Positions 1 through 64,000 of a stretch of 64,000 bases of DNA are shown piece by piece. The stretch lies in assembly GCA_026390695.1 (NCBI GenBank), contig JAPLFL010000118.1:124001-188000 (forward strand), read 5' to 3'. Made by a program: the position numbers and the translations under genes. Source of the stretch: Candidatus Kapaibacterium sp. GTDB lineage: Bacteria; Bacteroidota; Ignavibacteria; Kapaibacteriales; UBA2268. A model generated the notes under the pieces. The model searched no databases, had not been told where the DNA came from, and saw nothing but the letters and a program-made list of their open reading frames with translations. Each line of letters starts with the position of its first letter. Positions within the stretch are counted from its first letter, which is position 1.

Positions 1-1
1 A

Positions 2-2986
2 TTCCAAATTTGTCAATTTATGATGCAGGGCCCTGGCTCACTATTCTCGACATCGTTCGATCCTTGTATGGTGAATTTACCAGCTATAGGACAATTTATT
101 CAGAGTGTAACTTATACAACTCCTGATAATCCTTCTGCATCAGGTATTTCGAATCACTATGTCAGTATCGTAGCCACTGCCGAAGCTGTTTCAAATTTAA
201 GAATGGACGGTTCACTAATTAGTTTATCAACGAAATTAAGCTCCCAGAATATTTTTGGTAATGGATATTATTTTGTAACGATGAGTTCACCGTTTGGAAC
301 TCATACAATTAGCTGTGACACCGGTCAATTCTCATGTATCATGTTCGGAAAAGGTAACTATGATGCTTATGCTATGAATATTGGTTCTTCATTGAATAAT
401 CCATTTAAAAAAGATACTATTGCTCCAAAGTTTGCATGCAGTGTCAATTGCGGGGATTTATCAATTACTATAAGCGAGACTTTGGACTCAATAAATAGTG
501 GAATTAATTATGTTAATGTCTATCAGGACAGTACTTTTAATTATTCATATAATATCACCAATTTAACTGATTTCACCAATGTTGTGAATGTGTCTGCCAG
601 TCCTACTGACAAGACAAAACCCGCAAAAATCGTCATCGGATATAGCGATAAGAATGGCAATGGATCGAGGTATTCATATACTTATAATCCTCCGGGTATG
701 ACTATTATTGATAACTATGATTACGGCTATGTCCGTGGCAAAGACACGGCTTGTACCATCATTTATGTTTATAATAAAGGCAAAGATTCTGTAAAATTCA
801 ACGCAATGTCCCTTGATTCGGACTCAAGGCTGACAGCGAAATCCACTACTCTTCCAAAATGGATAAGTCCGGGTGATAGCATTCCTGTTACTCTTTGCTT
901 TATTCCGAATTTTACAAGCAATTCTTTTTCGTATAATCTCAATTTAATGTTTGACTGCAATATCACAAAAGTAGTTAATATCAAAGGCAGAGTATTAAAT
1001 CCTCAGATAATGACTTTAGGACATGATTTTGGTAAATGCAGAATTGGAGATACAATTTGCAGCTATGTAAAATTTTATAATACAGGTAACTCTGTAATCA
1101 CTATCACATCTGTTCAATTTCCGCAACCATCGCAATTTTACTATGATACTACCGGATTATTCCCAATTAAATTCAACCCCGGAGATTCGCTTTACATTTT
1201 AGCTTGTTTTTCAGCACAAACTTTAAATCCTTCTTCTAATTCTATTAAATTTATTAATTCGGAAGGATTGGACGCCACAGCCGATGTAAAAGGCATTGGT
1301 ACTGCACCTAAAATAAGTTCTGTCATGTATGACTGGGACAGGCAGAGAATCGGTACTACAAATGTTAAAACATTATATTTAAAAAATTCAGGTACATGTA
1401 CCGGAAAAATTACTTTAATAAATAAAATCGTGAGGGACTCTGCTGCTTTTAATGATTCTCAATTTATAGATTCAGTCTTTACAATATTACAAAATGATTC
1501 GGTTGGCATCCAGTGCGCATTTTTGCCTCAAGACACAGTAATTTATAATTATTTTGCAAATTATCTGGTTGATTGGAAATTCCATGATACCGTGTCCATA
1601 AAATTCTCAGGACTTGGGACAGTACCAGTTATTAAAACAAAGGATGTAATTTTTGATACCACCGGAATAATGAGAACGACAAATCTCCAAAAAAGGCTTG
1701 TATATTCAACCGGAAACGAAAAGTTGACTATTGATTCGGCTTATTATTTTGCAGGGGATTCTTCAGCCTTTACAGTCGATTATTCGGTATTCAAGAATAA
1801 GGTAGTTCCATTTTATGATTCTCTATTGGTTCCCGTTGGTTTTGTACCAAAAACAATTGGAGCCCATGAAATGATTATAGCGTTGGTTAGTGACCCGAAT
1901 CCGGCTTTCAATCGGTCTTTGTCTTACATTAAACTCCGCGGATTCTGTATTCCGCTTGATACACCGAGAATCGAATTTCAGATTCTTCCACCAAATGAAT
2001 TAATCTCATGTAGTGATTCAACTATAAAAATTATTCTGAAAAATACCGGAAATGTAGATTTAGTCCTTGATTCAGCAATTGAATCCGGAACAAATGTTAA
2101 AATCACAAAATCCGAATTGGCCGCTCCCAAAAAATTAACTATTTCGCCAAGACAAAATTATGAATATTCGGTTTCGTTTATTTCCGAAAAAGGCAAACAA
2201 AGCAGCTATAGGGCGCGTTTAGTGTTTAATGATTCAATAATTTGCAATATTTTATATACAGCATATCCAAGAACCTTAAAATTAACCATTGATCCGGTTC
2301 CTATTTTCGATGTAAAACCTAATACTTCTTTCACACTCAATCTTCATGGAAGTATCCCTATCGAAACTTACATTAAAACTGGCTTTTCGCTCGAACTAAG
2401 GCTCGATGCAACAAATTTCATTCTTTCTTCTTTAGACACAAATATTATTTTTGAAGGAAAAAATAAGTTGTTTGTTCCTGCTAAACTCAAACAAACTTTT
2501 GATCATATAACCATTACTCCTTCGATTTCAGATTATCTTTTCGAGCCATCAACTAAATGGTCAATCGACCTAAGATTCGCTACCATGCTTGGTTTCGACC
2601 ATAATCCAACGATAAATACCATATTAAATTCAGAAAATTGTTTTATTGCAGACACAGAATTAATTAAAACTAATCTTATTCCAATTTGCGCTTTCGATAT
2701 TCGGGGAGTACAAATTAATTCGACTTTTACCGATATTTATGTGACTCCGAATCCCGTTGAAGACAGATTCACTGCCAATATAGTCATGCCTTACGATAGC
2801 CCCGTCAATCTGGAGATTTATGATGTAAATGCAAGAAAAATTGACCTTCTTACAAATTTTTATTTGAAAAGAGGAACTTATTCATTAAATTTCGAAAATA
2901 GTATTTTGACAGATGGGATTTATTTGCTTAATTTGCAAACTGATTTAGAAATGAAAAAAACATTATTAATTATTATAAAAAAATAA
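2..2986 (+). CDS. T9SS-sorted surface protein with IgGFc-binding-like and HYDIN-like domains (5' end cut by window)
   Basis: Large cell-surface protein of unknown function. The frame is open to the first base of the window and there is no signal peptide after the first ATG (position 20), so the gene almost certainly begins upstream. The first ~120 visible residues resemble the end of an IgGFc-binding-type domain (GTHTISCDTG followed by a YDAYAMNIG motif). Residues ~230-680 contain repeated beta-sandwich units of the ASPM/SPD-2/Hydin or choice-of-anchor-D type, with motifs such as DFGKCRIGDT and LYLKNSGTC. The last ~75 residues form a type A T9SS sorting domain beginning VTPNPVEDRF and ending in a basic tail. 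By family knowledge it would be exported by the Sec system, carried across the outer membrane by T9SS and cleaved. A beta-barrel gene follows 10 bases later, so the two are probably co-transcribed. Ligand unknown. Confidence 0.85.
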   Translation, partial: FQICQFMMQGPGSLFSTSFDPCMVNLPAIGQFIQSVTYTTPDNPSASGISNHYVSIVATAEAVSNLRMDGSLISLSTKLSSQNIFGNGYYFVTMSSPFGTHTISCDTGQFSCIMFGKGNYDAYAMNIGSSLNNPFKKDTIAPKFACSVNCGDLSITISETLDSINSGINYVNVYQDSTFNYSYNITNLTDFTNVVNVSASPTDKTKPAKIVIGYSDKNGNGSRYSYTYNPPGMTIIDNYDYGYVRGKDTACTIIYVYNKGKDSVKFNAMSLDSDSRLTAKSTTLPKWISPGDSIPVTLCFIPNFTSNSFSYNLNLMFDCNITKVVNIKGRVLNPQIMTLGHDFGKCRIGDTICSYVKFYNTGNSVITITSVQFPQPSQFYYDTTGLFPIKFNPGDSLYILACFSAQTLNPSSNSIKFINSEGLDATADVKGIGTAPKISSVMYDWDRQRIGTTNVKTLYLKNSGTCTGKITLINKIVRDSAAFNDSQFIDSVFTILQNDSVGIQCAFLPQDTVIYNYFANYLVDWKFHDTVSIKFSGLGTVPVIKTKDVIFDTTGIMRTTNLQKRLVYSTGNEKLTIDSAYYFAGDSSAFTVDYSVFKNKVVPFYDSLLVPVGFVPKTIGAHEMIIALVSDPNPAFNRSLSYIKLRGFCIPLDTPRIEFQILPPNELISCSDSTIKIILKNTGNVDLVLDSAIESGTNVKITKSELAAPKKLTISPRQNYEYSVSFISEKGKQSSYRARLVFNDSIICNILYTAYPRTLKLTIDPVPIFDVKPNTSFTLNLHGSIPIETYIKTGFSLELRLDATNFILSSLDTNIIFEGKNKLFVPAKLKQTFDHITITPSISDYLFEPSTKWSIDLRFATMLGFDHNPTINTILNSENCFIADTELIKTNLIPICAFDIRGVQINSTFTDIYVTPNPVEDRFTANIVMPYDSPVNLEIYDVNARKIDLLTNFYLKRGTYSLNFENSILTDGIYLLNLQTDLEMKKTLLIIIKK

Positions 2987-2996
2987 GGTGGAATCT

Positions 2997-3839
2997 ATGA
3001 AAATTGTATTACTTACTTTTGCTGCAGCTGCAGTACTTGTTTTATCCGGATTCAGATCAACTCTGTTGGCTCAAGGTTCAAACCCACTTGAACCGGGAGA
3101 TACAAAAAAAGCTATCTATCCGGGAATAACAATCGGTTACACCCAGTCTAATCATACAGCGAATATTTCTTCGTTTTTACCCGATAAAGATAAATGTCCA
3201 AATTTTTCCAGCGGTAGTGCGAGTGGTTTTTTTGCCGGAGTAAATTATGAACATTTCTTCGGTGAGCCTGATAAGACCAATTCATCATTAGTTCTGAGGG
3301 TTCTATACAGCACTTATCCAGCCAGCTTTACCGTAACCGGCGATCACATGCCTTCTGCCGTATATTATCCTGGCAAAACCGAACCGGTAACAGAATATAC
3401 AACTACAGATAACAGGCTTGAAGTTGTCTACTCCGGTGTCACGGTTGATGCTTTTTATAAAATCATGTTCTTCAAAAGCGATTTCGGTGGTTTAGGAGCT
3501 TATATCGGCCCAACAATGGATTACATTCTGACTGAGACTTTAGATCAAACGATGAATCTGATTGAGCCACAAAATGCACAATTTAAAAAAGATCCTTCGA
3601 TGGAATATACGAATAATAACAGAACTATCGTTTTGAGAAAAGGTAAGATCCCTGAATCAAGTTCAATGAGGTTTGGTGTCAAAGTGAGCTTATTATATGA
3701 GTTTTTTACCAAAAACGGATTAATAATAGTTCCACACGTTACTTATAATTTAGGTCTTACTAGATTAACAACGGTTGAAAACTGGCGCGTAGATGCATTT
3801 CAGATCGCTCTTGATATACGATACGGATTTTCGTTCTAA
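2997..3839 (+). CDS. Outer-membrane beta-barrel-like protein
   Basis: Unrecognised secreted protein of 280 residues. It has a clear signal peptide (MKIVLLTFAAAAVLVLSG, cleavage likely after LLAQG) and the alternating polar/aromatic segments and C-terminal phenylalanine (YGFSF) usual in outer-membrane beta-barrels. I chose ATG 2997 over the in-frame GTG at 2988 because AAGGTGG lies 6 bases upstream and the signal peptide then starts correctly. It follows the preceding T9SS protein by 10 bases and may serve as its partner or anchor, which is inference. A strong terminator follows the stop codon. Confidence 0.75.
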   Translation: MKIVLLTFAAAAVLVLSGFRSTLLAQGSNPLEPGDTKKAIYPGITIGYTQSNHTANISSFLPDKDKCPNFSSGSASGFFAGVNYEHFFGEPDKTNSSLVLRVLYSTYPASFTVTGDHMPSAVYYPGKTEPVTEYTTTDNRLEVVYSGVTVDAFYKIMFFKSDFGGLGAYIGPTMDYILTETLDQTMNLIEPQNAQFKKDPSMEYTNNNRTIVLRKGKIPESSSMRFGVKVSLLYEFFTKNGLIIVPHVTYNLGLTRLTTVENWRVDAFQIALDIRYGFSF

Positions 3840-3860
3840 TTTAACTTTTTTGTATTTAAG

Positions 3861-3946
3861 CTGACTCCGGTGGGTGATGAGCAAAGCATAATTTCTAATG
3901 AATTTTTGCTTTGCTTATCTAAATATCCAGAGTCAGTTTTTTTTTT
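3861..3946 (+). terminator. Nested-hairpin intrinsic terminator
   Basis: The outer arms CTGACTCCGG (3861-3870) and CCAGAGTCAG (3927-3936) pair at 9 of 10 positions. The inner arms AGCAAAGCA (3880-3888) and TGCTTTGCT (3907-3915) pair perfectly. Ten T residues follow directly (3937-3946). It closes the first transcription unit. Confidence 0.85.
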
Positions 3947-3955
3947 GAATAAATC

Positions 3956-4453
3956 ATGGAAACTATCTGGTCACCTTGGCGTTCCGAATATATTGACGGT
4001 ATTAATGATGTAAAACCATTGTGCTTTTTTTGCAGCGCTGCTGCTGAACCTGATATACACGGAGAATTACTTGTTCACAGATCGAAAAATTGCATTATTC
4101 TCCTAAACAAGTATCCATATAATAACGGACATTTATTAATAGCTCCCAATCTGCATGTTGGAGATTTAATCACTCTTGATCAGGAAGTTTTTAATGAAAT
4201 TTCACAACTAATCAGACTTTCGGTTCAGGCACTTGACCTTGCATATAAACCTCATGCCTACAATATCGGTGCTAATTTAGGCCAATCAGCAGGTGCAGGT
4301 GTGCCGGATCATTTACATTTCCATGTTGTTCCACGCTGGAACGGAGATACGAATTTTATGACCGTAACAGGCAAGGTAAAAGTAATTTCTCATTCGCTTG
4401 AGGCTACTAAACTGCTTCTTATTGATGCATTCAAGAAACTGACTAACAAATAA
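3956..4453 (+). CDS. HIT family nucleotide hydrolase/phosphorylase
   Basis: Cytosolic histidine-triad protein of 165 residues acting on nucleoside phosphates such as Ap4A or adenylylated small molecules. The catalytic triad HLHFHVVPRW is at residues 119-128 (His119, His121, His123). An N-terminal CFFC (23-26) fits the zinc-binding version of the family, and the opening METIWSPWRSEYI is typical of the bacterial Ap4A phosphorylase-like branch. Length is normal. It lies just after a terminator and 78 bases before the YceI gene, so it may be a single-gene unit. Exact substrate cannot be told from sequence. Confidence 0.93.
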   Translation: METIWSPWRSEYIDGINDVKPLCFFCSAAAEPDIHGELLVHRSKNCIILLNKYPYNNGHLLIAPNLHVGDLITLDQEVFNEISQLIRLSVQALDLAYKPHAYNIGANLGQSAGAGVPDHLHFHVVPRWNGDTNFMTVTGKVKVISHSLEATKLLLIDAFKKLTNK

Positions 4454-4531
4454 GTAACTTTTGACATTAAATTTTGTTTTTAGGTTAGGTTTTTAATACA
4501 ACTTATTTAAAAAAAAATTGAAAGGAATTAT

Positions 4532-5137
4532 ATGAAAAAATTTATTGTGTTATCTGCATTAATGATATTAATGGCTGTGGCTGCTATACCGGGCGATATT
4601 GCCCATATACCGATTCTCTTTAAAGAATCAATGGTTAACTTGACTGTTCATAATAAAAAACAAGCCTACGATTGCCGCTTCAAAATACTTTCAGGCAATG
4701 CTGTTCTTGGGAATCATAAATTCGCGGGTGGTAACTTGGAATTTGATTTGAACACAATGATGATAACAAATATAAGTGATCAGAAGATTCGTGATTCAAT
4801 TGTCAAATTATTAAAAAGCGATAAATTTTTTAATGTTGCGAAATATCCTAAAGCCGAATTACAGTTCATGGGTTCTACTTTTCTGAGAGATGCAACAGAA
4901 GGAGCTGATAACTATGCAGTCAATGCCAATCTCACTTTAGCTGGTTTAACCGATAATGTATCCTTTACTATTTTTGCAGATATAAATGATAATATGGTTA
5001 ATTTAAAGTGTAATTTCGGATTTGATAGAACAAAATGGAAGATCACATATATGTCCAGTCGTTTTAATGATGATTTGGGAAATAGAGAAATATTTGATAT
5101 TATTGATGTCAAATGTATTTTAGCTTTTAATAAATAG
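4532..5137 (+). CDS. YceI family lipid-binding-like periplasmic protein
   Basis: Secreted protein of 201 residues with an N-terminal signal peptide (about residues 1-19) and a YceI-like lipocalin-type barrel: an early FKILSGNAVLGNHKF strand pair, a central SDKFFNVAKYPKAELQF motif and a later NLTLAGLTDNVSF motif. Family members bind polyisoprenoids or other amphiphiles in the periplasm. An AAAGGAA ribosome site precedes the ATG. The biotin carboxylase gene starts 6 bases after its stop, implying co-transcription, although no functional link is known. Confidence 0.9.
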   Translation: MKKFIVLSALMILMAVAAIPGDIAHIPILFKESMVNLTVHNKKQAYDCRFKILSGNAVLGNHKFAGGNLEFDLNTMMITNISDQKIRDSIVKLLKSDKFFNVAKYPKAELQFMGSTFLRDATEGADNYAVNANLTLAGLTDNVSFTIFADINDNMVNLKCNFGFDRTKWKITYMSSRFNDDLGNREIFDIIDVKCILAFNK

Positions 5138-5143
5138 AAGAAT

Positions 5144-6631
5144 ATGTTCGATAAAATATTGGTTGCAAACCGCGGTGAAATAGCCATCAGAGTAATGCAT
5201 GCGGCTCACGATCTTGGAGTGGAAGCGGTTGCGATTTATCATGAAGTGGATAAGGAAATGCCGTATATACGCCATGCCGATTTTGCTTACCAAATACATG
5301 GAGCCACACCTAAAGCCGCATATCTAGATATTGAGCAAATTATATCAATTGCATTGAAAAGCGGAGCAAAAGCAATTCATCCAGGATATGGTTTTTTATC
5401 TGAAAATTCTGCTTTCAGCGCTGCTTGTGCTTTTGCTGGCATAGAATTTATTGGGCCACCTGCTCATGCAATTGAGGTGATGGGAAGTAAAACACGGGCG
5501 CGTCAGTTGATGGCTGCTGCCGGAGTGCCTATTGTGCCTGGAACAACTGAAAAAATTACAGATATAAACCGTGCTTTCGGAATTGCTGAGGGTATTGGCT
5601 ATCCTATTTTATTGAAAGCCTCTGCTGGTGGCGGTGGAAAAGGAATGCGCCGAGTTTATTCACCTGATGAATTAATTAATAATTTTGAGGCTGCACAGCG
5701 GGAATCATTAAAATCTTTTGGTGATGACAGTATTTATATTGAAAAATTAGTTGAAAATCCTAAACATATTGAAATACAGATTATTGGTGATAAATATGGA
5801 AATTTCGTTCATCTTGGCGAAAGAGACTGTTCTATTCAGCGTCGTCATCAAAAGGTGATCGAAGAAGCTCCATCAACGGTTCTTGATGCCGAAATTCGTG
5901 CTAAAATGGGAGAGGTGGCAATTAATGCTGCCAAAGCCTGCAATTACGTTAATGCCGGAACTATTGAATTTTTATTCGATAAAAACAGGAACTTTTATTT
6001 TTTGGAAATGAATACCCGTTTGCAGGTGGAACACCCGATTACTGAGGCTGTAACCGGAATTGATCTGGCAAGAGAGCAAATTAGAATTGCTGCCGGAGAA
6101 AAATTGTCATTTACTCAATCGGATATAGTTTGGCGCGGCCATGCTATCGAATGCAGAATTAATGCGGAAGACCCTTATAATAATTTTATGCCTGATACAG
6201 GCAAAATAAAATATTTGCGCGAACCTGCTGGAAAAGGCGTTCGCGTTGATAGTGGGGTTGAATCAGGGACTGAGGTTTCCGTTCATTTCGATTCTATGCT
6301 TGCAAAGCTCATCGTTTATGCAAATAGCCGAGATGAAGCTGTCAATCTTATGAAACGAGCGTTGAAATCTTATAATGTGAAAGGTATTAAGACCATCATC
6401 CCATTTTTATCAGTAGTTATGAATCATCCCGTTTATCAGTCAGGTAACTTTGATACAGGATTTATTGAAAATGATTTTGATTTTGATTCTTTTAAAAATG
6501 ATAATAGAGAGCACGAAGAGGCTATGGCAGCGATTTCTGCATATATTTTCCGCTTGAGTAAAGAAAATTCCATACCCAAAAGGTTAAGTAAAAATAAATG
6601 CTCTAAATGGGACTTGAAGAAGTTCGGATAA
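5144..6631 (+). CDS. Biotin carboxylase subunit of an acyl-CoA carboxylase
   Basis: Carboxylates biotin on its carrier protein using ATP and bicarbonate. It has the full fold: the N-terminal opening MFDKILVANRGEIAIR, the glycine-rich ATP loop SAGGGGKGMRRV (~residue 162) and the active-site segment EMNTRLQVEHPITEAVTG (~residue 288). At 495 residues it is longer than AccC (~449); the extra tail resembles the region after the biotin carboxylase core in propionyl- or methylcrotonyl-CoA carboxylase alpha subunits. It overlaps the carrier gene by 25 bases, suggesting translational coupling. No carboxyltransferase subunit lies nearby, so the acyl-CoA substrate (acetyl, propionyl or other) is unresolved. 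Confidence 0.93.
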   Translation: MFDKILVANRGEIAIRVMHAAHDLGVEAVAIYHEVDKEMPYIRHADFAYQIHGATPKAAYLDIEQIISIALKSGAKAIHPGYGFLSENSAFSAACAFAGIEFIGPPAHAIEVMGSKTRARQLMAAAGVPIVPGTTEKITDINRAFGIAEGIGYPILLKASAGGGGKGMRRVYSPDELINNFEAAQRESLKSFGDDSIYIEKLVENPKHIEIQIIGDKYGNFVHLGERDCSIQRRHQKVIEEAPSTVLDAEIRAKMGEVAINAAKACNYVNAGTIEFLFDKNRNFYFLEMNTRLQVEHPITEAVTGIDLAREQIRIAAGEKLSFTQSDIVWRGHAIECRINAEDPYNNFMPDTGKIKYLREPAGKGVRVDSGVESGTEVSVHFDSMLAKLIVYANSRDEAVNLMKRALKSYNVKGIKTIIPFLSVVMNHPVYQSGNFDTGFIENDFDFDSFKNDNREHEEAMAAISAYIFRLSKENSIPKRLSKNKCSKWDLKKFG

Positions 6632-7209
6632 TTTTTAAGGATAAATGGTTAATTATAAATGAAAATAGAGTTATGAACCAAAAACTTGCAATCAGTCTGA
6701 ATAAAAAAGAATTTTCCGTTTCTTTTGATAAAAAGGATAAATCAATAATTTATGTTGATGAGAAACCCTTTAAAATAGATTCAATCAAAAACTATGGCGA
6801 TAATATTCATTCATTTTCCGTTAATCAGAAACTTCATAATGTAGAAATCAATTTTTCCGATCCAGAAGCTTTGACAATATTCAGCGAAGGTATGACTCAT
6901 AGTATTGAAATATGCGATGAAAAACAGAAGATGCTGAATCGTTTTATCAGTCAGGGAAAAGCCGCCGGATTAAATGGAAAAGTTATTATGAAGGCTCCAA
7001 TGCCAGGTATGGTAATAAAATGTTTTGTCAGCGAAGGTATGAGTGTCGAAAAAGGTGATAAAATGGTGATTATTGAAGCAATGAAAATGGAAAACTCTAT
7101 TAATTCGCCTTGTGCTGGGACCATAAAAACTTTAAAAATAAAAGAAGGCAATCCTGTTGCAAAGGACTCTGTTCTTTTCGAAATTGATTCAAGCCCTGTT
7201 GCAATGTAA
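6607..7209 (+). CDS. Biotin carboxyl carrier protein of an acyl-CoA carboxylase
   Basis: A 200-residue carrier whose C-terminal biotinyl domain (~130-195) carries the biotin site EAMKMEN at residues 157-163, with Lys160 as the biotinylated lysine and APMPGMV at ~130 as the usual domain opening. Residues 1-120 form a less conserved domain like the BC-CT linking region of alpha subunits. It overlaps the carboxylase gene by 25 bases and acts with it. Together the two look like a split carboxylase alpha subunit. A partner carboxyltransferase must be encoded elsewhere. Confidence 0.92.
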   Translation: MGLEEVRIIFKDKWLIINENRVMNQKLAISLNKKEFSVSFDKKDKSIIYVDEKPFKIDSIKNYGDNIHSFSVNQKLHNVEINFSDPEALTIFSEGMTHSIEICDEKQKMLNRFISQGKAAGLNGKVIMKAPMPGMVIKCFVSEGMSVEKGDKMVIIEAMKMENSINSPCAGTIKTLKIKEGNPVAKDSVLFEIDSSPVAM

Positions 7210-7251
7210 ATTGGCGGGATTGTATTTATTTTTCAGTTTATAGGATAAATT

Positions 7252-8925
7252 ATGAAAAATTATTTTTACAAATTCTGTTCCGTTTCATTCCTGCTATTAT
7301 TCTCTTTATCACTGAAAGCTCAGTGGCAGGAATCTTCGTTTGGTATTAAACAGAGCGTTGTCTTTTGTTTTGGCCAGTGCCAGTCCAGAATGATTGTCGG
7401 TACTTACGGACAAGGTTTATACTATTCCGATAATAGTGGTAAAAGCTGGAATCAATACAATACGGTTGATGTTCAGGATGATTATATTAGCGCATTAGTC
7501 GTTAACGGTTCATCTGTCTCGGTTGCAACTGCAAGCGGCTTGTATGTGACCGGGAATTGCGGAACAAGTTGGAATTATAATGTCGATGGTCTTACAAATT
7601 CCAATATCCGATGTATGATTGCGGTAAATAATAAATTGTGTGCCGGAACTCAGTCCGGAGGTATTTTTATGATGAACGGATCAACTTGGTATCAATCGAA
7701 TAGCGGATTAACTAATCCGAATATGCTATGTCTTGCTTCGCTGGATAATATCGTTTTAGCTGGAACAAATGGGGGTGGAATATTTGTTTCTAATGATGAC
7801 GGATCGAGTTGGACTTCATCGAATAGCGGATTAACTTCAAATATAATATATTCTATTGCAGTTAATGACAGTAATATTCTTGCGGGTACAAAGGGAGCCG
7901 GTATATTTATTTCTCAAAATGGGGGAACAAGCTGGGCTCAATTAGATAACGATTTGAAAACTTATAATGTTGTTTCAATTGCTACAAACGGAAAATTCGT
8001 TTTTGCAGGAACAGAGAAACATGGTATTTATTTTTCAAATAATTACGGACAAAGCTGGAAACCAATCAATTCTGGTTTGACAGATTCCAGTGCTTATGCT
8101 TTTGGGATATTTGGGAATACGGTTTATGCCGGTTCTGAAAAGCGTGTATTTAAAGCAAATTTATCAGATTTTAATGTTCTTACAGTTCAAATTAAAGATC
8201 AGAATCCTACAAACCTTTGCACAGGAGATACATTACGTTTAATAAAACCGGATGTTAACGGAGGAATTCCACCTTTTAAATATTCTTGGAAACCAACAAC
8301 AGGGTTAAATGATTCGACTTGGGCAAATCCTTTTTTCTTCCCAAAATTAACAACAAGTTATACTCTTACAGTTACTGATAACAGTCTTCCTCCCATTAGC
8401 GGGCAATCAATCTTTAAAATAAATTTACTTCCCAAACCTCCCAAACCAAATATTTCACTTAATGCTGATTCTTTGATTGTAACTGGTGGAAAATATTATA
8501 TTTTCGAGTGGTTTAAAAACGGAATATCTGTATCTCAAACCAATAAACCTTCTTTAAAGAATTTAACTACTGGAGATTATTTTTTGATAGCAACAGATAC
8601 AGCCGGATGCAGAAGTGATTCATCAAATCATGTTCAATATAATAGTTCAAGGATAAATGATTTTGATTTGAACACAAATTTTGCTATATACCCTAATCCG
8701 GTAGAAAACCTTATAACATTTTCTATTTCGTTTCCTAATCCGAGTGATATATCAATTGAAATTTTCAATAATCTTGGAATTCAAGTTATTAAAAGGAATT
8801 ATCAAGCACTTGAAACTGATAATATTCAGATAAATACCGAAGTATTACCTTCGAATTTTTATTATTATGTGATAAAATCTAAGAATACAACATTAAAGAC
8901 CGGAGAATTTATTATATTAAGATGA
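7252..8925 (+). CDS. T9SS-sorted Asp-box beta-propeller protein
   Basis: Secreted protein of 557 residues. A signal peptide (1-23, ending SLKAQ) is followed by a propeller (~24-305) with repeated Asp-box motifs: DNSGKSW, DDGSSW, NGGTSW and NYGQSW. Residues ~310-395 form a PKD/SprB-like module containing GGIPPFKYSWKPTTGL. The last ~75 residues are a T9SS sorting domain beginning YPNPVENL and ending GEFIILR. The architecture is like sialidase/BNR or Ycf48-like propellers, but no catalytic residues can be assigned. It is convergent with the GT10 gene, with 3 bases between the stops. Function unknown; probably a surface or adhesive protein. Confidence 0.88.
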   Translation: MKNYFYKFCSVSFLLLFSLSLKAQWQESSFGIKQSVVFCFGQCQSRMIVGTYGQGLYYSDNSGKSWNQYNTVDVQDDYISALVVNGSSVSVATASGLYVTGNCGTSWNYNVDGLTNSNIRCMIAVNNKLCAGTQSGGIFMMNGSTWYQSNSGLTNPNMLCLASLDNIVLAGTNGGGIFVSNDDGSSWTSSNSGLTSNIIYSIAVNDSNILAGTKGAGIFISQNGGTSWAQLDNDLKTYNVVSIATNGKFVFAGTEKHGIYFSNNYGQSWKPINSGLTDSSAYAFGIFGNTVYAGSEKRVFKANLSDFNVLTVQIKDQNPTNLCTGDTLRLIKPDVNGGIPPFKYSWKPTTGLNDSTWANPFFFPKLTTSYTLTVTDNSLPPISGQSIFKINLLPKPPKPNISLNADSLIVTGGKYYIFEWFKNGISVSQTNKPSLKNLTTGDYFLIATDTAGCRSDSSNHVQYNSSRINDFDLNTNFAIYPNPVENLITFSISFPNPSDISIEIFNNLGIQVIKRNYQALETDNIQINTEVLPSNFYYYVIKSKNTTLKTGEFIILR

Positions 8926-8928
8926 ACT

Positions 8929-9939
8929 CTACTGATGGTTATAGCGATTTTTTAATTTTTTTAATTTGACAATTAGTCGGTCAGTATTAAAATTTTTGAT
9001 TTTTTTTCGGAAAACTCTAAACTCGTAAATTAAATCCTTTTTTGCAAAAAAAAGATATTTTTCAAAAGAGTTTTTGCTGCTAAAACCAAGTCGTTCGGAA
9101 ACAGGCAGAATAGGAGTTTTAGCGATAGTTTCCAAAATACCGGATACTCTTTTTGGATTTACAAATTCATTGGGTATATTGCCCTTAAACGGCGGTTTTG
9201 AGATATAATCCAGATAAAGAGCATCGTTATTGTCAATTTCGATAATTCTTTCGATCAAAGCATCTTCATTTGGGAAAGCGTAGTAATTTAAAAAGGCTTC
9301 GCTATTAAAGTCACGATCCACTAATTCATTGCCCCAGTAAATAGGTAAACTTTGAGCTCGAAAGGCATCGAAAATCTTTTCAGTAGTATATCCGGGCTGC
9401 GATTCATTTTCAAAAGCGATTGTAAATTTATACTTTTTGATAAATTCAAGTTTATCTTTGACAGGTGTACCAACGTTATTCAAGTAATTACCGGCGGAAT
9501 CTATTTTTTTATATTGTGATAATCTTTTGAAAAAATTTACCCTGAGTTTAGAACCCGGGTTTGAATAAACAAAATTACAAAACTGTGTTTTTTCTGATAA
9601 TATTTTTTGAGGGTCACGTTGGACGGTAATCAATTCTGGATCTCCGAATAAGGTATATAGAGGGAACCTGAAACTTCGAGGATCATCAGAATAATCGAAA
9701 TTCAACGAATAATCACAAATATTGAAATCCGGTCTGGCATTTTCACCGATAACTAAAACTTTTTTGCAATTATATCTGTTATGCTTTGAGCCAAAAAGTG
9801 AAAAGAATAATAAATCAGGATTTTTAGCATCAGGAATTAAATCATAAAAGTTTGACAAAACCTGAGTGAAAAGATTGCTTTCGGGTTCAAAATACCTCCA
9901 GAAATCACAAAAATGAATTCTAAGTTTCGGTTTCATCAA
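8929..9939 (-). CDS. GT10 family (alpha-1,3/4-fucosyltransferase-like) glycosyltransferase
   Basis: A 336-residue glycosyltransferase of family 10, which moves fucose or a related sugar from a nucleotide donor to a surface glycan. The diagnostic donor-binding segment is FTIAFENESQPGYTTEKIFD, then AFRAQSLPIYWG, near residues 172-200. The C-terminal 40 residues are lysine-rich and could contact membrane or acceptor. It starts one base after the stop of the EVE gene, so both are on one transcript. It is separate from the glycan cluster at 47-53 kb but may act on the same polymer (inference). Confidence 0.88.
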   Translation of the reverse strand: MMKPKLRIHFCDFWRYFEPESNLFTQVLSNFYDLIPDAKNPDLLFFSLFGSKHNRYNCKKVLVIGENARPDFNICDYSLNFDYSDDPRSFRFPLYTLFGDPELITVQRDPQKILSEKTQFCNFVYSNPGSKLRVNFFKRLSQYKKIDSAGNYLNNVGTPVKDKLEFIKKYKFTIAFENESQPGYTTEKIFDAFRAQSLPIYWGNELVDRDFNSEAFLNYYAFPNEDALIERIIEIDNNDALYLDYISKPPFKGNIPNEFVNPKRVSGILETIAKTPILPVSERLGFSSKNSFEKYLFFAKKDLIYEFRVFRKKIKNFNTDRLIVKLKKLKNRYNHQ

Positions 9940-9940
9940 A

Positions 9941-10345
9941 CTAATTACTTAATTCTAATATCAATTTAAATTCATCTTCGGAAATCGGCATAACTGAAAG
10001 TCTTGGCTGGAGTATAAGTGGTAATTTCGATAAAGCATCGGTGGCTTTTATATGCTCAAGACTGATTAATTTTTTAAGAGACCTCAAAGGTGCAATTTCA
10101 ATGGAGTACCAATCAGGTTCGTCCGCATTCAAATCAGGAAAAGCAGTTCTAATTACTTCAGCAATACCGACAATTGCCTGAGAAATACGGCTATGATAAA
10201 ATAATACCAATTCCCCAGCTTTCATTGATTTTAAATAGTTTCGTGCCTGATAATTGCGAACCCCATCCCAGACAGTAAACTTATCACGATTTAAATCGTC
10301 CCATGAATATTCTTCGGGATCGGATTTTATTAGCCAAAATGCCAT
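9941..10345 (-). CDS. EVE domain protein
   Basis: A 134-residue single-domain protein of the PUA-like EVE (thymocyte nuclear protein 1) family, whose members bind modified bases in DNA or RNA. It opens MAFWLIKSDPEEYSWDDL and has the conserved WDGVRNYQARNYLKSMKAG segment at residues 26-44, which lines the base pocket. Length is normal. The gene sits between a lipoprotein gene and the GT10 gene in a tight minus-strand run. No restriction or modification genes are next to it, so a housekeeping role is more likely than a defence role (inference). Confidence 0.92.
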   Translation of the reverse strand: MAFWLIKSDPEEYSWDDLNRDKFTVWDGVRNYQARNYLKSMKAGELVLFYHSRISQAIVGIAEVIRTAFPDLNADEPDWYSIEIAPLRSLKKLISLEHIKATDALSKLPLILQPRLSVMPISEDEFKLILELSN

Positions 10346-10376
10346 TTTATTTATATTATTGTTTAAGTAATTCTAT

Positions 10377-10904
10377 TTATTTTAATAAGCCTTGATATAG
10401 GAAAGGTTCTATTGCAAGGTTTGAGTCTAAATTAATATCCTGAACTTTCATAAAGGAATCTATTACCGAATAAACAACAATGGAATCTTTCATAATAAAA
10501 ACAGCAGGTATAAAATTGATTTTAAATTTGGTTGAATATGGATACGAATAACTTGTATCTGGCATTGAATATATTTCAAAATTAGTTTCACTAATACCAG
10601 CGTCAGTCATTGTACGGAGACAATTACCAAATACCTTTATATTCGGTGCACAGGAACAAGTCAGATTGGTGAAACAATAAATTCGATGAACTCCCGGTTT
10701 AAAAGCTGCTTTGATTTTCAAAATCAAAGCAGAATCAGTTTTATAACTATTATAAATTTCACCAAGCCACATCCATCCCGAAGTTTGCTTAAGGCCGTTC
10801 ATTGAGAGCTTCGCAGCCGTATTCGGAAGAGCAGACTCATTCTTACATCCACTAAAAATAAAAACAAATGCTGCACATAAAAATGCAATTTTTAATTGAT
10901 TCAT
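10377..10904 (-). CDS. Lipoprotein, possibly thioredoxin-like fold
   Basis: A 175-residue protein with a lipoprotein signal: hydrophobic residues 4-17 and lipobox FSGC with the lipidated Cys at residue 20. The body has a cysteine pair in the segment LTCSCAPN and a later INFIPAVFIMKD segment that resembles the cis-Pro strand of thioredoxin folds, so a thioredoxin-like role is possible but weakly supported. It lies 23 bases downstream of the Ca2+ ATPase gene and 31 bases before the EVE gene. I do not recognise the family. Confidence 0.7.
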   Translation of the reverse strand: MNQLKIAFLCAAFVFIFSGCKNESALPNTAAKLSMNGLKQTSGWMWLGEIYNSYKTDSALILKIKAAFKPGVHRIYCFTNLTCSCAPNIKVFGNCLRTMTDAGISETNFEIYSMPDTSYSYPYSTKFKINFIPAVFIMKDSIVVYSVIDSFMKVQDINLDSNLAIEPFLYQGLLK

Positions 10905-10927
10905 GATATACCTAAAAATTTAACAAT

Positions 10928-13723
10928 CTATATTTCAAGATAATGCTTTAATCTCCCTGAGCGGGCTATGAAAGCAAAAAGATATTTTAATAATTCAGTA
11001 AAGACAATAATTGATATTGAAACTACACCTATTAGGACCCAATCAGAGCCATTAAGAGGAACAGTACCTAATATTTCATTCAAAAATGGAATCATTACTG
11101 CTCCTAATTGAAGTGCAACTGCAAACAACATTACTCCAAAAAGCGGAAGATTCTGAGTTATACTTATTTTCTCTAATTTATTTCCTTGAAATCCACTTCC
11201 ATCGCTATTATTGGGAATAGGGTATGTTAGATTAAAGAAAAGCGAGCGCTTAACAGATCTGGAATTTTGAACATTCCATATCTGGAAAAAAGCAAGAATA
11301 CAAAATGCAACAGTCTGTGGTTTCCGTATGATTTCAAGGTTATAAATATTAACATCATTAGCTAAGGTATAACCATGAATGTAGTAGTAAAATACTCCAA
11401 GCGTTCCGGCCATCATAATCAATCCGGCAAATATAATTCGCACAATCATCCCTTTTGTCACCAATTGAGCATTTTTTTTGCGTGGTGGAGCGCACATAAC
11501 ATTGCCATGCTCTTTTTCAAATGCAATTGGGAATGTCGATGTACCGTCGGTGACAAGATTAATCCATAATAACTGGGCTGGTAAAACTGGCAATGGAAGA
11601 CCGAATGCTACCGACATGGCAATAGTAAGTAATCCGCCAAAACTTGTTGATAAAATATACAAAAGAATGTGTTGCAGATTCTGCAAAATCACTCGACCAC
11701 GGCGAACAGCTTTAACTATTGTGGCAAAATTATCATCAAGAAGAACCATGGATGCTGCTTCTTTTGCAACATCGGTTCCTGAGCCCATGGCTACTCCAAT
11801 ATCGGCTTGTTTTAATGCAGGGGCATCATTTACTCCGTCTCCTGTCATTGCAACGATTGAGCTATGCTTCTGAAGCTGTTTTACTATCCTTAATTTATCT
11901 TGCGGAGCAACACGAGCATAAACACTTATATCTGGCGCGATTTTGAACAAATCATCATCGGACATATTATTCAAGTCTATTCCATTTATCGCTTTTGGTT
12001 CATTATTGTGGTCGCCGATTCCAATTGATTTTGCAACAGCTTTTGCAGTTTGAATATGATCTCCTGTAATCATAACCACTCTGATACCTGCACTATGAGC
12101 ATCTTTAACGGCTTGGACTGCTTCGGGTCTTACTGAATCTTCGATACCTGCAAATCCGACAAAGACCAGATCATGTAGATTTTCGAACTCAATTACTTTT
12201 TCAGAAGCATTTTTTGAATAAGCAAGAGCCAGAACCCTCAAACCTTTATCTGAAAAATCAGAGGCAATATCTTTTAGAGATTTATCTTCAATTGAATGTA
12301 TATTTGCATCGTGATCTAACATTTTGGTACATCTTTTTATGATCTGCTCTGGTGCACCTTTTACAAAAATTGAATAATTATTCTGATCCTTCACTCTCAC
12401 AGCCATTAACTGATTTTCAGATTCAAAAGGTATATCAATCATTACATGATGTTGCCCTTTATCATATTTCAATTTTCTCGAAGCAATCATAAGTGCGCCT
12501 TCAGTCGGATCACCGGTTATAACCCATTCATCCTCATTAATTGCAAGAGATGACTCAGTGCAGAGTTCACCTACTTCTGCAAATATTCTTACAGCCTCAT
12601 TATTTTGATAATCAATTACTTTATTGTCAAGTTTATCTATAATAACACCATCGGTATGATAACCGGCTCCTGTTACCTGATAATGCTTTCCACCGGCGTA
12701 GAAGCGTGTTACGATCATTTGATTTCTGGTCAAAGTACCTGTTTTATCGGTACAAATGACGTTTGTACTTCCTAACGTCTCAACAGCTGCTAATTTCTTT
12801 ACAATTGCTTTGTTTTTAGCCATCTGCCTTATCCCAATCGATAAAGTAATGGTTACGGCAACGGGTAATCCTTCAGGAATGGCAGAGACAGCCAATCCAA
12901 CGGATGTTAGAAACATTACAAGATAATTTACACCCTGAAGCAGCCCAATTAAAAAGATTACTAAAATAAGAACAATGATAGTAAGGCTTAACCATTTCCC
13001 AAATTTTGCAATATTATTTTGCAACGGTGACTCTGATTCTTCTGCTTCAGCTATGTCTTTTGAAATTTTTCCAAACTCAGTATGTTCACCTACAGACGTT
13101 ACCACTGCTAATCCACGTCCCTTCTGGATTATTGTACCGCCGTAGATCATATTTATTTTGTCGCCTAATGCCAGATTATCTTCCAATACCGTATCATGCT
13201 TTTTATTTATAGAGAATGATTCTCCTGTTAGCATTGATTCATCAACAAGAAAATTATGTGTATCAATCAGTCTTCCATCAGCAGGGGAGCGCATTCCGCT
13301 TTCTAATACCAAGATGTCCCCACATACGACTTCATTAGTAGCTATTGAAGTTTGCTGGCCATTTCTAATTACTCGGGCTACAGGTGAGGCTAATTTTTTC
13401 AAAGCGTTTAAAGCATCTGCAGCACGGCGCTCTTGAACAAATCCGATAATTGTATTTAAAATTACAACAAATGCAATCACAATTGTGTCGTTATAATCTT
13501 TTAATATGGCTGTTAAAATTGCCGAAACAATCAGGATTATTATTACTGGATTGTTAAATTGCTCTAAAAGTAGAAGCCAAGCGGCTTTATTCTTTTTTGA
13601 TATTATTGCATTTTCACCATATTTGCGTCTGTTTGCAGTAACTTCGTTTTCTCTTAAGCCTATTTTCGGATCAACTTTAAAGTTTTCTAAGGTTTCATTT
13701 ATTGATTTCGCGTGCCAAAGCAT
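10928..13723 (-). CDS. P-type Ca2+-transporting ATPase (type IIA-like)
   Basis: A 931-residue cation pump in the inner membrane that exports Ca2+ or a related cation at the cost of ATP. Visible landmarks are the N-terminal cation-ATPase domain, TGES (166-169), the ion-binding motif PEGLP (283-287), the phosphorylated Asp326 in DKTGT, and the hinge TGDGVNDAPALK. The C-terminal six-helix cation-ATPase domain ends near residue 920. Length and motif order match SERCA/PMCA-like bacterial pumps. It is the first gene of a four-gene minus-strand run. The PEGLP motif argues against a heavy-metal (CPx) pump; exact ion unproven. Confidence 0.93.
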   Translation of the reverse strand: MLWHAKSINETLENFKVDPKIGLRENEVTANRRKYGENAIISKKNKAAWLLLLEQFNNPVIIILIVSAILTAILKDYNDTIVIAFVVILNTIIGFVQERRAADALNALKKLASPVARVIRNGQQTSIATNEVVCGDILVLESGMRSPADGRLIDTHNFLVDESMLTGESFSINKKHDTVLEDNLALGDKINMIYGGTIIQKGRGLAVVTSVGEHTEFGKISKDIAEAEESESPLQNNIAKFGKWLSLTIIVLILVIFLIGLLQGVNYLVMFLTSVGLAVSAIPEGLPVAVTITLSIGIRQMAKNKAIVKKLAAVETLGSTNVICTDKTGTLTRNQMIVTRFYAGGKHYQVTGAGYHTDGVIIDKLDNKVIDYQNNEAVRIFAEVGELCTESSLAINEDEWVITGDPTEGALMIASRKLKYDKGQHHVMIDIPFESENQLMAVRVKDQNNYSIFVKGAPEQIIKRCTKMLDHDANIHSIEDKSLKDIASDFSDKGLRVLALAYSKNASEKVIEFENLHDLVFVGFAGIEDSVRPEAVQAVKDAHSAGIRVVMITGDHIQTAKAVAKSIGIGDHNNEPKAINGIDLNNMSDDDLFKIAPDISVYARVAPQDKLRIVKQLQKHSSIVAMTGDGVNDAPALKQADIGVAMGSGTDVAKEAASMVLLDDNFATIVKAVRRGRVILQNLQHILLYILSTSFGGLLTIAMSVAFGLPLPVLPAQLLWINLVTDGTSTFPIAFEKEHGNVMCAPPRKKNAQLVTKGMIVRIIFAGLIMMAGTLGVFYYYIHGYTLANDVNIYNLEIIRKPQTVAFCILAFFQIWNVQNSRSVKRSLFFNLTYPIPNNSDGSGFQGNKLEKISITQNLPLFGVMLFAVALQLGAVMIPFLNEILGTVPLNGSDWVLIGVVSISIIVFTELLKYLFAFIARSGRLKHYLEI

Positions 13724-13880
13724 TTAGTTCCTAATTTCAATTTTCAAATTTAATAATTATTATATGAAAGTTTAAACTTATAATTTACTAAAATATTTTC
13801 ATTATACAAAAGCTATAATTAATATTTAGTAATAATAAGATTATTGAAATTGATTTGTTACAATTAAATAAACGCTTCCT

Positions 13881-14243
13881 TTATTTAACTGCATTTTTTA
13901 ACAGTTCAGTTTTCCACTTTTCTGGTTGATATCCGAGAAATGGAACCTTGTTTATTCTCACTATAGGTGTTTTAATTAGTAATGAATTATTCAGTAATTT
14001 ATCAGCAATGTCAAATATTTGAAATTTTAATCCTGCTTGTTCATATTCTTTGCATTCTTTGTCGATTAAATCTTCTTTTGAAATAAATCGGCAAATATTT
14101 TCAAGTTCACCTTTTGATAATGCTTTTTCGGTTAAATCGACGAAATGAAGCTTTATTCCACGTTCTTTAAAAAATCTGATCGCCTTATTCGTTTCTTTAC
14201 ATTTCAGAGTTCCGAATATCTGTATGTTCACTTCTGACTTCAT
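13881..14243 (-). CDS. ArsC/Spx family thioredoxin-fold protein
   Basis: About 120 residues, related to arsenate reductase ArsC and the regulator Spx. It begins with a beta strand then GTLKCKETNKAIRFFKERGI and ends with the family hallmark LIKTPIVRINKVPFLGYQPEKW. The cysteine near residue 13 is followed by an ETN segment, not the Cys-x5-Arg of true arsenate reductases, so it may be a redox or regulatory relative. The frame extends to an ATG at 14336, but the added 31 residues look unrelated to the family, so I start at 14243. It diverges from the TetR gene and shares its upstream region. Confidence 0.8.
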   Translation of the reverse strand: MKSEVNIQIFGTLKCKETNKAIRFFKERGIKLHFVDLTEKALSKGELENICRFISKEDLIDKECKEYEQAGLKFQIFDIADKLLNNSLLIKTPIVRINKVPFLGYQPEKWKTELLKNAVK

Positions 14244-14336
14244 TAATACTAATAAAATATGTTTAGACAAGAAATGGTAACTTCTATTGTAGAAAAATTT
14301 GGTAAAACTCAATTTATTTGATAATTTTGTATTCAA

Positions 14337-14375
14337 CTATTTGGTTAAATTATTTAGTTAAATTATGCAGTTAAT
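14337..14375 (+). repeat. Three tandem 13-bp repeats before the TetR gene (candidate operator)
   Basis: Three head-to-tail 13-mers are visible: CTATTTGGTTAAA (14337-14349), TTATTTAGTTAAA (14350-14362) and TTATGCAGTTAAT (14363-14375). They end 3 bases before the TetR start codon, where a ribosome site would be, and no Shine-Dalgarno sequence is present. Direct repeats here are well placed for autoregulation by TetR or by the divergent gene, but this is inference. Confidence 0.6.
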
Positions 14376-14378
14376 AAA

Positions 14379-14981
14379 ATGATAGAAAAAAATACAGAAT
14401 TAAAAATAATTGAGGCTGCACGAAAAGTGTTCCTTGTTCGTGGCTATAGTGGCGCAAGAATGCAAGATATTGCTGATGAGGCTGGAATAAATAAAGCAAT
14501 GCTTCACTATTATTTTAGAAATAAAGATAAATTATTTGAGTCAATATTTTCAGAATCAGTCAATAATATTCGAGATATTTTCAGTCAAAGTTTAAATTCC
14601 GAAAAAGAAATTGACAACACTCTGATAAACTTTATTGCTACTTATAGTGAATTTATCAAGAATAATCGGTATTTGCCTTCATTTATAATCAATGAAATGC
14701 AACAAGGATCAGAGATGGTTGAAGATTTATTCAAAAAAAATATAAAAATGTATCCCATTGAATTTATAAAAAAGTTAAAAAAAGAACAAAGCCTCGGAAC
14801 ACTTGAAAAATATGATCCATTGCAGATTATTGTTAGTATTATCGGATTATGCCTTTTCCCTGTTTTAGCTCAGCCTGTGCTAAAGATACTTTTCGATTAC
14901 GATGATAACAAATACGACAAATTTTTAACTGAAAGAGTTGCATTTCTTCAAAAATTTATAATTAAAGGATTAAAAAAATGA
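14379..14981 (+). CDS. TetR family transcriptional regulator
   Basis: A 200-residue one-component repressor. The N-terminal helix-turn-helix spans residues ~10-55, with RMQDIADEAGINKAMLHYYF as its recognition region; the remainder is the helical ligand and dimer domain. The last 4 bases overlap the TolC gene (ATGA), so regulator and efflux genes form one operon. It presumably represses this operon until a toxic ligand binds. Three 13-bp repeats immediately upstream are candidate operator sites. Confidence 0.92.
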   Translation: MIEKNTELKIIEAARKVFLVRGYSGARMQDIADEAGINKAMLHYYFRNKDKLFESIFSESVNNIRDIFSQSLNSEKEIDNTLINFIATYSEFIKNNRYLPSFIINEMQQGSEMVEDLFKKNIKMYPIEFIKKLKKEQSLGTLEKYDPLQIIVSIIGLCLFPVLAQPVLKILFDYDDNKYDKFLTERVAFLQKFIIKGLKK

Positions 14982-16249
14982 TAAAGTACTTTTTAATATT
15001 ATTAATATATTTCCCTTTGAATGCTCAATTACGGCTACAGGACTGTTATAATGAAGCAATAACCAAATGTCCGTTGGCACGAAATATTGCATTGAATTAC
15101 AAATCTTCAAACTTAACAATTAGCAATTTAGATAAAGTTTATTATCCTGAAATATCGCTTTCAGGGCAATTACAATGGCAAAATGAAGTTACAAAAATCA
15201 ATCTGCCATTAAATATTCCAGGATTTAAAATGCCTGAAATATCAAAAGATCAATATAAACTTGTTTTAAATGTTAATCAATTAGTTTGGGACGGTGGCAT
15301 GAGTTCAGCTTTGAAGAGTTTGGAATCGACAGGTTCGGAACTTGAAAATCAGAATTTAAAAGTTGAATTATACAAGCTGAAACAAAGGATAAATGAAGCT
15401 TTTTTTGGCATTGTACTAATAAAGTCAAAATTAAGAATATTAGATATTTCTAAAATAGAATTGGAACAAAAACTAAAAATTCTGAATTTCCGCATTGAGT
15501 CAGGGCTTATATTAGGTTCGAATGCAGATATATTAAAAGCTGAAATTTTAAAATTAGATCAAAATATTGAAGAATTATCCTCAGGAATTGAAACTGCATA
15601 TCAAGCCATTGAACTTCTTATAGAGAGAAAATTAAATAGAAATGATTCACTGATATTCCCTGAAATTGATATAAAAGCTGCTATAAATGAGCGCTTACGT
15701 TCATTAAGACCAGAATACGAACTTTTTAAACTATCTCATAATAATTTGGAATTAAATAATGACCGAATCAATGCGAAAAATTTACCTAAATTTTCGGCTT
15801 ATGCTCAAGCTGGTTACGGGAAGCCCGGACTAAACTTTCTTGATCCAGATTTTAAACCACTTTTTCTGATCGGATTAAGAGGAAACTGGAATATTTATGA
15901 TTGGGGGATTGCAAATCATGAACATGAAATAATTAAGATTAAACAAGAGCTGCTGCTGAATCAGGAAGAATCATTTACAAAGAATCTTGAAATCTCTTTG
16001 ACTAAATATAAATCAGATTTATCGAAACTCGAGTCTCTTATTCAAAAAGATAAGGAAATAGTTAATCTCCGTAAAAATATTGCTTCTACAGCGTATTTTC
16101 AGCTTGAAAACGGTATAATAACAGCAACAGATTATTTGAGTGAATTTAATTCAAATTCAACTGCTGAAATAATCGCAGAGAGCAGAAAAGTTGAACTTTC
16201 TTTTGCTAAAATTTCAATTTTAACAGTGTTGAATTACGATTTTAAATAA
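14978..16249 (+). CDS. TolC family outer-membrane efflux protein
   Basis: Outer-membrane channel subunit of a tripartite exporter, 423 residues. It has a signal peptide (about 1-16, ending PLNAQ), two OEP-type repeats with long coiled-coil helices (~residues 30-210 and 235-420), and the strand signatures LNVNQLVWDGG and LRGNWNIYDWG. Length is usual. The start overlaps the TetR stop by 4 bases and the HlyD-like adaptor follows after 26 bases. The pump partner is not in this operon. Confidence 0.92.
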   Translation: MIKYFLILLIYFPLNAQLRLQDCYNEAITKCPLARNIALNYKSSNLTISNLDKVYYPEISLSGQLQWQNEVTKINLPLNIPGFKMPEISKDQYKLVLNVNQLVWDGGMSSALKSLESTGSELENQNLKVELYKLKQRINEAFFGIVLIKSKLRILDISKIELEQKLKILNFRIESGLILGSNADILKAEILKLDQNIEELSSGIETAYQAIELLIERKLNRNDSLIFPEIDIKAAINERLRSLRPEYELFKLSHNNLELNNDRINAKNLPKFSAYAQAGYGKPGLNFLDPDFKPLFLIGLRGNWNIYDWGIANHEHEIIKIKQELLLNQEESFTKNLEISLTKYKSDLSKLESLIQKDKEIVNLRKNIASTAYFQLENGIITATDYLSEFNSNSTAEIIAESRKVELSFAKISILTVLNYDFK

Positions 16250-16275
16250 TAATTAAATAAATATAGGAAAATTAC

Positions 16276-17160
16276 ATGATGAAAAAAATAGCTTTGGCTG
16301 CGATTATGGTCATTCTTGCATCTTGCAACTCGCATGAAAAGAAATCCGATGCTTTTGGAAATTTTGAGGCAACAGAAATTCTGGTATCTTCAGAAGCAAG
16401 TGGCAAACTCCTCTTCTTTAATATCAATGAAGGAGCTGAAATTGATTCAGGTAGAATAGTAGCCCATATTGATTCTGTTCAATATCAACTAAAATTTGAA
16501 CAAATTAGAGCGCAAAAAGAAGCCGTGAGAGTTAAGTCTGCAAACATAGTAGCTCAAATCGATTTGCTGAATCAGCAAAAAACTAATTTGCAAATTGATA
16601 AATCCCGCATTGAGAGCTTACTTAAAAATAATGCAGCTACTCAGAAACAACTTGATGATATTAGCGGGGCAATGAAGGTGATTGAAAAGCAAGTACAAAC
16701 CGTTGAAGTCCAGAATCCCGCCATTTTTAATGAAATTCGCTCGATAGATGCACAAATAGGTCAAATGCAGGATCTGCTTAAAAAATGCAATATCATTAAT
16801 CCAATGAAGGGGACGGTTCTTAATAAATTTGCTGAGAATTCAGAATTATGCGCTGCTGGAAAGCCTCTGTACAAGATAGCCGATCTTTCAACCATGTATC
16901 TTAGAGCATATATTTCGGGTGGCGAGCTTCCAAAGGTTAAACTCGGCCAAAAGGCTATGGTACTTGTTGATAAGGATGCTTCTTCATTTCACAAAATTGA
17001 AGGCATTGTAACTTGGATTTCGAGTAAGGCGGAATTTACTCCTAAAATTATTCAAACAAAGGATGAAAGAGTAAATATGGTTTATGCTGTGAAAATTGCA
17101 GTGAAAAACGATGGTACAATAAAAATCGGTATGCCGGGTGAGGTAGAATTTGGGCTCTAA
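16276..17160 (+). CDS. HlyD/AcrA-type membrane fusion lipoprotein
   Basis: Periplasmic adaptor of 294 residues linking an inner-membrane transporter to TolC. A lipobox (LASC, Cys at residue 17) makes it a lipoprotein. Order of parts: biotinyl-lipoyl half (residues ~30-65, FNINEGAEIDSGRIVAHID), an alpha-helical hairpin (~70-170), the second lipoyl half (NPMKGTVLNKFAENSE) and a beta-barrel domain (~205-290). It lies 26 bases after the TolC gene. In related operons ATPase and permease genes normally follow; here a YchF-like GTPase follows instead. Confidence 0.9.
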   Translation: MMKKIALAAIMVILASCNSHEKKSDAFGNFEATEILVSSEASGKLLFFNINEGAEIDSGRIVAHIDSVQYQLKFEQIRAQKEAVRVKSANIVAQIDLLNQQKTNLQIDKSRIESLLKNNAATQKQLDDISGAMKVIEKQVQTVEVQNPAIFNEIRSIDAQIGQMQDLLKKCNIINPMKGTVLNKFAENSELCAAGKPLYKIADLSTMYLRAYISGGELPKVKLGQKAMVLVDKDASSFHKIEGIVTWISSKAEFTPKIIQTKDERVNMVYAVKIAVKNDGTIKIGMPGEVEFGL

Positions 17161-17202
17161 CTTTTTTAATGGTAATTTTGATTTTTTAATAGGAGCAAAT
17201 TC

Positions 17203-18288
17203 ATGCAAATAGGAATCGTCGGATTGCCATATTCCGGAAAGACCACACTTTTTCAAACACTGACTCAGATACATCTGGACATGCATGCACTGCAGAAGCG
17301 CGATGCAAACCAAGCAATTGTAAAAGTACCAGATACTCGTCTGGATCTACTCAGTGAGATATTTCAGCCGAAGAAAAAAGTTAATGCAACAATTGATATA
17401 GTTGATATGGTTGGAATTCAGCGTGGAGAGCGGGCTTCACAATCATTTACAAGTCATTTTCTAACAAAAGTACGTACAAACGACGCTCTGATTCATGTTG
17501 TACGTGGTTTCGAGGATGAAACAATCCCTCATGTGGACGGATCAATAAATTTATTTCGTGACATCAGAACGCTTGAAGAGGAATTTATTTTTGCCGATAT
17601 GGCATTCGTAGAATCACGTCTTGAAAAGTTAGATAAAGAACTTCTCAAATCAAAGAATAAGGATGAAACAAAAAAAGAAATTGAAGTTATGCAGAGGTGG
17701 AATGAAACTCTTCAGGCAGAGCTTCCACTGAGAGAACTTGAAGTTCTTGCCGATGATATTAAATATTTGAAAAATTATCAGCCTTTATCTGCAAAACCAC
17801 TTCTATTGGCTCTGAATCTTGGTGAAAGTGATACTTCAAGGGCAGAAGTGATAGTAAATGAAATAAAAGCTAAAATAAAAGCTAAAAATATACGAGTAGA
17901 GCCATTTTTTGCCAAGATAGAACTCGAACTTTCTCAACTTTCCGATGAAGAAAAGGAAATGTTCATGGAAGAATATGGACTTAAAGAATCTCCGCTTTCA
18001 AGGCTGATAAAAGCTGCGTATGAACTTTTGGGTTTGCAAAGTTTCTTTACTGTTGGAGAGGACGAATGCCGCGCCTGGACTATCCGGGTCGGTATGAACG
18101 CACAAGAATCATCTGGAGTTATACATACTGATTTTTATAATAAATTCATTCGAGCAGAAGTAATCGGCTACAATGATTTTATTGCTAATCCAACGCTTTC
18201 CAAATGTCGCGAAAAAGGCTTACTGCGGCTCGAAGGACGTGATTATATTCTTCATAACGGAGATATAATAAACGTTCGTCACGGTTAA
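17203..18288 (+). CDS. YchF/OLA1-like GTPase (Obg superfamily) with C-terminal TGS domain
   Basis: A 361-residue P-loop NTPase of the YchF/OLA1 branch, cytosolic and ribosome-associated in studied relatives. G1 is GLPYSGKT (residues 7-14) instead of the usual GLPNVGKS, G3 is DMVG, and G4 is NLGE in place of NKxD, consistent with relaxed nucleotide choice in YchF. A coiled-coil stretch occupies ~135-180. The C-terminal TGS domain is clear from GVIHTDFYNKFIRAEVI through YILHNGDIINVR. An AGGAG site precedes the ATG. The divergent G1 suggests a paralogue alongside a canonical YchF elsewhere (inference). Confidence 0.88.
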   Translation: MQIGIVGLPYSGKTTLFQTLTQIHLDMHALQKRDANQAIVKVPDTRLDLLSEIFQPKKKVNATIDIVDMVGIQRGERASQSFTSHFLTKVRTNDALIHVVRGFEDETIPHVDGSINLFRDIRTLEEEFIFADMAFVESRLEKLDKELLKSKNKDETKKEIEVMQRWNETLQAELPLRELEVLADDIKYLKNYQPLSAKPLLLALNLGESDTSRAEVIVNEIKAKIKAKNIRVEPFFAKIELELSQLSDEEKEMFMEEYGLKESPLSRLIKAAYELLGLQSFFTVGEDECRAWTIRVGMNAQESSGVIHTDFYNKFIRAEVIGYNDFIANPTLSKCREKGLLRLEGRDYILHNGDIINVRHG

Positions 18289-18292
18289 TCAG

Positions 18293-21200
18293 CTATCTGA
18301 TAATTCTTATCGGACTGGCTATAGTAGCCGCTTTCCCTTCAACCAAAATTAAATAAGATCCTGATGGAATATTATATATTTCATGAGGATTTATTTTAAT
18401 ATTATTCACTCCTTGATTTATCATTCCAGACATTAATAAAGCAAGCTCAGAGCCATTTATATCAAGAAGTTTTATGGAAATATATTCTGAAATTCGGGAT
18501 GATATTTGAATTTGAAATTCCTTGTTAACCGGATTCGGCATGACCTGCACCTTCATATCATCGTTTTGGTAAAGATCAATTATACCTGTTATATCGAAAT
18601 TAAAAGTCCAAACATCAGACCAGGCAGTCCATTTGCTTCCATCATAACCCGATACTTTCCAGATATAATTATTCTTTTTGCTTAATAAAATATCAGGAAT
18701 AGAAAGTGCTCCTTGAGTTATAGTATCTGTACTAAAAAGTGACGTTGCAGTATCAGAGCTGCTGGCGATGAATATTTTGTATTTTGTTGCAAGAATATCG
18801 GTTTGCCAAGAAAATTTTAGAGAATAAATTTTAGATCCGTTAACCGGTGAAATGAGTGTGGGTCTTTGTAAAACGGGATTAGATTTTGAAGTAAACGACC
18901 ATACGCCAGACCATTGAGAAGTACCTGCTCCGTTACTTGCCGAAACTCTCCAATAATATACTGTAGCTGCACTCAATGCGGATATTGTAACGCTGGTGGC
19001 ACTTAAACCAGTCTGATCGCTGAATAATTGTCCTGTAAAATTAGCATTGGTAGAAACTTGAACATTATAGCTATTAGCATTTGCTACATTAGACCATGTG
19101 AGTACAACAGGTGATAAAATGTCAATAGATTTATCTGCAGGAGAAACTAATGTTGGAACAGCAGGGGCAACAGCAACATCCAGAGTACCAATCCTTAATC
19201 CGCCACCATAGCTTGTGACCCATACTTCATTAGGATTGAAGGGATTGAAGAAGACTCTCTCTGGTTGTCTGAAAGGATAATTATTGATAAAGCTAAAAGT
19301 CGGATTAGCAGAGTGTATGTTACTTGATATACATAGACCGTCCTGCTCGGTAGTATAATAAATTTCATCTGAATTTGAAGGATTAAATGTTAGTGATTCA
19401 ACTCTGCTCTGAGCATTAATTCTAACCCAGTTTTTTCCACGATTTACTGTTTTATAAATGCCACCGAGTGAATCTCCCTTTCCGCCCCAACCGCTAAAAA
19501 CACAGGCTAACCACGTATTTTGAGATTTATCATTTGGATCAACAATCACATCTTTGGTCCAATATTTCATTCCATTGTCAGAAACATCTGACCAGAGACC
19601 GTTTGCAGGATTATACAAAAAACAACCGGAACTGGCTGTGAAGGTACTTGAAGATAAACGACCAGAATATGTTACTAATAATTCTCCGGAATTGAGGACA
19701 GTGATTGTTCCGGGATGGCCCTCAGTGCGAGTGGGATTCGTTAATTTCGACCACTTGGAAGCTGCCCCATTTTGAAGATCATTTGTATAATAAATGCCAC
19801 CGATGGTTTTGTGTATCACACTTGCATACATAGTATTCTGATTATTAGGATCTGCAGCTATCCAAAAGACTGGGTGATTAAACAAATGAATATCAGTCCA
19901 GGACGAACCTTTGTTGGAAGAAACGATAACTTTCCCCATGAGATCAGTTGAATCAAGATATTTATCTTCCAGACAAATGCTTTGATAAATGCCATTAACA
20001 TTTGATGTAGCCGCATACAATGAGCCATTTGGATGATTAATTATTCTATATGTTGAATTTGCAGTATTACCAGTATAGTTAAATGACCATGTAACACCGC
20101 CATCAGTCGAACGGGTGGAAGTTAATTCCGATTGAGCAGAAACAATATTCTGTGCATCAGACCAGACCAATTGCCAAGATGTTGAATTTTCGAGCCCGTT
20201 TGAATGATATGCTTTTCCCTTAGGGGTGGCTACGTTTTGAGGATTTTGATCTGAAATTGCTGTATATGCATCTTTCCAACTTGTACCTCCATCAGTTGAT
20301 GTGTGTACAAAGCCATAATCTGTAACTACAACTTTATTAGGATTTGAGGGAGAAACTGCAAAACCAAAAACACATTCGGCATAAACCCAATCCTTGTCTC
20401 CACCGCTTCCACACCAGCCTGTTGCAATATTCTTGTTAGAAGTTGTTGAAAACACACTTGACCAATTTGCACCGCCATTTGTTGTTTTAAAAACAGTAGG
20501 AGCACTGCTGCTATTGCTACCTGCAATATATACTGTATTAATATTTGTTTTGGACATATCTAAAAACATAAAGAAATTATTGCTTAAATCAAGTCCTACG
20601 GCTTTATTAGCCCAATTCCCCGGAAAATCGCAAGCGTATATACCTTTTGAAAAATTATAATATTCGCTACCTGATTTACCGGCATATATATCGAGTGGAT
20701 CTGCTGTCAATGCAAATAGACGTGTAGTTGTACCAACTCTTGCACCGCTAAATGACCACATTACCTGTGTGGTAGGAATTCCGATTGGAAGTATTTTAGC
20801 AAAATTTAACCCATTGTTAGCAGAGTAGAGCAGTCCTTCGTTTGTACCAATATAGATTTTTATTCCATCAAAAAATACGCCAGCTACTACAATATCCGAA
20901 AGAAAACTTGAGGCATCATATATATCGGTAAATGTATCGCCAAAGTCCGATGAATACTGGATGGAATAGGCACTGGACATAATGATTCTACCAGGATTAT
21001 CGTAATCAACATAAAGTGAAAAAATTGGTTCAATGGAAATATATGGATTACCGTTTAATTCGCTCCATGTTTTGCCTCCATCGGTAGATTTAACGGGGGT
21101 TGTATAATCTCCGTAATAATCTATAGCATAAACAATGTTTACATCCTTTGTGAATCTGACAAAAGAATGAGTGCCACCGCAGAGAGTTGTAAAGCTTACG

Positions 21201-21418
21201 GTCTGAAATGATGCACCAAAGTCACTTGTTTGAAATATTTGACTTTTATTACATCCTACTGTAAAAATATTATCAAAACCGGGGTGAAAACATGGGACGT
21301 AGAAGGCACTACCACCGCCAGTGCCGCGATCACTCCATGTTTTTGGCTGTGAAAGTAAAGGGAAATTTATTAAAATAAAAACAAATGAGATATAAATAAA
21401 TAAGTATAATTTTTTCAT
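18293..21418 (-). CDS. Large T9SS-sorted Asp-box propeller protein with fibronectin-III-like domains
   Basis: A 1041-residue secreted protein. The signal peptide (1-23) is followed by a long propeller region (~25-735), like VPS10/sortilin or xyloglucanase-type BNR propellers, with repeated Asp-boxes STDGGKTW, TTNGGANW, STDGGTSW and STDGGVTW. Two fibronectin-III-like domains follow (~740-945; VYYWRVSASNGAGTSQW is typical). The last ~75 residues are a T9SS sorting domain from VMPNPVNKEF to the tail SPIRIIR. It is convergent with the YchF-like gene, leaving 4 bases. No catalytic acid pair could be assigned. Probably a surface adhesin or glycan-active protein. Confidence 0.87.
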   Translation of the reverse strand: MKKLYLFIYISFVFILINFPLLSQPKTWSDRGTGGGSAFYVPCFHPGFDNIFTVGCNKSQIFQTSDFGASFQTVSFTTLCGGTHSFVRFTKDVNIVYAIDYYGDYTTPVKSTDGGKTWSELNGNPYISIEPIFSLYVDYDNPGRIIMSSAYSIQYSSDFGDTFTDIYDASSFLSDIVVAGVFFDGIKIYIGTNEGLLYSANNGLNFAKILPIGIPTTQVMWSFSGARVGTTTRLFALTADPLDIYAGKSGSEYYNFSKGIYACDFPGNWANKAVGLDLSNNFFMFLDMSKTNINTVYIAGSNSSSAPTVFKTTNGGANWSSVFSTTSNKNIATGWCGSGGDKDWVYAECVFGFAVSPSNPNKVVVTDYGFVHTSTDGGTSWKDAYTAISDQNPQNVATPKGKAYHSNGLENSTSWQLVWSDAQNIVSAQSELTSTRSTDGGVTWSFNYTGNTANSTYRIINHPNGSLYAATSNVNGIYQSICLEDKYLDSTDLMGKVIVSSNKGSSWTDIHLFNHPVFWIAADPNNQNTMYASVIHKTIGGIYYTNDLQNGAASKWSKLTNPTRTEGHPGTITVLNSGELLVTYSGRLSSSTFTASSGCFLYNPANGLWSDVSDNGMKYWTKDVIVDPNDKSQNTWLACVFSGWGGKGDSLGGIYKTVNRGKNWVRINAQSRVESLTFNPSNSDEIYYTTEQDGLCISSNIHSANPTFSFINNYPFRQPERVFFNPFNPNEVWVTSYGGGLRIGTLDVAVAPAVPTLVSPADKSIDILSPVVLTWSNVANANSYNVQVSTNANFTGQLFSDQTGLSATSVTISALSAATVYYWRVSASNGAGTSQWSGVWSFTSKSNPVLQRPTLISPVNGSKIYSLKFSWQTDILATKYKIFIASSSDTATSLFSTDTITQGALSIPDILLSKKNNYIWKVSGYDGSKWTAWSDVWTFNFDITGIIDLYQNDDMKVQVMPNPVNKEFQIQISSRISEYISIKLLDINGSELALLMSGMINQGVNNIKINPHEIYNIPSGSYLILVEGKAATIASPIRIIR

Positions 21419-21626
21419 TTCAGAACCGATTATGTTGAAAAATTAATTACAAATTAATGAATAAATATAATTCTATAATATATTTTTATATACACATTGA
21501 AAACAAAAAAGTTAAATAAATATTTCCTACTGAAAATTTTATTCATTTGTGATGTAAATATTTGTTTTTCCGATAAACTTAGTTAATTTTATTTTTTGTG
21601 TTTTTTTATAAATAAATTTTACCGAT

Positions 21627-22496
21627 ATGTCTGCTGACACAAGTACAAATCTGATAACCATAAGAAACCTCCATAAGTATTTTAATCATGTTCACGTATT
21701 AAAAGGCATTGATCTTGATGTAAAGAAAGGTGAATTAATATCTATTATAGGCCGCTCTGGTTGCGGTAAGACAACATTATTGCGCTGTCTTAACTGTCTT
21801 GATATTTTAGATGAAGGGACAATGGAAGTAGCTGGAGTATCGCTTTCAAGGCGTAGTCCTACAGATTCTATTAATTCCTCATTTAAAAAGAATGCAGAAA
21901 ATATCCGAGATACAGTAGGGATGCCATTCCATGATGTTTCACAAGATGGAGTAGGAGATAAGGATTTCCGGCTAAAAGCGCATTCACTGCGAATTAGTGT
22001 GGGAATGCTTTTCCAGAGTTTTAATTTATTCCCACATTTGACTGTGATTGAGAACGTAGCCAGAGCTCCTATGATTGTGAAAAATGAACCCAAGGATCAA
22101 GCGTTAATGAGAGCAGTGCAGCTTCTTGAAAAGGTCGGATTAGGAACATTTGTAAATCGGTACCCATATCAACTTTCAGGTGGTCAAGCGCAAAGAGTTG
22201 CCATAGCACGCGCATTGGCGATGAATCCTCAGGTAATGCTCTATGATGAGCCTACCTCTGCTCTGGATCCTGAATTAGTCGAAGAAGTTCTGCAAGTGAT
22301 GATCAAACTCCATGAAGAAGGAATGACTCAGATTATTGTCACTCATGCTATGAATTTTGCTCGTACTGCATCTGATCGGATTATTTATATGGAAGATGGT
22401 AAAATCATTGAAATAGATGCACCAGAAGATCTTTTTAACAATCCTAAGGATGAAAGAACAAAACAATATTTAAAAATATCATCATTAAACACATGA
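21627..22496 (+). CDS. Amino-acid ABC transporter ATP-binding protein (GlnQ-like) with insertion
   Basis: ATPase of a polar amino-acid importer, 289 residues against ~240 for GlnQ/HisP. Walker A is GRSGCGKTT (42-50), Q-loop Gln130, signature LSGGQ (183-187), Walker B VMLYDEP (204-210), and the switch His is in VTHAMNFAR. Roughly 45 extra residues lie between Walker A and the Q-loop (71-118). Part of this insertion, [14 protein letters not shown] (92-105), looks like a degenerate copy of [14 protein letters not shown] (120-133). The gene ends in an ATGA overlap with the permease gene, so the two form one importer operon. Confidence 0.93.
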
Positions 22497-24001
22497 AAAA
22501 AGAAATACCAAATATTATCATTGCAACCATAGCAATCCTTTTGCTATCAATAATTAGTTCTTTCTCTCAAAAACCTGCAGAATTACGATGGGCTGCTGAT
22601 CTTGGGCCACCTTTTGTTTTTATGGACAAGGATAATCCTGATAGAATTATCGGATTTGAAATGGATATTGTTACTGCCATTGCGCGTGAAATGGGCAGGA
22701 CAGCAGTTTTGGTTCAAAACGCATGGGATGGGCTTATTCCGGGTTTCAACCGCAATGATTACGATATTATTGTAAACGGAATGGAAATAACAAATGATAG
22801 AATGAAGGTCGTTAACTTCTCTGATCCTTATTATATCACTTATGAACAAGTTATTGTGCGCAAAGATCAGCAGGGAATCGAATACTTCGAGAATCTGATT
22901 GGGAAAAAAGTAGGTACATTGAATAATTCTTATGCTGAAAAGATAATGAATGTTAAAGGCGGTATAAACGTTAAAAGTTATGAGAGTGAATCAAATGCTC
23001 TTGAAGACCTTAGATTAAAACGAATTGATGCAGTGTTGATTGACGCTCCTGTGGCCATATACTATCTAAAAGGAGATTCTTCATTAAAATTTTCCGGTGG
23101 CCCAATCGGACAAATTTCTTATGGAATCGCGATAAGAAAAAAAGATACTTTGCTGCTAAAGGAAGTCAATGCAGCTCTTACAAGAATGTCGCAAAGAGGC
23201 GATCTGAAGCGCATTTTGAGTTCTTGGGGTATGTGGAATGATTATATGGAAAAACGCTATAATGTGAATAAACCATCCGAAAGCGTAAAGGATACACATG
23301 AAATTTCTGATAATTCAAGAAAAACTGATTCGTTGACTTTTCAATGGTATTTGAAAATTCTGCCTAAATTTCTTGAAGGAGCTATGATCACACTGGGTTT
23401 ATCGATTTTGTCAATGATTTTAGCGATTATTCTCGGATTAATTATTGCACTATTGAGAGTGTATGGTGGCCCTTTTCTATCACGAATTGCCATTATTTAT
23501 ATAGAAGTTATTCGCGGTACTCCGCTTCTGATGCAATTATTTTTAATATATTACGCTCTTCCTAAAGTAACCGGCATTAGTATTGAACCATTTCTGGCTG
23601 CTATTCTTGGTCTTGGCCTAAATTATGCTGCTTATGAAGCCGAGAATTACCGTGCTGGATTATTTTCTGTCCCAAAAGGACAAATGGAAGCTGCCCTGTC
23701 GCTTGGAATGCGCCGTCGTCAGGCATTAAGATACATTATTATTCCGCAGGCTATCCGATTAGTTATACCACCGATGACTAATGACTTTATTTCGCTTCTG
23801 AAGGACTCATCGCTGGTTTCAGTAATTACTATGGTTGAATTGACAAAAATCTACAATCAAGTGGCTGCAACAAGTTTTGATTACTTCGGAACAGGACTAA
23901 TTGTAGCTGCAATTTATCTTCTTCTTGGATTGCCATTTGTTAGATTATCAAAATATGCTGAAAAGAAATTTTCAGTTGAAAAGAAAAAATTTAGTATTTA
24001 A
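22493..24001 (+). CDS. Fused substrate-binding/permease protein of amino-acid ABC importer
   Basis: A 502-residue inner-membrane protein. Parts in order: a signal-anchor (residues 7-24), a type-3 periplasmic solute-binding domain (~28-250, with [15 protein letters not shown] and [17 protein letters not shown]), a linker, then a HisM/GlnP-type permease (~290-490). The permease carries the EAA loop [20 protein letters not shown], which docks the ATPase. The fusion tethers the receptor to its channel, as known in some other bacteria. It overlaps the ATPase gene by 4 bases. Likely substrate is a polar amino acid such as glutamine, arginine or histidine. Confidence 0.93.
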
Positions 24002-24012
24002 AAGGAAGCATT

Positions 24013-25425
24013 ATTATAAATCAGGAATTAATTAATCTTGAAATAGATTCTATCGGTTTTGAAGGAGTTGCTGTAGGACGGCGTGAAGGAATGGTTCATT
24101 TTGTAAAATGGGCAGTTCCCGGCGATACGGTTGAAGCTCAAATTCAAAGAAAAAAAAATAATTATATCGAATCCAATCTTGTTAGTGTTTTAAAACCTTC
24201 CGAGTACAGAATTGATCCGAAGTGCAAATACTTTAGTGACTGTGGCGGCTGCTCTTGGCAAAATCTCATTTATACCGAGCAATTAAATTGGAAGAAAAAG
24301 CATATAAACGATGCTTTTACTCGTTTGGCTCATTTGGAAATTCCGATTCTTCATGATACACTTGAATCACCTAAAGTTTTTAATTATCGTAATAAAATGG
24401 AATTTTCATTCTCTCCGCTCCGATGGCTGACAAAGAGTGAAATAAATACTGACGAAATTATCGAAAATAAACATTTTGCTCTTGGATTGCATGTTTCAGG
24501 GCGCTATGATAAAATTATTGATATCGACCAATGCCATATACATGCTGAAATCGGGAATGAAATATTAAGAGCAGTTAAACAAAAGGCAATTGAATTAGAT
24601 GTAGAGCCATTTCACCAAACAAAGTATCATGGATTTCTGAAGAATCTGATTATTCGCACAACATGCTATAATGATGGACTGATGATAGTTTTACTAACAA
24701 AAAAGCCATATAATCAGAACTGTACTGATTTTATGCACTGGATTCAAAATGATTTTCCAAAGATGTTCCCTCAAATAGATTCCCTTGTCTGTGCTGAAAA
24801 TGATACAACAAATCCTACAGCCATTGGAGAGATAACTTTTACATATGGCAACGAATTTATTTATGAAGATATTCTTGGGATTAAATACAGAATATCACCA
24901 TTTTCATTTTTTCAAACAAATTCATTTCAGTTAGAAAGATTCATTTCAAAAATTGTCGAAATGGCGCATCTGACGACTGATATGATCGTTTGGGATTTAT
25001 ATTGCGGTACAGGATCAATCACACTACCTGTAGCTCGATTAGTTAATCAAGTCTATGGTTTGGAGCTTGCAGCAAGTTCAGTTGCGGATGCAAAGCTAAA
25101 TGCCGAAATTAATGAAATAAATAATGTTAAATTCAATGCTTGTGATTTGCATAAAAAGCAAATCCCGAATGATCTATTGGCACTACCACAGCCGGATTTG
25201 GTAATTGTTGATCCTCCAAGAGCAGGTATGCATAAAAATGTAGTCAATCATATACTTGCTTCGGGCGCTAAAGCTATTGTTTACGTTAGCTGCAATCCTG
25301 CTACACAGGCACGTGATTGTGAATTATTATCGGAATCATATCGGTTAACCGAAATTCAGCCAGTTGATATGTTCCCACACACATTTCACATTGAATCGAT
25401 AGCAAGACTGGAACTGAGGAATTAA
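24013..25425 (+). CDS. rlmD: 23S rRNA (uracil-5-)-methyltransferase RlmD/RumA family, apparent non-AUG start
   Basis: SAM-dependent enzyme that methylates a uracil C5 in 23S rRNA. Counting from the ATG at 24091, the Fe-S cysteines lie in CKYFSDCGGC (45-54), the fourth in DIDQCHIH, the SAM site in WDLYCGTGSITLP and the catalytic cysteine in VSCNPATQARD. That ATG cuts the N-terminal TRAM domain in half. The open frame upstream encodes the missing part (LEIDSIGFEGVAVGRREGM), but it holds no ATG, GTG or TTG. An AAAGGAAG ribosome site (24001-24008) points to ATT at 24010/24013 or ATA at 24016; I use 24013. The preceding stop lies in the same stretch, so coupling is likely. Confidence 0.88.
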   Translation: MINQELINLEIDSIGFEGVAVGRREGMVHFVKWAVPGDTVEAQIQRKKNNYIESNLVSVLKPSEYRIDPKCKYFSDCGGCSWQNLIYTEQLNWKKKHINDAFTRLAHLEIPILHDTLESPKVFNYRNKMEFSFSPLRWLTKSEINTDEIIENKHFALGLHVSGRYDKIIDIDQCHIHAEIGNEILRAVKQKAIELDVEPFHQTKYHGFLKNLIIRTTCYNDGLMIVLLTKKPYNQNCTDFMHWIQNDFPKMFPQIDSLVCAENDTTNPTAIGEITFTYGNEFIYEDILGIKYRISPFSFFQTNSFQLERFISKIVEMAHLTTDMIVWDLYCGTGSITLPVARLVNQVYGLELAASSVADAKLNAEINEINNVKFNACDLHKKQIPNDLLALPQPDLVIVDPPRAGMHKNVVNHILASGAKAIVYVSCNPATQARDCELLSESYRLTEIQPVDMFPHTFHIESIARLELRN

Positions 25426-27225
25426 TTATTTATTAGATTTTAATTTTATGTAAATTCCAGCTCGAAAACTATTTATACTGTTAATATTATCGTCCCTGAC
25501 ATTTAGTGATGTGAACAAAAACATAACTCTAAAAATTTGATTTTCAGATTTAAATAAAAATTGGTCTTGGTTGGAATTAAATTGGGAATCACCGATTTTC
25601 AGGTTTAATGAGTCAAGAATATCAGAGTATTTTATAGATAATTCCGAACCTTTGATTTGAGTTATGGATAGTACTATGGCAGAATCCGAACCTTTGTTGA
25701 TATTGAAATCGTATTGATAACCTATCTTGTATAATTTATTATCAGAAGGAGGTTTTACCTGCTTTTTATCATAATTATAATAAATTAGATAATTATAATC
25801 ATTAATATTCTTTAGGTCTATTGAAGAAGTTAATTTGTAAATATTAATATCAATCGGACGATGATTTGATTTTGTATAAATTAAAAAACTATTTATGATT
25901 TGATCAGATTTAAGTGAATCATTAATTAATTTTCTATCGAAATCTGTTCTTTCAGAAAGCCATTTTTTCAATCCACTCAGTTTATGTGAAAATTCCAGAT
26001 AATTGATTATCGAGCTGATGTCATTGTAAACATCGCCTTCAACCTTGTTTTTGACGATTTTGTTTTTTATTATTCTTCCATTAGTAGATAATATTCTATC
26101 GAGTCTGTTTATCTGACTGGCTTCTGATATTGAAATTGCGCTCCAAGGGCCAATGACACTAAGAAAAGAAATAATAGCCAATGCAATAGGAATCAGTCTT
26201 ATATTTTGATTTTTTAAGAAAATAAAGTAAAAGCTCGTCAGGTAGAGGCTGAAGTTTATCAGAAGCATAAAATATCGGTTTTCAGTAATTCCGTAGGCTG
26301 AAATTCGGGTGATAATCGCAATTGACATTAATAATAATAACGGAACCATAGTGATAAAAAACCACTTTAAAAACGCTTTTATCCACTTACTTGATATATC
26401 TGCCCTCAGTGGATATAAAAACAGAAATACAAGGATTCCAAGCCCTCCATAGACCGAAACAAGACTTGATACCCAGCCGTTTGGTAACTGCCAACTGATT
26501 AGAATTTTAAAAAGGTAAACATAAAGTATAATAAGATATAATCCTGAAATTCCGAATAAGATATATTGAACAAAAACTTTCAATGCTTTATTGAATTTTA
26601 TTTCAGCATTAATCGACTCTTTAATAGTTGGAATGCCGCTTAGAAAGATGATTGTACCGATAAATCCAGTCAGAAAAATAAAATTATCCTGATAAATTTC
26701 TTTACTCCAATGAACATTAAATAAATTTTCAATAGCTGCTATTGCCAGGCTCAGTCCTGACCAAAGAATGAATACATAGAATCCGGATAATAGAAGCCTT
26801 AACAAAACTGTTTTATTAAACTGCCAAAAGTCAGACTGTGAGCCGCCTCTTGCCGAGAATGAAATAGAAAATAAAGAGTGAGTAGCTATGACAAACAACC
26901 AAAACCTATAAAACTGTGCCGGATATAAATCAATATTGAAATAATAAATAATCAGTAAAATTATTAATATCAACAACAGGATGGAACGGCTTTGAATCTT
27001 CCTTAATCGGCATTCAGTAAAAATATGGTAAGCAGAAAACAAAGAAATTCCAAGGTAAGAGATCATCATAATTTTTGTAAGAAATTCGTGTGAGGATTCC
27101 TTAGAATATTCAATTGAGTAAATTGCTATAATCGTGGCTATAATAGCAGATAAAATAGCAAAAGGAAATCTTTTGAAGGTAGGTGTTAAAGAGTGAAAAG
27201 CGGATTTTACAGAATATTGAATCAT
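25426..27225 (-). CDS. DUF4153 multi-spanning membrane protein
   Basis: About 600 residues. The first ~380 residues form roughly ten to twelve hydrophobic helices, followed by a ~200-residue soluble C-terminal part with several INSFLIYT- and YLIYYNYD-like strand segments. The layout matches the DUF4153 family of uncharacterised inner-membrane proteins. I chose ATG 27225 (MIQYSVKSAF) because GTGGA precedes it; the frame could begin 27 bases earlier. It is convergent with rlmD, the stops touching, and lies beyond the terminator of rpsD. Function unknown. Confidence 0.8.
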   Translation of the reverse strand: MIQYSVKSAFHSLTPTFKRFPFAILSAIIATIIAIYSIEYSKESSHEFLTKIMMISYLGISLFSAYHIFTECRLRKIQSRSILLLILIILLIIYYFNIDLYPAQFYRFWLFVIATHSLFSISFSARGGSQSDFWQFNKTVLLRLLLSGFYVFILWSGLSLAIAAIENLFNVHWSKEIYQDNFIFLTGFIGTIIFLSGIPTIKESINAEIKFNKALKVFVQYILFGISGLYLIILYVYLFKILISWQLPNGWVSSLVSVYGGLGILVFLFLYPLRADISSKWIKAFLKWFFITMVPLLLLMSIAIITRISAYGITENRYFMLLINFSLYLTSFYFIFLKNQNIRLIPIALAIISFLSVIGPWSAISISEASQINRLDRILSTNGRIIKNKIVKNKVEGDVYNDISSIINYLEFSHKLSGLKKWLSERTDFDRKLINDSLKSDQIINSFLIYTKSNHRPIDINIYKLTSSIDLKNINDYNYLIYYNYDKKQVKPPSDNKLYKIGYQYDFNINKGSDSAIVLSITQIKGSELSIKYSDILDSLNLKIGDSQFNSNQDQFLFKSENQIFRVMFLFTSLNVRDDNINSINSFRAGIYIKLKSNK

Positions 27226-27266
27226 GATTTTCCACAAACAATTAATAGTCATAATTCAATATAATG

Positions 27267-27300
27267 AAAAAAAAGAAAGCCGAAAACTTCTTTTCGGCTG
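27267..27300 (-). terminator. Intrinsic terminator of rpsD
   Basis: Read on the minus strand, AGCCGAAAA (27299-27291) pairs perfectly with TTTTCGGCT (27286-27278) across a 4-base loop, then TTC and a run of eight T (27274-27267). It ends the rpsD transcript 44 bases after the stop. Confidence 0.9.
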
Positions 27301-27343
27301 CTTTATAAATTTATTAGGGTAATTTAGATAATAAACATCACGA

Positions 27344-27946
27344 CTAACGTGAGTAGAACTCGATTACCAGTGGTACTTCGCATTGAACAGGTACGTCTTC
27401 ACGAGAAGGTACGTTTAAATATTTTGAAGTAAAATCAGCTTTTGAAACTGATAAATATTCAGGAGCGGCTGAGTTTCTAATAGATTCCTGAAAACAATCG
27501 AGTTTCTTGCTCTTTTCGCGCACTGAAACAATATCGTTTGGTATTAAGTGGAAAGATGGAATATCAACCTTTTTCCCGTTGACATAAATATGACCATGCT
27601 TTACATATTGACGAGCTGCATAAATAGTGCGGGCAAGACCTGAACGATAAACAATAGCATCTAATCTTGATTCCAATAACTGAACTAACAAGTCACCGGT
27701 ATTACCAGTAAGGTGTGATGCTTGTTTGTAATAATTAAGCATCTGTTTTTCAACAAGATTATATTGAAGTCTTAAACGTTGCTTTTCTAAAAGCTGACGA
27801 CCGTAGTCTGACTGCTTTGCACGTCTTTTAAGAGCTCCATGCTGACCGGGAGGATTTGGTTTACGTTGGGTAACTTTACCTGCCTTTGGAGTCATATTTA
27901 TCCCGATTTTACGAGAAAGTTTTACTTTAGGGCCTGAGTAGTTCAT
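27344..27946 (-). CDS. rpsD: 30S ribosomal protein S4
   Basis: Primary 16S rRNA-binding protein that starts assembly of the small subunit, 200 residues. The N-terminal part carries the typical PNPPGQHG (~31-38) without the zinc cysteines of some S4 forms. The S4 RNA-binding domain (~90-155) includes [14 protein letters not shown] and [28 protein letters not shown] precedes the ATG. It stands alone, not with rpsK, rpsM or rpoA as in the usual alpha operon, and has its own strong terminator, so it may be autonomously regulated or a second S4 copy. Confidence 0.95.
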
Positions 27947-28064
27947 GTTTTCCTATGAAATTTTATGTTAATAATTATCTACTAATTCTTCAGTTTCTTT
28001 ATTTTTCAAATCAAAGAACTTCAAAAATAACTATTTTTCTTAATATAACAAAAACATTACAACA

Positions 28065-28748
28065 TTATTTATAAATAATAGGGTCGGAAATTGATGCCGC
28101 TTCAAAACCACGCAAGCGAAGCAGACATGAATCACATTCTCCACAAGCTGCATCAGAATCAGTATAGCAGCTCCATGTTAATTCAAAAGGTACGTTTAAT
28201 TTATACCCTGTTTCAACAACTTCCTTTTTTGTTAAATCAATTAACGGAGTAAAAATAATAATTTTCGTTTCGGGTTTGGTTCCAAGTTCAATGGTTTTTT
28301 CAAAAGCCTCGAAGAATGTTTTTCGACAATCTGGATATCCGCTCGAATCTTGTTCGATTGCTCCTATAAAGATTGCACTGGCACTTATAACTTCTGCCCA
28401 ACTTGTAGCTATAGCAAGTATATTTGCATTTCTGAATGGTACATAACTATTAGGGATTGATGCTTGCTTAAAATCGGTACCTACAACTTGGATATTTTTA
28501 TCAGTGAGGCTGGAACCGCCGATCTGTGCTAAATGATCAATATTTGTTATTAATGTTTGTTTAATATGATAAAATTTGCATAAATTATTAAAAGCAGTTA
28601 GTTCGCGGCTTTCAGTGCGCTGACCGTAATTTAAATGCAAAGCAGCCAATTCAAATCCTTGATCCTGAGCAATAGCCGCACAAACAGCAGAGTCCATCCC
28701 TCCGCTCAATAGCACCACAGCTAAAGGTCTTTCAGTTATCAATTTCAT
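28065..28748 (-). CDS. queC: 7-cyano-7-deazaguanine synthase QueC
   Basis: Converts 7-carboxy-7-deazaguanine, ammonia and ATP to preQ0 in queuosine/deazapurine synthesis; cytosolic, 227 residues. The PP-loop SGGMDS is at residues 15-20 and the zinc-binding C-terminal motif has four cysteines in SCYTDSDAACGECDSCLLR (~205-223). Length is normal. It overlaps the YjbQ gene by 17 bases, indicating translational coupling. queD, queE and queF are not in the window. Confidence 0.95.
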   Translation of the reverse strand: MKLITERPLAVVLLSGGMDSAVCAAIAQDQGFELAALHLNYGQRTESRELTAFNNLCKFYHIKQTLITNIDHLAQIGGSSLTDKNIQVVGTDFKQASIPNSYVPFRNANILAIATSWAEVISASAIFIGAIEQDSSGYPDCRKTFFEAFEKTIELGTKPETKIIIFTPLIDLTKKEVVETGYKLNVPFELTWSCYTDSDAACGECDSCLLRLRGFEAASISDPIIYK

Positions 28749-29166
28749 CTCCGATTATAGTTGCTGTAAATTTGCGGGATCCGCCATGGTTCCTGTGTTC
28801 ACATAGATAAATACCTTGCCATGTACCTAATTCAAATTTGCCGTTTCTTATAGGAACAACAAGACTGGCTCCCAGTATTGAGCTTTTAATATGTGATGTC
28901 ATATCATCAGCTCCTTCGTCCAAATGCTTGTATAATTTATAATCTTCAGGAACAGTTCTGTTAAAAAATGTTTCAAAATCCTCTCTCACGGTAGGATCTG
29001 CATTTTCATTTATTGTTATTGAAGCACTGGTATGGTTAATAAAGATATTAATAATTCCATGTTTTATTGATTTCAGCTCAGGGAGCTGCGATTCAAGCTC
29101 GCGTGTAATTAAATGGAAGCCGCGTTTTTTTGGAGAAAGACTAAACTGATATTGGTAAATCCGCAT
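28732..29166 (-). CDS. YjbQ family (UPF0047) protein
   Basis: A 144-residue single-domain protein of the YjbQ/UPF0047 family. Some members show weak thiamine-phosphate synthase activity, but the cellular role is open. Conserved features are INIFINHTSASITINENADP, DLxxxF-like helices, HLDEGADDMTSHIKSS and GTWQGIYLCEHRNHGGSR, containing the conserved His and Glu residues. It is packed between YebC (no gap) and QueC (17-base overlap), a tight three-gene operon. Confidence 0.92.
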   Translation of the reverse strand: MRIYQYQFSLSPKKRGFHLITRELESQLPELKSIKHGIINIFINHTSASITINENADPTVREDFETFFNRTVPEDYKLYKHLDEGADDMTSHIKSSILGASLVVPIRNGKFELGTWQGIYLCEHRNHGGSRKFTATIIGDEIDN

Positions 29167-29919
29167 CTAATCGTCCAATTGATCGATTATATCTTCACTT
29201 ATTTCAAAATTTGAAAAGACATTTTGTGAATCGTCATAATCTTCCATTATATCAATGAATTTTAGCAATCGTTTTGCATCGGTAATATTAGAAATCATTA
29301 CAGTTTGCTTTGGAATATATTCAAATTTTATTTCACTAATTTCAAATTTCTTTTCCTGAAAATATTTATTGACCACCGAAAGCATGTCCGGAGCGGCTAT
29401 AATACGGGTTGTATCGTCATCATATTCCAAATCATCGGCACCGGATTCGAGCACATGTTCCAATAATTCATCCTCAGATAAATTGTTTGTTTTAACAGTT
29501 AGTACGCTTTTTCTGTCAAAATTCCATGCAACTGAGTTAGCATCACCCATGTTTCCACCATATTTTCCAAAAAGTGCTCTGATTTCAGAAACCGTACGGT
29601 TCCTGTTATCAGTCACTGTTTCAACGATAACGGCCACTCCAAGCGGTGCATAACCCTCATAAGTGATTTCGATGTATTGCAAACCTTCGATTTCACCTGT
29701 TCCCTTTTGAATTGCTCTCTTAACATTTTCTGAGGGCATATTAACGCTTTTGGCATTCTGTACTGCAAGGCGTAATCTTGGATTAGCATCTACATCACCG
29801 CCACCTTCGCGTGCTGAAATTGTTATTTCTTTTCCAATTCTTGTAAAAACCTTACCTCTTTTGGCATCCTGAGCACCTTTACGATGTTTGATGTTAGCCC
29901 ATTTACTATGACCGGACAT
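29167..29919 (-). CDS. YebC/PmpR family protein (TACO1-like)
   Basis: A 250-residue YebC-family protein; relatives act as transcriptional regulators or help ribosomes through proline-rich stretches. It opens MSGHSKWANIKHRKGAQDAKRG and continues through NPRLRLAVQNAKSVNMPSEN, both family hallmarks. GAGGAA precedes the ATG. It heads the YebC-YjbQ-QueC run. Length is full. Confidence 0.95.
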   Translation of the reverse strand: MSGHSKWANIKHRKGAQDAKRGKVFTRIGKEITISAREGGGDVDANPRLRLAVQNAKSVNMPSENVKRAIQKGTGEIEGLQYIEITYEGYAPLGVAVIVETVTDNRNRTVSEIRALFGKYGGNMGDANSVAWNFDRKSVLTVKTNNLSEDELLEHVLESGADDLEYDDDTTRIIAAPDMLSVVNKYFQEKKFEISEIKFEYIPKQTVMISNITDAKRLLKFIDIMEDYDDSQNVFSNFEISEDIIDQLDD

Positions 29920-29979
29920 AAATTCCTCTGTTTCAATTTTATAAATTTATTATTTTTCTATTCTAATTATTATGTTAAA

Positions 29980-30153
29980 TTATTTCTTAATCTCATTAGG
30001 AGTGCCAATCCATTCATGAATCACCCGAAAAACCGATCGTTTATTTCTTTTTACCACTTCATTAAGCTTCTCCCGTTCCTTCTCTGTTAAAGCCGATTTC
30101 GATTGAGGATCAATTAAAAGTGGTTTATCAGATTCAATTATCTTTGTTGGCAT
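29980..30153 (-). CDS. Small charged protein of 57 residues
   Basis: A short gene with a convincing ribosome site: AAGGTGGAG ends 5 bases before the ATG at 30153, and the frame runs to TAA. The protein is basic and highly charged (MPTKIIESDKPLLIDPQSKS at the start, VFRVIHEWIGTPNEIKK at the end), with a helical middle rich in Lys, Arg and Glu. No family recognised. It lies 60 bases upstream of YebC on the same strand and may share its promoter, perhaps as a small regulator or RNA-binding protein (inference). Confidence 0.6.
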   Translation of the reverse strand: MPTKIIESDKPLLIDPQSKSALTEKEREKLNEVVKRNKRSVFRVIHEWIGTPNEIKK

Positions 30154-30326
30154 ACAAACTCCACCTTAACCAAATAAAAAATAATTTGGCACTTTTAAAA
30201 ATGTAAATTTAACAAAAAATAAGATAATAGTTGAATTTAAAGAATTTCAGGTATGACCATTATGTTTTCTCATTATTTACTTAAATTAATACTGAAATTT
30301 ATTCCAAAATTTTTATAAAAATCAAA

Positions 30327-33300
30327 ATGAAAAAATATATCATCATACTGGCATCAGTCGTAGCTTTAACATCATCTATATTTATTTTTTATAGATTTTA
30401 TAAATTTCAAACCGGATCAACCGCATCTTCAGATGAAATTTTACCGAACGAAATGGACGACTTGCAAGTGATGAAACTTCGTGATCCACTTACAAAAAAT
30501 ATTCCTGAGAATATTCGTGCAAGAGAACTTGCTTTTGCTCAAACACTGCCCGGAGCCATGATTGATCTAAAATATCGGAATAATTTTATGGCTGCTAACA
30601 ATTGGAAACGATTGGGGCCATATAACGTTGGAGGAAGAACCAGAGCAATTGAAATTGATGTTGATAACGAAAATATTATAATTGCTGCTGGAGTATCTGG
30701 GGGGATATGGCGTTCTACCGATGCCGGTAACAGTTGGACCAGAGCCTTAAAACCTAATCAATTGTCATCAGTAACTTGTATTACCCAAGATACAAGACCG
30801 GGCAAGACCAATACTTGGTATGCCGGAACAGGTGAGTATCTCGGTAATTCCGCAAGTCAACCGGGTGCATTTTTTTTAGGTGATGGAATTTATAAATCAG
30901 TGGACAATGGCATTAGCTGGGATTTAATTCCGTCAACTTCAAAATCAAATCCTCAAAGTTGGTCTAACTCTTTCTCAATGATTTGGAGCATTGTCATTAA
31001 TCCATCGGTTAGAGCCGATATAAACGAAATTTATGTTTCAGTTGCTATGGGTGCTGTGGTACGTTCAACTGACGGAGGAAATACTTGGAAAGTTGTATTG
31101 GGTGGGTATGGAAATAATTATAGCACCTACACGGAATTATCCGTAAATATTCAAGGAGTGTTCTATGCTACAATGAGTCAGGCAGCCTATCAAACAAGTT
31201 CTCCTGTTAAAGGTATATTCCGGTCGGTTGATGGATTTAACTGGACTGATATTACCCCATCATTTATGCCTAAAAATTATAATAGAATTGCAATAGGTTT
31301 GTCAAGTTCAAAGTTAGAACAGGTCTATTTTATAGCTGAAACTCCGGGCTCAGGAACGAAAACATATAATTCTTATTGGGATGAGCAGTGGCATAGTATA
31401 TGGAAATATCATTACCTTAGCGGTGATGGACGCGGTAGTGGCGGATATTGGGAGGATCTTAGCTCACATGTTCCGACTGCGGCTAAGCAGCGAGGCATGT
31501 TTAATTCTCAAGGATGTTATGATTTAGTAATAAAGGTAAAACCTAATGATAGTAATGCAGTATTTATCGGAGGAACCAATGTCTATAGATCAACAGATGG
31601 CTTTAGCTCTGATAATTACACACTGATCGGTGGATATAATCCAAACAGTACAAACTATGAGGATTATCGTTATCCCAACCATCATCCGGATATTCATGCT
31701 TTATTGTTTTTACCTTCAAATCCTAAAGTGCTGATTAGCGGCTCTGATGGTGGTATTCATAAGACCAATGATTGTCTCGCATCAAATGTGGAATGGATTT
31801 CACTTAATTCAGGATATTCAACTACACAATTTTACTCAATAGCTTTGGACAGAGCTACTAAAGGCAGTTCTCAGGTTATCGGCGGTCTTCAGGATAATTC
31901 AACACTATACTCAAGAAACGGTGGAGAAACCGATCCATGGAACCTGACTACACTTGGTGACGGCCTCTATTGCACTATTGCCGATGGCGGTAAGACTTTT
32001 TATTCTTCTCAAAACGGTGGGAAAGTGAAAGTTGTTGCTTTCTGGCGTTTTTCTATCAATGATTCTGATAAAGTTCAGATTCAAACAAGAATAGACCCAG
32101 CCGCCTGTTTCTTTAAAACTTGGGATGTTCCGGTTTTGCTTGATCCTAATAATAATAATAGGATGTATCTCGGCGGTAGTACAAGTTTATGGCGGAATAA
32201 CGACCTTTCGGGAATTCCCTTTGTAGCCTCTCGTGATTCAACTGCAATTAACTGGGATAGTTTGAAATTCACTTGTATCGATACGTCTTTGCATATTGCA
32301 AAAAAAACCGGATTTATCTCTGCTGCTGATGTTTCTCGGACACCAGCCAATGTTGTTTACTATGGCTCTTCAAATGGAGAAATTTTCAGAATTGACCGTG
32401 CAGATACCGGAAACCCGCAACCAGTCAACATTACACCAAAGAATTTCCCTGCAAACGCTTATATTAATTGCATTAGAATTGATCCTGAAAATTCAAATGA
32501 AGTTTTTGTTGTTTTTTCTAATTATAATGTATTAAGTATATTTTATTCTTCAAATGCTGGCATAGACTGGAAGCCAATATCCGGAAATCTCGAACAATAT
32601 TCCAACGGATCTGGATCGGGTCCGTCATGCCGTTGGTTGCAAATATTGAATATTAAAGGAAAAAATCTTTATCTATTGGGAACAAGTACCGGATTATATA
32701 CAACAGCCTATATTGACGGTATGAATACTGTCTGGATGCAGGAATCAGCGGATTTAATCGGAAATTATGTGGTCAATATGATAGATGTTCGACAAAATGA
32801 TGGTAGAGTTGTGGTTGGCACTCATGGAAGCGGATCTTTTGAGTCATACATCAGTCAGTTGCCTCCATCACCGGCAAGTCCCAGTCTGACTTATCCATCT
32901 AATAATAGAAGAGGAGTCATGGATACATGTACATTCAGATGGAAAAAAGTGCCTGATGCTTTTTTCTATAAATTTCAGATTGCAAGCGATGATAAATTTA
33001 TAAATATAATAAATGAAATTCCGGGATTAACCACTGATTCAGTGCCTGTGACTGGTATCGAGCAAGGATTGAAAACTTTTTACTGGCGAGTTCTTGCAAC
33101 CAATTCAGGCGGTATAAGCAGTTCAATTGAAACATGGAAATTTACAAGTGCAATCGGATCACCCGATTTGATATATCCTGAAAATAATAAAGATTCTTTG
33201 TCAATGAACGTTCACTTTGTGTGGAATCCCGTACAGGGAGCGAGTTCTTACCATATTCAGATTGCAAATAGTTTCACTTTTGTAAATTTAGTAGCTGATT

Positions 33301-33728
33301 CATCTAATATAACAACAAATAAAGCGTATTTTTTACTAGCGGCTAATAAAAAGTACTACTGGCGCGTTTCTGCAAAGGATGCGGATGCAGAAGGCTTATT
33401 CTCAAAGAATTTTTATTTTTGGACAATAGATCTGCTTGGGGTGCGTGATTATAACGATAAATCAAGAAATATTTTATCTTTAGATGTTTATTATAATTTT
33501 ATTAAATCGGATATATTTTTAAAATATGAATTAGCTCAACCTGCCAATATTCAAGTACTGCTGCAGGATATGGAAGGAAGGATAATTAAAAGAATATTTA
33601 ACGGATTGAGTAAATTAGGAAATAATTATTCTGAAATATCAGTCTCAGGCTTAACTTCTGGAGCTTATTTTATAACGATAAACTCCGAAAACGAGATTAA
33701 AAGTAAAAGAATTGTGTTAATTCGTTAA
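30327..33728 (+). CDS. Large T9SS-type Asp-box propeller protein
   Basis: A 1133-residue secreted protein. An N-terminal signal-anchor (residues 4-24) is followed by a propeller (~85-840) with Asp-boxes STDAGNSW, SVDNGISW, STDGGNTW and SSNAGIDW, similar to sortilin-like or xyloglucanase-like BNR propellers. Two fibronectin-like domains follow (~845-1035; FYWRVLATNSGG and YYWRVSAKDAD). The C-terminal ~75 residues look like a T9SS sorting domain (QDMEGRIIKRIF, SGLTSGAYFITI, tail RIVLIR), although the usual PNP opening is missing. The beta-barrel gene follows 73 bases later and may be a partner. Confidence 0.85.
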   Translation: MKKYIIILASVVALTSSIFIFYRFYKFQTGSTASSDEILPNEMDDLQVMKLRDPLTKNIPENIRARELAFAQTLPGAMIDLKYRNNFMAANNWKRLGPYNVGGRTRAIEIDVDNENIIIAAGVSGGIWRSTDAGNSWTRALKPNQLSSVTCITQDTRPGKTNTWYAGTGEYLGNSASQPGAFFLGDGIYKSVDNGISWDLIPSTSKSNPQSWSNSFSMIWSIVINPSVRADINEIYVSVAMGAVVRSTDGGNTWKVVLGGYGNNYSTYTELSVNIQGVFYATMSQAAYQTSSPVKGIFRSVDGFNWTDITPSFMPKNYNRIAIGLSSSKLEQVYFIAETPGSGTKTYNSYWDEQWHSIWKYHYLSGDGRGSGGYWEDLSSHVPTAAKQRGMFNSQGCYDLVIKVKPNDSNAVFIGGTNVYRSTDGFSSDNYTLIGGYNPNSTNYEDYRYPNHHPDIHALLFLPSNPKVLISGSDGGIHKTNDCLASNVEWISLNSGYSTTQFYSIALDRATKGSSQVIGGLQDNSTLYSRNGGETDPWNLTTLGDGLYCTIADGGKTFYSSQNGGKVKVVAFWRFSINDSDKVQIQTRIDPAACFFKTWDVPVLLDPNNNNRMYLGGSTSLWRNNDLSGIPFVASRDSTAINWDSLKFTCIDTSLHIAKKTGFISAADVSRTPANVVYYGSSNGEIFRIDRADTGNPQPVNITPKNFPANAYINCIRIDPENSNEVFVVFSNYNVLSIFYSSNAGIDWKPISGNLEQYSNGSGSGPSCRWLQILNIKGKNLYLLGTSTGLYTTAYIDGMNTVWMQESADLIGNYVVNMIDVRQNDGRVVVGTHGSGSFESYISQLPPSPASPSLTYPSNNRRGVMDTCTFRWKKVPDAFFYKFQIASDDKFINIINEIPGLTTDSVPVTGIEQGLKTFYWRVLATNSGGISSSIETWKFTSAIGSPDLIYPENNKDSLSMNVHFVWNPVQGASSYHIQIANSFTFVNLVADSSNITTNKAYFLLAANKKYYWRVSAKDADAEGLFSKNFYFWTIDLLGVRDYNDKSRNILSLDVYYNFIKSDIFLKYELAQPANIQVLLQDMEGRIIKRIFNGLSKLGNNYSEISVSGLTSGAYFITINSENEIKSKRIVLIR

Positions 33729-33801
33729 TTAATTATTTTTTATTAAGATAAATTCAATTATATTGCAATCGTTATTTTATGTTAAATATTTGGGGTTTTA
33801 T

Positions 33802-34374
33802 ATGAAAAAGTTTTTCTCAATAACAATAGTCGCTTTATTTTTATCACTATCGAGTTCTTTCACAGCCACTGGAAACGGTTTTCAGAAAGATAATCTTTAT
33901 ATCGGGCCAACGGTAGGTTATAATTACTACTTCGCTTCCGGTACCTTGGGTTTTGGTGCAAGGGGTGAATATGGTTTGATGGACAAAGTTGATGTAGGAA
34001 CTTTTAAAGGTTCAATCGGTTTAGGAGCTGAATTATTTTATTCAAGTTATAAATATGAATGGGGTGGATATTGGGATAAGTGGTCATACACTTCATTTTT
34101 AATTTTTGCTGCTTTTCATTTCCAACCAAAAGAAGCATTTGACCCTTATGTCAGAGCTGGATTAGGTTTTGCAAATGTTTCATATACTTCGAGCTGGACA
34201 GGTACTTATGGTGGCTCAGGTTATAATTATGGCTCAGGGCTTGATTACACTGCTTCTATAGGATTTAATTATCGTTTTTCAAACAGCATGTCATTCAGAG
34301 CTGATTTAGGTTATCCAGTCTTACTTTCTGCAGGAATTGATTTCAATCTTGGTAAAATGGCCTGGCAAAAATAA
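33802..34374 (+). CDS. Outer-membrane beta-barrel protein
   Basis: A 190-residue porin-like or OmpW/opacity-like protein. It has a signal peptide (MKKFFSITIVALFLSLSSS) and repeating barrel strands such as NLYIGPTVGYNYYFASG, PYVRAGLGFANVSY and SIGFNYRFSNSMSFRADLG. I start at 33802, where the signal peptide begins, with TGGGG upstream; the frame opens 39 bases earlier. A clear terminator follows. Function unknown; structural or small-molecule pore. Confidence 0.8.
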   Translation: MKKFFSITIVALFLSLSSSFTATGNGFQKDNLYIGPTVGYNYYFASGTLGFGARGEYGLMDKVDVGTFKGSIGLGAELFYSSYKYEWGGYWDKWSYTSFLIFAAFHFQPKEAFDPYVRAGLGFANVSYTSSWTGTYGGSGYNYGSGLDYTASIGFNYRFSNSMSFRADLGYPVLLSAGIDFNLGKMAWQK

Positions 34375-34395
34375 GATAATTATCAAATATTATAT

Positions 34396-34430
34396 AAAAA
34401 ATGCTTTAATTCAATTAAGGCATTTTTTTT
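34396..34430 (+). terminator. Intrinsic terminator after the beta-barrel gene
   Basis: AAAATGCTTTAATT pairs with AATTAAGGCATTTT across a very short loop, with one G-U wobble, and the 3' arm merges into a T-run ending at 34430. The A-tract on the 5' side makes it potentially bidirectional. Confidence 0.85.
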
Positions 34431-34498
34431 GTGTATTTAGGAACAATTATTGCTCTTCATTATTGCAATTTAAAGCACTGATCAACGTTTAATCTTTA

Positions 34499-37400
34499 AT
34501 GTTTAAAAAGAAAAATATAGAAATAGCGGATAAAAAACCAAAGTCAATCTTTAAAAGAATTGCCTTTACTCTGTTATTGTTACTTCTTTTAATGTCAGTT
34601 TCCCTGATTATTATTTCTCGCACAGAATTCTTTCAGAAATGGATGAATGCTAAGATTAAGGATATAGTTAATAATGAATTGATTGCAAAAATCGAATATG
34701 ATTCTTTTAATTTCAGCCCCTGGACTGGTATTCAGGTATATAAATTCAGAATGCTGACCGATGGAGACACGATTTTTTATGTCAAGAAATTACATCTTGA
34801 TTTTGAAATAATGAAGCTTTTAAATAATGAATTTGTTATTACTACTCTCGAAATCGACCAACCAAATGTTAAAATTCTTAGATCCGGCATTGACAGTCTC
34901 TGGAACGTATCTCATATAGCCAAACCAAGCAACAAACCACCATCAGCAAATTCAAGTAAATTCCATTTGAATATTTTAAAATTGAAAATTACAGGTGGCA
35001 GGTTTATTCTTTACGATAGCACTTGGAAACGGGTTGAATCTAAAACGATAGATTTTACGCATTTCGGACTTAATTCTATTAATCTTGACATGTCCGCCTA
35101 TTTGAAATTGGAAGAGCCAGCCTTCAATGTCAATATTAATTCTCTTTCGGCTTGTGAAACTTTCACTAACTTTAATTTGAGCAGATTTTCTGCTTCGGCT
35201 ATTCTGGATACAAGTTCTGTAAGATTGACTTCACTGAATGCAATTGCCGAAAATCAAGAAATTATTGCTGACCTTGGATTGGGTGCTGTAAATATTTTTG
35301 GTGATCCGACAAAGATTGACTGGAACAAAGTGGAACCATATATTGATCTGAAAGCACCAAATTTTAATGCAGAAACTATTAATTACTTTGCAGCACTGCC
35401 ATTCAAACTGTATGGAACATATAGTATCGAAACCCATATTCAAGGCAAATTTGATGACCTGCAATCAAAATTAATAAAAATTAAAGGAGAGAATGTAAAT
35501 CTTGATCTCAGCGGTAAACTTCTGAATTTGTTTGACCCAAAGAAGTTCTATTTGGATTTTACGCTGAGTCATTCAAAAGTTACTCGTAATGCAATTATCG
35601 AGACTTTGAAGGATTTTGGATTAAATGCAATACCTGATTTTGGCAATGCGCGGATAAATAAAATTCGCGGGTTCGGGTTTTTAGATTCCATGACGACGAT
35701 TTTTGATATTGAGACTACCAGTGCTGATTTGAACGGATTTTGTGCTGTTGGACTGCATGAGAAAATAAATTACTCCTCAAATATAAGTTTTGAAAAATTC
35801 AATTTAAAAAATATTTTAAATAATCCGGAATTAAATAGCGACTTGAATGGTAATCTTGAATTTAAAGGCTCCGGCACTGATCTTCCACGATTGTTTGAGG
35901 ATTTTAATATCAAATTACAAAATTCTACTTTTATGCAATATGCAATAAGCAGTGGACAAATTAAAGCCAGATTATATCTCGGTTCAAAACTATGTATTGA
36001 TACAATTGCCTTTTCCTTGAAGAATAATAAAAGTAGTGCCGAAAGAAGCTCCGAAGCATATTCAAAAATTGGTTTATCCGGGAATTTTGATTTCCCTGAT
36101 CTAAAGCTTCCTAAATATTCGATAAATATCCAATTTCTTGAATCGAATCTACAAAATCTGCTTGATCTTAAAATTGCACCTCAGTTGTTTAGTGCTAATT
36201 TAAATATTAATGGTAGAGGAATTGATCCTGACAGTTTGAATACTGAGGTCAAAGCAGATATTCGTGACTTGATTTTTTCAGATAAATCTCTGCTTCCTTT
36301 TAAAATTTATACCGAAATTCGCAAGGATGCGGAAAATCAGCGTTCAATAAGGCTATTGTCCGGTTTTGTGGATATGATGATTGATGGGAAATTCAGACCA
36401 GTAAAATTGGTTGATAATCTCATTTCAAATAGTTTTATCATTACAAATTTTATTTTCGATAAAATTAGACAATATAATCCTGAAACAGGAATTGGCAAAA
36501 ATTTTAATTCAAGAATGCTTAATGAGACAGATATGTCTTTGGTTAATGATTACAAAGTTAATATTAATGTGAAGGATGCTTCTATTATAAGTTCGTTGGT
36601 TGATAAATTGTCACTGGATTTTAAAGCAAGCACAGAAATGAGTTTCTTCTCTGATTCGACGAAGAATATATTTAAAATTGAAAAACTCAATATTCCATAT
36701 ATAAATTTATCATCTGATTCTCTTCGTTTCATAGCTAATGAGATTAATGCTGATTGTATGATAGCTTCGGTTGCTAATGATTCGATTTATGTACCGAATA
36801 ATATCAAAATTAAACTTAGTAGTGATTCTACAATCAAGTTTAACGATAATACTATGTCAAATAATCTTATTGATATAGATATGGAACATAATCAGGGAAA
36901 ATATAATATAAAAACTAATTTTAACAAAATGGTTAATTTATCGGGCTCCGGTAAATTTATTTTAAGCGATCAAGCTGCAAATTTCATCGTTGATAAACTC
37001 GAAACAAATCTATTTAATAAATATATATGGCGTAATGCCGAACCAATTCGTGTACAATTTGATAATAGCGGAATGGATATACTATCTTTTAAAATACTCA
37101 AGAATCAGAACGAATCAATTTCGGCAAGTGGCAGATATAATTTTGCCGGTATTTTTGATAATATAAGAATTAATGCGGCAAATTATCAATTAGCAATGCT
37201 TGATAGTATATTATCAAAGCAACAATTATCTTTAGTCGGGCACTTAGCTGGTAATATAGATATGTTTGAAATGAAAATTAATGGTAAACTTGATAATCCG
37301 GTTTTTTCATCAAATTTATTTATAAGTAATTTGACACGGAATAACTATTTACTTGGATCCTTTTTTTCCGATTTAAAATATTCTGATTCGACCGTAAAAG

Positions 37401-39058
37401 GAAATGTTAAATTGATAAAAAAGAATTCCTCGGAAAGATTATTTTATTCCGACATTAATTCTCTTCCATTGAATTTGGCTTTTGCTGATGTAAAAAACAG
37501 GTTTGTTAATAAAGAAGCTAAAATTTATATTGAAGCTGATAAATTCCCAATTGAAACTGTTTCGGAATTTATTCCTGCGATTTCTAATGTTACGGGACTG
37601 GCCAAAGCTACATTGAATATCGGCGGTATTTTACCCGATTCAATAAATTATTATGGAAATCTTGATTTTTCTAACGGTACTTTTATTGTTACAAATACTG
37701 GGGTTAAATATAAAGCAGATGGAAATATAGGAATTAGTTTAAATTATATTGATATAAAAAATGTAAATATTAAAAATTACGAAGATGATTCAAAAAACGG
37801 ATCAGGCCAGGTAAGTGGATGGCTAACTCTTAGAAATTTCAGGCCTGATTCGCTAATGTTAGAAATGAACCTGAATAAATTCTTATTGCTCAACAGAAGA
37901 TCGCAAAAAACAATGCCTTTTCTTTTCGGGCCATTTATTGTATCATCTGGCCAACATCCTTTGCGTTTTTGGGGTACTTTGCAAGAACCTGTACTTGATG
38001 GTGATGTTGAAATTCAGTATGCTGATCTTGAAATGCCAGAAACTGCATCGCAACGATCTGCAAAATCGAAATTTAATTATGAAGTAATGGGTAATAATAT
38101 TAAAATTACTCCAAATACGGATAGTTCTCAAATAAGTGGGAATAAAATATTTAGAGCAATAATCGATACCGTTACACACCATCAGACGACAGCTGCGGAA
38201 GTTAATTTTGCTGATCAGATAAATTATGAGCTTTCTATTAAAATTCCTGGAAGATTATTATTAAAAATGGATCTTGGCATCGGGTCGCAGATATTATCGG
38301 AAATCACTGTGGCCGATAAAACAATGCCTTTTATTTATATTAAAAACAGAAATGCTAAGGAACCTTTAATTATCGGTGAGTTAGTTCTTCAGACCGGCTC
38401 GACCTTTAAATTCTTTAAAACATTTGCAACAAGCGGTAAAATTAGTTTCCCGACAGGGGTAATTTCCAATCCCGGGCTGGATTTGGTTGCTTCATATACT
38501 GGACAGGGCAGGAACTATAATGTTAAAATTTTTATTACAGGCACAAAAATCCGACCAATTATTAAATTAACCTATTCGATTGATAATGAAGAGGCAAGTG
38601 GTGATTCTAATAAAATCACTACTGATGCACTTTTTTTACTGTTAACCGGTAAAACAAAATCCGAGACTTTTGTAAGCGGTACTTTGGAATTCGGTTCTAA
38701 TTTTGGAAAGTCAGTTGGCGAATCTACTTTATCAACATTAACATCAATTTTACTTACCCAGATTTTAGGCCAGTCCGGTATGATTCAAAGTGCTGATATT
38801 GATTATCAAGGAGGCTCTTTATCCAATGCAAAACTCAAATTATCAGGGACATTAGGGAAATATGTAAAATGGAATTATAGTGGATCTATGTCGGAATTAA
38901 AAAATAATGAATTTAGTATTGATATTCCTCTAAGTGCCATTTTTGGAATTAAACAGCAGATTGATATAGGTTTTTCAGGAAATTTAGACCAGAGTAGTAC
39001 CCCTATTATTGGTCAGAAGGATTACGAATTTAAATTTAAATATGGGAATAGCTGGTAA
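34499..39058 (+). CDS. TamB/AsmA-like envelope protein (DUF490)
   Basis: A 1519-residue inner-membrane-anchored, periplasm-spanning protein of the TamB/AsmA superfamily, which carries lipids or helps assemble outer-membrane proteins. One N-terminal transmembrane helix (~21-42) precedes an AsmA-like domain (~45-150) and a very long repeated beta-strand region that would form a hydrophobic groove. The C-terminal TamB domain (~1080-1519) includes GDVEIQYADLEMPE and a late LLLTGK segment, with a FKFKYG-type end. No TamA or BamA neighbour is present. No Shine-Dalgarno sequence is visible before the ATG. Confidence 0.87.
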   Translation: MFKKKNIEIADKKPKSIFKRIAFTLLLLLLLMSVSLIIISRTEFFQKWMNAKIKDIVNNELIAKIEYDSFNFSPWTGIQVYKFRMLTDGDTIFYVKKLHLDFEIMKLLNNEFVITTLEIDQPNVKILRSGIDSLWNVSHIAKPSNKPPSANSSKFHLNILKLKITGGRFILYDSTWKRVESKTIDFTHFGLNSINLDMSAYLKLEEPAFNVNINSLSACETFTNFNLSRFSASAILDTSSVRLTSLNAIAENQEIIADLGLGAVNIFGDPTKIDWNKVEPYIDLKAPNFNAETINYFAALPFKLYGTYSIETHIQGKFDDLQSKLIKIKGENVNLDLSGKLLNLFDPKKFYLDFTLSHSKVTRNAIIETLKDFGLNAIPDFGNARINKIRGFGFLDSMTTIFDIETTSADLNGFCAVGLHEKINYSSNISFEKFNLKNILNNPELNSDLNGNLEFKGSGTDLPRLFEDFNIKLQNSTFMQYAISSGQIKARLYLGSKLCIDTIAFSLKNNKSSAERSSEAYSKIGLSGNFDFPDLKLPKYSINIQFLESNLQNLLDLKIAPQLFSANLNINGRGIDPDSLNTEVKADIRDLIFSDKSLLPFKIYTEIRKDAENQRSIRLLSGFVDMMIDGKFRPVKLVDNLISNSFIITNFIFDKIRQYNPETGIGKNFNSRMLNETDMSLVNDYKVNINVKDASIISSLVDKLSLDFKASTEMSFFSDSTKNIFKIEKLNIPYINLSSDSLRFIANEINADCMIASVANDSIYVPNNIKIKLSSDSTIKFNDNTMSNNLIDIDMEHNQGKYNIKTNFNKMVNLSGSGKFILSDQAANFIVDKLETNLFNKYIWRNAEPIRVQFDNSGMDILSFKILKNQNESISASGRYNFAGIFDNIRINAANYQLAMLDSILSKQQLSLVGHLAGNIDMFEMKINGKLDNPVFSSNLFISNLTRNNYLLGSFFSDLKYSDSTVKGNVKLIKKNSSERLFYSDINSLPLNLAFADVKNRFVNKEAKIYIEADKFPIETVSEFIPAISNVTGLAKATLNIGGILPDSINYYGNLDFSNGTFIVTNTGVKYKADGNIGISLNYIDIKNVNIKNYEDDSKNGSGQVSGWLTLRNFRPDSLMLEMNLNKFLLLNRRSQKTMPFLFGPFIVSSGQHPLRFWGTLQEPVLDGDVEIQYADLEMPETASQRSAKSKFNYEVMGNNIKITPNTDSSQISGNKIFRAIIDTVTHHQTTAAEVNFADQINYELSIKIPGRLLLKMDLGIGSQILSEITVADKTMPFIYIKNRNAKEPLIIGELVLQTGSTFKFFKTFATSGKISFPTGVISNPGLDLVASYTGQGRNYNVKIFITGTKIRPIIKLTYSIDNEEASGDSNKITTDALFLLLTGKTKSETFVSGTLEFGSNFGKSVGESTLSTLTSILLTQILGQSGMIQSADIDYQGGSLSNAKLKLSGTLGKYVKWNYSGSMSELKNNEFSIDIPLSAIFGIKQQIDIGFSGNLDQSSTPIIGQKDYEFKFKYGNSW

Positions 39059-39100
39059 TTTAATGGTTAATGGTCAATTATTAGAATGTGAGAACCTGAG

Positions 39101-39616
39101 ATGAATGATGTAAAAGGTTATATTAGAAATTCGAAAGCATTGATATTTTTTGGATTATCTTTCATTTTTTTCTATCTATTAATGATGATAGGTCATAAAT
39201 TTGATTGCCCTGTTTATTTTTTTGAACCAATCAGATTACTTGTTACCCTGAGTATCTTTATATTAAATAAGCGTGTTACTCTTCTTTATGCCTTTATTCT
39301 GCCAATATTTTCATTTTTAATATTCGGGCATCCTGTTTTTTTTAAAATGATGATAATGATTTTAGAGATGGAAATTACTGTTTTGGTGTTTTTATTTTTC
39401 AAGAGCAAAAATATTCCATTATGGCTTTCAATGCTAATTACAATTAATATTGGGAAATTATTTTACTATATCATTCAGTTCTTCTTTATTTCTAATAATT
39501 TACTTGATGCTGAACAAGTTGAACACGACTGGCTTCCTCAGTTTGGAGTTGCAACTTCAATATGTTTAATAATTTTGGTTTATGAAAAGGATTTTCTAAG
39601 GCGCCATATTGAATAG
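39101..39616 (+). CDS. Small multi-spanning membrane protein
   Basis: A 171-residue protein with five or six hydrophobic helices (roughly 14-32, 40-56, 60-78, 82-98, 105-128 and 146-160) and a short basic C-terminus. Its size and topology recall substrate-binding (S) components of ECF transporters, but no motif proves this. It lies 42 bases after the TamB-like gene on the same strand and is convergent with the GH20-like gene. The gap holds the same TTAATGG-type short repeats found around 43.1 kb. Confidence 0.65.
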   Translation: MNDVKGYIRNSKALIFFGLSFIFFYLLMMIGHKFDCPVYFFEPIRLLVTLSIFILNKRVTLLYAFILPIFSFLIFGHPVFFKMMIMILEMEITVLVFLFFKSKNIPLWLSMLITINIGKLFYYIIQFFFISNNLLDAEQVEHDWLPQFGVATSICLIILVYEKDFLRRHIE

Positions 39617-39623
39617 TCTCGGA

Positions 39624-42380
39624 TTATCGTAACTTAATAAATTTTTTAATTATTCGCCCGCTTTTGTTTATTATCGTAATAAAATATAATCCATCTGAAA
39701 ACCCACTACAGTCCACAATCATTTGATTAGAATAGATAGCACTCTTATAAATCTGATTGCCGAAAATATCATTTATCTCCAGTCTTCCTTCATAATCAGG
39801 TAAAATGAAATTTATTGACAGTTCATCTTGATTTATTAGCGGAGAAGGATAAATAGTTACATTTCCATCAGCATAAAGTTCCTGTTCCGGCAGGGAGAGC
39901 AGTGTTTTGGAATAGAACTTATCGCCTTCAATCACAAATCTTCCGTTTCTTGGTATAGTCGTAATATTTCCACGATTGTCGGTTGCCTGAAGATAATATT
40001 CCAGATATTTAATGGGAGCATGGAAGTCGATTGTATAGTTTTTCAGAAGGTCTGCTAATGCAGGAATAATCTCGGAAACATAATATGCAGAAGGATCAAC
40101 GCGATAGAAAACTTTAGTCTCCACAAGTGACCAGCCTTTATCCCAGTTATCACCTTTGACTTTAACATCAAAATTGTATTTATCAGTCAGGGGAACTTTT
40201 TTTGGTTCATGATAAATGTATGGAGCATGATTCCATGCATATTCCGAAAAAGGTTCCATTTTACTGTAATTGTTCGTCCAAGTAGTATAGATCATACCTT
40301 TAAATCCCGGAACATTTTTAGTCCACTGTTTCCATTGTCGAATTTGGTTTTCATCGGCATCATAATAAACAGCGGCTATCTGGCGGAACCCTTTTGAAGA
40401 GAAGAATTTAAGGCTACTGTCAACTAATGTAGGCTGACCGTTCCAGTTTCCGATCCCTATTTTATTTGAGATAAGATTTGCCGAGCCGGTCAGGTCGCCG
40501 TTTACGAGATAATAATCTTTTTTTACAGCATTATGAAATTCATCGAACATATCCGACCATACCCAGATATCTGCATTCGGTTTATATTTATAAATAATTT
40601 CAGTGCATTTATTAACATTATAAGCCAGTATCTGAGCAGGAGTCATCTTTAGGTTTTGATCGCCGAAATCCCAATTCATGGTGCGGAGTTCGTCATGGCT
40701 CATAAAAAAAGTATTTGTTTGTAATAAACTATCAATTAAACCAAGCTGTTTATCTACAATATCGTATAGCTTTGGTTCGGACATAGAAGCAGCAACCTGT
40801 CCATCATAGATAATTACTGCATGATAATATGATATATTCAGAGAATCGCCATTTGCAATTTGTCCACCTTTGATGATCTTAAAAGTTGGTGGATTATGCC
40901 ATGAGGTATAACAGCCATTCCATGGGATATTTCCCATTAAAGGATCTTGGAAACTGCTGTAATCTTTTCCTTCTATTGGAGAAAAGCCGTTACGGAGCGG
41001 ATTATCAACTGTGAGGGGTGTACCGTCACGTCGGAGAGTATTTACAAAAGGAACTTCTGTCAAAGTGAAATTATCCCACCAAATTTTACCGCTTCGTCCG
41101 CCCCAGATACCGATATAAACATTGATTGTGTCAGAATTAAGGGAGTTGAAAGTAATATCAACTTCCTGCCATGCACCTTTTGTATCCCAAGGAACGTTCA
41201 CATTGCAGTAATTAAGACTTGGATTATGGTTGCCGATAATTGTTACTCTCGGCCCCTCATCGGCTTGAAGAGATTCAGTCCTAACGTTTGCATGAACATG
41301 ATAAAGTTTAAAAGGTGAGCAAATAGTCCTTGAGACAACTCTGTAATTATTATTTGTTGTATATTTTGCCGGATCGAGGTCAAAGCGCACACTGGTAGCG
41401 CCGCTAAAAAATATTTGATTATCTGCAAAAGATTTTGATCCGGGATCATCAATATATGCGAAATTCGGAAAATTATTACCGTTATGATTTTCAAAATCAC
41501 CATTCTTTATTGTTGCAGCCGATGAAGGTATCAGGCAGGCTGTATCTGCTTTTATAATAAATCTCTGATTTTTAACAGGCAGTCCGGTAGCGTAATTCGG
41601 ATCATTGAAAAGTATATCGTTTGAGTATCCGAATGACATGCAAGCCATTGCTATTTTCAAATAGTTTTGCTTTGAAAATAGCCCGAATGAAGATACCGAG
41701 TCTGAATAATATTTTGGCATAAAACTTGAAAAACTGAATTTTGAATCAGTAAGTAAAACGCCGTTTAATTTGAATTTTGACGCTATTGATGCCTCTGCTC
41801 TGGTATTAGCGCTATTTGCAGCCGGAAGAAAATTAGTTGGCCAATAGTACCAGCGCTCCGGGTATTCGGGAACATCAATAATTCTACAATAAACAATCGA
41901 TACATCTGCTTTCGTCCCGGAAATGAGTTGGGATGCGGTCATTAAACCATTGTGCAAGCCAGTTGCATCGCATCCTGCAATAATCATGAAACTATTTGAT
42001 ACATCAAGAATATATCCTTCGGCACCGGGGTAATCTTTGGTGAAATTAATTGAATAACTGCCACTAAGGCTGATAATCGAGTCCACACCCAATTCGGGTA
42101 AACTTAGAATAATATTATTTGTTAGATCCGAATAATTTTTGAAAATTGAAATTTTTAAAGTATCAAATCCCTTCGTTCTTAAAATTGAGTTTAGCTCGTA
42201 AGCTTGCTTGAATGCCGGCGTTTGAGGCGAGAGAATAATTTTTGCATTAGTAATGCTGAGCTTGCCAGCGGGTGTTTTTTCAAAGGATTGACATGGCTTT
42301 GGGACTATGTTCTCAACTTGTTGAGCGAAAAGATTGTTGAAGCCGAGTAAACAAGTTAAAATTACTATTAAACATTTCAT
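39624..42380 (-). CDS. T9SS-sorted GH20-like glycoside hydrolase
   Basis: A 918-residue secreted enzyme-like protein. Signal peptide (1-19), then a GH20 non-catalytic alpha/beta domain (~25-155; IVPKP, GYILDVSN, GLHNGLMTASQLI). The catalytic-barrel region is interrupted by a ~170-residue carbohydrate-binding-like insert (~290-450). The candidate Asp-Glu pair is in FFMSHDELRTM near residue 562, in place of the usual GGDE. Family members cleave N-acetylhexosamines; the substrate here is unknown. A T9SS domain starts at YPSPLINQDE and ends KKFIKLR, so it acts at the cell surface. GH20 assignment rests on fold motifs. Confidence 0.78.
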   Translation of the reverse strand: MKCLIVILTCLLGFNNLFAQQVENIVPKPCQSFEKTPAGKLSITNAKIILSPQTPAFKQAYELNSILRTKGFDTLKISIFKNYSDLTNNIILSLPELGVDSIISLSGSYSINFTKDYPGAEGYILDVSNSFMIIAGCDATGLHNGLMTASQLISGTKADVSIVYCRIIDVPEYPERWYYWPTNFLPAANSANTRAEASIASKFKLNGVLLTDSKFSFSSFMPKYYSDSVSSFGLFSKQNYLKIAMACMSFGYSNDILFNDPNYATGLPVKNQRFIIKADTACLIPSSAATIKNGDFENHNGNNFPNFAYIDDPGSKSFADNQIFFSGATSVRFDLDPAKYTTNNNYRVVSRTICSPFKLYHVHANVRTESLQADEGPRVTIIGNHNPSLNYCNVNVPWDTKGAWQEVDITFNSLNSDTINVYIGIWGGRSGKIWWDNFTLTEVPFVNTLRRDGTPLTVDNPLRNGFSPIEGKDYSSFQDPLMGNIPWNGCYTSWHNPPTFKIIKGGQIANGDSLNISYYHAVIIYDGQVAASMSEPKLYDIVDKQLGLIDSLLQTNTFFMSHDELRTMNWDFGDQNLKMTPAQILAYNVNKCTEIIYKYKPNADIWVWSDMFDEFHNAVKKDYYLVNGDLTGSANLISNKIGIGNWNGQPTLVDSSLKFFSSKGFRQIAAVYYDADENQIRQWKQWTKNVPGFKGMIYTTWTNNYSKMEPFSEYAWNHAPYIYHEPKKVPLTDKYNFDVKVKGDNWDKGWSLVETKVFYRVDPSAYYVSEIIPALADLLKNYTIDFHAPIKYLEYYLQATDNRGNITTIPRNGRFVIEGDKFYSKTLLSLPEQELYADGNVTIYPSPLINQDELSINFILPDYEGRLEINDIFGNQIYKSAIYSNQMIVDCSGFSDGLYFITIINKSGRIIKKFIKLR

Positions 42381-42588
42381 ATATTCTCCGTGATATTAGC
42401 TAATTTAGAAAATTTAATAATTGAAAAAAGTTACAAGCAAATTTATATTTTATTTGTCAATTATCAATTGTATATGATTAAATTATTTTTTACTTTTAAA
42501 AGTCATTTAATAAATTATTATTAGCAATTCAAAAGAAATCATTATATTTAAGTGAGTTCAATTTTGTTTTATTTTTTTTTGGAGCTTT

Positions 42589-43143
42589 ATGAAAAAATAT
42601 TTTACAATTCTTCTGTTCTTATGCTTTAGTTTTGCCGCTGGTAAAAATATAGGTGGAATAACTTTGCCTGAAACTCTTAAAAGTGATGGGCAGAATCTCT
42701 CTTTGAATGGCTGCGGAATCATAACAAAATTTTTTCTGAAGGTATATGCCATTGGAATCTACCTTGAAGCAAAATCCGGTGATGAAAATGCGATTTTGAA
42801 TGCCGATAAACCATACACTATAAGAATGCACTTTTTGCGTAGCGGGATAAGTGCAGATAAAATCAATGACGCATGGAAAGAGGGTTTTGAAAAAGCTACT
42901 GGTGGCAATACGGGTCAGATTCAGAAAGAAATTGCCCAATTTAAGTCATATTTTAATTTTGAGATAAACGAGAATATGATTTTCCAATTTGAATATAAGC
43001 CCGGTGTGGGCACCAAAATTTATATTAATGATAAGTTGAATGGAGTTATTCCCGGTTTTGCATTTAAACGTGCCTTGATAGGTATTTGGATTGGTTCGGA
43101 TCCAAGGGATAAGGGAGTGAAGAAAGAACTGCTTGGGAAATAA
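42589..43143 (+). CDS. Chalcone isomerase-like family protein
   Basis: A 184-residue secreted protein. Signal peptide (1-18) followed by the chalcone-isomerase-like fold: KNIGGITLPETLKSDGQNLS, a GIITKFFLKVYAIGIYLE motif, and a C-terminal KRALIGIWIGSDPRDKG. Bacterial members are not true chalcone isomerases and probably bind fatty acids or other hydrophobic ligands. TGGAG precedes the ATG. It stands alone between the divergent GH20-like gene and the degraded island. Confidence 0.9.
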   Translation: MKKYFTILLFLCFSFAAGKNIGGITLPETLKSDGQNLSLNGCGIITKFFLKVYAIGIYLEAKSGDENAILNADKPYTIRMHFLRSGISADKINDAWKEGFEKATGGNTGQIQKEIAQFKSYFNFEINENMIFQFEYKPGVGTKIYINDKLNGVIPGFAFKRALIGIWIGSDPRDKGVKKELLGK

Positions 43144-43732
43144 TGGTTAATGGTTATTGGTTAATGGTTAATTTTTACTTGATATTAGGGTTGTGAGGGT
43201 TGGTGGCTATATGTTTATTAATAAAAATAAACCTCGCCGCAACCTTCTACTTTTCTACCCTGCAACATTCTATAATCGTCATTGGGTTGCTTCGATAAAT
43301 GCTTCGCATTTAAAGTAGTGGAAATAAACATCCCAATATTATCTCTGTGTTTCACACAATCTCTCGGGAGTTGGTACAAGTGTCAAAAAAAAATAATTTA
43401 TTTGGATATTATCAAAATATTGTTTATATTTTTGTAGTTTATTTTAGCATTTGGGATAATTGTGAAGATTTGAGGTTTGGCATGATTTTTGCAAAACCCA
43501 AAACCCGAAACAAGAGATTAGAAATTGTTCTTTAGTTTTTATTACAATTATTATGCCAAAAATATTAAATATTAATCATTAACAATTGACAATTGACCAT
43601 TGAAATTATGAACTCTATGAACTAAAATAAAAAAAAACTGCTCCCTATACTCTTCTCGACCTGAAAGTTAGATTTGTAAAAAGGAGCAGAATAACACACA
43701 ATATGTTACATTAATTTAAGGAATTTTTCCTA
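43144..43732. other. Gene-poor stretch with short dispersed repeats
   Basis: 589 bases with no convincing gene. It begins with repeats of TTAATGG/TTATTGG (43143-43172) and ends with related inverse-sense repeats (TTAACAATTGACAATTGACC near 43578-43600). A 62-codon frame at 43347 has no ribosome site or family likeness. An inverted repeat CTGCTCC (43638-43644) / GGAGCAG (43683-43689) sits in the leader of the next gene, with a run of nine A before the left arm, so on the minus strand it would look like a terminator. Confidence 0.6.
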
Positions 43733-45148
43733 ATGAAACAAGTATTATTTTACTCGGCTCTACTGGCGCTGCTCTGCGTTGCGGGCAGCACGACAAATTT
43801 ATTCTCACAATCTTGTACAAATTTTCCTGTTAATTTCACTTAAATTGGAATTAACACAACAGCTCCACAAAAGGAACTTCATATTATTGGAATTAGTGAT
43901 CCTTGCGATCCTACTCTCCGTTTGGAATGGAGTGGTGCTTCAGGTGGCTGTGGCAGTAATATTTTTGGAAATTTAGCATTAACTTGATTAAACAGTCATT
44001 GGCAATATACTATCCTATTTCGTTCTGCTTCAAATTCCATCTTCTGCAACCCAAAACCCGATAGCTCCTTTGATATGACATTAAGCGCTACAAATGGAGT
44101 TCGTGATTTAATTCTTACTTCAAAGAGTCAGTGTGGCTTGCTGAGGTTTGCAACTTCACCACCTCCTAATAATGGCGGCTACTGGTCTCCAGGTGGGGAC
44201 AGAGAATGTATGAGAATTACTCCCCTTGGTTATGTTGGTATAGGATTTAACAATCCAAGTAATATTCTCGAAACACGTTACAATAACCCGAACTCAATTT
44301 TTGATGTACAATTACATCCTTGGTACAATTCAACAAGGATTGCTTATGCTCTGACCGGGCAGAGAATGGGATCGACAGGAACCGGATTTCCGACAATTAG
44401 AATTTACAATACTGCAGATGATGAAACATGTTTTAATTCAATTAGCAATAACTTTTGTGCTGCACCATTTTGGTTGGAATCTAAAAGGGTAAATTATTCT
44501 ACTGCGCTTCAAATCAAGAGTACGACAAATAATTATGCGCCGGGAGATGAGGATGATAATTCAAATGAGAGTATAATGAAGTCGCTATTTACAGTAACAA
44601 GAGCTGGAAACGTCGGTATTGGAAGTTTCCCTTTAATTGATCCTCAAACTATGCTTCATGTTAAAAACGGTTTTGTTATGTTTGATGGCATTCTTATACC
44701 TCATAATACAACAACAATACTTCCTTATAGCCTAAATTGTAATGCGTGTGCAAGAATAATTATGCTAGAAAATAAAATAGATACCCTAACAAGACGACTT
44801 GATTCACTAATTAATAGTTTTAGCAAAATTGAAAGAGATAAAGGGGATAAAAATACTTTGATGTCATATCAAAATTTCGAGAATATTATATTAGACCAAA
44901 ACAATCCTAATCCTTTTTCTGAATCTACTCAAATCAATTTTTACATTCCTAACTGCTTCAAAGGAAAGGCAAAGTTGATTTTTAGTGATGAATATGGTGG
45001 ACAGAAAATAAAAAATTGGGATATTATTTTTGGCAAGCCAAGTCAAATCACAATATCTGCTAAAGATTTAACTACAGGTATATATATTTACGGAATTGAA
45101 ATTGATGGAGTTTTAATAAAATCAAAGAAGATGATGATTATTAAATAA
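43733..45148 (+). pseudogene. T9SS-sorted surface protein broken by two in-frame stops (module copy A)
   Basis: Read from ATG 43733 the frame gives a good signal peptide (MKQVLFYSALLALLCVAGST), then TAA at 43841-43843 in CTNFPVNFT*IGINTTAP and TGA at 43985-43987 in NLALT*LNSHW. Both stops are bridged by continuous, sensible protein with no frameshift. The rest holds VGIG-type tail-fibre-like repeats (YVGIGFNNPSNILE, NVGIGSFPLIDPQTMLHV), a short coiled coil (~LENKIDTLTRRLDSLI) and a T9SS domain (LDQNNPNPFSES to SKKMMIIK). Translation could still restart near 44075, but without a signal peptide. Best read as a recent pseudogene. A lipoprotein gene follows after 96 bases. Confidence 0.8.
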
Positions 45149-45160
45149 CTTGATAGTTAG

Positions 45161-45182
45161 CTTCTAAAACCAGCATTAGAAG
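45161..45182 (+). terminator. Weak hairpin after module copy A surface protein
   Basis: CTTCTAA (45161-45167) pairs with TTAGAAG (45176-45182) 13 bases after the stop, with no T-run, so termination is doubtful. Confidence 0.3.
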
Positions 45183-45244
45183 TTCATGTAACTATTTAAT
45201 ATAAATTTTGTTATTATTATGTTAATTATATATAAGGAGAAAAA

Positions 45245-45979
45245 ATGAAAATTTTATACTGTTTATTAACAATATCTTTAATTATTTTTATTTCATGCAA
45301 GGATAATGTGATTGGATATAAAAAAAGTGGCAATATAACTGGTCAAATTGAGTTTAATCTAAATGAGGTAAACATTTCTATCAACAGTTTGAACTTGAAC
45401 ACCAAAACAGATAGTTCAGGTATGTTTAATTTTGTAGAGATTAAAAAAGGAATTTATGATATTTTTTTCACAAAAGATGGTTATGATACATCCGCAATTT
45501 TCGGGTTTAATTATTTAGGAGATAATATCTTTATCAATAGTGAAAGTTTTTTTGATAATGGGATCACAGCTCCAACAAAAACTAATTTTGCTGGGTGTAG
45601 GCTATTACATCTATATCCAAAAAATTTAAATTCACTTAACTTAGATAATATCCAAAAGTTAAATAATGATTCGTTATTAATCAGAGTAATTAATAATAAC
45701 CTTACAACGGAATGTTACCTGTTCTTTTTTTCAAAAAATAAACAATTAATAAAAACTGATTCAAATTATTTTGGGATCGCTCAAAATTCTTTAATCAATA
45801 AAAATACAATCCCCATAAATAAAAGCTTACTTTATCATAAAGGTTTTAATTCTGGAGATTCAATTTACTTTTTTGTTTGTGACTGATTCCCTAAATATAT
45901 TAAAAATATAGAAACTAATATGTATCTATGGCAAAGTTTAGGTTAAGAATCAAATATTGTCGGATTTATTGTCCCGTAA
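45245..45979 (+). pseudogene. Carboxypeptidase-regulatory-like lipoprotein, truncated by stops (copy A)
   Basis: An intact 213-codon frame (45245-45886) starts after AAGGAG and has a lipobox (IFISC, Cys at residue 18) and a peptidase-regulatory-like beta-sandwich (SSGMFNFVEIKKGIYDIFFTKDGY, in two segments). The frame stops at TGA 45884-45886. Reading on past it and a second stop (TAA 45944-45946) gives SNIVGFIVP then TAA at 45977, which matches the end SNIFGFIVP of the paralogue at 46223. So the gene once had ~31 more residues. The shortened product may still be made. Family role unknown; probably an outer-membrane lipoprotein paired with the surface protein upstream. Confidence 0.75.
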
Positions 45980-45995
45980 CCAAGGAACCTCCATC

Positions 45996-46136
45996 ATGGA
46001 AACTAAGGCTGTGGCACTTGATAAACCAACATCTTTGATCATTTCTTCGAATAATTACAATACCGGAGTTTATCTTTATGGAATCAGGATAAATGGAAAA
46101 ATTGTTAAATCGAAGAAAATGATGGTAGTGAAATAA
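45996..46136 (+). pseudogene. Orphan T9SS sorting-domain remnant (copy B of surface protein)
   Basis: Forty-six codons ending in TAA encode ALDKPTSLIISSNNYNTG, VYLYGIRINGKIV and SKKMMVVK, closely matching the end of the surface protein at 45148 (GKPSQITISAKDLTTG, IYIYGIEIDGVLI, SKKMMIIK). Everything upstream of this domain is missing. It starts 17 bases after the end of lipoprotein copy A, implying a deletion that removed the body of a second surface-protein gene. Confidence 0.8.
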
Positions 46137-46146
46137 ATTAAATATA

Positions 46147-46172
46147 AGCCGTGAGAGCTAACTTTCACGGCT
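46147..46172 (+). terminator. Hairpin after copy B sorting-domain remnant
   Basis: AGCCGTGAGAG (46147-46157) pairs with CTTTCACGGCT (46162-46172) with one wobble and a CTAA loop. No T-run follows, so it may be a residual terminator or attenuator. Confidence 0.4.
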
Positions 46173-46222
46173 AATTATAACTTGATTAATGTTTCGTTTA
46201 TTTAATAAATATAGGAGTCCAC

Positions 46223-46873
46223 ATGAAAAACTTATTTATGAAAGTCAAGTGAATAAGCCAAACTTATCTCACTGAAGCTAACGGGAAATTCAACATACAG
46301 AATCTCCCTATTGGCACTTATGATATATATTTTTCAAAAACAGGGTACGATTCTACCTCTATTTTCGGATTATATTTCCTTGGCGAAAATGTGTTTATGA
46401 CAAATAATAATTATTATTCCTTGAATTTTATTTCAAATTCTATTTTTGATTGTTCAGTTCTTACCTTGAGTCCTATAAATAATGATAATATTTCAATAAA
46501 ATCATCATTCAAACTAATTGAAACTATGGATCGAGAACGTGATAGTGTTTATATCGGATTTAAATTTGAAACTGATGCTAAACAATTCAGTTACACTGCC
46601 TTTATCAATAAATCGAAAAATATGAACAAAAATAATTCCGTTGAAACACAATATTGTTTTCCAAAAGATTATGATACTCGTAATACAGGACAGGGGAAAA
46701 TAAGTTATGTAAGCAGAAAATTGTTAACAGAACTTGGATATAAATCCGGTGACAGTGCTTATGTATTTATTGGTACATTTACTTGTAATATTTCAGATAC
46801 AACTTCAAATAAAAAAGTTTGGACAGGAATGAAAGATAAAATTTCAAATATTTTCGGATTTATCGTACCTTAA
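46223..46873 (+). pseudogene. Lipoprotein copy B, lacking signal peptide and with an in-frame stop
   Basis: AGGAG is followed by ATG 46223, MKNLFMKVK and a TGA at 46250-46252, then the frame runs on as ISQTYLTEANGKFNI and onward. Compared with copy A, about 40 residues including the lipobox are deleted. The remaining part (GTYDIYFSKTGYDSTSIFGL against GIYDIFFTKDGYDTSAIFGF) and the C-terminal half are well kept to SNIFGFIVP. A frame could start at 46391 but would give a headless protein. Hence pseudogene; it preserves the C-terminus that copy A has lost. Confidence 0.78.
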
Positions 46874-46980
46874 ACCCAGTTATTTCATAAGGCAATAAAA
46901 AACAACTCTACCCTATTTTTCAAAGGGGGAATTAACCCAGATAATTCAATAGAAAAAAATAATAATTTGATAATAGCCAT

Positions 46981-47048
46981 AGTGGCGGGTTCAGAACCCG
47001 CCACTACAAATATATATCTTACACAAAGAGGGTACGGCGCGCCGTGCC
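46981..47048. repeat. Two strong palindromes
   Basis: AGTGGCGGGTTC (46981-46992), one base, then GAACCCGCCACT (46994-47005) is a perfect 12-bp inverted repeat. GGTACGGCGCGCCGTGCC (47031-47048) is palindromic but for one pair. Both are far more GC-rich than the surroundings and look like dispersed REP-type elements. Confidence 0.75.
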
Positions 47049-47111
47049 ACTACGACAATAATGGAAATTCTTAATTCACCAAATGAAATATTTGGGTTTA
47101 ATTAAATTGTA

Positions 47112-47420
47112 GCTGTCTCAAAAGCTTCATTTCTATCATTCCTACGAATGACACTGTGTGAAAACACGAAATATTCACGTATCTGTCATTCCCGCGCATG
47201 CGGGAATCCCCTTCCATGGCGCAATTGGGGATTCCTGCATGCGCAGGAATGACAGAAATTGAAGTTTTCACACAGTCTCGAATGCAGGAATCCCCTAAAG
47301 TGGCACTGGATGGAGATTCCTGCATACGCAGGAATGACATTCTATTGGAATTTTCGAGTTTTCACACACTCTCATACTCAGGAATGACATTTTTGTTAAA
47401 TATGTGGTTTTTGAGACAGC
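47112..47420. mobile_element. MITE-like element with 12-bp terminal inverted repeats
   Basis: GCTGTCTCAAAA (47112-47123) and its exact reverse complement TTTTGAGACAGC (47409-47420) bound a 309-base unit. This end sequence resembles termini of insertion sequences. Inside is no transposase but nested palindromes: a 29-bp near-perfect inverted repeat (47183-47211 with 47227-47255), further GCAGGAATCC/GGATTCCTGC pairs to ~47338, and GTGTGAAAAC / GTTTTCACAC arms repeated three times. Short frames over it are by-products of the palindromes. Confidence 0.75.
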
Positions 47421-47484
47421 CTATAGGGGAGATTTAAGTAAGTTCATTAGTGGTATGTAATATTTCAATTGGATCAAATCTTAC

Positions 47485-47524
47485 AAAAAAATCTCCCTCC
47501 CGCCGGCACACAACCTGGAGGGAG
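47485..47524 (-). terminator. Intrinsic terminator of the glycan operon
   Basis: On the minus strand CTCCCTCC (47524-47517) pairs perfectly with GGAGGGAG (47500-47493), then AT and a run of seven T (47491-47485). It lies ~105 bases after the HAD-UbiA stop and probably ends the ispE-to-UbiA transcript. Confidence 0.8.
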
Positions 47525-47629
47525 CTTTCACGTTCGTTCCAACTCTCCGGCATGGGAACATCAAGCACTAACTATAAAAATTTTCTGACAGTTGGGTGAT
47601 TTTGCTTTCAACTTTATAACTTTATGAAC

Positions 47630-49078
47630 TCAAAGGCTCATGGATAAAAATATGATTATCAGCATTGCAAGCGCTATGCCGTAGCTTGTTTTGTCTTTTA
47701 CAGCAAATATTATCGGATCATCGTGAATTTCGTCTCTGTGGGCAAGAAATAATATTCTGGTTATCCAGTATAAAAAAAGTGGAAGTATGAGCCATAATAA
47801 ATCGGGATGTTTGTATAATTGCACTACCTCTCGGCTGTTAAGATAAAATGCAAAGACAAGTACTGATATATATGCACTGGTAGCTCCGAGACTGCGAATA
47901 AATGCTATGTCTTCGGCTCTGTATCCGCGCCCTTTTATTTCAGTTTGATTTGACTTAATAATTAAATTTAATTCTATGAATCTTTTGACTATTGCCAGAC
48001 TTAGAAAGAAGAACATCGAAAAAGCCAGCATCCATGGCGATATTATAACATTTACTGCAAATGCTCCGGCTACTATTCGGATGGTAAAAAGAATCGAAAG
48101 TGTAATTATGTCAATAATTACAACTCTTTTCAACTTAAATGAATATGCCGTTGTTATAACAAAGTATAAAACTAAAATTAGAAAAAAGTGTCTTGGTAGA
48201 ATCAGGTAACTAATAGTAAATGAAAGTAGAGTCAATACCGGTGATAAAATAATTCCGATCAATATTGATAATTTCCCTGATGCCAAAGGACGGTTACGTT
48301 TGTTTGGATGTGAGCGGTCGGATTCTATATCGACCATATCATTTGTAAGGTAAATAGAAGAAGCCATCAACCCGAAACAAAGGAAAGCTATAATAATATT
48401 AATAAAAGATGGTATGTCTGCGAACTTATGAGCAAGAATCAAAGGTAAAACTAATAAGAAATTTTTTACCCATTGATAAATTCTTAGTTCATATATTAAA
48501 TCCTTGAAAAAATTTGTCTGATAAGAAAAGCTGCGCGTGATCTTGTTTTTGATGTTTTCAGATAAATTCAATTTATCGGGATTAATAACTATTGCCGCTG
48601 AACATGAGTTCCAGATATGTGTATCCGATTTGGAATCGCCGATATAATCATAAGCAAACTCACCAAATTCTTTATTTAGTGCATCCCTTTTTGCCTCACC
48701 TTTTAAATTAATATTGTTTGAAGCTATTACCTGATCAAATATCCCGAGATGAGAGGCAATGGATCGGGCGATAAGCTCATTGGAAGCAGTTGCAAGTATT
48801 ATCTTTCGACCTATCTCTTTTTCGAATCTTATATAATCAATAAGGTCTTTCCTATATGGTAACAAAGTAGGATTAAAGGAAATACGTTTTGCAATTTCAC
48901 TTTTTAAGGATGCTCTGCCATGAATTAGCCAGTAAATGATTGGAACAATATAGAAAATATTTGATTTTAATAAAATCAGTAAACTCTCAAAGAGACAATC
49001 ACTTGATATAATCGTGCCATCAAGATCAACGCAAAGAGGCTTTTGGTTAATTGTTTCTATTTCTTCTTCAATAACCAT
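47630..49078 (-). CDS. Fused HAD-family phosphatase and UbiA-type prenyltransferase
   Basis: A 482-residue inner-membrane protein. Residues ~12-180 form a HAD hydrolase (nucleophile motif DLDGT 18-22, motif II TAS at 97-99, motif IV GDSKSD 147-152). Residues ~190-482 form a UbiA prenyltransferase with about eight or nine helices and the first Asp-rich motif NDMVDIESD (246-254), then RNRPLASG. This architecture resembles DPPR-synthase-like enzymes, which put phosphoribose on polyprenyl phosphate and dephosphorylate it. Next to glf this suggests furanose donors for surface glycan synthesis (inference). It is the last gene of the operon before a terminator. Confidence 0.88.
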   Translation of the reverse strand: MVIEEEIETINQKPLCVDLDGTIISSDCLFESLLILLKSNIFYIVPIIYWLIHGRASLKSEIAKRISFNPTLLPYRKDLIDYIRFEKEIGRKIILATASNELIARSIASHLGIFDQVIASNNINLKGEAKRDALNKEFGEFAYDYIGDSKSDTHIWNSCSAAIVINPDKLNLSENIKNKITRSFSYQTNFFKDLIYELRIYQWVKNFLLVLPLILAHKFADIPSFINIIIAFLCFGLMASSIYLTNDMVDIESDRSHPNKRNRPLASGKLSILIGIILSPVLTLLSFTISYLILPRHFFLILVLYFVITTAYSFKLKRVVIIDIITLSILFTIRIVAGAFAVNVIISPWMLAFSMFFFLSLAIVKRFIELNLIIKSNQTEIKGRGYRAEDIAFIRSLGATSAYISVLVFAFYLNSREVVQLYKHPDLLWLILPLFLYWITRILFLAHRDEIHDDPIIFAVKDKTSYGIALAMLIIIFLSMSL

Positions 49079-49090
49079 TAATAATTACCC

Positions 49091-50206
49091 TTAATCATTA
49101 ATTAATTTTTCAATAAACCCAAGGGCTGATCTGATTATCTGATCCATGTTATAGTATTTGTATTCTGCAAGTCGTCCAATAAAAAATGTATTTTTTAATT
49201 TCTCAGCTTCCTGATTATACAGTTTTAATGTTAAATTACTGGATTCCATAGGTACCGGATAGTAAGGCTCATTAATTCCTATTTGATGTTCGGCAGAATA
49301 TTCGAATGCAACGGTCGTTCTATCGGATTTATTATCAAGAAAATGTTTAAATTCTGTAATTCTGGTAAAATCAAAATTATTCGGATAATTAACCTGAGCA
49401 ACCTTCTGAAATTGTACTTTTTCTATATTTTGAATATCGAAATTAATTGTACGATACGGAAGTGCTCCAAAAGAATAATCAAAATACTCATCAATAGGGC
49501 CGGTATAAATAAGCTTATCAAAACTATTATCAGCAAGGTCTTTGAAACTGCAATTTAACCTTAGATCGATATTTTTATTATTTAATATTTTCTCAATCAT
49601 GGCTGTGTAACCTAAGGAAGGGATTGCCTGATAATAATCCTGAAAATACCTGTCATCCCTCGAAAGAAATACAGGGACTCTGGCACTAACTGAATGATCC
49701 AGATCTTCCGGTTTTTTCCCCCATTGTTTAATATTATATCCATAAAAAACATTTTTATAAACATATTCAGCTAAGAATTTTAAATCTTTGTCCTCAGTTT
49801 CAAGAAAATCAAGAATCGGTATTTTAGTTCCGTAATTATAATTTTGAAGAAGTTTAGAGATTATCTTTTGAGCGAATTTTTTTGGGAATAATCGCACAAT
49901 GGAGTTAAAATTAAACGGCACTGGAACAAAAGAGTCCTCGACCAATGCTAACACTTTATGAAAATAAATATGCCATTCGGTAAAATTTGATAAATAATCC
50001 CAAACGATTTTACTATTCGTATGAAAAATATGCGGTCCGTATTTATGAACAACAATTCCGTTATCGTCCATGAAATCATAACAATTACCACCGATATGAT
50101 CCCGTTTGTCAATTATCAGAACCTTTTTGTTAAGTAATGTGGCAATTCTTTCAGCACAAACGGATCCTGCTAATCCCGCACCTACTATTAAAAAATCATA
50201 CTTCAT
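49091..50206 (-). CDS. glf: UDP-galactopyranose mutase
   Basis: FAD-dependent enzyme converting UDP-galactopyranose to UDP-galactofuranose; cytosolic, 371 residues. N-terminal dinucleotide fold MKYDFLIVGAGLAGSVCAER and IDKRDHIGGNCYD, then HKYGPHIFHTNSKIVWDYL and IKQWGKKPEDLDHSVSARVP, and a C-terminal GRLAEYKYYNMDQ that closes the active site. Length is normal. It overlaps the flippase gene by 11 bases and precedes HAD-UbiA by 12 bases. Confidence 0.96.
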   Translation of the reverse strand: MKYDFLIVGAGLAGSVCAERIATLLNKKVLIIDKRDHIGGNCYDFMDDNGIVVHKYGPHIFHTNSKIVWDYLSNFTEWHIYFHKVLALVEDSFVPVPFNFNSIVRLFPKKFAQKIISKLLQNYNYGTKIPILDFLETEDKDLKFLAEYVYKNVFYGYNIKQWGKKPEDLDHSVSARVPVFLSRDDRYFQDYYQAIPSLGYTAMIEKILNNKNIDLRLNCSFKDLADNSFDKLIYTGPIDEYFDYSFGALPYRTINFDIQNIEKVQFQKVAQVNYPNNFDFTRITEFKHFLDNKSDRTTVAFEYSAEHQIGINEPYYPVPMESSNLTLKLYNQEAEKLKNTFFIGRLAEYKYYNMDQIIRSALGFIEKLIND

Positions 50207-51605
50207 TGGTTAATATTTCTTTTATATAGCTAATTTTAATAATTTTGAAAATAAATAATAATGCAATATATATAAAAACCGCTAAACATTCTGCAAGATT
50301 TATTTGAAGTCCCAAGTCCCATGCTATTTTACTTATAAATACCGAGACGACTGATAAAAAAAGGAATTTAAATAAATCGGAAAAGTAAATTTTCTGTTTG
50401 GTTTTACTATATAAAAATAATATCCCCGACACTGCAATGATTTCACTGATAATAGTTGTAACAGCGCTTATATAAATACCATAATGAGGAATTAATAGAA
50501 TATTAATCGATATACTTGTTAAAGCACTTAAAAAAATCCATTTAACTACTTTTTTCTCATAACCCCATGATAATAATGCGGAATTATACGTTACGGTCAT
50601 ATACACTAAAATAGTAGAGATGGACATAAACTTCAAAAGCCCGGAAGTACCATTGAACTTAGGACCTAAAATTATTGTAAAGTTATCCGCATATACAAAG
50701 AAAAATACACCTATAAAGCAACCTAAAAGCATTGAGAAAAAAGAAAATTGTTTCATTATACTGTCTCTGCTTTCAGGAGTATTAGCTTTTGATATTCTCG
50801 GAAAAAAGACTCCTTGAGCAATTGTTGAAGGTAAAACCATAAAGGCATAAAATCTTAAAGCAGCCGAAAAAATTCCAGTTTCCCATTCCGATGTCATATA
50901 TCCGATAATTTGTATTGTTGCTGAATTATAAAATGTAATCATTAAATTCATCAAACCGAAAGCTATACCAGATTTCAATAGAGATTTTCCAAGTTCGTAA
51001 TCAAGTTCAAATTTAATCGGACCATAATTTTTTTTATAAACTACTATCAGCCAAACAGCAATAATAACATTGACAATTAGTGTAATTGACATTGCAGCCA
51101 CGATATCATCTTTGCCATGAACAAGCACCAATGCTCCGATTAAAGTGATTATACCAGCAAGAAACTGCCTAAAAGCAATAAGCCACATTCTTTCATAAGC
51201 CTGAAAAACCCAGTTGAGTGTGAATGTTATTGAAAAGAAATTCAGACCGCTAATTAAAATAAGCACCTTCTGCTGCATTGTCAAGTGAACCAATGATACA
51301 TGAAGAATCAGAATCATGAATAACAGAACAGAAATCAGAAGTTTCAGAGTTATGGAATTATTTACATATTTATTAATTTGATTCGGATCTTTGGAAATTG
51401 TCCGCATTCCAATTATATCAAAACCCAGATTAACAAAAACTGCATAAATTAACGTTGTGGAATTTGCAAATGAAATCATCCCAAAACCGTCCGGATCAAG
51501 AATACGGGCAAGATAAATGAAAACCGCAATATTAAGCCCCTTACTGGCAATTTCACCAATTGAAAGAGCTATAAAGTTGCTCGTTAGTTTTCTTTTTTGA
51601 TTCAT
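50196..51605 (-). CDS. Polysaccharide flippase (Wzx/MOP family)
   Basis: A 469-residue inner-membrane lipid-linked oligosaccharide flippase. About 12-14 helices are evident. The opening ALSIGEIASKGLNIAVFIYL and DPDGFGMISFANS are typical of polysaccharide biosynthesis (Wzx/RfbX) proteins. It lies between glgA and glf with tiny gaps or overlap, so it would flip the glycan whose furanose residues come from glf (inference). Exact substrate unknown. Confidence 0.9.
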   Translation of the reverse strand: MNQKRKLTSNFIALSIGEIASKGLNIAVFIYLARILDPDGFGMISFANSTTLIYAVFVNLGFDIIGMRTISKDPNQINKYVNNSITLKLLISVLLFMILILHVSLVHLTMQQKVLILISGLNFFSITFTLNWVFQAYERMWLIAFRQFLAGIITLIGALVLVHGKDDIVAAMSITLIVNVIIAVWLIVVYKKNYGPIKFELDYELGKSLLKSGIAFGLMNLMITFYNSATIQIIGYMTSEWETGIFSAALRFYAFMVLPSTIAQGVFFPRISKANTPESRDSIMKQFSFFSMLLGCFIGVFFFVYADNFTIILGPKFNGTSGLLKFMSISTILVYMTVTYNSALLSWGYEKKVVKWIFLSALTSISINILLIPHYGIYISAVTTIISEIIAVSGILFLYSKTKQKIYFSDLFKFLFLSVVSVFISKIAWDLGLQINLAECLAVFIYIALLFIFKIIKISYIKEILTNEV

Positions 51606-51615
51606 TTAATTTTTA

Positions 51616-53091
51616 TCAGTCATTTCTTACTTTATCAAGAGCCCATTTGAAGACTTTTAAATATTCCAAAGCTGTTTTACCAGATGAAAAATCGGATGCC
51701 ATTGCATTTTTCTGCAGCAGATGCCAATGTATATCAGACCAATAAAGGTCCAATCCCCTTCTGATTGCATAAGCCAATTCATCGGAATTATAATTAAAAA
51801 ATGAAAATCCATTGCCAAAGCCAGATAATGAAGAATACTCGGAGACTGTATCGGCTAATCCTCCGGTCTGTCGAACAATAGGGATGGTACCGTATTTAAG
51901 AGCATACATCTGGGTTAAACCGCATGGTTCAAATCTCGATGGAATGAGAATAAAATCAGCAGACCCATAAATTTTATGAGCAAGATTATTGTTATATCCA
52001 ATATATGTTATGCACTTTTTGGGGTATTTTGAATGAAGATAATTAAAATAATCAACATACTTCTGATCGCCAGATCCAAGTACAATTAATTTCATCTGAT
52101 CATGTTCAATAAAGGGTTCGATTTTATCCATGACAAGGTCTAATCCCTTTTGTTCCGTCATTCGCGTTACAATCCCAACAAGCGGAATATCTCTGTTATC
52201 ATTTTCAGAAATACCAAATTCTTCAAGTAAAGCATATTTATTATTCCTTTTTTTATCTAAAGAATCAATATCGTATTTATGGGTTAAATATTCATCTTTA
52301 TCAGGCGACCACTGAGTATAATCTATGCCATTGAGCACACCGACCAAATCTCCGCCACGAATATTAAGAGATTCCTGCAATCCTTCGCTATAATAAGGAG
52401 TACGAATTTCATCAGCATAAGTCTGACTCACGGTTGTAATTTTATCGGCAAACATAATACCGGTTTTCATGGCATTGAGCATACCTTTCTGCTCAAACCA
52501 GCATCCGGGATAAAAGTCCTTGCTTGAAAATCCGGCCAAATTCATTGCTCTATCCGGAAAGAACCATCCCTGATAAGCAAGATTATGAATAGTTAGAACA
52601 CCGGCTGTACGGGCGAACTGAATATCATGCTTATAATGTGTTTTAAGGAAAGCAAGAGTAAAAGCAGCGTGAAAGTCATGTGCATGAAGAATATCAGGAT
52701 GAAAATTCAGTACCTTCGCTGTTTCCATAACTGCCCGACAAAAGAAAATAAACCTACGGTCATTATCAGGATATTCTTCAGGAGAGCCATAAATGCCGGG
52801 TCTGTTAAAGTATTCATCATATTCAACAAGATAAACAGGAACATTAGAATTAGGTAAAAATCCCTGCCAGAGCCTTGGATGCTCATGCCAATAAGAGATT
52901 GGAATATTTAAAATTTTATTTGTAGGTTTAAATCCCCAGTAATCCGTATCTATAAAGCCATATTTTGGTAGAATGATAATAGGATTTTGACCGAATTTCT
53001 GCCATTCCAAAGGTAGGAACTCTGTTATATCAGCAAGGCCACCAGTCTTGGCATAAGGTACTAATTCGGTTGTCGCAATTATTATATTCAT
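51616..53091 (-). CDS. glgA: Glycogen synthase
   Basis: GT5 glycogen/starch synthase elongating alpha-1,4-glucan from ADP-glucose (or UDP-glucose); cytosolic, ~491 residues. It opens MNIIIATTELVPYAKTGGLA, with KTGGLAD the donor-binding loop, and has HAHDFHAAF, VLTIHNLAYQG, NGIDYTQWSP and the C-terminal RFEPCGLTQMYALKYGTIPI. I start at 53091; the frame opens 33 bases further up, but those residues do not fit the family. It lies 10 bases before the flippase gene. Its place in a glycan operon is unusual, as glgB and glgC are absent. Confidence 0.95.
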   Translation of the reverse strand: MNIIIATTELVPYAKTGGLADITEFLPLEWQKFGQNPIIILPKYGFIDTDYWGFKPTNKILNIPISYWHEHPRLWQGFLPNSNVPVYLVEYDEYFNRPGIYGSPEEYPDNDRRFIFFCRAVMETAKVLNFHPDILHAHDFHAAFTLAFLKTHYKHDIQFARTAGVLTIHNLAYQGWFFPDRAMNLAGFSSKDFYPGCWFEQKGMLNAMKTGIMFADKITTVSQTYADEIRTPYYSEGLQESLNIRGGDLVGVLNGIDYTQWSPDKDEYLTHKYDIDSLDKKRNNKYALLEEFGISENDNRDIPLVGIVTRMTEQKGLDLVMDKIEPFIEHDQMKLIVLGSGDQKYVDYFNYLHSKYPKKCITYIGYNNNLAHKIYGSADFILIPSRFEPCGLTQMYALKYGTIPIVRQTGGLADTVSEYSSLSGFGNGFSFFNYNSDELAYAIRRGLDLYWSDIHWHLLQKNAMASDFSSGKTALEYLKVFKWALDKVRND

Positions 53092-53214
53092 CAAAAAAAC
53101 TAATTTACAATTATTAAAAGTCAATGAACAATAAGAAAATATTGTGCCATAGTTTCATGTAAAATTGATTATTAAGCATTCGGAGCAATAATTATAGAAT
53201 GATAAATTTTGTAA

Positions 53215-54081
53215 TTATTCATTAGAACTATTGCCAGAGCATGAAAAAACCTGAAAGGAATGGATTTGTGAAAAATGATCATAAGCATCAATAAATTCAT
53301 CACGAGATTCAAAAAACGCATAAATAGCTGAACCAGAACCTGACATAAGTGCAAAAATTGCTCCCAGTGAATATAATTGATCCTTCAAATTCCTTAAAAC
53401 TGGAAATTTCGTATGTACTGTTTCTTCAAAATCATTCAAAACCATTTCCTTAAGAATTGAGCCATCATCAACGGAGTCCAAAAGAATAGATTTCAGATCC
53501 GATGCCTGAGAATTCATGCGGTAGTTCAATAAATTTTTATATGCCCAGGGAGTAGGAATATGAATTGCCGGATACACCACAAGGATATGATAGGGAACCT
53601 TATAATCAAAATATTCAAGTTGCTCGCCTCGACCTGATGCAACCGCTGAACCTTCATACAGAAAATAAGGAACATCCATCCCAAGTTTTAGAGCCATTCT
53701 GAACAAGTGCTCGTCCTGAACTTCAATATCATAAAATTCAGCTAATCCCAAAAGCGTTGATGCAGCATCAGTGCTCCCGCCACCAAGTCCTGCACCAGAT
53801 GGAATTGATTTGTTGAGGGATATTTTAATATCAAAATCTCTGATATTGAAAGTGTTTCTAAACATCATTGCAGCTTTATGAACAAGATTAAGCGTTGGCT
53901 CTATATCAAGATGATCATCTGATTCAAAAACAAATGTTTCATGATCAGAGATTGTGATAGTATCGTGTAAACAAATTCTGGAATAAACCGTATTTATATT
54001 ATGGTATAAATCCATCCTCTTGTTTAAAATTTCGAGTCCTATATTTATTTTGGCATAAGCCTTTTTGATTAATGTCCGCAT
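53215..54081 (-). CDS. ispE: 4-diphosphocytidyl-2-C-methyl-D-erythritol kinase
   Basis: GHMP kinase of the MEP pathway making isoprenoid precursors; cytosolic, 288 residues. It starts MRTLIKKAYAKINIGLEI, has the ATP loop IPSGAGLGGGSTDAASTLLGL (~residues 91-111, in two segments) and a C-terminal ALMSGSGSAIYAFF. It feeds polyprenyl phosphate synthesis, which fits the UbiA and flippase genes downstream. The gap of ~120 bases to glgA could hold a second promoter. Confidence 0.96.
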   Translation of the reverse strand: MRTLIKKAYAKINIGLEILNKRMDLYHNINTVYSRICLHDTITISDHETFVFESDDHLDIEPTLNLVHKAAMMFRNTFNIRDFDIKISLNKSIPSGAGLGGGSTDAASTLLGLAEFYDIEVQDEHLFRMALKLGMDVPYFLYEGSAVASGRGEQLEYFDYKVPYHILVVYPAIHIPTPWAYKNLLNYRMNSQASDLKSILLDSVDDGSILKEMVLNDFEETVHTKFPVLRNLKDQLYSLGAIFALMSGSGSAIYAFFESRDEFIDAYDHFSQIHSFQVFSCSGNSSNE

Positions 54082-54116
54082 TTCTTAGTGTTAATTATTC
54101 AAAACTTTTTCGTAAC

Positions 54117-54144
54117 TTGCAATTTATCAAATAATAAATATAAT
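54117..54144 (+). promoter_or_regulatory. Sigma-70-like promoter before the polyprenol-kinase-like gene
   Basis: TTGCAA (54117-54122) and a perfect TATAAT (54139-54144) are separated by 16 bases. The predicted transcript would start around 54151, leaving a leader of about 9 bases before ATG 54160. It sits in the divergent gap with ispE. Confidence 0.5.
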
Positions 54145-54159
54145 ACTTTTTTTACATTT

Positions 54160-54819
54160 ATGCTCGAAAATAATGAAATATCCTATAACTCAGAAATTCT
54201 AAGGAAATTAATTCACCTTTGCTCATTGAGTATTCCAGTATTTTATTCAATATTTTCGAAAGAAATTACATTAAAAATATTAGTGCCACTCATGTTTATT
54301 TTTGTAATATCGGATATTCTTGCCCGATTTTTCAAACCTGTAAAAAAGTTTATATATTTAGTTTTCGGTGCAATACTTCGCAAACATGAAAAAGGCGAAA
54401 AATTTGTCCTCAATGGTGCTTCATGGGTTCTAATATCTGCAGTAGGCACGATTCTTATCTTCCCAAAGATTATTGCAATCTCATCATTCTCTATATTAAT
54501 TATTTCTGATATTTCAGCCGCACTTTATGGCAGAAAATACGGGAAACATTCATTTTTAGACAAATCCTTCGAAGGATCTTCAGCATTTGTACTGACTGCC
54601 ATAATAGCCATATTTTTTATTGGATACATGTCCTCAGCACCTTGGACATTTTACTTTACCGGAATTATCGCCTCGTTTATAGGAGCAATTGTTGAAGCTG
54701 CTTCGATAAGATTGCAAGTGGACGACAATATGTCAATCCCATTAAGCATTGGCTCTGTGCTTTGGATTGGTGGGCTTATTGCGGCTTACTTCAATAACGG
54801 GTATTTGTCTGTTTTATAA
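54160..54819 (+). CDS. Polyprenol/diacylglycerol kinase-like membrane protein (SEC59/VTE5-like)
   Basis: A ~219-residue integral membrane protein with six or seven helices, of the CDP-diglyceride-synthetase/dolichol-kinase superfamily. The signature is ISDISAALYGRKYGKHSF followed by DKSFEGSSAFVLTAI. Family members phosphorylate polyprenols or phytol using CTP, or make CDP-lipids. I chose ATG 54160 because a TATAAT box lies just upstream and the residues beginning LRKLIHL are the usual start; the frame opens 72 bases earlier. Near ispE, UbiA and the flippase it may recycle polyprenol carriers (inference). Confidence 0.82.
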   Translation: MLENNEISYNSEILRKLIHLCSLSIPVFYSIFSKEITLKILVPLMFIFVISDILARFFKPVKKFIYLVFGAILRKHEKGEKFVLNGASWVLISAVGTILIFPKIIAISSFSILIISDISAALYGRKYGKHSFLDKSFEGSSAFVLTAIIAIFFIGYMSSAPWTFYFTGIIASFIGAIVEAASIRLQVDDNMSIPLSIGSVLWIGGLIAAYFNNGYLSVL

Positions 54820-54955
54820 AGCCTGCTTATTTTTAAAAAAAATACCAATTTTAAATTGTTAAAAATTAGTTAAGTTTAGTATTTATTAAAAATAAGAAAA
54901 ATAATAATATTTTTTCATCGTTACTACTAAGATTTTTAATGATAACGAATAAAAT

Positions 54956-56287
54956 ATGAATAAAGCTTGGATTGTTACAATCAAAATGGGGTTTGGTCAT
55001 TTAAGAGCGGTTTTTCCTTTAAGACATCTTGCCAATCAGCAAATATTAATCGAAGGATCCAATGAATTTACAAGCAAATCTGAAGTTAAAAGATGGCAAA
55101 ATATTGAAAAATTTTATTATTTCTTATCAAAGGCACAGCAGGTGCCATTTCTCGGCAAGTACGCTTTAAATCTTCTCCATTCAATACAATTTATTCCTTC
55201 GTTTCATAATAAAAGAAATCTTGAAAAACCAAATCTGGCTGTAAAGTATGTCTCATTTTTAATTTCAAACTATGGATTGGGCAAATCTATTGTGAACAGA
55301 GTTAAAACTGAGAATCTGCCCGTCATTCATGCTTATTTTGCCACTGCATTAGCTGTGGATAAAAATTGCCCGACTACTCCCGATAATTACATTCTTATTT
55401 GTGATTCTGATTTACATAGGGTATGGGTGGCAGCCAATCCGGCACAAAGTAAAATTAAATATCTTGTTCCCGGAAATCATGCAAAAAACAGACTAATGAA
55501 ATATGGTGTTCCTGAAGAAAGAATTTTTGTTACCGGCTTCCCATTGCCAAAAGATAATATCGGTGAAAACCAATCCGTACTGAAACAAGATCTGTGGGAC
55601 CGTCTGCTACGGCTCGATCCGAAAAGGAAATTTTTCGCTCTTTCAGGCGATCATGTTAATCAATATTTGCAAAGAATATTAAATGACGATCTTCCGATTA
55701 CCGGAGATGGAATACCAACCGTGATGCTTGCAATAGGTGGGTCAGGGGTTTATTCCGAATGGACAAAACCTGTTCTAAAAAGCCTGCAAAATAAGATTAG
55801 AGAAAGAAAATTAAAATTTATTATATCTATTGGGACGAACGAACATATTTTTACCGAAGTTTCAAAGTATATACATGAACTTCAGCTTGAAGATATTTGT
55901 GATAATGGAATTGAACTGATATTTTCTCAAGACATCTATACTTATTTTGAGAAATTTAACAAAGCACTTAGAAATACCGACATACTTTGGACTAAGCCGA
56001 GTGAACTATCATTTTATGTTGCCTTAGGAATCCCGATATTGATAATGCCACCGGTTGGAACCCATGAAGAATGCAATGGACAATGGCTGAAAAAAATTCA
56101 TGCCGGAATTGAACAGCCCGGTTCACTTGAATTTACAAATGAATGGCTGTTTGAATTAATTGAGAACGGAAACTTTGCAGATATAGCCTTCAATGGCTAT
56201 CTCAAGGCACGCAAGTTCGGTACTTACAAAATCGAAGAACTTTTAGCAACAGGAAAAATGAAAATTGAAACAGACGTTTTGGATTAA
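54956..56287 (+). CDS. GT-B-like glycosyltransferase (MurG/MGDG-synthase-like, uncharacterised)
   Basis: A 443-residue protein of GT-B appearance. It begins MNKAWIVTIKMGFGHLRAVF, a glycine-rich GFGHLRA loop at the point where MurG and MGDG synthases bind acceptor. The middle has YLVPGNHAKNRLMKYGV and FVTGFPLPKD, and the C-terminal donor half has LAIGGSGVYSE and WTKPSELSFYVALGIPILIMPPVG. That layout fits UDP-sugar transferases of the GT28 kind, but I cannot assign a family or substrate. Separate gene, ~135 bases after the kinase-like gene. Confidence 0.7.
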   Translation: MNKAWIVTIKMGFGHLRAVFPLRHLANQQILIEGSNEFTSKSEVKRWQNIEKFYYFLSKAQQVPFLGKYALNLLHSIQFIPSFHNKRNLEKPNLAVKYVSFLISNYGLGKSIVNRVKTENLPVIHAYFATALAVDKNCPTTPDNYILICDSDLHRVWVAANPAQSKIKYLVPGNHAKNRLMKYGVPEERIFVTGFPLPKDNIGENQSVLKQDLWDRLLRLDPKRKFFALSGDHVNQYLQRILNDDLPITGDGIPTVMLAIGGSGVYSEWTKPVLKSLQNKIRERKLKFIISIGTNEHIFTEVSKYIHELQLEDICDNGIELIFSQDIYTYFEKFNKALRNTDILWTKPSELSFYVALGIPILIMPPVGTHEECNGQWLKKIHAGIEQPGSLEFTNEWLFELIENGNFADIAFNGYLKARKFGTYKIEELLATGKMKIETDVLD

Positions 56288-56359
56288 TGAAGACGTATAT
56301 TGCATTTTTCAAACTTGCAGAATCGTTCCCATATTATAAAAATCCTATATATGTTCAAT

Positions 56360-56599
56360 TCAGTTTTTGTCCATCCAATAAGTCAATCTCAATTGATTCA
56401 CTAAAATCACATCATCGGATAGGCTTAATTTAACCGATGATAAATCTTCGCCGCCCCACTCTTCGGACAGTAAGTGCATTTGCTCAAAGCGATTCTGTTT
56501 AATAAGCAATTGCAAATCTTCAATAAATCTTTTTGCACCTTCATTATCAAAATGCATATCTAACATTTCGCTTATCGTATTGTATTCAATTGTCAGCAT
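56360..56599 (-). CDS. Small Imm32-like protein
   Basis: A 79-residue acidic protein. The ATG at 56599 has a textbook AAGGAGGG site (56611-56604) 4 bases before it, so I start there and not at 56620. Its body (DNEGAKRFIEDLQLLIKQNR, then MHLLSEEWGGEDLS) resembles the Imm32 immunity family: a helix pair, then His-Leu and an E-W-G-G motif before a beta-rich tail. No toxin gene is next to it. The gene lies between the convergent GT-B-like gene and metH. Family placement is by pattern only. Confidence 0.62.
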   Translation of the reverse strand: MLTIEYNTISEMLDMHFDNEGAKRFIEDLQLLIKQNRFEQMHLLSEEWGGEDLSSVKLSLSDDVILVNQLRLTYWMDKN

Positions 56600-56651
56600 A
56601 ATTCCCTCCTTATTGATCAATCACCAAAACTTTACTTATACCTGTAACATA

Positions 56652-59600
56652 TCAATAACCGATTACATGACTCAGCATCTTCTCTGCACGGGCCATATTA
56701 ATCCCGCAACGCTTGCAGTAATCCTCCATCTGATCGCGACCGATTTTGCCGATTGCAAAATAACGAGCAAGCGGACTTGCAAAATATAATCCACTAACTG
56801 AAGCGCCTGGATTCATCATCTTGTTCTCAGTTAGATGAATCCCGATATTTTTAGGAACATCCATCAAATTGAAAACAGTTTCATTCATTGATAAATCCGG
56901 CAGAGAAGGATAGCCTATAGCAGGTCTTATACCGCAATATGATTCCTTCAATAAGTCATCCAATTCTAAACTTTCAGTGGCAGCATATCCCCAGAAATCC
57001 TTGCGAACATATTGATGCAATAATTCAGCAAAAGCCTCTGCCAATCTATCTGCTAATGCTTTTGTCAATATTGCACGATAATCATCGTTGTTTTGCTTAA
57101 ATTGCTCCACCAGTTCATCTATTCCGAGTCCTGCCGTTAAAGTGAAAGCACCTATATAATCGGCTTTAGAACCTCTTGTTGCGATATAATCCGAAAGAGA
57201 AAGGTTAGGAGATTTCTGACGAAAATTTTGCTGCCTCAATGTATGGATTACCGAAACAACCGAATTGCGCTGTTCATCTGCATAAATTTCAATATCATCA
57301 CCGTTGGAGTTTGCAGGAAATATCCCAATTGCTGCATTAGCACGAAGTAGTTTATTCTTCACAATATGTTCAAGTAATTCATTAGCTTCGTCAAAAAGTT
57401 TGCCGGCTTCTTCACCATAATCAGGATGCGATAATATTGCCGGATATTTACCCTTCAGCTCCCATGCATTAAAGAACTGCGTCCAGTCTATATATTTACG
57501 AATTTCATCAGTAGGGAAGTCAATAAAATATTTAACTCCCAAATTCTTTGGAATATTAATCTGCTGATCGTTCCAATTAGTTTGGAGGCTATTTTCTCGT
57601 GATTCCTTTAAACCTAAAATTCTTCTTTCGCTTAAATTTTTATTATAGTTTTCAAGAATTTTCGAATATTCATCTTTCACTGATTTAACGTAATCATCCT
57701 TATTCTGCCCCAATATATTAGATACGACCGGTACGGATTTACCAGCATCAAGAACATGAATAACTGGATGATTATATGAAGGAGCTATTTTAACTGCGGT
57801 ATGAGTCCGAGAGGTAGTCGCACCGCCGATCAACAGTGGAATCGTAAATCCCAAGCGCTTCATTTCCGATGCCACATGAACCATCTCATCCAGACTTGGA
57901 GTGATAAGCCCGCTCAATCCGATAATATCTACATTAAGCCTAATGGCTTCAGCCAAAATTTTCTCACAATTAGTCATAACTCCAAGATCAATAACATCAT
58001 AATTATTGCAGCCCAAAACAACTCCCACAATATTTTTTCCAATATCATGGACATCGCCTTTGACAGTGGCTAAAAGAATCTTTCCGGCAGCTTTTTTTTC
58101 TTTGCCCTCATTCGCTTTTTCTATAAATGGAATTATCAATGCAACAGATTTTTTCATCACTCTGGCACTTTTCACAACTTGCGGCAAGAACATTTTACCA
58201 GTTCCGAAAAGTTCTCCGACGTGATCCATACCAGCCATCAGAGGCCCTTCAATAATCTGAAGCGGATCTGAATATTGTTCAATTGCCTCTGAAGTATCTT
58301 CATCAATAAATTCGGTTATACCTTTAACCAAAGCATGTTTCAAGCGTTCTTCTACCGAAGCGAGCCTCCAGTCTTCAACTTTTGCTTCCGCTTTGTCAGA
58401 TACTTTCAGAGTAGAAGCATAATCTATCATTCGTTCCGTGGCATCCTGTCTGCGGTTAAAGATTAAATCTTCGCAAAGTTCCACAAGTTCAGGAGCAATC
58501 TCTTCATAAACTTCAAGTTGCCCTGCATTGACGATTCCCATGTCCAAACCTGCTTGAATAGCATGGAAAAGAAACACTGAGTGCATTGCTTCACGTATTT
58601 TGTTATTCCCGCGAAAAGCAAATGAAAGGTTGCTAATTCCGCCACTGACCTTCGCTAATGGAAGATTTATTTTAATCCATTTTGTTGCATTAATAAAATC
58701 CATAGCATAATCAGCATGTTCATCAATACCGGTACCAATAGTCAGAATATTCGGATCAAAGATTATATTCTGAGGCTCAAAGCCAATTTCATCAGTTAAT
58801 ATTCTATAAGCTCGTGATGCAATTTCGATTTTTCTTTCAAGATTTGATGCTTGTCCCTGCTCGTCGAAAGCCATTACAACCACAGCAGCGCCATATTGCA
58901 TGATTTTTCTTGCACGTTCCTTAAAAGCTTCTTCACCTTCCTTCAATGAGATTGAATTAACAATCCCTTTTCCTTGAATGCGCTTCAGTCCTTGTTCTAT
59001 CACTGTCCATTTGGAAGAATCAAGCATAATCGGGACGCGTGCAATATCGGGATCAGAGCCAATGTAATTAAGAAACATTTTGATTGTGCTTTCAGCATCA
59101 ATCATGGCATCATCCATACTTATATCAATGACCTGAGCGCCGTTCTCCACTTGCTGGCGAGCCACTGTGAGCGCTTGTTCATATTTTTCATCAATAATTA
59201 ATTTTTTAAAATTGATAGAACCTGCAACGTTAGTTCTTTCACCGATATTCACAAAATTTGTATCATGGCGCAATACAAGCGGCTCAAGCCCTGAGAGCCT
59301 CATCAATGGTTCAATATCAGGAATGTGACGTGGTACAATTCCCTCTACTACATCTGCAATGGCCTTAATATAATCGGGTGTAGTGCCACAGCAACCACCG
59401 ACAATATTTAAAAAACCCTCTTGAGCATATTCACGAATTTCAGCAGCCATCATGGAAGGTGTTTCGTCATAACCACCAAATTCATTTGGTAATCCTGCGT
59501 TTGGATATAAAGTTATAAAATAAGGAGCGAGAGTTGATAATTCGCTTAAAAATGACCTCATCTGTTTAACCCCAAGCGCGCAGTTCAAGCCGACACTCAG

Positions 59601-60320
59601 CATTTCAGGTGCATGACAAACAGAATAATAGAAGGCTTCAAGCGTTTGTCCGGTCAATGTTCTACCGCTCATGTCTGTAATTGTACCGGATATAATAACA
59701 GGTAATCGCTTTCCCGTTTCGTGGAAATACTCAGATACCGCATAGATAGCAGCTTTTGCATTTAATGTATCAAAAATTGTTTCTATCATTAAAATATCCG
59801 CTCCGCCATCAACTAATCCTTGTATCTGAGGATAGTAACCAGCAACGACCGTATCAAAATTTACACGCCTGAAACCGGGATTATTAACATCAGGAGAGAT
59901 AGAGCAGGTCTGGTTTGTTGGGCCAAGTGCTCCTGCAACAAATCGAGGTTTCTCAGGATTTATAAGCATTGCTTCATCCGCTGCTATACGGGCAATTCTG
60001 GCAGCTTCGTAATTTATTTCATACACCAAATCTGGCATATCATAATCAATTTGCGAAATACCGTTTGCATTAAATGTGTTAGTTTCAATAATATCGGCTC
60101 CAGCAGCCAAGTATTGAGAATGAATTTCTTTGATAATATCAGGACAAGTGAGAACCAAAAGATCATTATTTCCCTTCAAATCCTTATGGTAATTTTTAAA
60201 GCGTTCGGCTCTAAAGTCAGATTCTGTCAGCTTGTAGCGTTGAATCATGGTTCCCATCGCTCCATCAATGATGAGAATCTTTTCTCTAAGGAGTTGGGAC
60301 AATTGTTGGAATTTATTCAT
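56652..60320 (-). CDS. metH: Cobalamin-dependent methionine synthase
   Basis: Transfers a methyl group from methyltetrahydrofolate to homocysteine through B12; cytosolic, 1222 residues. Four modules: homocysteine domain (~1-330), pterin domain (~350-620), B12 domain (~645-890, with [19 protein letters not shown]) and SAM activation domain (~920-1222). With the start at 60320 the zinc cysteines fall at 247, 310 and 311, the same numbers as in E. coli MetH, which supports this start over ATG 60365. No B12 riboswitch could be recognised in the ~97 bases upstream. Confidence 0.97.
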
Positions 60321-60417
60321 TATTATAATTCTATTTAATTTTGGACAAATAATAGATCTGTCCATAAAAGCTATTTATAGACGAAATAATAATGAAAGGA
60401 TTTTCAGAGATTATTAT

Positions 60418-60681
60418 TTATTTAATTATCTCAAAAGCGATCAGCGCTTTGAAAGCCAGATAAACAAGAATGATAAGCAGTCCGAATAATTCAAACCAAA
60501 ATGCAATTAGGTTACCCTTTTTATTTTGGAGAAATATTGATTTTTCTCCAAATAATCCACTAATACCAAATATCACTAAGCCCGAAGGCAAGATCATTTG
60601 TGTGAAAAGCCATGCAATGCCGCACAGAATGCAGATAATATGCCAAGTTATATTTAGTTTATTTGATAATTTTAATGACAT
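60418..60681 (-). CDS. Small two- to three-helix membrane protein
   Basis: An 87-residue hydrophobic protein with segments at ~11-28, 31-43 and 56-85 and a short charged loop (EKSIFLQNKKG). Its ATG lies one base after the stop of the propeller gene, with only a weak AGG ribosome site, suggesting translational coupling. No family recognised; its tight placement upstream of metH suggests it belongs to the same run of genes. Confidence 0.55.
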   Translation of the reverse strand: MSLKLSNKLNITWHIICILCGIAWLFTQMILPSGLVIFGISGLFGEKSIFLQNKKGNLIAFWFELFGLLIILVYLAFKALIAFEIIK

Positions 60682-60682
60682 C

Positions 60683-61918
60683 CTATTTCAATAGCATTAA
60701 TTTAATAGACTGGGAGTGATTATTTACAGTTAATGTACAGAAATAGGCTCCTGAAGGCAACATGTCTGCATCAAAAAAGAATTGATATTCTCCTGATTCC
60801 ATCTGCTTTAATGTAATAATCTCAGCAATTAATTTTCCTGTTTCACCAACAATAGTTAGACTGACTGCTGCTTGTTGAGGAAGTACAAATTTAATTGTCG
60901 TCCTTGTTGAAAATGGATTGGGATATACTAAAAATTCATCAATTAATTGCTGATTATTTTCAGCAATTGTTTCAATTTCTTGCACGTAAGGTGCTGCTAT
61001 TGAGCTTCTAAAAACATTGCCATTTTGAGTGCCAATATAAATATAACCAATTTTATCAAAACCAAAGGAACTTATCGTGCTACCATCAAGCCCTGAGCGC
61101 AGTATTTCCCAAGTATCACCTTCATCTGTAGAGGCGAAAACACCATTATTCTCCGTTCCGACAAAAAGCAAATTATTTATATTAATGCCAATAGCCTGAA
61201 TATGATTATTATTGAAATCCACATCTATAGCAGACCAAGAAGCGGCTGCATCATCTGATTTGTACAAATGTATGTCAGAAGCAGCAAATAAAGTACCATC
61301 GGCATTGATGGCAATTTTCTTTATTTCATCGCTTATAATCTCAGATTTTATTGTAATCCAGCTCTCACCCTTATCTGTTGATTTTATTATTCCTGATTTA
61401 TCACCTAAGAAAATATTTCCATTACTATCCAAGGCAAGTGAACTTCCCCTAAAGCCTGCAGTTGCTTTATATATGAGCTTCCATGTATCTCCGCTATTTG
61501 TTGAACGATAGAGCAGATCATCGTTTGCAGCATAAAGAGAAGCATCTTTATCAAAAACTATAGACTCGATATTTCGGCATAAACCTGTATTTGCAGCTAT
61601 CCAATCGTAGTTATTATTCTCTGCCCTGATAACACCGGTAGTAGCCGTGGCAGTAAATAGTTTGTTGTTAATAACTTCAATTGCATTATAACCGACACCT
61701 GTCATACGTGGCGAAACACGCTCCCAGTGTGACATATTGCTGTTAAAATGAAAGATACCATCATAACAACCAACAATGATATTAGTTTTATCAGTAAACG
61801 CAAAACAGGAAATAGAATAACCGAGATTTCCCGGTACCTGCTCCCAGTAATCCTTGGAATGAAGCTGCAATTGCAGGATCGGAAGAATTAGTCCAATATA
61901 TAAAGATATTCTTTTCAT
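60683..61918 (-). CDS. T9SS-sorted Asp-box beta-propeller protein
   Basis: A 411-residue secreted protein. The signal peptide (1-21) is followed by a propeller (~25-320) with Asp-boxes STNSGDTW, STDKGESW and STDEGDTW, then a T9SS sorting domain opening VYPNPFSTRTTI and ending SIKLMLLK. It is a smaller relative of the propellers at 7.3, 18.3 and 30.3 kb. It lies between metH and the methyltransferase/MTHFR fusion gene, 52 bases after the latter, which may be chance insertion into a metabolic operon. Ligand unknown. Confidence 0.86.
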   Translation of the reverse strand: MKRISLYIGLILPILQLQLHSKDYWEQVPGNLGYSISCFAFTDKTNIIVGCYDGIFHFNSNMSHWERVSPRMTGVGYNAIEVINNKLFTATATTGVIRAENNNYDWIAANTGLCRNIESIVFDKDASLYAANDDLLYRSTNSGDTWKLIYKATAGFRGSSLALDSNGNIFLGDKSGIIKSTDKGESWITIKSEIISDEIKKIAINADGTLFAASDIHLYKSDDAAASWSAIDVDFNNNHIQAIGININNLLFVGTENNGVFASTDEGDTWEILRSGLDGSTISSFGFDKIGYIYIGTQNGNVFRSSIAAPYVQEIETIAENNQQLIDEFLVYPNPFSTRTTIKFVLPQQAAVSLTIVGETGKLIAEIITLKQMESGEYQFFFDADMLPSGAYFCTLTVNNHSQSIKLMLLK

Positions 61919-61970
61919 CTTTTTCTCTTAAAATTTATTAAAACAAAAAGTATAAAGTATCATCATTACC

Positions 61971-63818
61971 TTAATAAAGTTTTACCCCGTCGAGCACGTC
62001 AATAACAGACTGGACGCGCCCAAATGGAGCAGAAATTTGTAAACCGTTAATTTTACCTAAAAGTTCACCGATTATCTCGCGAGCTATCTCAATGCCTTCT
62101 TTCAGACTTGCTTCCTTTGAATTTTGATATTTCTTCAATCTGTTCATGATTTTATCTGGCACATTGCAACCGGGAACTTCATTGTTCATAAATTCGGCAT
62201 TACGCAATGAGACCAGAGGCCAGATACCGGCAATTATAGGGATATTAATATGCTGAATTCTACTCAAAAAATTCTCAAAAACTGCAACATCAAAAACAGG
62301 TTGCGTTACTATATATTCAGCTCCTGCATCTACTTTCCAGTCAAGACGGCGAATTTCCTCATCAAGGTTGATTGCCCCTGGATTGGCTCCTACTCCAACA
62401 AAGAAGGCAGAAGGTTTACCGATCGGATTACCTGCAATGTCCATTCCATGATTTAATCTAAATAATATATTAGTCAATCCGATTGCATCAACATCAAAAA
62501 CTGCTGTAGCGTCAGGATAGTTGCCTAATTTCGGCGGATCACCTGTAATTGCAAGAATATTCTTTAAACCGAGAGCAAAAGCACCTAATAAGTCAGACTG
62601 AATGCCAATTACATTACGATCACGACAAACATAATGTAAAACCGTTTCGATACCGACTTCACGCTGTAACTGTACAGCCAGAGCCAATGCCGACATTCTT
62701 GCGCTTGCTCTTGGGCCGTCAGGTATATTAATTACATCAATGCCATAATGGTGCATTTCCCGTGCTTTTTCAATTTCCTTTTCCGCGGAAACACCATGCG
62801 GAGCAAGCAATTCAACAAATTTAACTATATGACCATCCTTGATACGTCGCGCTAATCGTGATTTTTTCTCAGTCGGCATGACTTGTACATCTAAAATTTC
62901 ATTGACTTGTACTATCTTGAATTTCTTTTTGCTGTTCTCAGGGTTTAAAGCATTTAACATATTTCGCATACGCTTAATATGCTCCGGGCCTGTACCACAG
63001 CAACCTCCAATGACATTGGCTCCTGTTTGTACAAAATGTTTTGCGTATTCACCCAAATATTCTGGTGAAGTTAAATAAATATTTCTACCATCAATATTCT
63101 TGGGTTTCCCCGCATTAGGCATAACTGCAAGTGGGAGATCGGTGTGCTTACGGGCTGCTTCAAGCCAGTTTAACATAATCTGTGGTCCGACGGTGCAATT
63201 GATACCAATCACATCCGCACCAGACATTTCGAGATCTTTGACTAAAACTTCGGGGCTTGCACCTGTCAATGATGTGGCATCGTCATTTATAGTTAATAAT
63301 GCAATCACAGGAAGTGAGCATATTTCGCGAGCTGCTGCTACTGCTTGTTTTAGTTCTTCAGCATAAATGAAAGTTTCAAAAATGAACAGGTCAACTCCTC
63401 CATCTATCAATCCGCGCATCTGTTCCTGAAAATAAGCACGGGCTTCTGATGTGGAAATTGGCCCTAATGGTTCAATTTGTACACCAAGAGGTCCGATTGA
63501 CCCAGCAACATAAGTCTCATTACCCGCAGCCTGACGAGCTATTTTTGCTCCGTTCAAATTAATTTCATATAATTTATCATCAAGCTGATGTTTTTTTAAT
63601 TTAAAACGATTGGCTGCATAAGTATTGGTTTCAATAACGTCAGCACCGGCTTCTATGTAATCTTTGTGGACTTTAAGAATAATATCGGAGTTAGTTAAAT
63701 TTACTTCCTCATAACAGCGATTAATGAAAAAACCGCGACTATACAGCTCAGTACCCATTCCTCCATCGAAAAGTATCGTCTTTGTGCTTAGCGCTGATAA
63801 AAAATCTTTTATTGCCAT
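61971..63818 (-). CDS. Bifunctional homocysteine S-methyltransferase/methylenetetrahydrofolate reductase
   Basis: A 615-residue fusion. Residues ~1-290 are a homocysteine methyltransferase with zinc cysteines at 208 (IGINCTVG), 273 and 274 (IGGCCGTG). Residues ~320-612 are an FAD-dependent MetF-like reductase (NIPDGPRASARMSALALAVQ, ILAITGDPPKLGNY, AGAEYIVTQPVFD). It would make methyl-THF and also methylate homocysteine, like YitJ-type proteins. GAGGAA precedes the ATG at 63818. With MetH in the same region it forms a methionine-regeneration group. Confidence 0.94.
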   Translation of the reverse strand: MAIKDFLSALSTKTILFDGGMGTELYSRGFFINRCYEEVNLTNSDIILKVHKDYIEAGADVIETNTYAANRFKLKKHQLDDKLYEINLNGAKIARQAAGNETYVAGSIGPLGVQIEPLGPISTSEARAYFQEQMRGLIDGGVDLFIFETFIYAEELKQAVAAAREICSLPVIALLTINDDATSLTGASPEVLVKDLEMSGADVIGINCTVGPQIMLNWLEAARKHTDLPLAVMPNAGKPKNIDGRNIYLTSPEYLGEYAKHFVQTGANVIGGCCGTGPEHIKRMRNMLNALNPENSKKKFKIVQVNEILDVQVMPTEKKSRLARRIKDGHIVKFVELLAPHGVSAEKEIEKAREMHHYGIDVINIPDGPRASARMSALALAVQLQREVGIETVLHYVCRDRNVIGIQSDLLGAFALGLKNILAITGDPPKLGNYPDATAVFDVDAIGLTNILFRLNHGMDIAGNPIGKPSAFFVGVGANPGAINLDEEIRRLDWKVDAGAEYIVTQPVFDVAVFENFLSRIQHINIPIIAGIWPLVSLRNAEFMNNEVPGCNVPDKIMNRLKKYQNSKEASLKEGIEIAREIIGELLGKINGLQISAPFGRVQSVIDVLDGVKLY

Positions 63819-64000
63819 TTATTCCTCGAATACATGATTAGCCGCTTTTATTCTATAATTAACGAACAAAATTATTATATTTGCATTTTATTTTTGATTA
63901 TAATCGCATTTTGACGACGAATTAAATAAAGATAATGTGTAAAAATATACAAAAACATCAAAATATACTTATAACTTTAATGTCAAAATATTTAAGAGCG

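Follow-up and report, generated by a model that had tools for sequence, protein, structure and literature searches.

A probably recombining family of surface-fibre loci with an exchangeable partner slot in Candidatus Kapaibacterium sp.

Rhs and CDI loci carry orphan C-terminal modules, and the S/U genes of phage Mu form invertible tail-fibre cassettes. In T9SS type B systems with a PorP/SprF-like shuttle (SprB-SprF; PG1035-PorP-PorE), a secreted T9SS substrate is encoded beside a dedicated neighbour gene. In F. johnsoniae, 9 of the 12 type B genes adjoin an SprF-like gene (PMC12618676). PorE is described as an outer-membrane-associated lipoprotein that has a CarboxypepD_reg-like fold and contributes to the anchoring of a T9SS substrate (PMC9143113). 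Other points of comparison are MYRF and those phage tailspikes and fibres that have an endosialidase chaperone (Peptidase_S74/ICA). Cleavage in the S74/ICA family requires a trimer. The Ser-Lys dyad of this family lies at S911/K916 in the phage enzyme and at S587/K592 in MYRF (PMC8326128).

In this study, we analysed 64,000 nucleotides of DNA from Candidatus Kapaibacterium sp. (the window), in which two units of a surface gene and a lipoprotein gene follow each other on the forward strand. The gene order, coordinates and spacing given for both units in an earlier note were borne out, with the start of remnant B moved from 45996 to about 45984. Surface (fibre) gene A (43733-45148) is a pseudogene with a signal-peptide-like start (MKQVLFYSALLALLCVAGS) and in-frame stops at 43841 (TAA) and 43985 (TGA); it is preceded by a 5' leader (43387-43732) that is common to other fibre loci. 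Its T9SS-like C-terminal sorting domain (44885-45148) ends in KSKKMMIIK, is 60% identical to the tail on contig C4, and scores 14.3 bits against PF18962 (E 0.051), which is below the cut-off of 27. Lipoprotein A (45245-45979) follows after a spacer of 96 nt and is a pseudogene with a lipobox-like FISC, a CarboxypepD_reg-like N-domain, and two stops close to its end (TGA at 45884 and TAA at 45944). As read from the junction, its end is directly abutted by remnant B (about 45984-46136), which is the second half of a sorting domain and shares 42 of 51 residues with the tail on contig C3. After 86 nt comes lipoprotein B (46223-46873), also a pseudogene, which has a TGA at 46250 and lacks 120 nt after 46241 compared to its closest copy. 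The two units together carry five internal stops, one shortened sorting domain and this 120-nt deletion. Their likeness to each other is beyond chance, as lipoprotein A finds copy B with E 4e-11 and protein A finds the C-terminal domain (CTD) of B with E 1e-7. Further 5' in the window (39624-42380) lies a secreted protein whose sorting domain is over the cut-off and which also matches GH20 domain 2 weakly, slightly under the threshold for that family. Palindromic repeats of the GGAATCCCC...GGAATGACA type were seen 3' of the array at 47098-47440, and related copies (76-84%) lie 5' of the C3 fibre gene. Rfam matches at 47177-47261 were to microRNA families, far below gathering scores, and were rejected as a chance hairpin.

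The same genome contains other copies. The search with lipoprotein A found five homologous places outside the window in addition to copy B, and the search with protein A found matching tails directly 5' of lipoproteins on C4, C114 (twice) and C3. In this genome, a lipoprotein of the family lies behind each of the six CTD-subfamily matches, which supports the view that the pairing is no accident. The C4 pair is fully open (1221-aa fibre, 99 nt, 252-aa lipoprotein). The earlier statement that all copies are decaying therefore describes the window copies and does not extend to the genome. The C3 unit combines an open lipoprotein with a fibre that has a single stop. C114 carries two ORFs that encode a sorting domain but no fibre body; an open lipoprotein of 264 aa lies behind the first and a broken one behind the second. 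Since the same 108 nt, with a full-length match nowhere else in the genome, end C4 and begin C114, the two contigs are probably one array consisting of an open pair and two orphan units of tail and lipoprotein. On C41, an open fibre with a different C-terminal type is followed by two other genes, and the C41 lipoprotein, shortened by a stop, sits 3' of a sorting-tail stub. The orphans of this genome are two on C114, one in the window and two fibre-end fragments in an array on C41 that is described below.

Peptidase_S74 (PF13884, cut-off 22) was found in the C4 fibre (26.5 bits) and the C3 fibre (52.9 bits), in a position 5' of the T9SS-like tail, so that cleavage would separate the fibre from its sorting signal. 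There was no Peptidase_S74 match in the 357-aa open part of window protein A, in the C41 fibre or in the fibre of the C41 array. The motif SDxxxK was present in 9 of 9 genes chosen by tail pattern (tails such as ASKKM fall outside the pattern), with the nearest motif 212-306 residues before the end, and its spacing of five residues matches the S74/ICA Ser-Lys dyad. PF13884 over the cut-off (C4, C3) and SDxxxK are shared with phage tailspikes or fibres and MYRF, whereas the proteins here are bacterial secreted proteins in which the chaperone is followed by a sorting tail of T9SS-like type. PHROG tail-fibre matches were weak for the C3 fibre and strong for G064:C44. The T9SS translocon SprA is encoded in the genome (TIGR04189, 911.6 bits, cut-off 200). 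In the members scanned, the tail stayed below the Pfam and NCBIfam cut-offs that mark type A, and the C3 tail reached 17 bits against TIGR04183 (cut-off 23). No type B tail match was found at E 0.01 among the fibres scanned, and no PorP/SprF-like barrel was seen as a partner. The loci are similar to type B systems with a PorP/SprF-like shuttle in that a secreted substrate adjoins its own neighbour gene, but the tail is type A-like and sub-threshold.

The lipoproteins have a lipobox, judged by eye and by a simple rule, and 16 of 16 lipoprotein partners matched CarboxypepD_reg at E 0.1. This fold is shared with PorE; however, the partner here is either a lipoprotein of small size and two parts or a secreted protein of another kind, and the TPR and OmpA domains found in PorE were not matched. 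When the lipoprotein profile was compared to solved structures, the N-domain alone matched, and the best match, a cellulosomal scaffoldin chain (E 2.5e-14), was taken as a shared fold and not as a shared function. From the cysteine on, the copies read have C-K-D-N, C-K-E-Q, C-K-Q-N, C-K-N-S and C-N-N-S. The lipoprotein export signal K-(D/E)2 or Q-A-(D/E)2, which was defined in another genus (PMC5080379), is absent behind the cysteine in these copies. DUF3823_C was rejected as a name for the C-domain, as it matched 1 of 16 members with E 0.055. The predicted structure of lipoprotein A, with the stops read through and an alignment to copy B only, had a mean pLDDT of 31.9 and was unusable.

The pairing was then examined in related genomes. 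A search with the 87-residue tail (E 1e-6) gave matches in 40 of 100 genomes, at 84 places, six of which belong to the own genome. At 50 bits or more there were 20 places outside the own genome, or 21 with one half tail of 35 bits (G076:C86:437) that was counted with the subfamily by hand, and 20 were evaluable. Controls were the 32 of 55 lower-scoring places with surroundings retrieved, of which 31 were evaluable. A signal-peptide-like gene start lay within 100 nt downstream at 17 of 20 subfamily places (16 of 19 without the half tail) compared to 5 of 31 controls (Fisher p 1.4e-6), where the 50-bit line was set after the list was known and the related genomes are not independent. On this comparison, pairing by chance was rejected. 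Two G029 places (47-50 bits) belong to neither group; at both, a lipoprotein gene lies downstream but has no match to the family.

The 17 downstream partners consisted of 7 lipoproteins and 10 other secreted proteins. The seven lipoproteins have the signal and the CarboxypepD_reg-like domain in common with the window family (hhalign E 4.6e-14), in an alignment limited to the first 129 columns, which is the N-terminal half. Homologues with the same N-terminal domain do therefore adjoin such CTDs elsewhere, so that the refuting observation named in the earlier note did not occur. Fibre-less orphan tails were found in G014, G004, G083 and G076 (with partner) and in G062 (without partner). At three fibre loci of G014, the similarity is 84-91% between leaders and about 75-86% between bodies. 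Many S74 proteins of the order are built differently, and have either no sorting tail and then another secreted gene, or a different tail and no close partner. Chains of 2-4 S74 genes without a sorting tail were observed at L109, L112, L115 and L120, with internal repeats 80-93% alike between neighbours.

The relations between loci are mosaic and block-wise, which speaks against the simple tandem duplication proposed earlier. A block common to C41 (46106-46401) covers the end of the CTD tail, the spacer, the lipoprotein start and the N-domain. Copy B is 100% identical to C41 over 136 nt (46106-46241), from the last tail codons through the whole spacer to the lipoprotein start; past the 120-nt deletion, identity is 95.7% over 163 nt (46239-46401) and then falls to background. 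The block edges are abrupt, and 5' of the 136 nt the window and C41 are unrelated. The non-coding leader of the window is identical to the C41 fibre leader at 305 of 344 aligned positions (88.7%), compared to 67.9% in the coding part behind it. Five fibre leaders were found in the genome (68-100%), and the four other strong copies are 68-89% alike. Window protein A is itself mosaic, with residues 1-297 like the C41 fibre (61%) and residues 249-471 like the C4 fibre end (43%). Between A and B, identical residues number 20/50 in the lipoprotein N-domain, 38/141 in the C-domain and 21/51 in the CTD, and the N-domain of lipoprotein B is identical to that of C41 at 48 of 50 residues. Judged by sequence, units A and B are no closer to each other than to other family members.

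Similar relations were found among the remaining copies. On C114, a 58-nt stretch 3' of each lipoprotein is 89.7% identical, and the lipoproteins themselves share 19/71 and 22/139 residues. The tail of the second C114 unit has a C4-like front and a C3-like rear, as read off the alignment. The first C114 unit and C3 share 66/88 tail residues and 18/71 residues of the lipoprotein N-domain; the second unit and C3 share 47/88 and 49/72. Tail and lipoprotein similarities are thus not parallel across units. The left ends of the orphans also vary, and comprise a half tail, a whole tail, or a coiled coil and tail.

A further fibre leader opens a tandem array on C41 (L169), which begins at the contig end. 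The order is a 477-aa fibre, a lipoprotein, a secreted sorting-domain protein, a fragment of the fibre end, a lipoprotein, a secreted protein, a fragment, a lipoprotein, a truncated protein, a lipoprotein and a protein. The four lipoproteins have about 38 N-terminal residues in common and little else. This type has four matches in the genome, all on C41, and was not found in the genome outside the array. Each linker (about 660 nt) comprises the sorting domain of one payload, the fibre-end fragment and the signal end of the next lipoprotein. The two linkers compared are 90-100% identical per 60-nt segment, save for one indel of about 119 columns, and the flanking payloads are at background level and unalignable on both sides. 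The sorting domains of the partner proteins exceed the cut-off (34.6 and 33.2 bits). The two long secreted payloads at L169 2672-7886 had no Pfam match; we presume that they have trypsin/lysyl-endopeptidase-like folds, the second seemingly without the active-site His and Ser. A single type of secreted protein is represented by one half at L169 101-952, the start of C41, and by the other at G000:C20:71521-72945 (residues 8-269 and 280-701 of the query), and these contigs perhaps adjoin in one array. On contig C95 (L170 1385-4234), a fibre leader is followed by only a fibre-end remnant, a YCF48-like propeller with a sorting tail, and a 466-aa protein that we take to resemble C13/caspase-like peptidases.

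Several explanations were weighed against these observations. In a dedicated pair of anchor and cargo, the lipoprotein would be the specific outer-membrane holder of the fibre, as PorP/SprF or PorE is for type B substrates. The tight spacing and the recurrence of the pairing in three families of the order are consistent with such a pair, as is the anchoring role described for PorE, and S74 self-cleavage would leave a fibre in need of a holder. Nevertheless, we consider this explanation doubtful: in relatives, 10 of the 17 partners are secreted proteins other than lipoproteins, the paired lipoproteins of relatives align over the N-terminal half only, and three full-length homologues (G014, G011, G064) stand without a fibre gene in front. 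The CTD and lipoprotein similarities that do not run in parallel and the lack of K-(D/E)2 or Q-A-(D/E)2 in the copies read also argue against it. Ordinary tandem duplication with neutral decay, in which shared blocks are recent copies and orphans are deletion scars, appears rather unlikely as well. In its favour, both window copies are dead, the copy B junction has a short stretch in common (TAACCA) that may reflect a deletion, and random deletion would also give the varying orphan ends. However, the leader and spacer, which are non-coding, are more alike than the adjoining coding parts, and sharp-edged blocks of 90-100% identity lie between unalignable payloads; the reverse would be expected from plain duplication under purifying selection.

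The main caveat is the short-read assembly of this metagenome genome, as contigs can misjoin at repeats of at least 100 nt. The exact 108-nt end that the 6.9-kb C114 has in common with C4, the start of the C41 array at a contig end, and the 136-nt identity, which is not much longer than that overlap, would all fit an assembly artefact. We regard an artefact as improbable, since the contigs of the window and of C41 measure 210 kb and 143 kb, genes are interrupted by single stops, and G014 and other genera independently show both orphans of tail and partner and leaders of high identity. Copies of the 3' segment of a main gene, together with the next gene, lie behind that gene, which also resembles the Rhs/CDI design; such orphan modules could suggest a locus of the polymorphic toxin-immunity type, in which the lipoprotein would be the immunity protein. 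The repeated segment here is a sorting tail and not a toxin, Pfam/NCBIfam scans found no toxin family or domain in the members examined, the variable fibre part precedes the sorting tail, and propellers as well as further secreted proteins occur among the partners, which makes this explanation very improbable. Phage Mu S/U is similar in that the fibre 3' segment and the downstream partner are kept as a unit, but the units here are in direct orientation.

We therefore favour, as the probable explanation, a recombining multi-locus surface-fibre family with an exchangeable partner slot, of which the window copies would be dead members. The blocks, their sharp edges, the orphans and their recurrence in relatives were observed directly; we infer that recombination made the blocks and that diversification of displayed parts is the outcome. 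Our confidence in the functional claim for the family is moderate. A live unit would open with a leader and a signal peptide, both conserved, followed by a fibre body that varies, Peptidase_S74 in some loci, and a sorting tail of T9SS-like type. Behind a short spacer would come a lipoprotein whose CarboxypepD_reg-like N-domain is constant and whose C-domain varies. Recombination would homogenise the blocks carrying export signals (leader and signal peptide; tail, spacer and lipoprotein start) or exchange them between loci, while the fibre bodies and the outer half of each partner would diverge. Cassettes of tail and partner would also be copied 3' of live units as orphans. The fibre would be exported through the T9SS and is predicted to trimerise outside, where S74 would cut off itself and the sorting tail and free the fibre. 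The co-encoded surface partner may then act with the freed fibre, possibly as its holder.

A tentative extension is a plug-in form of display. The constant linkers would hold the export signals, namely the T9SS sorting tail, the fibre-end copy and the lipoprotein signal of the next gene, and recombination between linkers would swap payloads without loss of export. In this way, proteins displayed by the T9SS or anchored by lipid could change in a manner resembling antigenic variation, and self-cleaving trimeric fibres would head the locus. In the open-licence literature, among the matches listed, no paper was found that connects the T9SS with Peptidase_S74 or the endosialidase chaperone. If this extension is true, a T9SS-bearing bacterium would vary its surface through the exchange of cargo between constant linkers that carry export signals. 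A self-cleaving chaperone of phage fibres would also work ahead of a T9SS sorting signal, which would raise the question of what holds the fibre after the sorting tail is removed.
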